A DNA stretch of 64,000 nt from Utricularia gibba. Lineage: Eukaryota > Streptophyta > Magnoliopsida > Lamiales > Lentibulariaceae. The stretch lies in the NCBI GenBank assembly GCA_002189035.1, contig NEEC01000012.1:620001-684000 (forward strand), read 5' to 3'. The position numbers were made by a program, and so were the translations under genes. The notes beneath the pieces are model-generated. The model ran no database searches. It was given only the letters and a program-made list of their open reading frames with translations, and was not told where the DNA came from. Shown in pieces: positions 1 through 64,000 of this stretch (position 1 is the stretch's first letter; every line of letters starts with the position of its first letter).

Positions 1-3000
1 TAAACCCCTACCCGCATACTAATAACACATAAATTTTTCTATTCTTAGGATAAGAAAATTATAATTCTTTAATTATGTTTTATATATTTATTTTATGGTT
101 TTCAGTATTTTGGTAAAATTATGACTAAATCCTATGATTTATCCTATTTCATATTCTAACCTATTTGTGAGTCAATAGCAAAGTCTTGAGATTAGGACAA
201 AATAAAGATTTCATGTAAGTAGACAGTTCATAGAAGGAGCAGCATAAAAGAGTGAATAATGTGTATACTTTTGCCGTAATATAATGCAAGTCAAAGGTAG
301 GAGTAGTATGGTTATTAGAAAGCTCTTACTTTGAGGAATAAAAGAAGAAAATATTTTTGAAGGAGAGAGAATTACAAAGGGAGGGGAGCTTCGGCGAAGA
401 ATACATGGAGGCTAAAACAACACAAATAACAAAAGAGAAGAAGACGATTTTTCCAAAAAAAAAAGACTAAAAAATTGAAGAGCAACACCAAAAACTCAAT
501 TTAACGCTATTATTTGGGGTTGTAAATAGTAACAGACTGGAATCAGAACTATTTTTACTTTGTTTTTTTATATTTAGTTCTTGTGACAATTTATCTTACA
601 TTGTTTATGATGTTTTCGTTAATTTATAATTATAAAATATTACTTTACTTACCAAATATGATTCGCTAGATTTTCGAGTTGCTAGGTATAAAATGGTGAT
701 GTAGGGCTAGGATTCATGAAATAATCGATCATTGTGTTATTAGCTTTCATTTTTATCATTTTTCTGGTAGACCTAAGGGGGAATAAACAGTATTGCAACT
801 CAAATGCTTGATTTAAAGATATAGCAACGAATTAAGGTAGGGATAGTAGATATTAGTAATGAGTAGAACTAATAGAGTCAAGTAAACGTAATTCTACATA
901 TTTCCATATAGGTAGACCTAAGTGTAGAATGAGTAATGAGATTAGAGACTATCTTAATCAAAAATATTAAAAATGACAGGATACGCTTAGGTGTTTTGAA
1001 TTATGCATATGAAAATACTATAAATTAAATTTAGCACTCTAGTATTATATCAATTAGATCATCTTGGGATATTATAGTATTACATTGTGTACAAAACCTT
1101 TACTTGTTGCATTTTACATTGTGATTCAATTTTATTTATTGAATTGTGTACTGTTATTAGTTTGAGCTTAGATTAAAAGTGACATATGTTCTACAATCTT
1201 GCATATGAGAAAATATACAGTAAGCATTTGCTCCTTAATCGATCCTAAAATTCTAATATATATCTTGTATTTAATTTGTATTTTGTGAAGATTATGACGT
1301 ACAAATTTATTTGATATAGAATTTTGATTTTTAACAATGACATTCGAAATTTCCATTTGTGACTTACCAAACACGTCGTTAGTGTTTTGGGCTGTAGTAA
1401 GGATCCCCTCAGATATGGGTCTTGCTTTTATGTGGAATCTCCTTCCATAAAAGAAAGAATACTATCCAAATATCCTTATTACCCGTTGCTTGAAGGGCCC
1501 ATATTTCATAATGATACAAACTTATAAATAAATGGATTGCAACTTTCTTCTGACTTAAAAGAACTAAGTGGGGGATAAGTCAGGTATCACAAATGATGTC
1601 ATATGGGATTTAAAGATTTTTTTTCTTGTTGTGAGACAATATCTATATCATTAAATGTTCCAGAAGGTTGGAAATTAGGAAAAAAAGAGACATGATATGG
1701 TAAAATGGAAAACAATAAAAATCAAGGTACTATCATATCAAGTAAAAAAAGGTTTTTTATTAAGAAAAAGATGCAATCACCGCAATTGATCAAGTGTGGC
1801 GTTCTTGAATATCATATTTCACCAATGTTTTAAATTAAGCACAAGCACCCCAATTTGGATAGTACAATACTCATGGATATCAAATTACAGCTTTTTGAGT
1901 GTAGTACTTGTAGATTCCACACTACAATAACTTTATAAATTAAGATATAAGTATCACAATTGAGTAAGTACAATACTTGTGAATAATATACTAAAACTTA
2001 TAAATTAAACACAAACACCATAATTGATTGAGTGTGATATGATGCTCACAAATAACAAAGTATAGCAATAATTAAGCATAATTTTAATTTATAATAAAAA
2101 ACTCAATTATTAAAATATTCCAATCATACGCAAATAATACATTATTACATCTGTCAACCAAATATATTTTCATATCACATTTGGACACACCTTAATAATT
2201 AAAACCTACCTAAACCCAATTCATCCAACCAAACGACCTCCAAATAATGTACATGAAGTGAAGAATAAAGCATGCAACTTTAGGGTCATTTCGTTCGTGT
2301 AAAATCTTAATTCTAGTTTAATTTATTTGGATTTAAATTAATCTACTTTGAATATTTAAAAGGTAATCCATATTTGATTGATGAGTGTAATTTATTTAGA
2401 TTTAAGATTAAAGCATGTTTGATATGTGGATGCAAAAGTACGGATTCGTTGAGTTTTTACAGAAAATGACTAATGTACCCCTACACTTAATTATTAAAAC
2501 TGAAAAACAATTTCCACATATTAGTTTTCTGTATTGTTCCCTAAGTTTAACAAAGCACCTCGATTCATGCTATCTAGTGTTTGATTAAACTATATCACTT
2601 CACAAGTTCAACGAAGCATCCGATAACATGGATTTTGGTGTTTGGTTTAATCTATACTCCAGTTATAACATCGGATAACTGGAGAGAGCTTGTGTTAGTT
2701 TCCCAAGTATGGCTTGGCTCATTTAATAGCCTTTGCTCGCCAATCGATTTATTCATGTCATTGGCATGTATCTGTGTTCTTGAATATGAATATACCAAAT
2801 TGATTTTTGAAGTTAACATAAGCCACAGAAGAATCAATGATGTTTACATGTTGTTACCTAAGCAAAAATATGCAGCACACACCCCCATGCTCTTGAATAT
2901 GAGAATGTCAAATTGATTTTTCAAATAATCAAGTCAGTATCACTCACTAAAATGAAGTTTCTGGTGCTCAAGCTCCAAAAACGTGGTCCCTTGCCATTTC

Positions 3001-3289
3001 ACCTACTAAAGGTACAAAATAACGACTATCACATGTTACTGCAATTTGTCTACACAACAGGTAGACTTATTTTTACTTGCTTGTAACCAATGAATCAAAC
3101 ATGAATTTGAAGCTAAACCCAACTCGAGATCCATGTAAAACCCCCAATCAAACCAGCCTCAAGGTTATCCCGATCCAAGGTGACTGTGCAGCCCTTTTGG
3201 TGACACGACACGGATCACAGGTGGCCTTTTAATTCATGGAGTTGAGGATTTTAATCTTTTCGTCAGCACAAGTTTTGTAGGGGGGCAGA
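1..3289. other. AT-rich intergenic DNA, no gene recognised
   Basis: Only short open frames without recognisable domains occur here. Between about 1780 and 2100 a degenerate local repeat is visible, with recurring phrases such as cacaagcaccccaattt, cacaattgagtaagtacaat and accataattgattgagtg spaced roughly 60-90 bases. A similar motif recurs near 36.1-36.3 kb. The stretch 3290-3541 is probably downstream/3' UTR sequence of the O-fucosyltransferase gene on the minus strand. Confidence 0.6.
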
Positions 3290-3541
3290 ATGCTTATACA
3301 TCCAACGAAGGGGAATTTCCGTGCACATTTTCTTATTGGTCTCAACAAATGCATACAACTCACGGGGAGTCCCTTGAACCAGCTATGCTTACCTCAAGCC
3401 GTGGCATCGTTGCTCTGGAAGGCTTCTATGCTTTCCAGAGCCAGGTTGGTTGTTCCTGCTGCTGCTGAAATGCTCTGGGATGCACACAACACCGTCATGA
3501 ATGATCGAGCAACGGCACAAGCTGTTTGAATATTGACGTTC

Positions 3542-6447
3542 TCATTCTGAAAGCAGGTCGTCCAACTCTGGCTCTTCCACGGATAAGCTATCCTCGATGC
3601 TTGTTGTATTCAGCATGTCCTCTGGTGGCAACATGGTTGCATCATCTTCATCATCCGGGTCTGACCACTCTGTTTCATCAGCAATGGAGTCAGTTGTTTG
3701 AGAATTTACACCACCAGCAGACAATGCTGGAACTGAATTCGTCTTTGGTTTAGCTTCTGTATCTTCACAGATGCAAGACGCTGGGTTTTCATGGAACGCT
3801 CCACGTCCCGGCCTCACCTCCTTGGGTTCTCCCATAAATCCCCTCTGAAATGTGAGGACACGTGAGACAAAGGCTTCCCATGACATTTCATTCCGGTTTA
3901 GAAACAGCTTGTACAGTTTTTTCGCATTGGGACGAATGGTTGGCTTGTGCCCAAAGTACCTCCTGCAGTAATAAGACCGACCAAACATGCACAGGTGATC
4001 ATAGTAGCCAGAAACCACAATAATAAAAGGTCAACCACTTACCTTCTTCCCGCTAGGATTTTTGCCATGTTCCCATTGTTATTTGAAACAAAGACATCGC
4101 TTTCATCACACACGATAAAATCAAGAGCTGCCATTCGAGATGAGAATGAAGAAAAAAGCTCCAATTCCCCTGGGGCAGCCAGGGTATCTTTTGAATAGAA
4201 GTTTGGGAAGAGTGATTTCAAAGGTGCCAGAGTGGCTTCCCCACCATATACTTCTCCAGAAGCCACATAAATATGAGTCTCTCTATCATATCCCAGTGCC
4301 CTTAGCAGAAGACCAACTTCCTCCGGAGTTAAAGGGCATCTACCTTGCCTTCTCTCCCTGTCTGGGTTCGGATTCTGCAATTCAAACCATTTTGAAGTTA
4401 AAAACTCAATTCAAATGCCTCTAGAACCAAAAAAAACTCGTGTAAAGAGGAGAGATCCGAGTTTGAAAGCAATGTGAAAATGGTTTCACAAATAATTTAT
4501 AGGAGGCCTAATTCATTAAACCAACTGGAAGCAAGGCTAAGGCAATCAGAATGAGCCCTTTGTAAACTATCTGGAGTAGTATTAGGGGAAAAATTACATG
4601 CAAGGTCTTCCACCTCCGCCGTATTTTAGCCAAATCCCTCCTCTCTTTATCTCCTCCACCATAATAGCATCCTGAGAATGCAAGCATATCTGGTTCAAAC
4701 CTGTAAACAGAAAGTATGCAAAACTGAAGAATGCACGTAAAATAGTGCAGAAAAAGAAAAACATGTTGCTCATTAAATGAAAACATTGAAAAGACAGAAG
4801 TACGCTGATCAACATGTGAAAAAACCTTCAGTACAAGCCTCAAATGGAAAAATCAAGTCAGTCAAAGCACCTTAGATGAAGCGCAATATAATGCTTGCTC
4901 TTCGATTTCATCCTTTCGACCAATTTCATACCCATTTTGAGGATGGGCTCAGTGAACTTTAGGGCATGGTAATTAACACGGCACCTAAGCTTCTGGAGAT
5001 CCACATCCAACCTATTTGCAAGTCTGTAGTCAAACTTGGTCAACTGAATAGCCTGCAATGTGAATTACTCTCATTACTGCTGGAAAAAAACTAGAGAATT
5101 GGCAGCCATTTGTTTGTCAAAAGCTTCAAGGGGAATGCTAATTAGTTCTTAGGTTCAAAATTCAACTTTTGTGAAGTATAGCATAATTCATTACAACAAT
5201 CAATTTGGAGCAAGAGAAAAATATCTACTTACGTGCTTTTTCATAAGTACAGGTACCAAACGATTAATGTAGCAATTTTCATTGCATTTTCTTGGAACAC
5301 GCATCCTATATGGATTCCAAATTTGACCTCTTCTCTGAGGGAGCTGTTTTATAATTTTTACATCTTTCTTCAGATATGATATAAACCAATCAACGTTGAA
5401 AATCTCAGAAAAGTTACTGCATAAAGTGACAACATTCCGTGTTAAGAGAGAAAACAAAAGACAGTAGAGAAGTGAACGAAGAACCCACCTGCTGTCCTTC
5501 CAAAAAGACTTCTCATCCAACTTTGGAATAATAAGAGTGGCATTCAATATGCGTGCTGCAACTACAGCATCAACTATCTGCAGAAATGCCAAGTAAAGAA
5601 TACAGAAATCCATTGTATAACAGAAACACTTCTCCCTTCCATCCAGACTGGCTTTTCAAATGAGCAAAAATATTACCCCTGTTCTTTGTTGGTTCAAGCC
5701 CCCACTGGTTGCGATGCCCAGGTAACGGTTTGGATGTGTCACAGCATCAGCTTCTGCCAGTCAAAACATACATGCAACTTTCCGCCGTCAGGAAAACAAT
5801 AAACGAACCAAAAAATGTGGAAAATGCAAGAACGTGATGTATATAGACTTTAAGAAATTTAAACAGAAAAAAAAAAAAAGCATTTGGAATCCAGCCAGCA
5901 TTTAAAGTTTAAATAAGTTCACATGCTTGCGAATTTGCTGCTGGCATTGCTGCATCCATGGTAGAATCTCGAATTTTTGGAAGTCCAGAGATCACGGTGA
6001 TGCATTCTTTTGCCGTTCTAGATCTCATCACAAAAAATACATCACTTTTAGAACAAATAGCAGTCGATAGAAGTATGATGCTTATCACAATCAACAGAAC
6101 TAACGAAAGCAAGCAAACCTAACTGGTACACGAAAAACCCTTTGAGATTCAGATTCATTTCCGGCATGCTACAGAAACAAAAAGGAAATCATATAGACAT
6201 GGCGCCAACTAGGGGCAAAATGAGAAAAAAAAAAAAAAAAACACGAGCATACGCTTTCCCTTAAACTCAAATTTTCCATGTAACGATGAGCGTGATCGTC
6301 CTCATGAGGGGAAGGGGCAAGCAAGTAGAGGAATAAAAACAGAAAAAGAATAACAGCTGAAGCGGCCGACGTGGTTGGAATCAGTCGATAAGAGTAAAAG
6401 GGGCGCCGCCGCGAAAACCCCATGAGACGCAGCGACGGCGGATGCAA
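3542..6447 (-). CDS. Plant O-fucosyltransferase family protein (PF10250/DUF246), 10 exons
   Basis: Predicted Golgi type II glycosyltransferase of the plant O-fucosyltransferase family, which transfers fucose to proteins or glycans. Proposed minus-strand exons: 6253-6447, about 6119-6168, about 5927-6006 (or to 6017), 5677-5753, 5489-5577, 5233-5416, 4871-5052, 4598-4700, 4043-4374, 3542-3962. Phases close throughout and give about 570 residues, normal for the family. The N-terminus is basic (GFSRRRPF) followed by one hydrophobic anchor near residues 28-47. Diagnostic blocks in order are IATSGGLNQQR, DAVVAARILNATLIIPKLD, FNVDWF, MRVPRKCNENCY, LRCRVNYHALKF, ALHLRFEPDMLAFSGCYYGG, RRQGRCPLTPEEVG, VASGEVYGGE, the tract from CDESDVFVSNNNGNMAKILA through GRRRYFGHKPTIRPNAKKLY, and FMGEPKEVRPGRG. 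The C-terminal tail is acidic. The second methionine (MGFSRRRPF) is an alternative start. Exon 2/3 edges are uncertain, and intron 3 appears to need a GC donor. The exact family member is not assigned. Confidence 0.93.
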
Positions 6448-8999
6448 TGCTTGAAAATGAAAACTTTAGCTAATGCCCCGTCAACATAACTGGGCACAAA
6501 ATGTGAGTTCCAAAACCACAAAACGAGTCTTTAGAAGCAAATACTTTTCCGATCCCAGAGAAGGGCCAAGCAACCTTCCGGAGCCTTAAAGCTTCGTCAG
6601 ATTTCACAAACACGATAAGGGGGTTTCCATAGTTCCTCGAAAGGAAGGTGGGGTGGTGGAGCCGGAGTACCCACAGCTGTAAAAACTACGGATTCATGAT
6701 ACTGCCAGGAGAATGATGGGATATCCAATCCCACAAATCGAGGGTTCCGGGAAAGATTGTCGGGTCAATCGCATGAATTTGGCACGGCATTTGTTTCTTG
6801 CGCTTTTCAATCCAATTTCATTAGCGTTCCCAAAACTGCAAATTTTAATCAATGGCGGAAGGCATCAGAATAATAATTTTGCGCCGGGTGTTCGTTCCAC
6901 TGAAGGCACTCGGGCTTGGGAAGAAAATTGGGCTTCAGTCCTTCACAATTAGATCAATTTATACTAACTGCGTCCAAATGAAATGGGCCTATTGCATTAG
7001 TTAGGAGCTTGAACATGTGTGGTACTGTTGTGATCGGTTTTGGTTGGGAACCGATGGCTCAATATCAAACTAAAATCATTAATTTGGAACCGAATCAGAG
7101 CCAAACCGTACGATTTTGATTGGAATTACGGTTTTAAATATTAAAAATTAATTTAAAAATTAAAATTATATTTTCAGACATTCATAACGGTCATTATGGA
7201 TATCTTAAAATACTTTCAAAAATATTGAATTTTTTCCATGTACTCACTTTAGCAATTGTGAATGCCTATGAAACATAATATTTTTTAAACTCCTAGGGAG
7301 AGATCCACAGTATTCATCTCATAACCATTATCACATCAAACTCCTGGTATGCATCTCGTTGTCGAGTATTTATAGAGGTTTTCTCCTATACACCCTTATT
7401 GAGGGAGTATAATCTCAATTGGCCGATTTAGGGGAGGCGTTAAGGAATACTTGCTCAATGATGGGTTTCGTCTACAGGGCAGACGTAAAACTATATTAAA
7501 CATTGAAATTCATATAAAAATATCTAATTTTTTGATAAAATATATTAATTTCATAAAAGACGAATAAATTGTATTTTGTCAAGATTACAAGTAGTTAGGC
7601 ATCATTCCCCTTACTTTGGGAGCTTTTCGAGCGATGTTGTGACTTTCTTCGCACCCATTCATAGTTATCTTTTTTTTAAACTTGAGGATTATGATGACTC
7701 TTTAACCCTATTACGGAGGAAAAATAGTCATTTCAATAATTATAACAACTATTGCTCTTCATAGATTATTTTCATACTTGAAAGTGAACTAAATTATTGA
7801 TTTAGTCCATCTTATATTTTAAATGATCATTATTTTTTGAGTTTTAGCAACAAATTTTCTAAAGATCGACAAATAAATTGTCACAAGTTTCATGCATGAA
7901 ATTCAATGGAGGGATTGAATCAATAATAAAAGAAAAGGAGTTTAGAACCTTTGTGTGTGCACTTCTTACAATGGTAATTGCATAAGTATGACAGGTCATG
8001 AGAGAAATCTTCTAAAATAGAGAAAATATTTGCAAAAAAATAAACTCTTATAAAAAACTAGACAAAAAAAAAAAAAGAGAGATGTTTTCACAATCCTCAA
8101 GTCCATATTTATGAAAGAATAGGAGAAAGATTTGAACAACATAAACTAAAAATCCCTAAATAGGGGAAGATGGACCAGAATAAAAAAAAAAAAAAAAGAA
8201 TTTCGACTAATCGAAGAACTACACTGAATTTTATGATTTGTTACGCTCAACTATAAATAACACTATGAAAACTGAATCCAATGTTCAATTAGAATTAAAC
8301 TTTGATTTTCATTTTTTTATTTTCTATTTTCAATATTGTGATAATGAAAACGATTTTGCTATTATTTTATATCATAATTCTATTTATTTTTAGTATGAAT
8401 GGTTAGATGTGGGTGATATCTTGTGGGGAAAAGGGGATGTTCTCTTTTATTTTGATTTCAATCTGATTGAGTTAGAGTATTTTTTTCTTATCAAATCTGA
8501 ATAGATTCAATAGGAAAAATGAATAATACATTTAACCAAAGATATATATCTTAGAGATAGCACAAAAAGTTATGAGATGTTTAATAAGGGCATGTTTTAA
8601 CCTACTTTTCAAAAATAACTTCTAATTTTTAAGAAGTAGAAGTTAAAAAAAGAAATAGAAAGTAGAATTTATTTTGTAAAAAGTTATAAATGATCTTTCA
8701 ATTCTTGTATTGATTTTTAATTCTCATTTTTATATCAAATTTCAAGTCTACCCTTCTATTAAAAATTTATTGTTATTTTTATCCATTTATGAAATAGGAT
8801 CAATATTGATAGTATAAAGTTAAATGAGAATAATATATTGATTCAAATAAATCATCCAACATGAAATACATAAATATATTGAACTTGGATAATAAACGAT
8901 TACAAATAAATTCTTTACTTAAATAGAAATAACAATCGAAATACATTAGTTACGATGAACATCTTTGATTTTATGAACTAGCTTGACCATGGTAGATAC
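6448..8999. other. Upstream region of the O-fucosyltransferase gene, then AT-rich intergenic DNA
   Basis: The first few hundred bases (to about 6960) are less AT-rich and probably hold the 5' UTR and promoter of the minus-strand gene. The open frame at 6713-6952 on the plus strand shows no family features. Near 7035-7110 an element-like stretch rich in ggttc/gaacc phrases resembles one at 58.2-58.4 kb. From 7140 the DNA is AT-rich with no recognisable gene. Confidence 0.55.
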
Positions 9000-9000
9000 T

Positions 9001-9204
9001 TTATAGATTATTATAAATTGAGTTTCTCAACTCGTCCATATAAGACTTATCTATGTCTTCACTTCCAATTTCTTCATCATTAGGAAGATTTAGTTTTTTG
9101 TTATATTGATCCAAAGTTGAACCATCATCATCAGCATCAACTACACGCAAAAAATTGTGTATCACCATTGTAGCTAAAATAAGCTGCAATGAGCATAACA
9201 TCAA
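9001..9204 (-). pseudogene. C-terminal fragment of a PIF/Harbinger (HARBI1-type) transposase
   Basis: The translation contains ILATMVIHNFLR followed by an acidic tail ending in a short basic-acidic stretch. The I/LHNF(I/L)R block with an acidic C-terminus is typical of the end of plant HARBI1-like nucleases (DDE_4 family). Only this last exon-sized piece is recognisable. It stops abruptly at about 9205, where GC-richer LTR-like DNA begins, so an insertion probably truncated or separated the rest. A second, longer Harbinger copy lies at 36.8-38.1 kb. Confidence 0.55.
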
Positions 9205-10279
9205 CTTTCTATTCCCCAGTCCTCTCGGTTCTCCGGGTTCACTCTGCTAGCCCCTCCGCCTCTCCACCAGTCTCCGCATGACCAGAACTTTCACTTACAC
9301 ATAAGTTCGTAAGGGGTTAACTTATGCATAGGGTAAACCACACTACCAAAAAAATCACATCATTATAAGCATGACACATATCATCATAAACAAAACATCA
9401 TCATACGTCATCATAAGAGCATAAACACGTATATCATAAGTACCCGTTGGTCACAAGGGGCATGCATCCTATGATGGCACATCACGTTACTATCGGGAGG
9501 GATCCCGGCCATGGTGATCCGTCCCAACCCTGCTCTCTTTGGAGCTCATGGCAAGATCTACCCCCAAACTTATGTTGGGTGGATGTCGGAGAGACCTCGG
9601 CCAAGGGTCTGACCTCATCCCTTCGGGCTCATCATCTTATAGCCATTTGACCCTTATTCGTACGTTTTCGTTCATGCTTTCCCTTACCTTTGTGTGGCTC
9701 CTTGCCCTTCTGCCAAAACTTGATCTTCTCCTTCTATATTTCGGCATGGTGGCGCTTCTTCTCTGATTTTCCAACCCCCAATCTTGCCACCATGCCTTTT
9801 CCTTATATACCACCTCTGACTGTTGGGCTTCTAAGTCATTTCCTCTTCCAACCCTTCACCTTACGGGCCCAGTATATGAAAAGCTGGCCTCTTCACCCTT
9901 CTTAGGCCCTTGGGCACTTCTCCACCATCCCACTGGACTAATCCTTACCAATCATGTCTGATCTAACACTTGAGCTCGTGGCCATACTCCACCCCGCATC
10001 CGGCCCGTCACTCACCATCCCTTGGGCATGCATGCTTGCTCAACCGTACATAGTCTTGTCCGCTAAATCGGGTCTCTCCCACGAGCACTCTCGAGGTTCG
10101 CTTGAGAGCTTGGTATACCTCCAGCAAAAGTTGCACGCCGTGTTAAGATCCAATCGATTTCTTACACGTGGACAGCCAAGCTGATGGATTCCTCGTAGCC
10201 TCTCCATGCTCGTCCCCTTAGCCTCTCTGCATGCCATATCATCCTCGAAACACAACATGATCCTACCTGGGTTATGACA
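9205..10279 (-). mobile_element. GC-rich LTR-like insertion, probably reverse oriented
   Basis: Base composition rises sharply against the AT-rich flanks. Phrases such as cccgttggtcacaaggggca, cgggagggatcccggcc and a catcataa-rich tract match the style of plant Ty3/gypsy LTRs. The plus-strand end reads ctacctgggttatgaca, so the minus strand would start TGTCATAACCC, an LTR-like TG start. I could not identify the other end, target duplications or internal coding sequence. The plus-strand open frames between 9447 and 10184 look incidental. It directly abuts the Harbinger fragment. Confidence 0.4.
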
Positions 10280-11526
10280 ACCTATTGAAGATGCTTTTGC
10301 GCCACATGCCCATGACCAGCATCCCCAATCATATTATGCAAGTGGATGTGACCCACAAAATTGTTTCCTCAGAAAGGATTGAGCCCTCAACTTATGCCAA
10401 CATGTGAATGGGATTCTAGCAAGATGAAAAATAGTTATCCTTATTATAATCGCTATTCTCCTAAAAGTTTGGATATATAAGTTAGACTTTCGAGAATAAA
10501 ATATTTAAGGTTGATAGTCTATCTAAGATGAGACATAGACATTGAGCAATCCTCATAAATGCTAACTCGACAAGCTTAGAATAGAGTTAGGTTGTCATCC
10601 CCCATGCTATGCAATGGGTGATCTACAACCTGTCTTCAAAATAATGACACATATATGAAAAAAAAAGAAAAATATAATGAGATGCTTTTTGGAGGAGGAG
10701 AGCAACAACTCCCTTTAGAGTTCTTTTAAACCTTGTAAACTTGGAGTTTGTTCTTTAATTTAAAGTTGCACTTTAAATTATTTAGAATAAAATTAATTTT
10801 AAGATTATGTAAAGATAATCAATTTGAAATTGTAAAATTATTTTATGAGATAAGATAACATTATATTATAAAATTTAATAAAATAAAATATATTTTATAA
10901 AGTTTAATATATCAAGTTATTTTGTAATTAATGTATTTTAAAAATATATAAAATAAATGATATAATTTTTTAAACTAATCTCTTATTCAATCATTCAAAC
11001 GTAGATTCAATAAATTTAATAATATCGATTAAAATTTAAAAATTAAACAAAATCACTTTAAAAAAATTAATAAAACAGAACATACCCCTGGTTTGTTTAC
11101 TTTTTCTTATTTTTAATGAAGTTTCTTCTTAATGTGCGAATACTTTTTGATATTTTTTGTCTTTTTTATTTATGAAGCTATTTGTGTCTCTACTATTTCG
11201 CTAAAAAACAGTAAAAAAAAGGCAAAAATGTCAATTAAAGTTTCTAATTGGTTTATACTCTATTTTAATTTAAATACATGAAAAAAAAGGCAAGAATGTC
11301 ATTTATATACATGATTATAATTTAATTTTATTGCTCATAAGAGTTTCCCAAAAATTCATATGGAATATGCACCCTCATGGGAAAAAATGAAAAATCCGGA
11401 AACCAAAGCATGAAATTTGTGACAAGATGGATACAAAATGTCTACCTTGTGGAAGGATGTTGAAATGTAATAGTTGTGATAGTTGGAATTTTACATAGAT
11501 TCTATAAAAAAAAAGAAAAATATACA
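10280..11526. other. AT-rich intergenic DNA, no gene seen
   Basis: No coding signature on either strand. From about 10740 the sequence is very AT-rich with homopolymer runs. Confidence 0.6.
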
Positions 11527-12063
11527 TGTTATGGGTGAAAATCGATATCCGAGATAAGACCGATCTTCGGGTTATAAATACGACTGGAAATATTGTGCTT
11601 TGCTATGCTTTTTGCGATTTGTTCGGTGTGATCGAAAGAAAGAAAGGCATGCAAAGGTTTTTACGTGGAAAACGCCGTAAGACGGAAAAAAAACCACAAA
11701 ATTATCGGAGCTCACCAAAAAAATTCCTTATTGGATAGAGGTGGTGGAGTAAGTTACAGGTCGGGAGACTTAGGGTCCAAACCTTTCTCCGCTATGATTT
11801 CTTCTTTTTATAGAGGAGACCAATCTGACCGAGTTCTGAATTCTACAGACCTCGGTTGCTTTCTACACTTGTCATCAGATCTTGCTTTTCAAATATCCGT
11901 TGCCTGGTTTGCCATAATTCGATTGCTTTTCAAAATGTGCCATATGATCACTATTACCAAATTTATGACAAATATTGATATGTCGAATGACGTTATCCCG
12001 TTAAAACTCTTTTTGGCAGCCTTATAGAAGCCGATTAACTTCAACCGATTTGCTCCCCATCCA
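11527..12063 (-). mobile_element. Solo LTR, reverse orientation, related to the LTR at 52577-53105
   Basis: The plus-strand left end TGTTATGGGTGAAAATCG is the reverse complement of the right end of the LTR at 53.1 kb (CGATTTCACCCATAACA). Homology continues through the body, including the aggctgccaaaa and gcatatgg/catatgac-type phrases and a TATA-like region, to about 12063 where the minus strand starts TGGATGGGGAGC. The length is about 537 bp. No internal retroelement sequence flanks it. A clear target duplication is not visible (ataca on the left, tataa on the right), so the exact right end is uncertain. Confidence 0.7.
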
Positions 12064-12460
12064 TATAAATGGAGAAAGTGATTCGGCTACAATTCTATGA
12101 CTCTTCCAGATACTAGGTGTATTAGATTTTTGACCCATTTTAATTCTTTGAGAAATTTGATCATGCTATATGTAAAAAATTGTTATTAGTATATGAGAGA
12201 AAAAAGGAAAAATTATAAAAGACCATCCTAACCCTTGCTATTGCTATCTATCTATTGCCTCCATTGTATTTTACTAATGCCTGGTTCCTCGCTACTTTTC
12301 TTGCAGAATTGCTGAGCGCTTCTACGACTTAAGGAAGAAGGTAGCAATGTGGCACTGCATTTTTTTCTTGTAAAACATCCAACCACAAAATGCTTTACCG
12401 TACGATGAGATCAACAGCAGAAAAATGTTGCAAGTAACTAACATGGCCTCAAGGTAATGA
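12064..12460. other. Downstream flank of the pseudogene, no gene seen
   Basis: A short, moderately AT-rich stretch between the solo LTR and the small minus-strand pseudogene. It probably contains that gene's former 3' UTR. No further coding signature. Confidence 0.5.
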
Positions 12461-12991
12461 CTATAACCATTCAAGCCTGCCCTGGTGCTCTACCAGATGC
12501 TGGATCTTACCATTAGGCAAAAGAGCGAGGTCCCTAACTCGAGCAGGATGAGTGTGAGCAACCTGCTCAGCCTTGAATGTGGCGCATGGTTGCCCATCCA
12601 GCAGTGCCTCGTCAAGAAACTCGTCTGCAATATCACCATCCTCATTTATTCCCAGCCGCCTCGCGTATCATCTTAGTCCCTGATGATTGAGTAACAATGG
12701 GAAAACATTAGTTCAGGATCTAAATCAATCATCAGATAGCAGCCAGAAATCTAATTTGCGCTGCCTGCCCAACCATCGCGGACCTGAATTCCGCCGTCAC
12801 CGTCAGGGCAATACGCTAGTATCGGCGGCAGAGGCCTTTCAACGGGGATACTAAAAAACTCTACGAACAAAGGGAGCAGCCGTCTCCCTGGAGTCCGGCG
12901 ATGCACCTACATTACCCTCGTCGTCGGCGAAGCCGTCTTCTTCGTGACGGCGAAACTCTAGAAAACACGCGATTTTCTTGAAAAAACCCAT
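12461..12991 (-). pseudogene. Broken copy of a small uncharacterised plant protein gene (two exons)
   Basis: Exon 1 (12784-12991) starts MGFFKKIACFLEF, has an acidic variable middle, then VFSIPVERPLPP and GDGGIQ. Exon 2 (12461-12679) reads YARRLGINEDGDIADEF, then LDGQP, ARVRDLALLPNGKIQHLVEH and ends EWL-stop. I recall this layout (basic start, GDGGxQGLRWYA, DEDGDVADEF, DGKIQ..VE.QG) from a plant family of about 150 residues with no known function. Two lesions are visible on the minus strand. A run of six T at 12853-12858 puts TAG in frame where five T would continue as SIPV. At 12668-12670 TGA stands where the family has the W of GLRWYA. Intron borders (CAG|GTCC and ATCAG|GG) look intact. It is either a recent pseudogene or affected by sequence errors, although two separate lesions favour the former. 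Confidence 0.6.
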
Positions 12992-13384
12992 GACTCGCAC
13001 CTTGGAAGCATAACCCCGCGCGGCAGAATAACCGAAATGGAGCGAAGAAGTCCAAGGGATCAGGGGAACTAACTGTTGCTGGTGAAGATAGTTGAAGGGT
13101 CTTGTTAATTAACTGCTTTTATAGAGGAGGGCGGGTCAGCACTCAGCCCACATGTCTCACGTCGTGACAGCTGTATTAGGCCCAATAGGCCCAATAGGTG
13201 CGGGAACTGCGCTACAAAAATAAGTCAATAGTGCCAAATCCAGGGGCTTCTTAGTAAATTGAGAAGGTGCTTTTTCCTAATCGACCATCTGGCGAAATTA
13301 CGCAGCATTTGGTCCTTTGGAAGACGAAAACCATCTGTGAAAAGCAATTCCACTCTCAAGAAAACTTCAAGAGATTCTTCTCTT
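12992..13384. promoter_or_regulatory. Probable shared promoter of a divergent gene pair, with tandem GGCCCAATA boxes
   Basis: This 393 bp gap separates the start codons of the minus-strand small gene and the plus-strand COV-like gene. It contains two abutting copies of GGCCCAATA at 13179-13187 and 13188-13196. GGCCCA/TGGGCC (site II) motifs are known TCP-factor targets common in plant housekeeping and bidirectional promoters. The promoter role is inferred from position and motif only. Confidence 0.5.
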
Positions 13385-15345
13385 ATGAAGGTGGAATTGA
13401 TGTCGCCGGAGAGCAGTAGTGGTGCCCGCGGAAAGAAGGAACCATCATCATCTAATTCCTTGCATCAAGACGAGGATGATGAGAATCCTGCCAAATCGCC
13501 TCCTCATTCCCCCAATAACTCATCCACAAGAAAGGTATGCTGCTATTCGCCACTTAATTTCTTTATCTTCGTTGGGAAGCTGCTTTCTTTGTTTGACTAT
13601 AAGTCAACCCCTCTTTTCTCTTTTACAATTCACTTGATTGTACGATTTCTCGTGCGGTTTTTTTCCTTGTCTCATGTTGTTAGTGAGCTGAAGAATGTGT
13701 GTTTCTTTTGCCTGGAAACTCTCCCTCACGTAGTGATATGTGATTGGAATGTTGCTTACTGTCAGCTTTGTTTGGTTTTGGAGATGATGCGATAATTTTT
13801 AATCCAATTACTTTTCATTGATTTGCGTCATAAATGCTAAGTTTTTGTTTTTATTGCTTCTATGTTTGGTTGGGATCTTTCTGTGCCTGAATTAAATTGA
13901 AGGATATACTTATTAGTATCTTCTAAGATGCAGCGCCTTGTTGTTGTTGATGGAGAAGATCTAACGTTAGATTTTCTCTAGTTAAATAATCTGTCATTCC
14001 AGTTGAATCTACGCGTAACATTTATTTTTTATTTGAGTTTCAGCAAGAATATTGTTTGATGCTGAAACCTATGTTGAGTTTACTTTTTGATTTTTGTTCA
14101 TTCTGATCATTGAGTTATGAATAACATCATTTTGAAATGCATTTCCCAGGCCTGCTATGCTGTTCTTCAGAGTTGGGTTTCAAAGAAGTTCATGACCGGA
14201 TGGTGACTAGTTTGGTTTTAAAAATTTGTAATACACGAACTTTTTTTCTTTTCCCATTGTACTAAAATATCATTGTGGGTTAATGCAGTGTTGTTCTCTT
14301 CCCGGTTGCTGTTACATTTTTATAACTTGGTGGTTCATTCAGTTTTTTGATGGCTTCTTCAGTCCTATATATGAAAGACTTGGTTTTGACATCTTTGGTA
14401 AGTCCTAATGTTTCATTATTTTCATCACTGATAGATGTGCAGTTGATCGTCCACTAATCAATCTAAAAAATAGAAATATTTTGCTCTAAATGTCTTTTTG
14501 ATGTGGTTGCAGGCCTTGGATTCGTTACTTCATTAATTTTTATCTTCTTTGTCGGAATATTTGCTTCATCGTGGTTGGGTACTACAGTTTTCTGGATAGG
14601 AGAATGGTTTATTAAGAGAATGCCGTTTGTAAGACTTATATACTCAGCATCCAAGCAAATTAGCTCTGCAATCTCCCCAGGTGATGGTTATTACATGGAT
14701 TTCTTCTTTTGCCTTTTGATCTGGTAAATAGGCTTTGGCTATCATTTAGTTCTTCCCATCAGCCTTTTCTTGTAATTGAGAACCTCATTTATGAGTGTTC
14801 TTTGACAACATGATCTCTTTATTCTGCCACAGACCAAAATAAAACTGCTTTCAAGGAGGTTGCCATTATTCGTCACCCTCGTGTTGGAGAATATGCTTTC
14901 GGATTTATTACATCATCAGTGGTTCTTGAGGTTCTGTCATCAACTTAATTATTTAGATATTACTTGAACGGAATATTGATCTCCTAATTTATTTCATCTG
15001 GCTGATTTTTTTAAAAAATGATATTTGCAGTATCTGTATGATTTCAGGGGTATGATGCTGATGAAGAACTCTGCTCCGTTTATGTCCCGACAAATCATCT
15101 GTATATAGGCGATGTGTTTCTCATCAACTCCAAAGAGATCATGCGGCCGAATCTTTCTATTGCTGAAGGCATAGGTAGGCCTTTACTTTCCTTGCAATTG
15201 AGAAGAAATATTCTAACTTATATACTTCAAATACATATGCATGATCTTTTATGAATGATTTTCACTTTGCTGATTCGTTACAGAAATAATCATGTCGGTG
15301 GGCATGTCAATGCCTGCTGTGATCTCGGCTAAGATGAGGAACTGA
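13385..15345 (+). CDS. LIKE-COV / CONTINUOUS VASCULAR RING family membrane protein (DUF502), with a 1-base frame lesion
   Basis: Exons: 13385-13534, 14150-14202, 14289-14397, 14513-14680, 14833-14930, 15048-15174, 15284-15345, about 255 codons in total. COV/LCV proteins are plant endomembrane proteins; founding members act in vascular patterning and Golgi/trafficking functions. Matching blocks: KSPPHSPNNSSTRK, ACYAVLQSWVSKKFMTG, CVVLFPVAVTF (membrane span 1), TWWFIQFFDGFFSPIYERLG, GLGFVTSLIFIFFVGIFASS (span 2), RMPFVRLIYSASKQISSAIS, AIIRHPRVGEYAFGFITSS, ELCSVYVPTNHLYIGDVFL and EGIEIIMSVGMSMPAVIS. The T run at 14317-14321 has five T where the family's TFF(I)TWW needs six. As written, span 1 hits TAA at 14323-14325. 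Everything downstream is in the expected frame with good splice sites, so this is either a one-base assembly error or a very young pseudogene. The C-terminus is shorter than in Arabidopsis relatives. Confidence 0.85.
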
Positions 15346-15739
15346 TTTCTTCATTGAAGAAGTTGGTACCTCTTCAAGGCATGGAATTTCGGTGTGAGCA
15401 CCTGTTTGCATCCTTTGTTGTCTTTCAAAGTATCCATATACCTAACTGTATTATCATGGAGAATTGGATGATAGTCACAGAAGAGTTTTAAGATCTTATC
15501 TGTTTACTGAATCATTTTGTATGCATGGCTCTTTCGGTTCCCTTGTGCAGAAGTCGTCTGGAAAGGGACAAAATCTGTATTAGAATTATATTGTACACGA
15601 TACAATAGAAAATCTCCCCATGATTCTCTCCTCGTAGTTGTTTTCTGAACAAAGCTGAGTTCATAACAATTGTTGATTTATTTTGTTGGATTTTCTGTGT
15701 TTCACATGATCTGTAAAGTGTGTTCATGACACTGGTCTA

Positions 15740-16520
15740 AGAAATAAGTTCACATGCCACTACTTCCACTACGATGGGTTAGGAAGCCCATTCTTGTGGC
15801 AAGATGGATGCATAAACATGTGAAGTAACTGAAAGATCCAGATCCTATGTGGAATCAAAGAAATTGAAGACACACCCAAGAAGGATATTGTTTATGTTAG
15901 AAGGAAGTTTCAACAACTTAAGAAGGACTACCAGTAACAAAGTAATTATTATCTCACACACTATAGAAGAGCTCTTATTAGAGACAACATAGCTCTAAGG
16001 AAGAAATTTCATCTTCATTTCAATTCTTAGGGGGATTTGTCAAAGGTTTTTGCTTGTTCTGATCCTCAATGTCCTTTCATTCACAAAACTTTGAACATAA
16101 GAATCTAGGAGCACATGGACGAAATCAAGGAAATGTTTATCAATATAATGGCTAACCTAAAAAGAGACATAATCACTAATCTCAAAACTTGGGTGAACTC
16201 CATATTCATTGAGTTAGAGACTTGGACGGGGAACACTACGCTACTCGGGGAAAGTTCTCGAAGAAAAGAATGTTCAACCAACAAAGCGGAGGAAGCAACT
16301 CAACATGAGAAATTTGGGAAGGGGCCCCTTAGGTTGGAAGTGTCGAAATATGATGGTTCCATGGACTTATTATGCTGGCTTTATCGATGCGAGCATGCTT
16401 TCGAGTACCATGGCACAAAGGAGGAGAATAAGCTTCACATTGTTGCCACCCATCTTGAGGATATTGCACAAAGCTGCGAATGGAACACAACTTGGAAGAT
16501 TACGATGCTAAATTTCTAGC
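15740..16520 (+). mobile_element. Ty3/gypsy gag fragment with upstream leader
   Basis: The open frame 16115-16519 has PLRLEVSKYDGSMDLLCWLY, then FEYHGTKEENKLHIVATHLE, the layout of a gypsy Gag capsid region. The stretch 15830-15990 upstream is about two-thirds identical by eye to 39.45-39.60 kb (shared aagacacac..gagaagga and gttagaaggaagttt phrases), so both are remnants of one dispersed family. Nothing else of this element is contiguous. A decayed gypsy protease-like piece follows at 18.9-19.3 kb and may belong to the same copy. Confidence 0.6.
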
Positions 16521-18939
16521 AATTGCAGTCATTGTGAATACCTTACACCTGATAATGAGATGTAGATATGTCTAAATGGTTTGCCAAAGGAGCTTGTCAT
16601 CAAGTCATGTTGCAAAACCCCATAGATACGGTGGACACCATGAGTCTTGCATTAATGCTACACAAGGGGACAAAGAGAGGTTCTAAGATGGTTAGATAGA
16701 AGAAATTGACATTTTTCATGTGTTAGAGTTTTTCCTTTGCAATTTATCAGAACTTTTTTTTTCTAATTTGTAAATTCCTTTACTTTTTTATTTTTATTTG
16801 TAAAATGATTTAGATTTATGAATTCCTTTACAAAATAATGAGTAAATAAGTATAATACTACAAATTATATATTTTTTTTATGAAATACCACAATTTTTTT
16901 ATATTTGCATAATAGCCAACTTTTATTTTTCATTTGTAAAATAGCACATTTGAATTAAATTCTAATTATTAGTTAAATTCTAACTATTATATAATAGTAA
17001 ATATACGTTAAATAAATATTAAATTTACAGTTTAATAGAATTTTAAAAATATCTATTAATTTACCTTTTATAAAAATTATTGCATTGAATGTTACTTATT
17101 TAATATCCGACGTCCACACTTTGGGTGCTGCATACTTTGACAAGCAGAATACGAGTGTGGGTGTTGTGTACTTTGACTACCTTGGGTGCTGCATACTTCG
17201 AGTAGCAGTACCCAGCTTTGAACGCTTAGTACGTGGTAAGTAGTGCCCATAGCTGGGCATTGCATACTTGGTAAGCAACATTCTAGTGGGTTGCTTATTT
17301 GGTGCATGGCGTCATAATAATAACTCTGGTAGTTTGCAAAAATTAAAATTAAAATTATATGTAATTTTATACTAAAAGAAAAAAGTTCTAGCATTTTGCA
17401 AATATCTTTACTCTGATATATGTATTTACCAAATTTAAGAAATGTTTTGGAAAATTTTTAAAACCTATTTCTACTTTTCAGAAGTAAAAATAGTTTTGTT
17501 TTAGAACACTTTTAATTGTAAAAGTAATTATATCAAAAAAACTTTTAAAATTAAAACTACAAAAGTTATTTTTGAAAAAGTAAGGAGTTAGTTACTTTTA
17601 CATTTTATTTTTACTTTTTAAAATTAATTTTGAAAAGTAAAAACAAGTTTCAAAAATTTTCTAGAACACTGTTTTAGTCATAATACTAGTGCACTTATAG
17701 AAAAGTTAGTTTATGAGCCAGAGAAGTTTGGCTAGGTGGATTTGATAAACGAAAAATATGCAATGTCGTTAATTTGTAAATTTTCTTATTAAATAAAATT
17801 TAGAAACGTAATTTACATCAAATCCTATGAAAAATATGAGCATAGTGGAGTAGAGTCGAAGATAAGAAGCTAGATGCTTGCTATGTGAAAGTCAATGCAT
17901 GCAATCAGTGTTACGTTGATAGATTAGGTCTTAACTAAGACTAACACAGAGTTGCGATAAAATATAGTAAAGAAAAGTAACAAGTTTTGGAACTTACTTG
18001 TTTCTAAAATGAAATGGGTGATGGCTTGGGACTATTAGGAGATATATGCTTATCATTAAACATGCTCACACACACACACCATAAATCAAACAACTAAGAA
18101 ACTAAGTCTAGGTCTACCCGAACTCTTGTTTTCCCTCTAATCTTTGGTCTACTTTTAATTAGGATTGTTAAGTTGAGTTTCATTACTTCTCCCTCCTGGA
18201 TTTATCCTAGTTTGTTAAGGAAGTGTTGTGACTTATGGTTAAAAAAAGTTAAAGATTGATTAGCATATTTCTCCCTTTTTTATCCCAAGACACCCCTAAG
18301 TACTTAGCCACTTATAATACGGGAAATAAAAGCATTTTCATAACACATTCTAAGCAACATTCTGTTCTTAAGGCTAAACAACAACATAAGATGCATAATA
18401 GAGTATAAACAGTAAATTGTTCACGTAGGGAAAACTAAAACTAGTCTTAGTTAGGAACAGTGTTCATCAAGAACGAAAGAAAATCTTGAAAGAGAAACTT
18501 GTTCTTCTGGATCATCGTCCTCTTTCTTCTTCCCCCAGAAATCTTATACAGAAAGAATGTGTCCTTTGTTCCAATGGAGGAGATCTCTTTTTCTCTCTCC
18601 ATGTTGTCTCATTTTTTGTCCAAAATTCTTCTTTTTCCTCCCCTTGGATCTTGTGTCCTTTTCATACTTTTGCCTCATACTCTGCCATTTCACTGTTCAT
18701 ATTCGGCTCCTTAGGATTTGGGTTGCTGATATGCGCTGCATTGCTCAAAGAAAACTATTAGAAGTAAGGTTGGGACTAAACTACGATTTAGTCTCAACTA
18801 GGAATAAAAAGCACAACTAGAGAATAAAGCTTAAATTTTGCAGCACAATACGAGTCATTTCCCTGTACTTAATTACTCAAAAATATGTGTTATCAGCATC
18901 ACAAGAATTTGATCTCCACTAAGTAAATGATGATTCTCA
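16521..18939. other. AT-rich intergenic DNA with a local tandem repeat; no gene
   Basis: No coding features were recognised. A degenerate GC-richer tandem repeat sits at 17104-17300 (listed separately). The stretch 17430-17670 is AT-rich and partly self-complementary (attttta/taaaaa and acttttc/gaaaagt phrases), possibly a MITE remnant. The open frames around 18486-18820 lack family features. Confidence 0.5.
17104..17300 (+). repeat. Degenerate tandem repeat of about 35 bp units
   Basis: Five to six imperfect units built on tgggtgctgcatacttngannagca follow each other, e.g. tttgggtgctgcatactttg, tgtgggtgttgtgtactttg, ttgggtgctgcatacttcga and ctgggcattgcatacttggt. Units contain gctgc/gcagt elements that could pair within or between repeats. 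GC content is clearly above the surrounding AT-rich sequence. Confidence 0.6.
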
Positions 18940-19320
18940 AACAACTATCCCAAAAAAATTTGGGGAGTGGATAAGGAAATGCACATATTAGTGAACACGA
19001 TTGCAAGAGTACCAAAAATATATGAGGATGGGCAACTCATGATAGTTAAAATAAAGCTTGCAACACAACTATGCCTATTCCTCCTTGATTGAGGAAGTTC
19101 TCATGGCTTTATGCACGAGAAAATGCTCTACAAGATAGCTCTAGAAAGTGACAACATAGAAAGAATTCAAAGCTATGGTTGCTCATGGGCAATCCATCAA
19201 TATCCAAATTAGAGTGGGTGAATCCAAATGTCAAACCTTGTATATCTTCCCATTAGGCAACTTCGATAGAATTCTTGGTTTTGATTTGTTCAAAATAGTT
19301 GAGGCTATCACATAGGACTA
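18940..19320 (+). mobile_element. Ty3/gypsy protease-like fragment (degraded)
   Basis: Broken translation gives LFLLD-stop-GSSHGFMHEKML, FKAMVAHGQSINIQIRVGES and LYIFPLGNFDRILGFDLF. This resembles the pepsin-like protease region of gypsy Pol (I/L-D-x-GS-x-H motif followed by ..G(x)DxILGxDWL). Stops interrupt the frame. A hAT-like terminus follows immediately. Confidence 0.5.
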
Positions 19321-21815
19321 GGGGTGTAATACGACCGGGCCTTTATCAAGCAGCCTGAAGCTTGGCTCCATAAAGGCTCGGCTCAAGTTCGATTTACGTG
19401 AACCCAAACCCGAGCTCGATCCACTGACCGAGATGGATACACCTAATTGGGCCAAGCTCAATCAAGCATGAGCTCGGCTAGATGGCTCAAGGCCCGATTT
19501 GAGTACACTTTTGTTCTCAGGCTCCTTTCAAAGGCAAGGATCACTCGTTTGTGCGCTAGTTTTTAAGGTTTTGAATAGTCCTAAGAGTGTTTGCTTGGCA
19601 ACATCAAAAGATGTATTATGATTTTTGAAATCCCTATCAAGTGAACTTTCAATTTATGAATTGTATGTAAGTTTTTTGATGTTAAAAATTGTTTGTGGAT
19701 TTTTGAATTACTTAAGTTGAATTGGTTTATTATATATATATTTTTTGATTCCCTATTAATTATTATATTAATACTTTCACTTCTATGATTTAGATGGAAG
19801 AACAGAATTTATGGAGGAATGTGGATTAAAAAACCTTGATTTAGAGGAATTATTAAGTGTTGATGTCGAACAAGAAGAAATTCACAAAGATGATGATGTT
19901 ATTGCACATGTGGAAGAAAAAGAAGGTGATGAAGATGATCATTTCAAAGAAAGGAAAAGAAAAAAAAACTTATGTGGTGTGGAAGGAGTTTGAGGAGATT
20001 ACTTTAACTAATGGTAAGAATAAGGCCAACTGTATGCATTGAAAGCGAAAGTTGAGTATATCTAAAAATCAGTCAACTACTCACTTGAAAAGGCATTTGA
20101 AAGAAACATGTTTAAATAGAGCTCTTTTGGTTTAAAATCAAAGGAAGTTAAATCTTCCACTCATGGAATCTAAAGTGGAAGAGCCCATCATTTCGAGTGA
20201 TACATATGATCATGGAAGACAACGTGAAGTTGAAGTTGTGGCACATTAGATACTAATGTACAAGAAGGTCTTTAGTGTGATTTAAGAAGAATGATTTGCA
20301 TTTATGATGAAACTTCACCTATCTGGCTATATAAAGATATCTTGAGATAGAGCTAAAAATGATTGTGTAGCCGTATACGAGAAAGAGAAGAAAAAATTGA
20401 AGACAATTTGAAGAGGGTGAGAAATATTTGTCTTACCATTGATATATGGAAGTGCTCATCACAAGTGATCTCTTAATTAATATTTCTCTTACGGGTCATT
20501 TTGTACTTGATTGGAAACTTGCAAAGTGTTTACTTCAGTTTAATTAATATTCCTCCTTCACATTCGGGAATAGAAATTTCTGAATCAGTGTATTGATGCA
20601 TTAGAGATTTTGAAATTGGAGTAAAAGTGTTCTCTATTGTAGTTTATAATGTCTTGGAAAACGATGTAGCGATTTGGATTTTAAGAACTTTTTTAAGTGC
20701 TTGCAACTTGCCTTTAAGAGGAAAAATCTTTTATATTAGGTTTATTGCTCACATTTTAAATTTGATTGTTCAAGATGGATTGTCGAAGATTCAAAATATC
20801 ATTCAACTGATCAAAGATGGTGTATGGTATATCACTACATTAGAAGCAAGATTTAAGAAGTTTTCAAAATTATTTATTAAATGAAATTGTCTACTAGGAA
20901 ATTGATCTATGATTGTCTGATCTATATGAATTCTACGTATGAAATGTTGATCGTGGCTTCCAAGTATAAGCATATCTTTCATATTTTTTCAGAAATAGAT
21001 CTAGAATATATTTCTTATCCATCACAACAAGATTGGGAAAAAAATTGACAAGATTACGTAAATCTTGGATGTTTTCTATGTGGCCACTAAAATGATATCA
21101 GGGACAAACAACATCACATCTAGCAAGTTCCTTGTAGTTATTCGTAGGATTAAAGAGGTCCTAAATAGTTATGAAGATGTTGATGTAAAGTACATATGGG
21201 ATACGATTGCCAAGATGAAAGACAAGTTTGACAAATATTGGAAGGATGCAATCTAGTGATGTCCATTGCTGCAATTTTAAACTCTCGATTCAAGATGACG
21301 AAGGTTGAGTTTGTATTTTCTGCTCTTTACTCAAAAGAAGAATGTTCCCAAAATATTCTTCAGGTTTGTAATAAGTTATAGGATTTATTCAATGAGTACA
21401 TAGCTATAGAGGACTTAAATAATATGCCAAATTTAACTTGATTGGCTCTTCTGCTCATATTTCACATTCGGATAGTCAGATATTTATTAGATGGCCTATG
21501 TTTAATCAATTTGTGAACATTTCAAAAAGCCTCTAACCAGGAAAGTTTGAGTTAGAGCTTTACTTAGAAGAAAAACTGTTTCAAGCAAAAAATGAAGAAG
21601 AAATCTTAAAATTTGATATGCTGCAGTGGTGGAAGGCAAATGAATTGAAGTACAAGATATTATCATGCATGTCATGTGAGATTTTATCTATTCCTTCTAC
21701 TATGGTTGCATCGGAATCAACTTTTAATACTGGAGAATGAGTTCTTGATCCATATTGTGCTTCTTTGTCAAAAGAAATTGTTTAAGTTCTTTTATACATC
21801 GGTGATTGAGTTTAT
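19318..21815 (+). mobile_element. Degraded hAT transposon with BED-finger transposase remnant
   Basis: The left end reads ctaggggtgtaatacgaccg, hAT-like in starting near TAGGGGTGT, followed by gctcgg-rich subterminal sequence. Coding remains from 19811 on the plus strand: KKTYVVWKEFEEI..GKNKANCMH-stop-KRKLS..STTHLKRHLKETC is a BED zinc finger in which the second Cys of the pair is replaced around a TGA. Then VRNICLTIDIWKC, FIAHILNLIVQDGLSKIQNI (the hAT AHxLNL block), AILNSRFKMTKVEFVFSALY and LQWWKANELKYKILSCMSCE with SIPSTMVASESTFNTGE, the hAT C-terminal dimerisation region. Multiple stops and frameshifts show it is dead. No right terminus is recognisable before the LTR element starting near 22073. 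Confidence 0.75.
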
Positions 21816-22072
21816 CATCTTCATGGCATTCTGAAATCTAAATCAATATGAGAGTTTTCATTCCATATTAGTAGCTCTATTTTTAATTCTAATAATGCTC
21901 ACTTGATTTTATTCAGATAGAAGAAGAACCTTTGGAAATAAACTTTGTTGTGAAAGTTTAGAACTTGTAAGAAGAACATTTGGTAATCCGTGATTATTTG
22001 TGTTCCATACTCTTTGAATTTGTGAGTTGTGACTTGTAATATGGAAAATTTTTAGATTTTCCTTTCAAAAAT

Positions 22073-22520
22073 TTTAGCTGAAAGGCCGATAAATGTCAGG
22101 TCTGAGTCGCGACAGCCGAATTACAGGAGTGACAGTGCAGTTAGCAGTTATTTGTGAGGGGGACCATAGTATAGCTAGTAGGTGAAGAAAGTAGCCGACA
22201 TCTGCAAGACTCAAGATTCAGTCAGATCAACCCATCCTATGAATACATGAATGCTCGAAGAAGGAGGGGTTGAACTACTTGCATTCTAACTTGTAACTCT
22301 CCACTTGCATATAGTGAAATCTTTCTCCGATGAGCTCCAACAGCTTCATGGTTTTTTCGTCCTCCGACGGTTTCCACGTAAAAATCCTTGTCTGTTTTCA
22401 TTTCTATCAACTGTCTTACATCATCCAAAACTCAAATTTGTAAATCAGATCCGACTCGTTCGGCCTTGCCCGTAACTCGAAAATCGGTTCCCGCCTTATT
22501 GCCAATTTTCAACCATAACA
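22073..22520 (+). repeat. 5' LTR of the Tat-type element, with adjacent primer-site region
   Basis: Aligned by eye with 30832-31306. Shared phrases include gatcaacccatcctat, gttgaactacttgcattct, gtaactctccac, tttccacgtaaaaatc and ccttattgccaattttcaac. The copy ends ccataaca. The next bases, TTTTGGCACCCAATGTGGGG (22521-22540), occupy the primer-binding position and resemble the TGGCGCCCACCGTGGGG-type site common in related plant elements. The expected TATAAATA box has decayed to TATGAATA. Confidence 0.75.
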
Positions 22521-22585
22521 TTTTGGCACCCAATGTGGGGCGAGATCTATTACCCCACTTGAGAAATCCATAGGAGACTCTCACT

Positions 22586-23720
22586 ATGACGGATAACAAT
22601 ACGACTACTAACTCTGGCAACGAAGGCAGCGCTGGCAGACAAGACTCTGGCCTCATGGTCATCAATAGAGAACAACTCAAAGCCCTCATGACGGAGATAT
22701 TTTCTAGCATTAAATTATCCTCAGGGTTGAATTCCAATGCACAGGAGGGGACACCAAAAACAGGATGAAGCACGGATAACCAACCCCTAATGCCGGAATA
22801 TTTCTAGGAGAGGGAGATTGAATCCGAAACCGAGGAAGAGATATTGCAAAGGAAGAGGTGTAACAAGCTCATTTACGAACCAGACATAGATAGGGGAAAT
22901 ACAACAAGTGAAGTCTTAGAAAGAAGAGAAGAGGAGTTGAGGAGATAATTGGACGAAATTCGCGAAAAAATAAGGGAGATCGACAGGCAGATACCACCCA
23001 TAGTGAGAGAGAGCAAAGCATTCAAAGACGCCTTCGACCAGAACATATGCACTGGGAGAGGGGATATTTTGGCCGATATCGCTTGGCCTTGAAAAGCAGT
23101 GTTGAGGGAGTATCGGGAGCCCCAGCACTACGCTTTGACCTCTTCTCAGATTAGCTGATTGGGGAAGAACCAGAAAGAGGATTCAGGATCCCCAAAGGGT
23201 TACTAACATACGATGGAAAGGGGGACCCCATATCCCATGTAACCGATTTTGATAAGAGAATGGGTCCGGCACTCGGAGTCCATGAAGTGCAGACTATTCG
23301 CTTGTTCGCTCTAGAAGGAAGCGAAAAATTGGTCCAAACAGTTAGAACCATGCAGTGTGGGGTCTTATCGAGAGTTGGTGCTACTATTCACGACCCGATA
23401 TGCTATCAACATTGAAACCCCACCATCTAAGGCAGTGTTATATTCCATTCGGTATGACCATCGAAAACAGAGTTTGAGAAGGTTTATCGACCAATTTAAC
23501 TGTTCAGCGCAGGATGTTCAGCTGGACTTGAAAGCGAGAGTGGAAATAGTGAAACAGGCTCTAGGGACGTCAAAATTGGGACAGAGTTTATGAAAGTCCC
23601 ACCAAAGAACCTCGAGGAGTTGTTAAGAAAGATTATGAAGTATATTCGAGTCGATGATGACCTCAGTATCGAAATGAGAAGTCGTGTGGATATTCGGCCA
23701 GCCCTGCAGTGGGCCGGCTG
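22586..23720 (+). pseudogene. gag remnant of the Tat-type element
   Basis: It starts with a 60-codon open frame (MTDNNTTTNSGNEG..). After breaks, it resumes with RGFRIPKGLLTYDGKGDPIS, HVTDFDKRM, VQTIRLFALEGSEKLVQTV and, in another frame, SIRYDHRKQSLRRFIDQFN. This P..L..YDGxxDP..H..xF, then LR.(F/Y)I..FN order is the capsid region of plant gypsy Gag. Several frameshifts and stops separate the pieces. Confidence 0.7.
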
Positions 23721-24081
23721 AACAAGCGCCGAGAAGTATATCAAGTAGAACCAATCAAGACGAGCACATATTGTGAGATACATAGAACGGTGGGACACAA
23801 CACTGTCGACTACTGGGTAATGAAAAGAATGATCGAGCAATTCCATACTGGCAGGGGGATAAACGGTGTGACATAAAACCTCGCAGAAGTTGTGGAACGC
23901 AAAAGGCGACGTACTGAGTACTCGGGAGCGGAAATCGATGTCCAAAATTCCCCTATATGTTGCGAGGTGGTGTTCCGCACCCCAACAGAAACTTGAACCC
24001 TGAAAAAAGCTAGGATAAACCGAAAGGTTCAAGAGAAGCTATTCACGTACAGGATAGCCTTCCTATATTCAAGAAATCCAT

Positions 24082-24372
24082 GTGGTATCCAGGGGCACCA
24101 AAATTGATGAATCAGGAAAAATCGATCTGAAAAAGTTGCTTGGGAACAGGAAGAAATCGTTTTTTCCGAAAGAGATGTCCTCGCCGGTCCCACTACACAA
24201 AATGAACCCCGTGGTGGCAGGAATATGCAGAAGCACCAAGGTGAGAAGGATCTTCGTTGATCAGGGATCCTCTTGCAACATCATGAAGAAGGAGGTGGCT
24301 GAATTACTCGCATCATCCAAAGAGGGAGACATTCGCCGAATTAGCATGGAGTTATATGCTTTTGATCAATGA
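24082..24372 (+). pseudogene. Retrotransposon aspartic protease region
   Basis: The open frame contains VRRIFVDQGSSCNIMKKEVA, where VDxGSS is the retroelement protease active-site motif with the usual D-S/T-G written as D-Q-G. The surrounding spacing (PVVAGICRSTKVRRI) fits the group. The following stretch (24370-24900) continues Pol in broken frames. Confidence 0.65.
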
Positions 24373-24899
24373 GGCACACAGACAGTTGGGAAAATAACCT
24401 TACCCATGACATTCGCTATGGCAGGGCGAAACCGGATTGAGAGGTTGGAATTCTTGATACTGGATTCAAAGATCAACCAATTCGGTATGATACCCTCCAC
24501 TGCCATTTGAAAGTCAAGTTTCCAACTTCAAGGGACATTTGCACGTTGGACATCAACCAACCGGCCACCTGATCTTAGAATGTGTCTTCTTGCTGAGACC
24601 CGTGCGTGAAGAAACCAAGAATATTGATGTGGAAAAAGAGCATAGGAAACCTCCCATACAATCCATGGAACTGGTAGGATACAAGAAATTACAATTAGCA
24701 CCGGCGGATATGCAGAAGATGATCTGCATTGACTTCGACTTAGACGTTGGGTTCGAGGAAAGGTTAGCGGAGCTCTTGAAAAGGAACATTGCAGAATCAA
24801 CCAATATGTCGCTGAAGAATCACATTAATGCCTACCCGAGAGCCAACCGGTTTGACAGAAGCAACAACATTTCTCTGAAGAAAAGTGCCGAGTCATCAA

Positions 24900-25627
24900 G
24901 GAAAAAATGAGGGAATTACAAGAAGCCGACTATGTGAGGGAGATCCAATATTCTGAATGGGTGGCCAACCTATCGTTGTCCCGAAGCCTGGGGAAAGTAG
25001 AGAATGTGTGTCGACTTTACCGATTTCAATGCCTTTTGCAAGAGAGACCCATATCCCCTCTCAAAGATCAACAAACTAGTGGATGCCATTGCCGGATCGC
25101 GATTCTTGAGCACTATGGATGCATATTTTGACTATCACCAAATTTTCATTGCAGAGAAAGATCAACCAAAGACCACCTTCTACATCATGGATGGGGTCTA
25201 CTACTACATTGCTATGCCTTTTGGCTTGAAGAATGCAAGGGCTACCTATCAGTGACTCATGGACAAAATTTTTTCCTCTGAAATTGGCACTTCCATGGAT
25301 GTGTATGTGGACGATATGATTGTTAAATCAATGAATGAGGCAGATTGCTTGGCTTACTTGGATTTTTCCTTCTCTCTATGTCGATCATACGGGTTGAAAC
25401 TCAATCCGTTAAAGTGTTGTTTTGGAGTAAGGAGTGGGAAATTTCTCGGCCATTATGTATCAGAGAGAGGAATTGAGGTCGATCTTGTAAAGATCAAGGT
25501 GGTATGCGAAATGCAGCCCCCGAGGATGGTTAAGGAATATCAAAGACTTACAAGTAAATTGACCGCCCTCAATCGATTCATATCTCAGCCAGTAGACAGA
25601 TCCACATCTTTCTTCAAAGTCCTCTGA
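24900..25627 (+). pseudogene. Reverse transcriptase region
   Basis: Overlapping broken frames read MCVDFTDFNAFCKRDPYPLS, FLSTMDAYFDYHQIFIAEKD, YYYIAMPFGLKNARATYQ and MDVYVDDMIVKS. They include the YVDD catalytic box and the FxLxxAPxTFQ-equivalent MPFGLKNARATYQ. GLKLNPLKCCFGVRSGKFLG is the end of the RT core. A stop falls between ATYQ and the YVDD frame. The canonical DLxxGYHQI is altered to DAYFDYHQI. Confidence 0.85.
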
Positions 25628-25658
25628 AAAGGGAATACTCTGAAAAGAGTACATTTCA

Positions 25659-26460
25659 ATGCCACCTCTTCTGGTGGCCCTGAAGGAAGGAGAATTCTTA
25701 GGGCTTTATCTATCAGTGTCACCCGTTGTGGTCAGTGCATTTCTGGTGACTATTTCAGAGGGAAAACACTTACTAGTGTATTACATGAGTAAAGTTCTCC
25801 TACTGGAGGAGACTCGATATTCTGTAATCGAGAAGTTCATCCAAGCCTTGAAGATGGCCACCACTAAGCTAAAATCATACTTCCAGGATCGCATATCGTG
25901 GTATTCACAAATCAACCATTGAAGAACATTCTCTCTCATCCTAAGATTTCTGGAACAGTGACCAAATGGGCGGTCGAATTAAGCAACATGAATATTGAAT
26001 TCAGGTCGAGAATGACAATAAAGGCTCAGCCTCTCGCCAATTTTGTGGTCGAAATGACTAGGCCAATTGACCGATTCATGGAAACTAACGACCGATGGGC
26101 TATGTATGTCCATGAGTCGACATACAATGAGGTGGAGGAGAAATCAACAACAAAAACTTGGGATGAAGAACACATTTATATTATAATGAAATTCTTATTT
26201 CCCACCACTAATAATATTACCGAGTATGAAGCCCTGATTGAGGGAATGAAGGTGGCCAAGGAACTCGAAGTTGCAAAACTCGATGCTTATATTGATTCAC
26301 AACTAGTGCAAGGGCAGTTTTCAGGTGAGTACGAAACTTATGATCCATTAATGACTTTATACTGTGTTAAGGTGAAGGAACTTGCAAAAACCTTCAAGGA
26401 GAGTTTACCTTGTCTCACATGGCTCGTGAAGAAAACGTGTTAGCGGATAGGCTGGCTCAA
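25659..26460 (+). pseudogene. Tandem RNase H regions (gypsy RNase H plus archaeal-type RNase H)
   Basis: The first part has LLVYYMSKVLLLEETRYSVI and AWSxIN-like sequence, equivalent to the common plant gypsy YYVSK.L..AETRY block. A second RNase H-like part follows in the frame 25898-26443 with RWAMYVHEST, TTNNITEYEALIEGMKVAKE and LEVAKLDAYIDSQLVQGQ. The NNxxEYEALI..A..L and D-S-Q-L-V blocks are characteristic of the additional RNase H of Tat elements. Expected acidic residues are partly changed. Confidence 0.75.
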
Positions 26461-26679
26461 TTTGCCGCAGAATTCTTGAATTTGAGAGAAGGAATTGTGA
26501 CAGTTCGGCTATAGGGTCAACCTTCAGTGATTCTACAGGCAATGAATCATATTAACCATCAACCCGTGAATGATATCTCTCCACAGCTTAATCCCGACGA
26601 GGATTGGATGTCACCATTTGGTATCTTCAAAGCGGAGAAGAATCAACCGATAAATGCAAGCTCAAAAGCAGGAGGTTAG

Positions 26680-27820
26680 AGTAAAGAGGTATACACTAAT
26701 AGACGGAATTCTCTATCGGAAATCCTTTGATGAACTCCTACTGAGATGCATCAGAAAAGAGCAATCTCAGGACCTTATAATCGATTTACACAAAGAAGAG
26801 TGCGAGAGTCATGTCGAGATACGATCTTTATGAAGAAAAGCATTGAGAAGCGGGTACTATTGACCGACTATGAAACGAGACATCACGGAGGTAGTAAAGA
26901 AGTGCAAGGCGTGCCAATACCATGCGAGTGTACCTAGAAAACCACTAAACAACCTCACCACTCTCGTGCCCATTTGACCGCTGGGGAGTAGACATCATGG
27001 GGCCTTTTTCCCAAACGCCCGGCTAGAGGAAATTTGTTATCGTAGGGATAGAATATTTCTCCAAATGGGTGGAAGCAGAAGCTGTGGCAAAAATATAAGA
27101 GGAAACAGTTATCCGATTTTTGTAGAGAAACATCTTCATTTGATTAGGAGTACCTCAAGAGCTGGTAACCGATAATAGGATCCAGTTTGCTGGGTGGAAG
27201 ATGGATACTTTCTTGGATAAATATTCGGTCAAGCACAACTTCACCTCGATATATCATCTTGAGAGCAATGATCTTACGAAGGTTACAAACCAAACGCTCA
27301 AACAAGGTATGAGAACCAAACTTGACGGCTTCGGGAGATCATGGGCAGACCGATTGGACAAGATGCTATAGTCGTACCATACAACTCCTTGAACTACCAC
27401 AGAAGAGTCTACTTTCCCGTTGGTTTACAGATCGGAAGCCATATGCCCAGTTGAGTTAACATTGAAAAGCTATCGGGTAGAACACCACAATGAAAAGGAA
27501 AATGCCGATTTGCAAAGACTAGAGTTGGAATTATTGGAGGAGAAACAACAAAGTATATATAGCCAACTAGGGGCTTATTGAAAGAGAACTGAGAAGAGTT
27601 ATAATAGATCAGTATACCCAAGGGAATTCTCGAAGAAGACTTGGTACTCTGAAGCAGTCAACCGCAAAGCAATCTTAGGAAATTAGAACGCAATTGGGAA
27701 GGCCCTTATCGAATTTCAAGGGTGATCGGTAAAGGAGCATATCGTCTGGAACAGCTAGATGACGTAGAATTCCCAAGATCATGGAATGCAGCCCATTTGA
27801 GGAAATTTTATGCATAATCG
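26680..27820 (+). pseudogene. Integrase region, heavily degraded
   Basis: The broken frames show VYTLIDGILYRKSFDELLLR, then HKEECESH (zinc-binding start of integrase), VVKKCKACQYHA (CxxC), PWRPFDRWGxDI-like sequence in shifted frame and KFVxVGIEYFSKWVEAEA (27026-27090). The terminal stretch has NWEGPYRISRV, AYRLEQLDD and RSWNAAHLRKFYA-stop, the usual end of plant gypsy Pol. Stops are frequent. Confidence 0.75.
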
Positions 27821-28699
27821 GCTCACTATTGACTCTTGTTTTGAACTTCATTTGGTTCGATATTCTCTATCCTGAAGCACTCAAGTAATTGCGAATTCTC
27901 CACAACAGAGATGAGATAACAGGATTGTAAAGCCTTGGCCAAGTAATATAAGCCCATGTGAATTCAACAAATCTATACCTCCCGAACAATATGGCTAATT
28001 AGCCAGGGGCTCCCCCAAAAGCGTATGACCCCCTAAGCTCAAGCATCAATGATAACGATAAGCCGTGGTACAACTTGGGCACCGATTTTCATAACTGCTC
28101 ATGTAAAGCTCTAAGTATAAATCTTACTACCAAATCTCAAGATGGTAAGAGGGCCCAAAGCAAACCCGACTATGTTCTGATCACATAGAGTTTTGGCCAG
28201 AAGAGAGCCTATTCCGGTTGGGGGAGCAACTCAACACTTGGGGGGTTCCGAATTACTCCCCTAGCAGTGGCTCAGCTCGTGTAAGAAAAAACTAAGGCGA
28301 ATGGTCAAAGTAAAGTGCAAAACACGAATGCGTAAAATAAAGCATCCTTGAATTGGGAAAAATGTTGTCCCAAACCAGGATCTCGAATCGATGGCAAAAA
28401 CATCAATTCACATAGTGAGGAAGACTTAAGGGAGGGGATCGGTGGAGGGGTCAACATGCCCCTCCAATCTCGCCATCAGTCTTGCTTCGTTCTCCCTTTG
28501 GATTCTTGTTTGGATTAGCACCTACAGATGCTTCAAATCGGCTCAAAACTCAAACTTTGGAACCTGAAACACATCCAGGATGACATCTTGCATGTTTTCA
28601 TCCTTTTCAGGGGACTGATTCCGGAAAAATGAGGGTTGTTAATACACAACCAGAACTCGTGAGCAATTAGGCGCATCTACTGATACAAAAGCACACTGG

Positions 28700-30340
28700 T
28701 CAGGTCGCCAGCATAAATATTTGAGAGCTCTATGAAACAGGCAGAGCTGACGAAGTCATCCAGAATCCTTTGTCGAGAAGATTCTTGGTCACGCAACTCA
28801 GCCTCCAGAGCAGAGATACGATTCTTCGCATGCGCCAACTCCAAACCAGTCTCCTTGAACCTGACCTTGAAAGCCTCTTTTTTCGAATTCTGTTGTCAAT
28901 GGGTTTCCCCATCTCCTCCATCACCTGCGTCAGCTCCTCCTCACACTGAGTTCTTTTACCCAAGGTTACCCTTAGGGAGTGCTCCCCATCATCCATGAGT
29001 TCGATCTTGGCATCTTGAGCCACAATAACAGCTTCGAGCCTGGAGACCTTATATGGAAGGCACCGACCCTCTCAAAGCAGACTCCAGCCTAGAGTAAAAC
29101 CCTAGAAAAGGAATGCTGACCGAGTTAAAAGTTAAAGCTGCTTGGAAAAGAGGGGAAGGTAGAGGGGAGAATATACCTCCCAAATCCCACTGAGTATTCT
29201 CTTCGGTTGAAGGCTTGTGAAATTGAGACAAATCCCGCTAGGACTGACCCCAGTTCAGCGGGAAATCGGTAGAAAAACGCATCATGATGGAAGTCTCTAA
29301 CCTAGCTCTCCTTGCCATCTGATCAACTGCGAGCCGAAATGTGAAGATGGTTAAAGAAAATAAATTAGGGTCGCATGGAGGAAATGGGGATTGACTACCT
29401 TTTTGCCTTTTGGAAGGTTTTTGAGCATAAACCTTCACCCTTTTCTTTTTCTTTGGAGCTTGGGTTTGGACTGGAGGCTAAGGATCCAGCTCGGATGAAA
29501 CAGGTATTGTCGGGCTCAAAGAGGGATGGGCATTTAAGGGAACACCGGATTTGAGGGAACACCGGGTGGAGATTGGAGAAGATGTCGGAACTCTAACTCA
29601 GAACTTGGAGGAATGATGAAATCGAACCACTGTTCGCCCCGACTACGGCCGAGGATTTCACAACTTGTCAAAGATTCCCGCGAAAGCATTAAGGCTCGGG
29701 ATTTGAACTTGACAGTGCATTTACCAAGTTTCTGATAAACCTCTCTACGAGACTCATTAGAGGGACAAAATCAACAGAAGGGTCTTACCTTGAAAGGAGT
29801 AGGGAGCTTAATCGGAAAATTCCATCTAGCTCCCAACGGAGGAGCGACCTAGATGAAAGAGGACCACCAGTTGTGGTGGGTATCAGGGGATTTTAGGATG
29901 AAATAGGGATGATCTTCAAATTTTCGAAATTGAAAATGGGAAAAATCGTGCATCGGACATTTGGCTTTATGGACTGCAACTTTAAAGAGTTGAAAAAAGT
30001 CCACCAGCGTCATACCCATATCCATGCCCCCGGAATAAAAGAGGAAGGTCAAAATTTCAAGTTCGGGAAGAGGCAATAAAGTGGGACAGAAAACATATTC
30101 AAAATTGAACAGTAAGAAGATGGAGTGGAAAGCGAAGACCGCTTTCCAGATAGGCTATGAGAATCGAGAGATTGAAGCGAGGAAGAGGCCTTTCTCCTGC
30201 ACCCCAAGGTCTTTGGCTATCCCTAGCCTAGCTGACAATGTAATCATCTAGGATCGAGTACTTAGACCGAATAGCAGAGATGTTCAATTCACTAGACTTC
30301 ATACCCATCTCGACTGAAGAAACCGGGAAAAAGAAGAACT
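28700..30340 (-). pseudogene. Antisense ORF between pol and the 3' LTR (PF04195-like retroelement antisense protein)
   Basis: On the strand opposite to gag-pol, broken frames give MGMKSSELNISAIRSKYSIL, DDYIVS, RDSQRPWGAGERPLPRFNLS, LESGLRFPLHLLTVQF, then FYSGGMDMGMTLVDFFQLFK and SHFQFRKFEDHPYFILKSPD with HNWWSSFIF. I recall this order from proteins labelled putative gypsy type transposon (PF04195), which Tat-lineage elements encode in antisense. Downstream, 28730-29020 reads as a helical region (LEAELRDQESSRQRILDDFV in one frame), consistent with a coiled-coil tail. Stops occur throughout. Confidence 0.65.
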
Positions 30341-30831
30341 TAAAATAGGAGGAAAACCCCATAGGGAGATAGAGGCCTACAGAATCCTAAAATCCCCAAA
30401 ATTGAATGGAAAAGACAAATAACAGAGCGGTACCTGAAGAATTTGCGGTTTCCGGTGAATCCCACGGCAGCTGAGGGCAACGGTGAGCGAACAGTGCAGA
30501 AATCTCACCAGCAACAAAAAGGAACAAAGAAGTAAAATGACCGGAGGAGCACTTATATATATAGTGCGATGATTGGAATGTCAAAAGTTTGAGCGGGAAA
30601 ACACGTCAGCGTATGAGGACAGCACGTGGCAGGGTGAGAGAACGATAAGCAATCAAAAAGGCACCGTGGGGAAAATTTGGTAGTCGTTAAATTGGAATGA
30701 ATGTTGCTTTTGATATGCCGACCTCGCACAAGCAGAAGGTTCGAAAAATCAAAGGGGTTGAATGTTGGAGAGGCACATCGGGTGATGTAAATCGAGTGGA
30801 GAGAAGGTCAAAAGGTGTTCTAACAAAACTT

Positions 30832-31306
30832 TGTTAGCAGAAAGACTGATAAAATGTCAGGTCAGAGTCGCAGTAGCTACCTAGACAGTTTGAAAAGTCG
30901 CAGAATTATAGGAGTGACAACATAGTCGGCGGTTATCTGTCAGGGGGAAACACAGTACGGCTAATAGGCACAGAAAGTAGCCAACATCTACAAGCCTCAG
31001 GATTCGGTCAGATCAACCCATCCTATAAATACAAGAAAGCTAGAAGAAGGAGGGAGTTGAACTACTTGCATTCTCACTTGTAACTCTCCACCTGCATCTA
31101 GTGAAATCATTCTCCAATGAGCTCCGACTGCTTCGTGGTTTTTCCATCCTCCAACAGTTTCCACGTAAAAATCGTTGTCTGTTTTCATTTCTATCATCCG
31201 CCTTGCATCGTCCAAAACGTAAATTTCTAAATCAGATCCGACTCTTCAGCCTTGCCCATAACCTAAAAATCGATTCCCACCTTATTGCCAATTTTCAACC
31301 ACAACA
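30832..31306 (+). repeat. 3' LTR of the Tat-type element
   Basis: It starts TGTTAGCAG and ends CCACAACA (TG..CA). It keeps a likely promoter box TATAAATA at 31024-31031 in the sequence cccatcctataaatac. It differs from the 5' LTR by many substitutions plus small indels (for example tagctacctagacagtttga present only here). The LTR also shares its downstream half (tagtgaaa..ctccg..ggttttt..tttccacgtaaaaa) with the solo LTRs at 11.5 and 52.6 kb. Confidence 0.78.
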
Positions 31307-33448
31307 TCTATGTAAATGATGTGGGTAAGGTTTCCTTAGAGTCCTATATCTGAGGCTTGGTAGTCATGACTCCTATCTCTTGAGCCTTGGGCATAGGTCC
31401 TGACAGTAAGACATTAAGTGTTAGTGCTTAAATGCAATTATAAATTCGCTACATAAAAAATACACACACCCATATTCTGGTATCGAATGAGATATAAGTA
31501 TAATGGAAGTTGTTTATTACATGGTGGCTGGTCATAGAAAGACTCAATTAGTTCACTTGATTATTCTTACATCTTGGGGATCATGATATGCTGCTAAATA
31601 TCAATCATGATCGATAATGATGGATTTAATTAATTAAGAGTTAATTAATAATCCATTATTATGGTCTTGATTGAAGAAGTCATGATTTTCATATCCTAAA
31701 AACATGAAAATTTGTGTGATATCACAACTCAATTCTTTGAGTCTCATGGGCTTATAGGTATTGTCATGTACATTCATCTATATATGTGTGTTCTCTTCAT
31801 CATCCCAAGTAAAGGCAAGTTGATGTTCCAATTAGCACCCAAAGATCCACTTGATATTTTGCACCAACTATGGTTTGCAGAGACAGGAATTAAGGGCATT
31901 GTTGTGGGGACTATGATATCATGAAGGAAATGAACTCTTATCCACGTTTGGATGACTAGATACCTATATCAATATTTTCCAAGGACCATTTGATGAATTG
32001 TTGAGCATACGGTCATAGGAATACTCCAAAAGCAAACAAGGAAGCAAGTTAATAAGATATGCCAATGTAGAAGCAAGACATCATATGTTACGAGTGTAAT
32101 ACCAAATCACCCCTAGATAATGGCATCTACTCTCATACCTAAAGCTTGTTCGAAAGCGGTTTATTCTCTATGATTAGTTTTTGAAAATCGGCACCTAGGG
32201 CATTGCTTTGATCATCCAAGGCTGCACACTCAATGTTCGCTGGTTCATTCTGATTGCCATCATGAGTTTGCTCTTCCTCCTTGTTTGCACGTGAGCTTTA
32301 GACTATGCCACACCATAGCCTGCACGTTCCTTGAGCACTACAGATGGTGGCAGTATGTCGTCCAACTCCTTAGTCTTTGTGCCGAACAAATCCACAAGTT
32401 GATGCATTTCATCACTTGACAACTTTTTGAAGCATGATATTTCCAACACTAAAATGAATATATATATATATATATATATATTATTAATGTAGAATGTATA
32501 CACAAACAACAAAACTAGTAAGTCATATCCTTCGTCATGACTACATCATTAGTTGTGGTTAATGTCTATGGGAAATCTGAGTTAGTAGGAGAGTTACACA
32601 AACAAAATTAGACCACCAATTGCCATAGCCATTATATAATTTAGTCACCAAGACTACCTCAAGCTTGCCTTTCAAGAAAAATTGCTTTGTGCCCTTTCTC
32701 TTAACATAGACATTGACCATGAAGAAGGTTTCTAGTTCATAGTAGATACCTTCATCCTTGAAAATGCTTCCAAATTCTAGAGTATACACAATACAATGAG
32801 TTAAATGAGATAATGAGATGTGTAATGGTCTTAGTAACAGATTCAAGGGTAGTCTCAAACTACATCGAATATATCTAATGCTAACTATGAAACATATTGT
32901 GCCTACACGTAGAGGTGACTCCTGTTTTATAGATTTTCATTTGGTTCGTTGTCCTAGATCCAATACATGACTTCAATGGAATATCTCAAGCAAAGTTTCT
33001 CATTTGTCAACATCTGCAATGTATGTATAGCAAGCAAGCAGTCGGTCGAAGAAACATCAAACTGCTGGCAGATAGAAGAAGTTACTCAAATTTACTAGCA
33101 TACCTTCCAAAATACTGGTAGACAAAAGATGAATCTGAATGTTGCTGCTTGTGCTATTGTAAAATCTCAGTCCCGGAGAAGGCAATGGACAAAATTTAGG
33201 GGAAATGGGCGATGGTAAATGTTCAATTAGAGATTTAACATTTATGATAAAAGGGGTGATTGGGTCGACTGTCACATTGAATAAGATTAATTCTTAATGT
33301 TACAAATTTTTAATAGTGGTCACTTATCTCACGATGTCTTGATGTTTGCAAATATTCCTTTGAAAATTAGTAAAACATGAAACACTGCACTCGACACTTC
33401 AAGGTACAGGTCACAAATACCGCATTCAACTCATTATGTTGCCATCAT
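31307..33448. other. Intergenic DNA, no gene recognised
   Basis: Open frames at 31712-31924 (+), 32303-32512 (-) and 32559-32858 (-) were inspected. None shows motifs of a family I know, although the minus frame at 32303 is coding-like in its first part (FKKLSSDEMHQLVDLFGTKT) and could be a gene or transposon fragment. Confidence 0.45.
32458..32481. repeat. (TA)n microsatellite
   Basis: An uninterrupted run of about 12 TA units. Similar shorter runs occur near 49015 and 51198. Confidence 0.9.
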
Positions 33449-34878
33449 TGATGCGTGTCGTTTTCACAATAAATTTTAATATTTTTAAAACTCATAAACA
33501 CGAAAACGTAGTACGGGTGTCGAACACTGAGAGATGTTTTTGAGTGAAAGGTGTTAAGTGTCATTTTCTAGTTATTTATTAGGTATTATTATGTATTAAT
33601 CTAGTATTAAGTCGCCCAAATTAGGAGTTTTATTATTAAGTATTTGATTTTATTAGAAAAATCCTATTTTCCTATTTTTTATATATTTTCTGTCTTTTTT
33701 CGTGCATTTTGACCAAGACATGTTACGAGATTGTCGTGGAGTGTTGTAGGAGTATTGCAGGTGGTCAGACGTTGTAGGAGTACGCGACTTGGAACGCAAT
33801 ACTAGTCAAGGCCCTTGACTTACGGCATGTCAGAGTCTGCAACAATGATTGGGCGTTAACTTGCACGCAAAGGAAAGCTGCTGGCACACGCAAGATAGAA
33901 TGAATGATGGGAAGGGAACCCAAAGGAGTTAATGCATGTGGGGAGTGATATAAAAGCCACTTGAAGCATTTAGTTTGGGACTTTTTGACATTTTCTCTTG
34001 TACTTAGAACTTTTGAGTTCTTCCACCCCTCAAGGAGGAAGAACACTTAGATTCCAATTTCGTTTCTGTTTTCATGGCCGTTTGTTGGTAAAACCTTTTA
34101 GTTTCTGGGAGAAGATGATGTTTCCATCCAAGTCTTGAGCAATACAGTTGGTTCTTCGCTGAATTCATTTCGGATTTTGCATACTTCTGCGCATCTTGTT
34201 GCAGTCTTTCTATAATGACTCCTAGTCAAGGTCCATGAGTAGCAGGCCACTCCTCGCAGATTTTGGTGAAGATCAAGGTGAAGAGCACCAACTCCAACCC
34301 TGTCGGTTTGAGGGAAGTAGCAGATTGTTTGTGGCCTAGGTACCGCGACAGTGGACAGGTTGTGACCTCGGACCTACCACTGGCCATTGGCAACAGCTGG
34401 GCACACGTGCACAATTCGGTTTTGAAGGCAATCGAAAGCAATCCTCTTATCTTCTTAATTGTCCAAGGGGGAATCATATGAGGCTATTCCCGTGTCTCCT
34501 TATCAATCAGAGTGTAAGGGAGAGTAGGCTATTCCTTGCTCCTATAACCAGCTATTCGGAGGAAATCAGTGAAAACCGAGGCAAGGATGGACAAAGGAAG
34601 GAGACGGAATCTCATTCCCAAGAATTGCATCCCGTAGTCAAGGCCCATCACTAAGGTTGTAACTTTTATTTTTGCATCTCAAAAACCCCCTTTTGTAAAA
34701 CCGTGACATTTTGTAAAAGTTTCTAATAAAACACTTTTCACGAAAAATTTTTAAATATTTAAAATTTCTAATAAAAGTTTCTAATAAAACACTTTTGCAA
34801 AACCATGACACTCGTACTACACTCTTTGTGTTCTACATTTTAAATATTTAAATTTTTTTGAGAAAACGACACGCAACA
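33449..34878 (-). mobile_element. Copy A of a repeat with long terminal inverted repeats
   Basis: The left end TGATGCGTGTCGTTTTCACA and the right end read backwards TGTTGCGTGTCGTTTTCTCA match. The similarity continues for about 100-115 bp (gtagtacgggtgtc versus gtagtacgagtgtc, then gtttttgagtgaaa versus gttttgcaaaag). The body has no recognisable protein (the minus frame 33765-34046 lacks motifs). The minus orientation is chosen by comparison with copy C at 63511, which starts TGTTGCGTGTCG on the plus strand. No target duplication was seen (catcat left, aaaggt right), so the transposon class is open. Confidence 0.6.
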
Positions 34879-34884
34879 AAAGGT

Positions 34885-36096
34885 GAGATACACCGAATAC
34901 AACTGTCATGATTTGTAAACGGTCTTGAAAGTAAAAGGTGTGAGAAACGTTGATGATGAAGCTTGAGTAAGGGAATAAGAGGGGTTTTGAACAGACAACT
35001 CAAATTGAAGTAAGCGATGAACCTTAAATAAATTAAATATTCCTGGATTTGGAATTCTGTCCAGCTATGTTCGTTGCGTCTTACTCTTCTCTGGTCTTCT
35101 CGAGTACTCGGTTATAGGAATAAGGAATTGTCTATCCTCCCTTACACTCTCTTGCAAGAAGGCACGGTAATAGTCTGATGTTGCTCCTTCTTGGACAAAT
35201 GTGAGAATAAGAGGTCTTGCTAGCGTACCCTCACGGCCAAATGACTCAATGAGTTCAGATACAAGGTCACTAATTGTCCATTGATTCTGAGGTACGACCA
35301 CAGACAAAACGCTGTCTTCCTCCTGCCAAAAGGGCACGAGTTGGTGCTCTCCACCGTGCCCCTCTCCAAAACTCGCGGTAGTGATCAGTTAACTATGAAT
35401 CTTGAATAAGGGGACTATTACAGAAAGTGTGCAACATAGTTGCATGAAGACAAACAGAACCCATTCAAATTTAAAGAAGAGATGAAGATAAGCTAACGAA
35501 ATATAGATCAGGGGGTGTCCCAACCTAGAAAATGGAAGTTTCTAGCCCCGAATGGCCATACAAACTAAAAGAAACGAGAACAAGTTTCTAGAAAGAAGCT
35601 AGAGGAAAATCGTCTAGAGAGAGAAAAAAAAAGGGAAAACTAAACTAACTCCTCTTCTCTGAATTGAACTAAGCTGAACTATTTTGTCTGAGCTTTCGTG
35701 TTCCTCTGGTTTTGCTGGACTTGGGGTGACTTGCAAGCAAATGTCTGCTCTGACACACACCAATGATGTCGCCTGTCAGAGACTCCTATGTTCCGCACGT
35801 CAAGGCTCATGATTAGGCGTCTGCAATCTTCGGGAAATCAAGGGAATGTCAGCTCGGGAAGATCCAATTTGTCGCCATCTACTACCATCTTTCTCTCACT
35901 TCCTACCACGTGTGCACCTCTAGAAAAACTCAATTAAAACTAGCAAAATTATTGGATAAAATACAAGATTTATGATAATTACCCTAAACTAGATAAAAAC
36001 CTAAATCTCATATTATAAACTCCTAATTAGACACTTCTAATCACATTTAGACATAAAAACAACCTAAGAAATAGTAAGAAAATGACACTTATCAAT
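34885..36096 (+). mobile_element. Copy B of the same repeat, head-to-head with copy A
   Basis: Plus-strand homology to the reverse complement of copy A runs from about 34905 (tgtcatgatttgtaaacg versus tgtcacggttttgtaaaa in copy C) through cggttataggaataaggaat and cctcccttacactct and gagttggtgctct. It ends in aactcctaatt..taagaaaatgacactt near 36092, where copy A has aactcctaattt..agaaaatgacactt. The outer inverted repeat is missing at both ends. The open frame 35065-35337 on the minus strand has no homologous reading frame in the other copies and is not called. Confidence 0.55.
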
Positions 36097-36759
36097 CATC
36101 CAATGCAAGCACCACATTTGATATATTGAGATGCTATCTTCTCAACAAATTTGCATGCATCGCAATTCGCACATTGAGGTGCCATCATTTACATATATTC
36201 GCAAGCATTGAAACTTCGCCTTCTAACACATAAATCCAAGCACTACAATTGACATATTGCAATGCTTGTGTCTAATAACTTAGTAGAAGTACCGGCATGT
36301 TGCTATGCTAGTGATTAAGATGCATGAAGTATGTAGCAGTACATTGGGCTCATTGCTGTGTCACCATCTTACATCTTAGAGGATCAAGTCAAAGAATTGC
36401 ATGCTGTCCATTTCGGTGCAAGCATCTAACAAACTTGAAATTGTCACCATTGCATGCAACTGATGGCATTGATAGTGTGGAATGTGTAGCCGGATGAAGT
36501 ATCAAGCTCCACAATAAACCCATTGTGGTGCCAATGACTAACGTCTAGAAGTATTCTTTCACAAGGACCACACCCAAACTTATCCAAATTTCCGTAATTA
36601 CATTCAGATTTTGACCAAGTGAAAGTGTTATGTAGTGGGACTACATCAGTGCAGCATTACAAGCACAAAATCTGAATGATACAAGACATAGAAATCATTA
36701 TGATTTCCTATGTCAATTCAAAAGAAGCAGCCTAACCATATAAACAATCACGGTAACTA
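36097..36759. other. Intergenic DNA with short dispersed repeats
   Basis: Loose repetition of caagcactacaattgacatat-like phrases (36100-36260), similar to the stretch near 1.8-2.1 kb. No gene was seen. Confidence 0.4.
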
Positions 36760-36761
36760 CA

Positions 36762-38050
36762 ATGAGACGACCCTACCTCCTTCTCCAAGATGACTTAGTT
36801 GCAGAAATGTCATCATCAAGTTCACCCATGTCTACATCAACATTTTGGAAATTCGAAGGCACCTCATTCTCGAGAGGCTCAGTAGTCATTTCCTTGCATA
36901 TGAAATTGTGCAACAAGGCAGATGCCAGAACTATAGTTTTGAATGTCTATTGGATAAAAGCAAGGATTGTGTAATACAGCCCATCTCATTTTTATGAACC
37001 CCCAAGCTCATTCAATAACATTTCTGGTAGAAAAATAATGTATATTATTTTCAAGTTCCAACAACCCAATCCTTCAAATGATATCGAATCTCCATATAAG
37101 TTTCTACAAATCTTTCACAATTTGCATGCCCACTTATCACTTAAGTAATAAGTACCTAGGATAAAAGATGACACATTTTATCGCAAATTATATGCATGTA
37201 ATTGTAAGATGATTTCTATGTGAATATAAAGTACCTCTAAGTACGCATAACCTATCTTCTCAACTTAGTGCATCATTTAGAATTCAGCTATCAACAACAT
37301 AACCCTCCCATCCAACAAGAATGTATATAAAATTCATATTCTCATCACATGAGTAATAAAGACCTAGGATAAGAGATGACACATTATATCTCAAATTATA
37401 TACATGTAATTGTAAGATAATTTCTTTGTGAATATAAATTACCTCTACATATGCATAACGTATCTTCTTGCCTTAGTGCATCATTTAGAACTCTACTATC
37501 GCCATGGAACCCTCCCATCCGGTAATAATGTATATAAAATGCATATTCTCATCACATACCCCTAGCACCTTGGTAGATATTTGACCTTTAGAATTATGAT
37601 ACCTAGGCTTGTCATCATGCCTCACCTGTACACCTATATAGGTACTACCCAAAGCTACTACATAGTTCTACAAGAAAACAATAAAAGCATACAAAATGTT
37701 GTAACCAAGTAAATGCTGATAATAAGAAATATTGAGCTACTTATGGACTACAATGGACCTAGAAGTACTTGAATCTACCAAATGTATACTTAATATTTTT
37801 GGGCTTTTCCAATGGAATATTGTGGAGGATAGGTATTGCATTCAAAACTTCTCTAAAATACTGGGATAATGTCTCTGTGATTCGCTTAAAGATATGTTTT
37901 TGGATTAGCAATTTTTTGTGATGTGATAATACTCCTAAAAACATATCTATCATCTTATAAATGCTCACATATTTTTTCAATTGCAGATTTTCAGGTGCTT
38001 GTAAAACATAGCATAACTTTCCAAATGCATATCTAGATAATCTCAAAATC
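36762..38050 (-). pseudogene. Broken PIF/Harbinger (HARBI1-type) transposase
   Basis: Read on the minus strand from 38046: MRLSRYAFGKLCYVLQ, VSIYKMIDMFLGVLSHHKK, ITETLSQYFREVLNAI (N-terminal part of plant HARBI1 proteins). Then around 37700-37480: ALGSTYIGVQVRHDD, PRYHNSKGQISTKVLGVCDE, NMHFIYIITGWEGSMA, the DDE nuclease core. Finally, around 36930-36762: VIE-stop-AWGFIKMRWAVL, LLHNFICKEMTTEPLEN and an acidic end SSWRRR. The first catalytic Asp (family GALDGTH) reads G, giving ALGST. Stops, frameshifts and an internal duplication (37145-37560) interrupt it. Confidence 0.78.
37145..37560. repeat. Tandem duplication, period about 208 bp, inside the Harbinger remnant
   Basis: The sequence starting gtaataagtacctaggataa at 37145 recurs as gtaataaagacctaggataa at 37353. 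The similarity continues through aattatatgcatgtaattgt, taagatgatttct, acctctaagtacgcataac and the coding piece that ends attctcatcacat. The two units are about 90% identical by eye and both include part of the transposase exon and an adjoining intron-like stretch. Confidence 0.8.
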
Positions 38051-40305
38051 TCTAATGTTGCTGCATTAGTGTTTTTTAATAGGCTGGGTAAATAGTCAAC
38101 CTATCTAGGTATCTTCTCTTTTACAGAATACCTGTATTTACATTTTTGTCTTCCACAATTTCGAATCCAATAAATATACACAATAAAATTCAATCTAACC
38201 AGATATTTTATTAATATACATGTAATATCACTTAAGCTAACATTATTTTCACAACCATAAGTTGCCATAATTTCAATCCTCCAACCTACTACTCACTGCA
38301 CCCCAACACAATTAAATTAAGGCATAGAAAAAACATCAACTCCAAACACCAAAAAACAGAGACAATAGGATTTGAATGAGCAATTAATGAATCACATCAT
38401 TCTGATTTAAAAAATCACGTAGATACTTCCTAATGCCGATACGTGTGAACTTCATACACCACATTTTTAGAATATAGTTAAAATTCTAGAGTAGGCTTGC
38501 TAAGGACAACATTGCATAACTTACCCAAGTCATATTTGGCAATTTCACAGAAGATTATCGGTGTCTAAGTCGGTGGTTCACAAATGATTCAAAAATTAAA
38601 GAGTAGGGACATCAATGAAAATTATTTTGAGAGCAAGGAACAATTGGAAGTAAAAAAAAGAGGTAAAATGGAAAAAGACAGCATGGTTTTAGATGAATAT
38701 ATTTAAACCCACCCCCAAGTGGGTTTATACAAACCCATATCTATGGATTACTAGTGGGTTTATCTAAACCTGTTGAGTAAATTTATACCCGACATTAACC
38801 TAAATGCCAAACGTTCATAAAACATTAAACTAATCTACAAACCTAGCTAAACCTATGAACCAAACCTGACCTTGTGAATTTGCAATTGATAGATAGAGAT
38901 GAAGTGCATAAATTAGCAACATAGAATCTTCAAAAAGTCAACAAACTGTGGCCTGATAATATAATCCAAAACACAAAAGGGAGCTCTAAGGCAATGAATT
39001 GGTTTGGCCCAAATTAGTCGTTCCTAAAAAAAAATGATTGTTATAGAGACATGGAACTATAAGCTTAACCCTAAATAATTTAGACCATTCTCAATTAAGC
39101 ATAGAATTGGAATACTAGCTTATGAATTGATGTTACTATTAGGAACTCAATTACATCCTATTTTGCATGTAAGATAAAGCCATGTAAAGGAGATTTGCTA
39201 CCTTGCAATTGCTACCCTAGATGCAATTTGCAAGAGAAGTTCAACTACAAGCCATTCTAGAGTCTTGGGACATTGCTAAATTGCAATCACTACCTGGATT
39301 GGGAGGGACTTTCACCTGCTGAAGCCACTTGGAAAGATCTTCGCCACCTTGGAGTATAAGTTTCTTGAATTTTTTAAATAGCATAAGCAAGTTGGGGACG
39401 TCAGGGATAAAAATCCACATTATGACAAGGGAAAAATTGATAGAAACACATGAAGTGAAAGATCTAGATCTTATTCATAGTCGAAGGAAACTAAAGACAC
39501 ACTTGAGAAGGAAATCGTGTAAGTTAGAAGGAAGTTTTAGCTACCTAAAGTGGGCCTATCAAGAATAGAGTAACCATTACTTCACAATGTAGAGAAGTCA
39601 GCGTAAAAAAAGTTGAGATTTCTACCTGATTCAATTGTTTAACCTATGGCCAAATATGTTAACGTTGTATTTAATATTTATTTTACCATTTAGGCCTACT
39701 TCAGGCATAGTAAAATAGCAAGACAAACAAAAGCATGCAGACAAATAATAAAAGTTAAAGCCCCCACAGCATCATCACAAATTTTTTAAGTCTCTACAAT
39801 TCAGTCATAGATATTAAAGTAAGAAACTGTAATGATATAAAGTGAAACTAAATAAGCATTCAATATTATATCTGAAAGTAAGTAAAAATAAAAAATGTTC
39901 AAGATGCACAAATAAATTAAGGTTATATTCTTAATTCTATGTCACCTATTGTTTTTTGGTTCCATTCTATATCTATATTGAATGTTTGAAAGATATTATT
40001 CCCTCCTTTTTATTTTTTTCCATTTTCCCAAAAATATATCACTATTTTTATGTCATACTTTTTATAGTTGGAATTTAGAGATTATGGAATATTAAGATAA
40101 TTTATTATATCCCCTCCTCTTACATCATATCACCATCGACTCTTACATGTAAATTTATCTTGATTTATTTCAAAAAATTGATCTTATATTTAAGAAAAAA
40201 TTAAAGAACATAATATGTACTAAATATTTTAATTTTATAATGGACTAACAAGTAACATGTATTTTATTTCATCCTCGTAACAAGCATGTGTTGTGTGTAT
40301 ACTTA
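38051..40305. other. AT-rich intergenic DNA containing a gypsy leader fragment at about 39440-39600
   Basis: The stretch 39450-39600 resembles 15830-15990 (gaaagatctagatctta.., gttagaaggaagtttta..), a piece of the same dispersed retroelement. The open frame 39329-39568 covers it but shows no domain. Sequence near 38700-38770 repeats acccac/gtgggttta in both orientations. Nothing else was recognised. The last few dozen bases before 40306 are the 3' flank of the CESA gene. Confidence 0.5.
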
Positions 40306-43300
40306 CTATTCACAATTCAGTCCGCAGATTTCAAGGACGACGCCATCCCCTCGGGACAGAAACGGATTTATTCGAACCCACAGCAATGAGAATATGGAAG
40401 CCAACAGAATGGACCAGACGATGAGGATAGTAGGAATCCTGTCTTGTCTCCCCATGAAACCTTTGAGGAAAGGATACAAATGCACGATCACCCAAAGGGC
40501 AAAGAGGAGCTTCCCAACGAGAGGCCCCCAAGATTCGTATCCATTGTTTATTGCATAAGATACGCCGACGGCGACTCCGATGATGTTAAAGATCATTAGA
40601 GTCAACGGAGGGATCAACACAGATGTCCATTTGAAGAGATAGAGCTCTGAAAATTCCCCGTCGTCAGCTACTTTAGATGTGACGGTGAATTTGGTGTTGA
40701 CCCCAGCTAAAACCTTGAGAAGACCTTGGATTAGAGCAAAGAACTGCGCTGAAACGCCTGACGTAACCCCAAACTGCTCGTTTCTCCACCAGTCATCTAT
40801 TCCAACACGGCCCCATTGCATTTCCAGAATACCGGTCACGGCCATGGATATGAAAAGCGCCATGAAGAGCAAGCATGCATAGTTACTTATCTGCATGAAC
40901 ACCACAGGCGTTAGGATTTGAGCTGTTTCTGTTTGATATCCGATGAGCTTGCAATCCACTAACCTGGGGGACGATGAATTTGCCGGTGAGCAAGCAGATG
41001 GCAGGTAAGGCACAGTAAACAATCAACGGAAGAGAGCTCAACGGGTACACCATCGAGTTTATGTATGAGAATCTCTCCAGCCGTTTGAGACCGCAGCCAT
41101 AGCCATACCAGATAGGACAGTGTCTGCTCAGTAAAATTTCAACTGACCCCAAGGCCCATCGAAGAACTTGATGCAGACGATCCGAAAGATTGATCGGAGC
41201 AGAACCCTTGAATGCTGCCCTTTTCGGCATACAGTACACGGATCGCCATCCATGGCAATGCATCTTGAATCCGGTCAATATATCCTCTGTGACGGAGCCG
41301 TAAATCCAACCGATCTGGAAATGGAAGAACCCGATAGGGCCAAGGTGATCGAGAGAGAAACATGTCATCGTTCGGCGTGATGGCATACCTCTTTTCCCCA
41401 GTCTGTTTTATCTTCATAGCCACAACTGATGACATGAATGGCTTCCTTCAGAAGTGATGCTGATGTTGCCTCTTGAGGTATTCCACCCTGCTCCAGAAGT
41501 GTTGAAGCAACAAAAACCGGGGATTGCCCGAATTTCTTCTCCAACTTTACGTGCGGCATAAGCGACGATCTTTCGTTTCCCTTCCCTGCAAGACATGATG
41601 AGAATCCTATGATGTAACTGTTCACATATGCGAGCACAAGAAACATAGATGACATGTCAAAATTTCTGGCCTTCATCTGCTTCCTCAAAATTCTCAAGAG
41701 CATGGATCTGTGGTGATGCCTCCCTGGATTTGGTTTTCCTCTTGCTTTCTTTAGATTTCCTGCTCTTCCTTCTCGAATCAAAGCAGCAGCAGCACCACCA
41801 TTTTGGCCAGCAGTTGCATGTTTTCCCTGGGGGCTTCACCTTTTTCGGGGGATCGTATCCATAGAGTGCTTGTCTCCTGAAGACACATCCAGTGCCGACA
41901 TAAATTGGACCTTGGATTCCATCAAGACCTTTCAGGTTTATCTGTCATAGATTGATCAAAATGTGAGTCTGAGCATAACACAGATACAAGAGCGACAGGG
42001 AACCTCAGAAATACATCGAAGAAGACAGCACTGCGATTCGAATATCTATCATGCCGATCAATCCCATCAAATCTCTGAGGAAACTGCACATAGCATATTT
42101 TCTTCCCAGACTGGGGATCCATCATGAAGCACATTGACTCCCTGAGAGCCTTGCTATTGTTTACATAGTGATCACAATCAACGTTCAGAATGTATGGGGC
42201 ATTGGAGATGACAGCTGAAACCCGAATCTGGAATAGCAATCAAAATCAAGATCATTATGGGAAGAAGAAAAAAGAAAAAGTCTAGGAAACAGGAAAACTA
42301 CCAAAGCATTCATTGCACCAGCCTTCTTATGGTGCTCATGTCCAGGCCTCTTTTCACGAGAGACGTATATGAGACGAGGCAGTTCGTTCCCTTCGATATC
42401 TTGGATGTCATTTTGCCCCAGGAAAACCTTTTACAAGAAAGAAATCATGATCACATTAATTCAAAGTGACAAGAAATGTCAAGCTTGTCATACTTGGATC
42501 ATTCCAGGGTGATCTCTGACATTATTTCCTGGCCAGGGAGTACCGTCTTGCATTGTCCAGCCGTCTTCTGGAACCTTTTGTGCCACCGCAACCAGAGCAT
42601 TTATTCGAACTTTGAACTCATCATACTCCCTCTGCGTCACAGGAAAAATCCACTTTCATACGTTTTCCTGGAAATTCTTGCCGAACAAGAGAAACGGCAC
42701 AGAAGAGTGATGCACCTTCATTGCACGCCTTTCCCTGACAAATGTTGGATCCACCTTGTTGTTCAAGTAATCAACTTTCTGAGCAAAGTACCATTCAGGA
42801 GCTCGGGGTTCGATGCTGTATTTTTTGCAAAATGGAACCCACTTCCTTGCAAACTCCGATGTTTCGGACAAAGCCTCAAAGGTGAGCATAGCTGCACCGT
42901 CATCAGACACATAGCAGGAAACCTTGTCGACGGGGTAGTCCACAGCAAGTATGGATAGAACAGTATTGGCTGTAATGAGTGGAGGTTCCTTCATCGGATC
43001 CACTGTACTCACAAATATGTCAATCGCAGCCAACTCCGAAGGCTTCCCCTCTTTCTCGTACCTGATGCAGCAAACAGATGAATGCCTCAAACTCATTGAA
43101 GAATGAAGGCACGGCAGAGCAAGAGAAATATATTTTAGGTACCTCAAGGAGAGCCTGTCTAAGTAAGTCTCTCTTTCAATGGGATACCATTTCGGGAACT
43201 GATCCAATATCCACGAGACAGCAAACCATATCTCACATATAATTGACGTCAACCATAATCCATATGCATCACGCACAGGATGAAGAATTCTATAGTGAAA

Positions 43301-45098
43301 AAACAATCCAAGAATGGCCAGACGAAGCAGAATGACCATTCTATAAGGATTTATCTTGCTTGATGGTATTGGTATTTTCCGGGAAAGTGGCTGCCTTCCT
43401 TCATCAGCCCTGAATCCAACCCCAGAAAAATGTCAAATGTAACAACATCAAAAAGATATTTCGGAGGAAATTTATGACATTAAATAGAGAGGACCAGTCT
43501 CTTCATTTGTTTGTCTAGTGTTGGTTAAGTTTTACGTTTTTTATCACCGTAGGAGGTCAGTAATGGTTACAAGCAACGTGGGCCTGACCACCGACACTGG
43601 ATCGTGAAGAAAAGAACGAAGGAAAAAGGGGTTACTTGGGTAAATCAGGATCATCGAGCCTCTCTGCATCAGCATTGAGTCCTTGATGCTTAACAACTTG
43701 AAGTTTCTCGTTCTGCTTTCTCTTCCATTCCTCCATTCTCTCCTTCCAAGCAACAGTGCCGTAACCATAAACTGCCAAGTCTTTCTTCGGATCCATGGGC
43801 CTGGGAGGCACTAAAAAATCGAACAAGGTTAGGACAGTGTTGATCTCGTGAGTGAAACTAAAAATCACCTACATGTGCCGGATGAATCCGTGAAGGGAAG
43901 CCCATAAATTCGCTTCCCAGCAGGAGGAATGTTGGGTGCATGCTTTTCGGCTGCATTGGTATGGTCCTTCAACAAGACCAGAAAGCTGATATCAGGGCTT
44001 GCAATGAAATGTCGTGATGTAAACGCCAACAAAGAGGTCAAATCTACCTCTTCACCGTAAGTAAGAAGTGGGATTTCAGAGTTAACAGCAGAAGGATCCA
44101 TTCCAGCGGGAATTGTGATCCCGGAAGCATTTCTGCCGATGTTAAAGCGAGAAGAGCCAACGGCCGGATCAGGAAAATGTTTATTGCCATCATAATCAAA
44201 CTCACGGTCCAAATCATCGAACTCGTCCTCGTCTTCATCTCCATCGACCCTCGGACTTCCTGGATTCGATAAAAGAAAAAAGAAAATTAACTGCCATTTG
44301 GAGAAGCATCTGAGACAGACGAATGGCTTACCCTTAATTCGCTTGTATCTGGTTTTGCATTGAGGGCAAGCTTGATTTCCTTCCCTACGTTCGTATTCAT
44401 AGCAAGCTCTGCATGCAGGAAATGCACATTCGTTGCAGGCAACGAATGTATCGCCATTAATGGTAAATTCAATCTCATCTCCACAAATCTGGCATCTCTG
44501 GCCACTTAACTCTTTCACAGAAGTCACCTGTCAAAATAATCGTTCACCCTTTAAAAAAATTGGGAAGAAAACTGAAGAACTTTGACTGGGACTTGTTGGA
44601 CCGAAAAGAGACGATGGCTTCAGTGCAATGGCACTGATGGGGGCTGCTGTCAACAAAAAAACGCGAGGAGCCGAGACTTAAAAAAAAGAGAAGAAGCCTT
44701 AATTGCAAAAGTTGGAACAAGACAAAAGAGGTAATCGATCTTTTTCGCAACAGAAAACTCGTCCTTCTGAAGAAAGGACTCTGGTTAACAACTTTGGACA
44801 CTCTGTCCACAAATTCTTTTAAGTCTCGGCACCTTGCTTTATTTTTGTTGAGAGCAGCCCCCATCAGTGCCATTGCACTGAAACCATCGTCTCTTTTCGA
44901 TCCAACAGGACTGACTTCAAACTGAAGTAATGCAGGCGTGAAAAATCAAGAAACTTCTGTGATTTTGAAAACACACACAAGAAATTCAAGGGGAATACGC
45001 AACTTCAAGTTACATACCTTTCCAATCTCATCGGCATTGATGACAACGAACTCATTTCTGCTGTGTGAACCAGCCAAAAGTCTCCCGTTGGTATGCAT
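40306..45098 (-). CDS. CESA6-like: Cellulose synthase catalytic subunit, CESA6-like clade, 14 exons
   Basis: Plasma-membrane GT2 enzyme that polymerises UDP-glucose into beta-1,4-glucan within the cellulose synthase complex. Exons: 45018-45098, 44332-44527, 44048-44259, 43873-43966, 43636-43810, 43143-43409, 42716-43061, 42494-42631, 42302-42427, 42015-42227, 41671-41941, 41389-41585, 40964-41314, 40306-40890. Phases close to give 1083 residues, the usual length, without a stop. It starts [17 protein letters not shown], then has a RING-type zinc finger (about 37-85, eight Cys kept). Catalytic motifs: SDDG (about 395), DCD (562-564), TED (781-783), QVLRW (821-825). Eight or so membrane spans lie after [13 protein letters not shown] and in the last two exons. 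The C-terminus LEICGLNC and the variable region [16 protein letters not shown] favour the Arabidopsis CESA6/2/5/9 clade. Oddities: W to R (about 850), W to G (about 930), and an inferred GC donor in intron 11. Confidence 0.95.
44581..44922. repeat. Long foldback (inverted repeat) in CESA intron 1, MITE-like
   Basis: The arm 44591-44654 pairs with 44847-44912: about 64 bp with about five to six differences, including 30 bases without mismatch (44619-44648 region, centred on cagtgcaatggcactg). An inner stem pairs ccgagacttaaaa (44671-44683) with ttttaagtctcgg (44817-44829). A small hairpin, gtccttctgaagaaaggac, sits at 44761-44779. The whole is about 340 bp and lies inside the 487 bp first intron (44528-45017). 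No transposase or clear target duplication is visible, so a MITE or a local inverted duplication are both possible. Confidence 0.8.
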
Positions 45099-48000
45099 TG
45101 CTGCCCACCGGCAGTTTCAAACTCCCTACTATAGCCCACTAACTGGTAACAAGGCGTGAGAATCAATGAAAAGAGGCAGCATTGACTGGCAAACACTTCA
45201 TCTCGATGCCCATTTGAAGAAACAGAGAAAGAATCAATGAGCCACGGGTTGTCCCGTCGTCTCTTCTTAAGGGCAATCTTCATATCGACAAAAATGACGG
45301 GAAAGAGACGTATGACGGACTCCGCAACACAAGACAACGATTTATTCATTTGGTGAAGTGAACGCCGGTTTTGGAATCCATAAAGTGCCCTCGTTTTCAG
45401 AACATAGTTTTGGTTTTACTTTTCCACCCGATTCTTCACTTGAGAAAGACTCTGGGTTCTTCACTCACCAAGAACGTGACACAAAGCGAGAAAAGAGAGT
45501 AGCAGAAAAAAAGGTTGTGCAGTAACCACGAAACAGAAGGAATACAAAAGAGACGGGTAAGAAGTGAATAAACAGCATGGAAGAAAACTACACTCCTATA
45601 GGGTCTCGAGCGGGGCTGGTTGTCGGGGTAAATTGGCTGTGTTATTGACAAAATACCCAGAAATAGTGTATTGCGTGTCAATAATTTTTTTTCAAAATAT
45701 CTATTCTTTTTTTTCTTCATTAAAACACCTCTAATTTTTTTTATTTCGAAAGTACTTATTATTTTGAAATTATTGTTCTAATTACTTATTTTTTTTCTTA
45801 AATGTTTGATATTGTATATTAACATAGATAAATTAGTTTATTTCAAAGTTATTGTTAATAAAAAAAAATATTTTTACGTATTAGCTCATTGATAAAGAAC
45901 AGAATCATAATTAAAAAATAGAAAACCTAAAATTATTGACAAAAAGTATTTGAACTAACACACTCATAATAAATCAAAATATTATAAAACCAAGTAACCA
46001 ACTAAGCTATTAAAATACAATAAATATCAAGGCATGGATACTACTTATATACATGATGTCATTTTATATCGTTATCAATAAACTATAGACAAAAATAGAT
46101 TTAACAAAATTCATGTAATATATTTTTCAAAATAATAATTGAATCATGAGTACTCATTGAATAACTCAATTTAATTTACAATCACAAATATTATTGATTT
46201 TTCAATATATAATTTAAAATGAGTCAAAATTAAACTAGTCATGGTTTTTCATAATTATTCTAAACTATTACAATTTAAGGGTATTTTTTCATTGATAGAT
46301 GAACAAAATATATATAAAATACATAATTATAATATTTGGTAACATCTCTAAATTTTTATGAATTAAAATAGAAAAATAGAAATGCTTTCAATTTTTGGAT
46401 TAAAATAGTTCAATTTAAAAAATAAAAATATTTGAATAATAAAGAATTCCTGTAAAACAAATACAGATATCTTAATCACAATATAAAATAATATAGTTAT
46501 CTTCATAACAATAAAATATCAACATGTAATTTGATAAAAAAATTCTATTATTTTGACAAAAAGTCCCAAAATACCAGCTTAATCTTTAACATTTATCTAA
46601 ACTTATATTTATGCATTTGTAAAATACCGGAAGTGCAACAATTTTTTGTAAATTAATTTTTAAACTTTATTTAATATTTTTAGTTATTAGTTTTTTAACT
46701 TTAAAAAATATATATTTTATAAAAAAATTTCCTACAAATTTATTTTTAATTATTATAATATATATAACATAAATTAACATTATTTTGAAATAATATTTGT
46801 TTTGAAAATATTATATGAAATATTTATAATGAGAATTAGTAATATTTGAAAATTTCATAGTCCTATTTGTATATTTCAATAAAATGATATATTTATTATT
46901 TAATATTTCATATTGGATATATTTTGTTTCCATCTAATTATCTAAAAAACCATTATTAGTTTGGTCTAGACTCATTAAATATTATTGCAAATGTAGTAGA
47001 GCATGTACAATGGTTTGATACAATTATATCATCCATAAAGATGCATGTCATTAATATACAAAATTGAACAATAATATTGAAGTGCATTCATTGAAAATCC
47101 CAAAACTCAAAATACTTTATGTAGCAAATTGTTACCGTCACCATTTATCAAGAAATCAAATTTTACTATTATTCTTGATTGTACTTATGCATCTCATGGA
47201 GATATCATTTTAATTATATTGCAGAACTTTTTTAAGTACGTACCATATTACATTTCATATAATGTCATTAGAAATGTTCATGCATGACAATAATATATCC
47301 GATAACCTCATTTATCTATAATAATCACTTGGACAACCTTTGCTATTAATTTAACTTAAAGTGAAGGAACCAAATGTAAGTTATATATTTCAAAGACAAG
47401 TATACATATTTTGTAAATAATCCTGATGTAAGTTTACACACATATACACCTTCAAATTTCGTAATTTTCCAAATATTAGTGGTGTTAAAAGTGCTTGGAA
47501 ATTCTAGATAATATTAACATACAAAACAATATGTAAAATCTAATAATTCCTAATACATGAAAAATTACTTCTAATTTTTTTATTTATCTATATTTTCTGT
47601 TATGTTACTATATTTAAATTATATACAAAATGCATTTGACTTTAGAAACCATATTAAATTTTTTTTTAATTATTTTCTAGAAAAAATTAAATTTGAGGTT
47701 ATCAAAGTGAAAACTTATTTCTAGATAGTTATATAACATTAAATGTTATACGTGCAATTTTCAAAAAAATAAAGCACTCATGAGTTTTCAATATTCCAAG
47801 TATTTTCTTGCATTTATTAAACTTTCAAATTTGAAATCTTTTTCATGTTATTATGTTTTGTTTTGCATATTTGCCTTCATTTGTCTTCTTTTTATTCATA
47901 ATATAACATTTATTACATTTTATTTGTTTATTTTTATATATTGATGTACTATACTATTTTTTTGAATTAAAATTTATTTATTTATTTATAAATTTTAATT

Positions 48001-51000
48001 TATTCATCATTTTCAAGAAATATTTATATTGTTAGTAGATAAGTAATAGTTTATACAATTATGTTTTTTATGAATATTATTAAAAAATTCATGTAAATTT
48101 TTTATTGTTAATGTTTGATCTTTTTTTTTAATTACATTAATTTTCTTACAAATTCGTGACTTATTCTTAATGTTTTATATATTGATATACATATATTTTT
48201 TGGATGAAAATTGTGGAGACATTCATATTCATTATTGTGTTTTGAAAGACTATGTCTGAATGGAAAGAATTGATGGTGTTGAAATCACGGATTTAGCTTC
48301 AAAAAGAATCGAAAATTGTGAATTTGATGTGTGTACTAAATATTTTCAATGTGACATCACAATCAACTACAAACATTCATTTATATTTCAAAGTCAAGTG
48401 GATTTATCTTTACACTAAATATTTTCTTCACTCTAATTTTCTAACACATGTAAGTAGGATTGTTTCATTATGGTGAAAGTAATGCATGAATCATATATTA
48501 CATGATGAATCAATTTCGTATGAGTGATATTATTGATAACCACACATATTTGGATTGCTAGAGATATGATAGGAGATCTTGATTAGATCGACATTAATGA
48601 AGATATGTTTTAATTATTATAATATTATTTTTTGTATTTTTTTTATAAATTTATGTTAATTTTTTTATATTTTTTCTATCATTTTACATTATTTAAAATT
48701 GTTTTATTTATTTCTATTAGGATATCAATGAGTTAGATGAAATGATCAAAAGTCATACTAGACATTTTTGACAATAATCACTAGAAATTTTTAATGTTGA
48801 AAATGTGCCATGAGACATTCCAAAACCCCATGATACTTCATTTTCATTAAATGTGAATATCCCATCTTAAATAGTTAAATTCAATTATAAATATTTACTC
48901 TCTATATACAAAAGTTACAATTGGAGTTATTGGAAAAGTAATTAGAATTGAAAGATTGATAATTATCCTTCACAACTATGAATAAACAACTGGAAGGTTT
49001 TTGTTTTAAAAAATATATATATATATATTGTAAATAAAGAACTAATTATGACCATTTTAAAAAATATATGTATTATAAGAAAAATGATAATTCAATCCAA
49101 AATCAATTACATAATTCTTCCGATTACTATAATCATTAATTAGAGTTACTAGGGAGCATACTTATAAATGATAACAAAAACTAATGCAAATTCTTACATA
49201 ATAAAAGAAAGTATTCTTAACAAACATAATAAAATAGAAAATCAGAATTAGTATCTTAACTTTTTTTAATACTTCCAATCCGAATACAAATGATATTAGA
49301 TTATGTGTTTTTACAAGTCTTTCAAAAAAAATTCCATTTGTAGGAATATAGAAATGTTGCATTATAAATCTATTTATAAAACATTAGAAAGTTGTTTAAA
49401 CCTAAAAAATAAAAATTAACTTATGAAATTCTTAACTAAAATCATTATTCAACTTTTTGTCGACATGTATGGTGAATCATCCATCAACAAAATGCTAGTA
49501 TATATATACCAACCATAAAAACATAATATTTTCATATTCTTTGAAGCTATTTTAATGAAATCATACTTGCCAACTTATTGAGGACTTGAAAATTTGTGGT
49601 GATGCATTTTCTCACATCTCATATAAATAGTAGGTTTGACACCTCTTCCATGAATACAAAATATAAATAAAAAAATAAATATAATATTTGTATTTTACCC
49701 TCCACGCAAGGACTAAAGTGCAATGTCGAAATATTGAGTATATCATTCCATAAACTCCCTATCATTTTATCGTAAAAACACTGAAATATAACATTTGTAA
49801 TAAACAAAATCATCTAATTGAAAACTAACAAAATATTGCAAATATGCGAAATGCTAAATGAATATCACTCTTACTCAATCATAAATCAAGTTGTAGGGAT
49901 ACTTTTATGCATACCAATGAATGATAAATAATATCTGCAAAAATGTTTGTCAAATATAACTAATTTCTACATTATTGAAATATAATTATTAAATTTACAA
50001 TATAAAAATTATCTAGATTCATACTACTTTAGTTATTATTTCATTGTCTTATTTTCAGCTATCCAATAAGTTGTATTTTCAACTATCACATTTGCGAATT
50101 GAATCATCGTCATCACTTCTACATTGATCATTCACATTATCATTTTTTTAAGTAATCATTTTTGTTTCACACCAAAATTTGTCCATATCCCATAATATAA
50201 GGATATGTGGTTAGATTGTAGTCCATAATTTTGTTTTCCCTTTCAAAAAAACAATATATTTAGCAATGTCATTCATTTTCAACATTTTAACACCTAACAA
50301 CAGACATAATTGAATTATATTAATAAAATCAAAACAATCAAAATAAAATTTAAAAACTACATATATCATAAAAATTTGTTAATATATAAAATATCTTGTA
50401 CTTTTTCAATAAGCTTTTTATGAGAGAAACTCATATAAAATTTGTCTGTCAATTATCTTAATCATTTCTTAGATACTTTACTATTTTGATTGTAAACTAA
50501 TTTTTTTTACATAATTTGAGAAAATCTTTATCCAAAACCTTATTTGAGGTTTAAGGTGAACGTTATTTAAATTACACCTTATTGAATATAATGATGAATT
50601 ACTGAAAATTTGTAACTAATTACAATTTTTTTGTATACATGAGTCAAATTTCAAATTGTAAGATGAATATATATGTATTGTTTTAAATTGAGTAATGAGG
50701 ATATGTCTCATTGTAAATAATTCTTTGATTTCAGTGTTTTCAATCGGAAAATGGGAAAACTATATGCTTATATTTGTCACAATACTAAATAAAATTTTTT
50801 TAGGCTTTTAAACAAACCAATCTTTTGTAATTTGACTATTTTGATTACATTTTTTTTATGCTGACTACTGTCTACATTGCTATATGTAATAAAAAATTAT
50901 TAAAAATTAATAGCTTGTTCATTATTCAACAAACTTTGCCATGATCATTCAACAACTTTGATGATTTCAAGTTTCAAGATCAATAAATTAGTTGGCATAT

Positions 51001-51149
51001 GTCATATTTTCACTAACATGCATTTGTAAGAAAATGACTCATTGATAATGAAAATGAGCTACCTAATATTGATTATACTCCTCATCAATAAAGAAAATAT
51101 CTTTGAAGCAAATTGAATTTGTAACTTGAAAAATAATAATTAATGAGTT
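45099..51149. other. CESA 5' flank, then a very AT-rich gene-poor region
   Basis: The first 500 bases have higher GC and presumably contain the CESA 5' UTR and promoter; no core element could be fixed with confidence. From about 45700 the sequence is strikingly AT-rich, with poly-A/T runs. The open frames at 49162, 49619 and elsewhere are low-complexity and carry no family signature. Decayed transposon sequence is likely but not identifiable. Confidence 0.5.
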
Positions 51150-52570
51150 CTAAACAGGTTTACATGATAGAGGAGGAGAAATGAGTAATCATGAAGTATA
51201 TATATATATATATTAATATGAATTAATATTTAAGAAAGGTAATCTTTTTGAAGAGAAAGAAGATTTTCGAAGAGAAGTTAGAGGATTTTCAATAGAAATT
51301 GGAAATGCGTTTATCGTTGATGACTTGAGATATATTACAAACAAAACATTCAAAATTGTCATTGAAGTATTCATGCAACACATTATAAACAATCTAGAAA
51401 ATGAAAGATTTCAAAACTCATTATGCCTCAGACATGCAAACGGTTAGAGGTAAGATTTCAAAACTCATTATATGTTTAAGATTGCAAAGCTTTATATTGA
51501 AATAGACATTTGGATTAAAGTACCAACAATTAATATAACTTTATTGACTATAACTGGTTATGAAATTCAATATAAATATGCATAGTATGGAATAAGAAAG
51601 ATCTTTGAAAGGGTATATAACATATGGGAGAAATCAGACGAGAAATTTCCAACTTTCTTAAATGAAATTGCATTATAAAATCTAGATACCATATTCCAAT
51701 GGAAATATAGGGAAAACGGAGTCATGTTACACTTACTTTTGGATGTTTCGATCATGTATACATGCTTTCTAACACACCTATCGGGATATTTCGATCGATG
51801 CAATACATTTATATGTGACGTACAGACACAAAATGCTCAATACAGTGATTGTATCTCAATGTGGAAAGTTTTTGCCACTTCTCTTTACCATAGTATATGA
51901 AGAAGCTGATGTTTCTTGACTATGGTTTTCTGAGCTAATGGAAACTTGCATTACTTTAGAAAAATCTACGGGTTTGATTTCTGATCGATGTGACTCTATT
52001 CAAAAGACGACAACAAGAGTTACAATATTTATTAAGAATTCTAAGAATTTCATCATTATTACTTGTACTATCTTCGAATAAATTTCTTTAATAGGTTCAA
52101 ATTTGAGTCTATTCGAAAATTATTTCTTAAAGTATTATACACCCATTATAGAAAAATCCTACAATTATAAGTAAAAGCTCATAATAATAAACATCACGAC
52201 TTGGAATTATTTAATAAATGTGCCTCCCAACATGTGGACGATATCTCTCGAAAGTGGTCAAAAATATGAAACAATGACTATCAACTAAGTCGATGTTATG
52301 AATGGTATTCTCAAATAAGAGCAACATGTTATAGTTATATCATTGACCTAATTACTATTAATTTGAGTTTTATGTTTTAAATTTAACGAAAATTTTTGTA
52401 TGTAATAACACGCAGGCCACCTTTGTTCGATACAAGAAATATATTTCAAAAAATTTGGAATTGGCAACGAAGGAAAAAGCAAATATTTTTGACACAAGCA
52501 CAATGATTGTTTGAATATTGGAACAAATCCAATTCTTATTTGATAGTAGAAATTTATGATCGTACGAATT
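51150..52570 (+). pseudogene. Degraded Mutator-like (MULE) transposase
   Basis: Broken plus-strand frames read YEIQYKYA-stop-YGIRKIFERVYNIWE, SDEKFPTFLNEIAL, LDTIFQWKYREN, then in other frames LPLLFTIVYEEADVS-stop-LWF, STGLISDRCDSIQKTTT and WNYLINVPPNMW..KYETMT. The order corresponds to the MULE transposase: the (K)AYRAK..A.E.(L)YG(x)WEESY..LP.(Y/F)L pre-catalytic block, FPLAFA(I/V)VE.E...SW.WF, ISDRH.(G/S)I, then W..YL..I....W and .YD.MTTN. Catalytic residues are not all recoverable. The remnant is interrupted by the solo LTR at 52577. Confidence 0.6.
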
Positions 52571-52576
52571 ATAGTT

Positions 52577-53105
52577 TGATAATGGAAAAATCGGCCAAGG
52601 GTAATCGGTTCCTAAAAGGCTGCCAAAAGAGATCCCGAGGAGATAATGCCAGACGACAGATCGACGTCTGTCAGAAATCTGACAGGTATAGCCATATGAC
52701 ATAGTTTGAAAAGCGGCTGAATTACGGCACAACAGGCGGCCGATATCTGAAAAGCGAGATCGTATAGCAGGAGCAGAAAGCAATCGATATTTGCAAACAC
52801 CAGAATTCTGTCAGAGTGAGCTCTCCTATAAATAGGAGGAATTATGATGAAAGGGGGGTTGAACAAAAAAAGATTTCTTCAATTTGTATTCTACTCTTCG
52901 CGATCTCCATCTAGTGAAACTCTTTTTCGGCTAGGTCCGGCAGCTCCGTGGTTTTTCCGCTTTCTGGCGATTTCCACGTAAAAAATCCTTGCTCATTCTT
53001 ATTTCAATCGCACCAACCATGAAGAACGTGACGAAGCGTGGCATTCCTGGCCGCGCCTATCACCTGAAATCGGCCTCCCATCGGATACCGATTTCACCCA
53101 TAACA
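52577..53105 (+). mobile_element. Solo LTR with perfect 5 bp target-site duplication TAGTT
   Basis: The LTR runs from TGATAATGG to CCATAACA (TG..CA, 529 bp). TAGTT directly precedes it (52572-52576) and directly follows it (53106-53110). A promoter-like box TATAAATA lies at 52827-52834 within ctcctataaataggag. The segment before the end (tagtgaaac..cagctccgtggtttttccg..tttccacgtaaaaa) is related to the LTRs at 22.1/30.8 kb, and the whole length is related to the reversed copy at 11.5-12.1 kb. No gag-pol flanks it, so it arose by LTR-LTR recombination. Confidence 0.9.
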
Positions 53106-53110
53106 TAGTT

Positions 53111-56100
53111 TATACAAATTTACCAGGATATAACCCCTTCAAAGCCACCAGACATTTGTTAATATATCCTATCACGGTGACTTTGAAGTTCATCAACAGC
53201 CAAAGTTTTCTTTTCAAGAACAATCTCAAGGTATGAACACCAATTTTGATGTTCCTAGTTCATCTACTCAACAACTTATAACGAAAAAGTTATAAATTCA
53301 TAAATTTTTTGGGTTGTTCATAAATATAGAGTAGATATTATCAACACGTAAAACACTCTTTGAAAAATACGAAAAAAACATGATCGATTAACTTTCAAAT
53401 ACAAACATATTTTTAACTCAAATAATTGTTACACATTTATAATAATTGTAATATATTATTATGATACCTTAAAATCTAAGATGCTTATAATTTCTCTTGC
53501 AGTGGATCATGTTCCACATAGATTAGGTATGCAAAATTTATTTTCACAAATTGGAATATAATTATACTATATAAAAAACATATTTTTTATTGTTGTGATA
53601 CGTATATAATATAAATATAATATTTTGTAATTGCGTATGAAAACAAATTTGAATATCTCGTCAAATATTATAAATATAAATATTTTATCTTTTATTTTGA
53701 AATCATAAAATTATAATAGTGAATAATTTTTTCAAAAATATTTTATTAATTATTTTGTTTTAATGATATAAACAGTTTTTTGAAAAAAAATTATTAAATA
53801 TTTACAATAGAAAAGTAATATTCCGATATTTTTTACTTATTATATTTTAGTATGTATATTATCTTTAAATAAAAGTAAATCAAAAAGAAAACTAAAATTG
53901 TAAGATGAGTGATTTTGTATACATAATTGAGGTATTTTACACATATCAGATGATCAGGGAATTAGGTATTTTTGTAGTGAGTGTTATGAAAAATGATCAA
54001 TTGATGTTATCTATCGTAACGATAGACGAGACTGTATGCCACCATATATGATTAAAGTATAAGTAAGTTAATATATTTAATTGCTTTATTTTTTTGAATC
54101 ATATTTAAATATTATTTTTTTGTAATGTATTTAAGACCATATTCTAAATCATTATTAGAGTTGTACATAATAAATTTTAATATTAGAATATTGTTATCGA
54201 AAGGAATGTAAGCTCCTAATCACATATTGTATTATACAATTAAAGTGATTTATTTTGTATTCAATTATTAATAATATTTTTTGTTACAAGAATATAATCA
54301 AATCATTGCTGAAGTACATTTTCAAAGATAGTATCAAGGACAAATTGATTTTTTTATGTGATCAAGCGAATAATCACTGAATGTGTGTTTTAAGTTTTTT
54401 TTTTGCTTTTACAATTTTTTGATTACTCTTTTATGTTTTAAAGATATAAAAAGAAGCAGTATATAAAATATACATTAAAAAAAGACATGATATACGTAAG
54501 CAAATATTTTTTGTTAGAAATGAAAGATGGAACGAGCGGTAAATGATCTCATTTTTTGATTTTATTAATTTTGTATCTGTCATTTATCATTATCATTAAA
54601 ATTATTATTATTAATAATTACAACATAATAATTTCTATATTAAAAAAGGCTTGCCTTGTGTTTTGTTAAAATAATAAACAACTACTATTTGTATGTTTAT
54701 TACGTAACAAATATATATAATATAAAACTAATGTTATTGGTAAATAATTGTTTTATTTTGTAACTGAAATAAACCTTAATTATGCATAGAATAAAATATA
54801 GCAAAACTGAAAATTATAGTATTTTACAAATATTCAACTCTAATATATGCATCTTATAAATTAATGCTGAAACAAAGAAAAAAAATCCAGTATCACACGT
54901 ATTTTGCACCGTTTAGTTAAAAACCCTTGAAAAGCAGCGTCACCCTCCTTATTCATTTTTTTTTATTCATCTTATTCTTCTTTCACCCCGTCCAATAATT
55001 GAATGGGCGTGTGGTTGACACCATCGGGTGGAGACAAAAGCAGCCGCCCAAGTGGCTCACAGAAGCAACAGCCAACGAAGAGATGAAGCCCCGGGCAGCT
55101 GTCTGGGCCCGAAAACCTTGAAAAGAAGCTTTCCATTTGGTGGAGAAGGACAAGATCCTTCCACCCCAGTTGCCCTCCAATTCCACCACCCAAGGACCAT
55201 GGTTTTTTCTCGTTATTTAACTCAGGATTTCCCATCCTTCAACAAAAAGCGCCTGCAGATATATGATGATTCCACCCACCAACAACATTTGCATGACTTC
55301 CGATTGAATGGGGTGAACTTGTGAGGCCATATCAAGTAAGCAACCATGATGCCAACAACGCAGCAGCATTCTGCGGGCTACGGAGATGCTGGTCGGTGGT
55401 CTGCATCAACATAATGGAAGTGGTTGGAATGCAATTTTCTAACGTAGATCATTACGTATAAAAAAAACAAACAAATAAATAGCCCCCACGCAGAGTCATC
55501 GGCTTTGTAGCACCTTCGATCCAACTTAGGCACATGATACCATATACTCCTATTATCTAAAGATTTGCAGAGTGATCATCTTTTCTAAATATATTTATTT
55601 TTATAAGAATCATTCATAATGGTGACAAACTGACTTCATTTAAGCTTTGAAACGCTCGGAACCCAATACCTAACGGAATGTAATTTGCTCAATAATTCAA
55701 TCTTCTTAGATTACGATATCCTTATCTCATAATAAATTAATATTTATTTGATGTAGCCTTGCTTTCTACATCAGTTATGCAGAGCCCTGAAATTTTTGAT
55801 TGTCGTAGACCATTCTTTGATGTAGCAAATAATTGCATGGAATGACACGATACATGTTGAGTCCGACGAAGAGTCCCGAAGGAACAAGTAAGGCCCGTAG
55901 GGAGATTGTGACATGATTTGACCCGATAGCCACTTCCTGCCTCTTATTGAAGACATGCTGTTCCACCATTTGGAAATACAAGTGGAGGAAAGCAATACTA
56001 AACCCTAATAAGTTGTGTGTAACACTGTCTAAGCATCTAACGGTGAAACGAGGGAAAGCTTATCGTCTAGGCAATCTTCCCAAGGGAACGATAGCCAATG

Positions 56101-57190
56101 TTTCCCCATAATGTGGTTGACCTAACATCTCTGAAAATTTCAAATCTGAAAATTAGCTGAAATGAGAAACACCATCTTTTATTAGAGTTGGGTTGGGTGT
56201 ATGGAGATAGGGAATGAAGGGTGAAAAGGACTTCTAACAATTTTCTTGAGAAATAACTAGTCTTAGAGAGAAGGGAGAACTTCGCAAAAGAAAATTTATA
56301 TGAATTTCCAAGTTTTCCTCACATTTGAGAAATAAACATTCATTCTTAGTGAAAAGCCATTTATCCTAGTGCGTGATCATCCTCGGTTTTCATTGTTTAT
56401 GGATTACCATATTGTGTCTTCTTTTTCTATTCTAACTACTTGGTATATTTAATGTTATAGACTCGACGGATCCTCCATTGAATATTTCTGCTATGATCAA
56501 GACTGATGTTCAAAAATTTGAAAACATTACGTTTGTGAAAATTGATAAACAGAAATCTCCCTAGGTGTTGTGTATCTAGAGATATCTGATAATTGATTTT
56601 ATATCGTTTCAAACATGTTATTTTATTAATTTTCAGTGTTGGTTTTTAATTACCTTAAATTCAAATTTCTTATTATTTTATGGATTTTTAGAATGTTTTT
56701 GGATTAATTTGATAAAAAATCAAAATTCAACAATTTATGGACTTGATGGATCATGAATCTCAACTCAAGACTTGGTTAAGATCAATTCTCATAGGACAAT
56801 TAGTTTTAGGTGTAACTTATGCATAAGCTAGATTATCTTATGGTTTTTGGGAAAAAAAGGTCATTTTGGATTTATGAAGAGAAAGTGAATAGAGTAAAAT
56901 AGTCTTAAAAGGATTATTTCATACTTATGAACAAATGTGGATATTATTTGATCAATCTAGTATAAATATGTTGAAAGATTACACTTCATGTGCGTAATAA
57001 TACTCAAAGTTAAAAAGGCTAAAATACACCTTCTTCTAAGCTATTTCATGAGATAAGTTTCATTTTTTACATTGGTATATTTAATTTAATATAATATATT
57101 TTATAATATGTATACTTTTTTTCTTTGTACAATTGCAGGATTACTGCAAACAAATGAAGCAATGGCTTTAAAAAATGAGTAAATGCGAAC
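53111..57190. other. AT-rich intergenic DNA, no gene accepted
   Basis: Mostly AT-rich up to 54950. A GC-richer island at 54960-55400 carries overlapping open frames on both strands (for example 55028-55324 plus and 54972-55235 minus) without recognisable domains. Another richer patch at 55770-56100 could be LTR-derived. No function is assigned. Confidence 0.45.
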
Positions 57191-57332
57191 TTGAGTAAGT
57201 ATAGAAGTAGATTACTTCTAAATACGATGCTTTAGAGTTTACTTTTAACTATTATTGCTTTAGCGTTTACTTTTAACATTACAAGTCGTATTTTGAGTAA
57301 GTATAGAAGTAGATTACTTCTAAATACGATGC
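57191..57332. repeat. Perfect 40 bp direct repeat with internal palindrome
   Basis: The 40 bases 57191-57230 recur without change at 57293-57332. They contain the palindrome GAAGTA-GAT-TACTTC. Between them, ctttagagtttacttttaac and ctttagcgtttacttttaac form a second short direct repeat (about 57230 and 57259). The identity implies a recent local duplication in otherwise decayed sequence. Confidence 0.9.
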
Positions 57333-59201
57333 AATCTCTTATTTGTGCACGTAATTGATTACATGGATTTAATGAATTCGGCACTTCAGGTAATCAATTA
57401 TTTGCAATATTTATTTTTTTATTAACTGTGTTTTTTTATATAGATTTAATAATGTATTTTGAATTTAAATGCTTTATTGAAATAGATAAATATATAGAGA
57501 TGGAAGAGCCTCAAGCATACATAGAATATTGAAATAATGATTGATATTTTGATCTAATGTTATAATTTTTTTTAGTTTAGGATAATTTTAATTCTTTTTA
57601 CATGTGTTATGTTATTTTTTAAATAAATTATGAATTGAGAATTCACATAATAATTTTAATTTATTTTATATAATTTTATTTAAAGAATATTAATATTAAA
57701 ATTAATATATAATATTTTTATAAAATGTTTTATTTAATGTATGGTAAGTTGTGGGCCTGCTCGGTCTAGCCCAACCCAACCAATATTCGAACTTGGGCCA
57801 TGTCAATAATAATATAAGGAATCGTGCTTCAGCTCTACCCTAGCCCAATTTTTGGCAGGATTCCTTTGAATTACAGCTTGGGTGATGACACACATTTTCT
57901 TTGAATTTTACAATATAAAATGGTTATGTTTTATTATGTTTTAAGTTAGGTATATATGGTTTTTCATGTTTTATGTGTATTTATGTTAATTATTTGTGTT
58001 TATGTTAAAAGGTGGAATAAATCAAAGGATTTAGTTGACCACCTTTATTAGTAATGTTTGACTTAGTTAAGTGGGGATATTGGCAGCAAAATCAGACTCA
58101 TAAATGTGTGTAACAAGTAGAGAAAGTCACAATAGCCAAAAAGGAACAAAGAGCACTATTCTGTCACTTGCGTCTGCAAGTTCAGGCCGGGAATAGTGCT
58201 AGTGTCAGGAACAGTTAGAGGCAGGTTCGCTTTCGAACCGCACGATTTCGGTTCGGAACCGAATGGTTCCAATGAGCCGTCAGTTCCAAAATCGAGGTTC
58301 GCTGTGGGCAACGTTTCCGGTTTCGATTCGGAACTGTATCTCAAAACCTTGAACCAACCCAAAACCGGAACTGAGATTTGTGAACTGAATCATAACCGGA
58401 ACCAATTGTTTACTGTTTGCAAGTGTTTTCCAAGCACCCAACAGAATCATTGTGTGTGTATGGCATTGAAATTTTTAATAATTATTAATTTTTTAATATT
58501 TGGATATTATCAAACAATATATTTAACAATATTAATTTTTATATTTAACTAGATATATTATGTAATATACCATGTTAATTTAAATTACTTGATAAACTAT
58601 TCCAATAACGTATAATTAAAATCAATATAATTTGTAACTTAAATAAATAAAATAAATGATTAAATTATTAGTATTTGAACATGCATTTGGTAAAATTAAA
58701 TTTTTTGAAACAAATACAACAAGATTACAAATCATATAAAATGAATAGAGTTATTATTTATATATTTATTTTTTAAAATGAAGATGTTTATATAGTTATT
58801 TTATATAATCTCTTGTAAGTATTGTGTATGTTTCAAATTAATATGAAAACATCATCTATTTCATAAAATTTTTCCAAACTTCATATATTTTGAAAACAAA
58901 AAATAAGATGAATTAAATAGATTATATTTTCAAAATTAACATCACATATTTTATGTCTCTTTTACGGAACACTTACTAGACATCTTTAATAATCGTTTAG
59001 AGTGTCCAAACTCCAGAGAAGATCCCAAAATTAAGTGTCTGGACGACCTCGAACGACAACCCTTATTCTAAAGTACATGTTGCCGAGATATTAGAGGCAC
59101 CTTTAGAAATCATTATACGTGACTCCAAAATTGATTTAAGGGATCACTATTCACTAGAGTATATTTCACACGATGCATATGGGAATATAACGAATTTAAC
59201 A
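57333..59201. other. AT-rich intergenic DNA with hAT-like terminal fragments
   Basis: Near 57748-57860 a gggcctgctcggtctagccc-type stretch resembles hAT subterminal sequence. Near 58196-58390 repeated ggttc/gaacc phrases, including ggttcggaaccgaatggttcc, form imperfect palindromes and resemble 7035-7110. No host gene was recognised. Confidence 0.4.
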
Positions 59202-60256
59202 CTAACAACAGCATAATTGTCTTTTAAAAAAAAAGTCAACAACAAAAGTATTCCAACTACAACATAAGTGTTCAAAAGAATTAATATTAGAGGCTCCATC
59301 TTGTAGACGTGCATGTCTCTCACATATGGGAGGCTGTCCTATTTGGTTCTCATTAACATAACTTGGAACATCATGGTCATACCGTAATCCTTCAAGGAAA
59401 GTCCTCATCTCACCATCAACATTTTGTGATGCATCATCCCTATTAGTATGCGAATAAAGACTTGGAAAAACAGCATTATTTTCCTAAAAAATTAAAGGTT
59501 AGTTTTGATATATAACCAAGTGTATTCTAGAGTAGAATAGCAAAAATGACTTACCGGATTTTTCATTGACTTGTGAGGCGAATCATCAATCAATAATGTA
59601 TTATGACGGTCATATTTTGTGTTCAATCCATTGTTGACAGCCCATACACGCACACATGTGTCCGTAGTCATCGTTTGATCCCACACAAAAATGAGTTTAT
59701 CAAATAATGAAGGTGGAAAGACCCATTTAGTGATTACTTGTAGTTGCTCCCAACAAAATAAATCAATTGCACGAATTGGCACAATTCTAAATACCAACAA
59801 AAAAAAGATGCAACACACGTACCTGCCACTGGATGACCATAAGGCTACATCAAAATTATCCAAACATCACCTAATAAAGTCACAGGCAGATGGACGTAGA
59901 AAGACTGCATAAATTATACCAAAAATTACCTATGATATCTCACAAATCTTGAATGCATATAACACACAAAAATAAGTGTTGTCTTAGTACTTGATTGGCC
60001 ATATATAATTTTATCTAGAGGGATTCGTGATCTTGACGGTCTAGCCCTATACACGATGTCTGCGAGCACACCATTGACATCTAAGATTATCAGCTTTCGT
60101 TGAGTCTCAGAGGCACTCAAAGAGGGTCTGGTATATGCCCAACGGCTCTCATACCAATCCAATTTGTGGCGAAGCTCTTCATTCTCCTTTCAGTTTACTA
60201 TACATTTTGAGTTTCTGTATCTGACTTGCATACAATGCTTCTGTTATTTTCGACAT
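59202..60256 (-). pseudogene. Broken FCP1/HAD-type phosphatase-like gene
   Basis: The remnant belongs to the plant NIF/FCP1-like HAD phosphatase group. On the minus strand: MSKITEALYASQIQKLKMY then, after a frame break near 60184-60187 (gga gaa tga), ENEELRHKLDWYESRWAY and RKLIILDVNGVLADIV (HAD motif I, with DxNG as in this plant subgroup). Next VFLRPSACDFI and CLDNFDVALWSSSGR (motif II) around 59830-59895, SDKLIFVWDQT-like sequence, then HNTLLIDDSPHKSMKNP (motif III) and ENNAVFPSLYSHTN, FLEGLRYDHDVPSYV. A TGA at 59867-59869 interrupts the exon with motif II. Splice borders such as GGCAG|GTACGT and AATCCG|GTAAG are still visible. The 5' end lies about 40 bp from an LTR, suggesting disruption by that insertion. 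Confidence 0.7.
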
Positions 60257-60295
60257 ATTATCTAAATGAAATGATGTCTTATTTTTCAAGCATGA

Positions 60296-61302
60296 TGATA
60301 AACGGAAATTTTAGCATATCGTTGCAAATAAAGCAAATCTCCGTATCAAATAAATTTATAAGCCCTAATTTACACAAAATACAAATTTAGAAAACTTGTA
60401 CAGTGGATGACGGGGTCGATCACGAAGAGCTTGTGCTTGCTAAGTGTTTTAGTAAATGCATAATTCGGGATAACAGTTAATCTTAGTCTAAGCTCGGACT
60501 AATAGTGGTGAACAAGTTCCGTAAACAAGTTAAGTAGACAATATCAGGTCTCAACGCTAAAGCTAACATGTATTGGTTCTAACTTAGAATAATACTAAGA
60601 TGCCTTAAGGGTCTGCAGATGGTGTTATGCTAAGGTGCCTAATTTAATTTATCATGTTTCTACACTCACAACTTCAAATAACCTAAGTCTACCCAGGTCA
60701 TTCATCATATTGTCGGCTAAGCTAGTCCCCAATATCATAACTAACATTGCAATTAGGTCTACCCACATGCAAAACATATAGAATTGGGTCTACTTAGTTC
60801 TATTGGTTCTATCATGGACTAACACCTACTGCTCTCCTCTTGATTTGTTAGTCTACCCCTAAATCGAGCATCTTAGTTGTGAAACTACTTTTTCCCCGTC
60901 TTAGGTTTACCCATGGATTGAAAGAAACAAGAGTTAAGGAACACACATAAGTTTCGTTATTAACCCTAAGCACACACCACCATACTTCACCTTAAGGCAT
61001 CCCTAAGGTTTTAGCGACTCATACTTGGAAAATAAAGCACGATTTCATTCAGATAAGTTGGCGAGAATGATAGAAACATTGTAAGCAAGTCGGGTACAAA
61101 AAAAAACTAGAAATGTTCAGAAAATGGAAAGGAAATAAAGATTGTTCTGTCGCTTGGTTGCTACTGTTCACGGCCCGGAATAGTAGCACTGGATTGGGCT
61201 CCAGTGCTGCTCTTGATGATGAAGGCCTTCTTCCCTCTTCTGAATGGTGTTTTTCACGTTGGGGAAGAAGCCCCCTTGCGTGTGTTCTGTGCTCCCCTCG
61301 TC
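60296..61302 (-). mobile_element. Athila-like LTR, reverse orientation
   Basis: It starts on the plus strand TGATAAACGGAAATTTTAGC. Its first about 480 bp are the reverse complement of the LTR that ends at 61758. Shared stretches include ggggtcgatcacgaagagct, tgtgcttgctaagtgttttagtaaatgcata and acactcacaacttcaaataacctaagtcta. The rest (60776-61302) is taken to be the upstream part of this LTR, because the other copy lacks it. No primer-site sequence lies next to it, so it may be a solo LTR. The outer limit at 61302 is inferred from where the second copy begins. Confidence 0.7.
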
Positions 61303-61758
61303 TACACTTTGCATGCGGGTAGACCTAATTGCAATGTTGGTGATGATATTGGAGACTAGCTTAGCTGAAAATATGACAAATGACCTAGATAGACTTAGGT
61401 TATTTGAAGTTGTGAGTGTAGGAACATGACAATTTAAGTTAGACATTTTAGCACAACTCCACCTGTAGATCCTTAAGACATCTTCGTATTATTCTTAGTT
61501 ATAACATTTCGCATTGAAACTTGATTTTGTTTACTGAACTTACTTGTCATTGATAGTCTGAGCTTAGACTAAGATCTACTGTTATTTTGAATTATGCATT
61601 TACTAAAACACTTAGCAAGCACAAGCTCTTCGTGATCGACCCCGACATCCACTATACAAGTTTTCCAAATTTGTATTTTTTGTAGATTAGGGACTATAAA
61701 ATTATTTGATAACGAAATTTCTATTTTTGCAACGACATAAGGAAATTTTTGTTTATCA
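61303..61758 (+). mobile_element. Athila-like LTR, 5'-truncated, plus orientation
   Basis: It begins at ctttgcatgcgggtagacct and ends tttgtttatca. It is the inverted partner of the LTR at 60296. It is directly followed by a primer site and a gag gene, so it is the 5' LTR of the element that runs to the right. Its upstream portion is missing at the junction. Confidence 0.75.
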
Positions 61759-61760
61759 AA

Positions 61761-61780
61761 TTGGTGCCATTGCCGGGAGT
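61761..61780 (+). other. Retroelement primer-binding site, tRNA-Asp type
   Basis: TTGGTGCCATTGCCGGGAGT lies two bases after the LTR. TGGTGCCATTGCCGGGAG is close to the complement of a plant tRNA-Asp 3' end (TGGCGCCGTTGCCGGGGA type), the primer commonly used by Athila-like elements. The tRNA identity is from memory. Confidence 0.7.
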
Positions 61781-61874
61781 GGTGTTTAATTGTTTTGTGT
61801 TTCTAGTTGATGTATTTATGTTCTTCTGGTGCAGGTAATCTCACTTTCTTTCTAGAAATTGGGAGAGCTATCAG

Positions 61875-63420
61875 CAAGAATAGGGTAAAAGTTAGGGAAG
61901 GGAGTAGATTGAGGCAGCTCCCACCCGAGACTAATAGCAGTTTTAGAATGGCTGAACCTTAGAAGACCTTGAACGAATTAGATGATGCTGATTATACTTA
62001 CAGAGGTCTATGCATCAGATTTCCAGAGGATGGAGCAAACGAGCTGAATACAACGATGATTATTTGCTTGCCAAAGTTCTATGGGAAAATTGGAGAGAAC
62101 CCCCATGAGCATCTTGACAATGTAATAGGAGTATGCGCTCATTGAAGGGAGCTAGAATGACTAAAAATTCCACTTGTTTGAGAGCCTTCCAGTTTACTTT
62201 GGAAGGAGGAGCCAAAACGTGGTTCAACTCACTAAGGCTTGGAATGAAGAAGGTATTTTTGAGAAAATATTTTCTAGCTTCCAAGGCCAAAGGAATTAGA
62301 AAAAAAATCTGTGATGTTGAACAAATGAGTGGAGAATCATTGCACGAATATTGGGAAAGGTTTAATCATCTTTTGGGCTCCTGCCCACACCATGGTTTTC
62401 AGATCAATGCCTTGGTCAAATACTTCTATGATGCATTGTTATGCAATGATAGAGCCATGGTTGTAATACCCTGGCTCAGGGCCCGTGGTAGTATGGCAAA
62501 GGAGAGGGTGCAAGGTGGCATGTGACATGGCTAAACAGGTAATTGAGACTAGTATGGGCTAGGGCGTCTTCGGGCTAGGCCCGTCGGATGGTTGTGGCAA
62601 GGCTTGCTACCTTATTTCCCTCTTCGTGACTTAGTATTATTTCCTTGCTTGTTGTGCTCGTTTTCCCTTATGTTGTGGCGTCGAGCGCCTAGGCTTGCTG
62701 CCTTGTGTTGGAACCTTGACTCTTGTTACTTAATAAAATTGCTATTGCGTTACATATGCTTTTTGGTGAGTCATGGCGAAGGGATCTGGCGAGGGATGCC
62801 GCCAGGGATCGCCAAGTGCTAGGAATGGCGGTGTGGCAAAGGAAAGATGCACCCTTAATCAAGTTCCTAACCCACCCCATGATGATTGGGACACTCGTGC
62901 TGAGTGTTAGATGTTGGTAATGGCCTTAGTGTCTAGGGTGCAGGTCGCGGGTCGTTACACATGGTAGATTCAGCGATAGGAGGATTTATAAGGAAAAAGA
63001 CACCAACCGAAGCTCTTTCCTTGTTTGAGGAGTTGGTTGAGCATTCGAGACATATTATCAGGAAGCAAGCCTCAATTAAGAGAGTGTATGAAGTGGAGAG
63101 TAAGCCTAGGATTTCAAATACTAGGCTGGAGGGATCATCCAAATTTTCATTGAAGCAACAACGAAAATTCTTACAAAGGAGAAAGCTCAACCATGGGGCA
63201 GCAAAATTTTCAGGAGCAAAGATCTTATCAGACGCCTCCATTTCAAAGGCAAAACCAATAGAACCAGAAGCCGTTTCAAGTCCCCAAATCAAGGCAATGC
63301 TGAAGGGAATTCTGGAAATTCGTTGGAAGAAATGTTGAAGACATTCATGGCACAATCAATCAAAAATCAAGCTGAAAATCAACAAGCGATCCGAAATTTG
63401 GAGGTTCAAGTGAGTTAGTT
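61875..63420 (+). pseudogene. gag gene of an Athila-like element, interrupted by a solo LTR
   Basis: The reading in several frames gives RLRQLPPETNSSFRMAEP-stop-KTLNEL, YRGLCIRFPEDGANELNTTM, LPKFYGKIGENPHEHLDNV, FQFTLEGGAKTWFNSLRLG, FLASKAKGIRKKICDVEQMS and GESLHEYWERFNHLLGSCPHH. After the insert it continues with MVDSAIGGFIRKKTPTEALS and further lysine-rich sequence. This matches plant gypsy/Athila capsid proteins (FEGLPKFYG..GENPH.HL, F.L...A..W...L, GESLYEYWERFK.LC..CPHH, AA.GG.L..KTP.EA). Stops and shifts are present before the insertion as well. Confidence 0.8.
62462..62959 (+). mobile_element. Solo LTR nested in gag with 6 bp target duplication CATGGT
   Basis: The insert starts TGTAATACCCTGGCTC and ends GGGTCGTTACA, with TGTAA/TTACA as perfect short terminal inverted repeats (498 bp). 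CATGGT lies immediately before (62456-62461) and after (62960-62965). Removing the insert joins RAMV to MVDSAIGG exactly as in the intact Gag family. Plus-strand open frames inside it are incidental. No internal domains occur, so it is a solo LTR or a very small non-autonomous element. Confidence 0.88.
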
Positions 63421-63510
63421 GGCAGCAGAGCTTGGAGACCTGTTACAGAAAGGGAGTCTACAATCTCAACCCAAGCCAAACCCAAATTCCAGTGGAGGAC
63501 TGAACAACAG

Positions 63511-64000
63511 TGTTGCGTGTCGTTTCCTCAACAAATTTTAAATATTTAAAACATAAAACACCAAATAGCGTAGTATGAGTATTGATCTCAGGGAGTTGTT
63601 TTTTGTGAAAAGTGTTTTGTAAGCAACTTCTACAAAATGTCACGGTTTTGTAAAAGGGGGTTTGTGGAATGCAGAAAGAAAAGTTATAACCTAAGTGATG
63701 AGGCTTGACTACGGGAAGCAGTTTCTAGGAATGAGATTCCATCTTCTTCCTTTGTCTATCCTCGCCTCGGCTTTCACTGATTCTTTCCAAATAGCTGGTT
63801 ATAGGAGCAAGGAATAGCCTACTCTCCCTTACACTCTGATTGACAAGGAGGCACGGGAATACCCTCATGTGATTCCCCCTTGGACGATTAGGAAGACTAG
63901 AGGATTGCCTTCGATTGCCTTCAAAATCGAATTGCGCGCATGTGCCCAGTTGTTGCCAATTGCCAGTGGTAGGTCCGAGGTCACAACCTGTCCACTGTCG
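63511..64000 (+). mobile_element. Copy C of the long-TIR repeat, running off the window
   Basis: It starts TGTTGCGTGTCGTTTCCTCA inside the downstream gag sequence. It matches the reverse complement of copy A throughout (for example ctggttataggagcaaggaatagcctactc and ccagtggtaggtccgaggtcacaacctgtc), at roughly 85% identity by eye. Its far end lies beyond 64000. Confidence 0.75.

What the first reader, a model, noticed from the sequence alone, without database searches (positions are those of the whole stretch)
44581..44922. Long foldback in the first intron of a CESA6-like gene
A 64 bp outer stem with a 30 bp perfect stretch and an inner 13 bp stem lie within the intron. The transcript of this intron would fold into a strong hairpin. 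It could be a MITE or a young hairpin locus producing small RNAs, and it may affect splicing of the first exon that carries the start codon.
Basis: seen in the sequence. Interest (0 to 1): 0.6.

Follow-up and report, generated by a model that had tools for sequence, protein, structure and literature searches.

The report
Retrotransposon hairpin with two U5 ends
The hairpin in the first intron of this plant cellulose synthase gene is a 314-base insertion from a miscopied Copia retrotransposon, both of whose ends are the same LTR end facing opposite ways; it is probably harmless, but it records an unusual reverse-transcription accident that was still integrated cleanly.

Summary
The foldback is real and far beyond chance (intron MFE z = -16.9 on the transcribed strand). 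It is a single insertion, 44594-44907 (314 bp), flanked by a 5-bp duplication GGACT. A tandem CESA6-like paralogue 53 kb away keeps the empty site (GACAGGGACTGACTTC); a third paralogue also lacks the insert.

It is not a MITE or a recognised microRNA gene: no other full copy was found in the 100-Mb genome. Its arms match the U5 end of a Copia LTR (a 425-bp solo LTR with TSD AGCCA on C413; both LTRs of an old Copia element on C375). The loop carries a Copia gag fragment. Both termini are U5 ends in inverted orientation (TGTTGGA.../...TCCAACA); neither matches the U3 end.

The left 142 bp spans U5 plus R, ending near the predicted transcription start, so it looks like minus-strand strong-stop cDNA that jumped to gag RNA. 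The gag end then probably folded back on a complementary GAGACTTAAAA and copied U5 out to its end, giving a U5-U5 palindrome that integrase inserted.

Origin, ends, TSD and empty site are shown. The strong-stop and snap-back steps are inferred. Small-RNA and splicing effects are untested.

The parts
44529..45016 (-). Intron 1 of the CESA6-like gene that hosts the insert (GT at 45016, AG at 44529)
   Evidence: Exon 2 begins [18 protein letters not shown], with zf-UDP domain; collinear intron in paralogues L021 and L020
44589..44593 (.). Target-site duplication GGACT, left copy
   Evidence: Single GGACT at the empty site of paralogue C244:717655
44594..44907 (.). The 314-bp insertion: palindromic Copia-derived element, TGTTGGA...TCCAACA
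   Evidence: Absent from both paralogues; no other full copy found in the genome
44594..44684 (-). Left arm: Copia LTR U5, antisense on the plus strand, ending at the U5 terminus
   Evidence: Matches the U5 end of the C413 solo LTR and of the C375 LTRs
44685..44735 (-). Probable rest of R, to the predicted RNA 5' end
   Evidence: 81% match over 48 nt (44682-44728) to C413; homology ends 34-39 nt after TATAAATA in relatives. The real transcription start was not mapped
44737..44819 (-). Copia gag fragment ([11 protein letters not shown]..., then [11 protein letters not shown] after an indel)
   Evidence: 81% match to C255:730594; relatives hit Retrotran_gag_2
44820..44830 (.). TTTTAAGTCTC: gag end complementary to GAGACTTAAAA at 44674-44684, the proposed snap-back site
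   Evidence: Arm alignment; gag relatives read GAGAC/AGACTAGAAAA at this place
44831..44907 (+). Right arm: U5 in sense orientation, ending at the U5 terminus TCCAACA
   Evidence: 95% identical to the left arm over the outer 66 nt; 94% to C413 over 54 nt
44908..44912 (.). Target-site duplication GGACT, right copy
   Evidence: As for the left copy

Best explanation
A Copia LTR retrotransposon made an aberrant cDNA that was integrated into CESA6 intron 1. Minus-strand synthesis ran from the primer site through U5 and R to the 5' end of the RNA (strong-stop cDNA, 44594 to about 44735). It then transferred to an internal gag site instead of the 3' R and copied about 90 nt of gag. The new 3' end folded back at a complementary GAGACTTAAAA in its own U5 stretch and copied U5 to the very end. 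Once double-stranded, this was a short palindromic DNA with a U5 terminus at each end, which integrase inserted with its normal 5-bp duplication. Shown: Copia origin, two inverted U5 ends, gag in the loop, TSD and empty site. Inferred: the strong-stop jump, the snap-back, and integrase as the agent. Today the intron transcript should form a stem of about 90 bp; the most likely effect on the gene is small.
For: 5-bp TSD and empty site in a collinear paralogue; both arms match the U5 end of C413 and C375 LTRs with alignment scores 8-26 sd above shuffles and match the C375 U3 end no better than chance; the same family leaves a solo LTR with a 5-bp TSD, AGCCA; Copia gag in the loop; left segment ends near the predicted RNA start of the family; the gag segment ends in a stretch complementary to the U5 arm just where the inverted copy begins; HIV-1 integrase in vitro prefers pairs of U5 ends and makes 5-bp duplications (PMC8742673).
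Against: The RNA start is predicted from a TATA box, not mapped. The GAGACTTAAAA overlap is only 11 nt and the C413 LTR has a small gap there. No intact source element remains, so exact junctions cannot be read.
Confidence: 0.6

Rival explanations
1. Two separate U5-ended cDNA fragments of the same Copia family were joined tail to tail by end joining (one U5-R-gag, one U5 only), and the joined molecule was integrated by integrase.
For: Gives the same U5-U5 ends, TSD and gag loop.
Against: Does not predict that the gag segment ends at a stretch complementary to the other arm just where the inverted copy starts; needs two partial cDNAs.
Confidence: 0.2
2. It is a MITE: a non-autonomous DNA transposon with terminal inverted repeats.
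For: Short, intronic, long terminal inverted repeats, TSD-flanked.
Against: No other full copy in the genome, while the same search scored 40 places from 618 candidates for another inverted-repeat element in the window; ends are Copia U5 ends and the loop is Copia gag.
Confidence: 0.03
3. An ordinary Copia insertion or solo LTR was rearranged later by inversion or gene conversion into an inverted repeat.
For: Copia remnants and inverted duplications are common in plant genomes (general knowledge).
Against: The rearrangement would have to put a second U5 terminus exactly against the TSD and remove the U3 terminus without a trace.
Confidence: 0.1
4. Whatever its origin, the hairpin is now a working small-RNA locus whose dsRNA silences the Copia LTR or alters CESA6 splicing.
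For: Near-perfect stem of about 90 bp in a presumably transcribed intron; one other genomic site, the C413 solo LTR, matches the 22-mer core with one mismatch.
Against: No small-RNA data; the Rfam miRNA hit is far below its gathering score; the arms are diverging (3 of 66); the only near match found is a solo LTR; splice-site dinucleotides are intact.
Confidence: 0.12

Closest known systems
Solo LTR of a Ty1/copia-type retrotransposon (C413:5213850-5214274 here)
   Same: TG...CA termini, 5-bp TSD, U5 sequence, similar size (425 vs 314 bp)
   Different: A solo LTR has one U3 and one U5 end in U3-R-U5 order; this has two U5 ends, no recognised U3, and gag between them
Deleted or rearranged retroviral/retrotransposon cDNA products (self-primed snap-back DNA, known for retroviruses from memory, not checked here)
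   Same: Inverted repeat made by reverse transcriptase copying its own product
   Different: Here the product appears to start from strong-stop cDNA with a jump to gag and was integrated with a clean TSD in a plant chromosome
TRIM / small non-autonomous LTR retrotransposons
   Same: Short non-autonomous LTR-derived insertions in or near genes
   Different: TRIMs have two direct terminal repeats with a primer site and polypurine tract; here the repeats are inverted and neither site is present
MITE and foldback transposons
   Same: Short, long terminal inverted repeats, hairpin-forming, intronic
   Different: Ends and loop are Copia sequence; single copy

Membership tests
Copia LTR-retrotransposon-derived insertion | Ends match LTR termini TG...CA of a Copia family | tested here: met
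   Both ends match C413 and C375 U5 ends
Copia LTR-retrotransposon-derived insertion | 5-bp target-site duplication | tested here: met
   GGACT twice, once at the paralogue's empty site; C413 has AGCCA twice
Copia LTR-retrotransposon-derived insertion | Copia coding sequence inside | tested here: met
   gag fragment at 44737-44819
Ordinary Copia element or solo LTR | One U3 end and one U5 end | tested here: not met
   Both ends are U5; U3 alignment scores at chance, terminal sequences compared
Strong-stop-derived palindromic cDNA | Segment spans exactly U5-R, ending at the RNA start | tested here: inconclusive
   Homology ends 34-39 nt past the TATA box in relatives; start not mapped
MITE | Dispersed copies of the same element | tested here: not met
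   Only itself plus two partial relatives; control repeat found in at least 40 places
MITE | Terminal inverted repeats with TSD | tested here: met
   66-nt arms, 95%; GGACT
MicroRNA gene | Match to a curated miRNA family | tested here: not met
   MIR8562 65.3 bits, gathering 211
MicroRNA gene | Precise small-RNA production | not testable with these tools
   No small-RNA data

The most novel reading that the evidence does not exclude
Integrated U5-U5 palindromes built from strong-stop cDNA are a recurring, overlooked class of plant insertions that seed new hairpin loci in introns and get filed as MITEs or young microRNA genes.
Probability: 0.25. Interest if true: 0.75.

Novelty: new variant of a known kind. 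Interest (0 to 1): 0.48.

Why it matters
Copia insertions normally carry one U3 and one U5 end. A cleanly integrated piece with two U5 ends, built from what looks like a complete strong-stop cDNA plus gag, would be chromosomal evidence that a plant Copia integrase accepts a U5-U5 pair and that reverse transcriptase can self-prime early in the reaction. It also gives a one-step route to a new intronic hairpin without a DNA transposon or a gene duplication, with an empty site for dating. It makes a testable prediction: other compact plant genomes should hold TSD-flanked palindromes whose arms equal LTR U5 ends.

Tried and rejected
(1) Arms plus loop as a duplicated protein-gene fragment: the 63-aa reading had no Pfam match, only a chance-level PDB hit and no other genomic protein match; the gag part became clear only through the C255 relative. 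(2) MITE: rejected on copy number and identity of the ends. (3) Known microRNA: Rfam hit far below threshold. (4) Ordinary or palindromic solo LTR: rejected because C413 and C375 show normal LTRs with a different U3 end. (5) C409:87040, a 3-mismatch match to the 22-mer: only about 20 nt shared; treated as chance. (6) L007 (C255) gag neighbourhood: no LTR direct repeats found. (7) Literature searches for integrated strong-stop or inverted-LTR palindromes in plants found nothing fitting in the held library, which is no proof of absence. (8) The Pfam search of the short gag peptide alone was uninformative.

Full report
OBSERVATION. The inverted repeat is real. Arms 44594-44659 and 44842-44907 are 66 nt and 95% complementary, with an adjoining inner pair 44655-44686 / 44814-44845 at 84%. 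On the transcribed minus strand the intron folds at -218.4 kcal/mol against -117.2 for shuffles (z -16.9). It lies in intron 1 (44529-45016) of a CESA6-like gene on the minus strand, whose exons match zf-UDP and Cellulose_synt. The genome (100.09 Mb in 516 contigs) looks like Utricularia gibba; that name is my inference from the assembly size, not a tool result.

INSERTION. Two close CESA6-like paralogues were found: C244:717655, 53 kb away on the same contig, and C460:732368. Both lack the hairpin. In the first the intron is otherwise collinear (203 of 221 aligned bases identical) and reads GACAGGGACTGACTTC, where the window reads GACTGGGACT-[314 bp]-GGACTGACTTC. The insert is therefore 44594-44907 with a 5-bp duplication GGACT. 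The arms differ at 3 of 66 positions (6 of 87 over the whole stem); with generic plant rates of 0.7-1.3e-8 per site per year (my assumption) that is roughly 2-5 million years. The arm divergence (K 0.05-0.07) is a little below that of the paralogues' introns (K 0.086), which fits an insertion after the duplication.

IDENTITY OF THE ARMS. A DNA search of the whole genome found no other full copy, only partial relatives on C413 and C255; the 22-base core occurs exactly only in the two arms, with one 1-mismatch site on C413 and one 3-mismatch site on C409. The same search run on the window's other long inverted repeat, 60576-61505, scored 40 places out of 618 candidates, so dispersed families are visible to it. 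The C413 relative is a 425-bp solo LTR with a perfect TSD, AGCCA (L006 4551-4975). An old Copia element on C375 (L055) has LTRs at 3307-3723 and 7852-8243; the first is followed by AGTGGTATTAGAGTG, a primer-site-like sequence, and by gag. The U5 ends of these LTRs share an ATCAGTG....CACTGAAA block and a TTTCG.TCCAACA-like end with both arms. Alignment scores of the arms against U5 ends are 8-26 sd above shuffles for C413 and C375 (3.6-3.8 for a diverged C255 LTR), and at chance against the C375 U3 ends. Both termini of the insert are thus U5 ends, pointing outward.

THE LOOP. 44737-44819 matches C255:730594 at 81%. That sequence is related to ORFs (e.g. L040, 485 aa) that hit Retrotran_gag_2, gag-polypeptide of LTR copia-type (E 3.7e-23). 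In the insert it reads [11 protein letters not shown] and, after an indel, [11 protein letters not shown] on the minus strand.

HOW IT PROBABLY AROSE. Reading the plus strand from 44594: U5 antisense, then R antisense, with homology to the C413 LTR up to 44728 and perhaps 44735. In C413 this point lies 34-39 nt past the start of TATAAATA, and a similar ATTAC lies 39 nt past the TATA box in C375. That is about where the RNA should begin, so the segment has the extent of minus-strand strong-stop cDNA. Next comes gag antisense, as if the strong-stop DNA had transferred to gag RNA rather than to the 3' R. The gag segment ends at TTTTAAGTCTC, complementary to GAGACTTAAAA at 44674-44684 within the U5 arm; from there on the sequence is a copy of the U5 arm out to its exact end. 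Snap-back self-priming predicts this. Once fully double-stranded, the DNA has a U5 end at each terminus. HIV-1 integrase in vitro uses pairs of U5 ends preferentially and makes 5-bp duplications (PMC8742673), so such a substrate is plausible for a related integrase. Shown: two U5 ends, gag, TSD, empty site. Inferred: strong-stop origin (moderate), snap-back rather than end joining of two fragments (about 3 to 1), integrase as agent (strong, from TSD length and ends).

FUNCTION NOW. The hairpin must be present in the CESA6 pre-mRNA if the gene is transcribed. Splice-site dinucleotides are intact (GTATGT...CAG) and the coding exons examined match the cellulose synthase family. I expect little effect. 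Small RNAs against the Copia LTR, or altered splicing, are possible but untested.

LIMITS. No close source element was found in the assembly, runs of N may hide copies, the search can miss diverged repeats, and no other plant genome could be searched. No earlier report of an integrated U5-U5 strong-stop palindrome turned up in the held library; much of the retroviral literature is not in it.

Noticed in passing
window 60576-61505: A 930-bp element with 198-nt terminal inverted repeats (87%), GTTCTAACTTAG.../...CTTAGTTATAAC, related to at least 40 places in the genome from 618 first-look candidates; most relatives match about 700-730 bp at 83-88%. A high-copy inverted-repeat family.
   Followed up: partly
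window 34509-35150: A possible 642-bp element with 50-nt inverted ends (80%), AGAGTGTAAGGGAGAG.../...CTCCCTTACACTCT; no clear target-site duplication seen.
   Followed up: no
L006 4551-4975 (C413:5213850-5214274): A clean 425-bp Copia solo LTR with TSD AGCCA, just downstream of ERF-like coding sequence.
   Followed up: partly
L055, L006, L063 LTR ends: The U5 ends of these diverged Copia LTRs all keep ATCAGTG....CACTGAAA, a small inverted repeat close to the terminus, although the rest of the LTR has drifted.
   Followed up: no
C244:664330-664527 and C244:717655-717852: Two CESA6-like genes in the same orientation 53 kb apart, a probable local duplication; about a dozen other matches to the CESA-type RING domain elsewhere in the genome.
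   Followed up: partly
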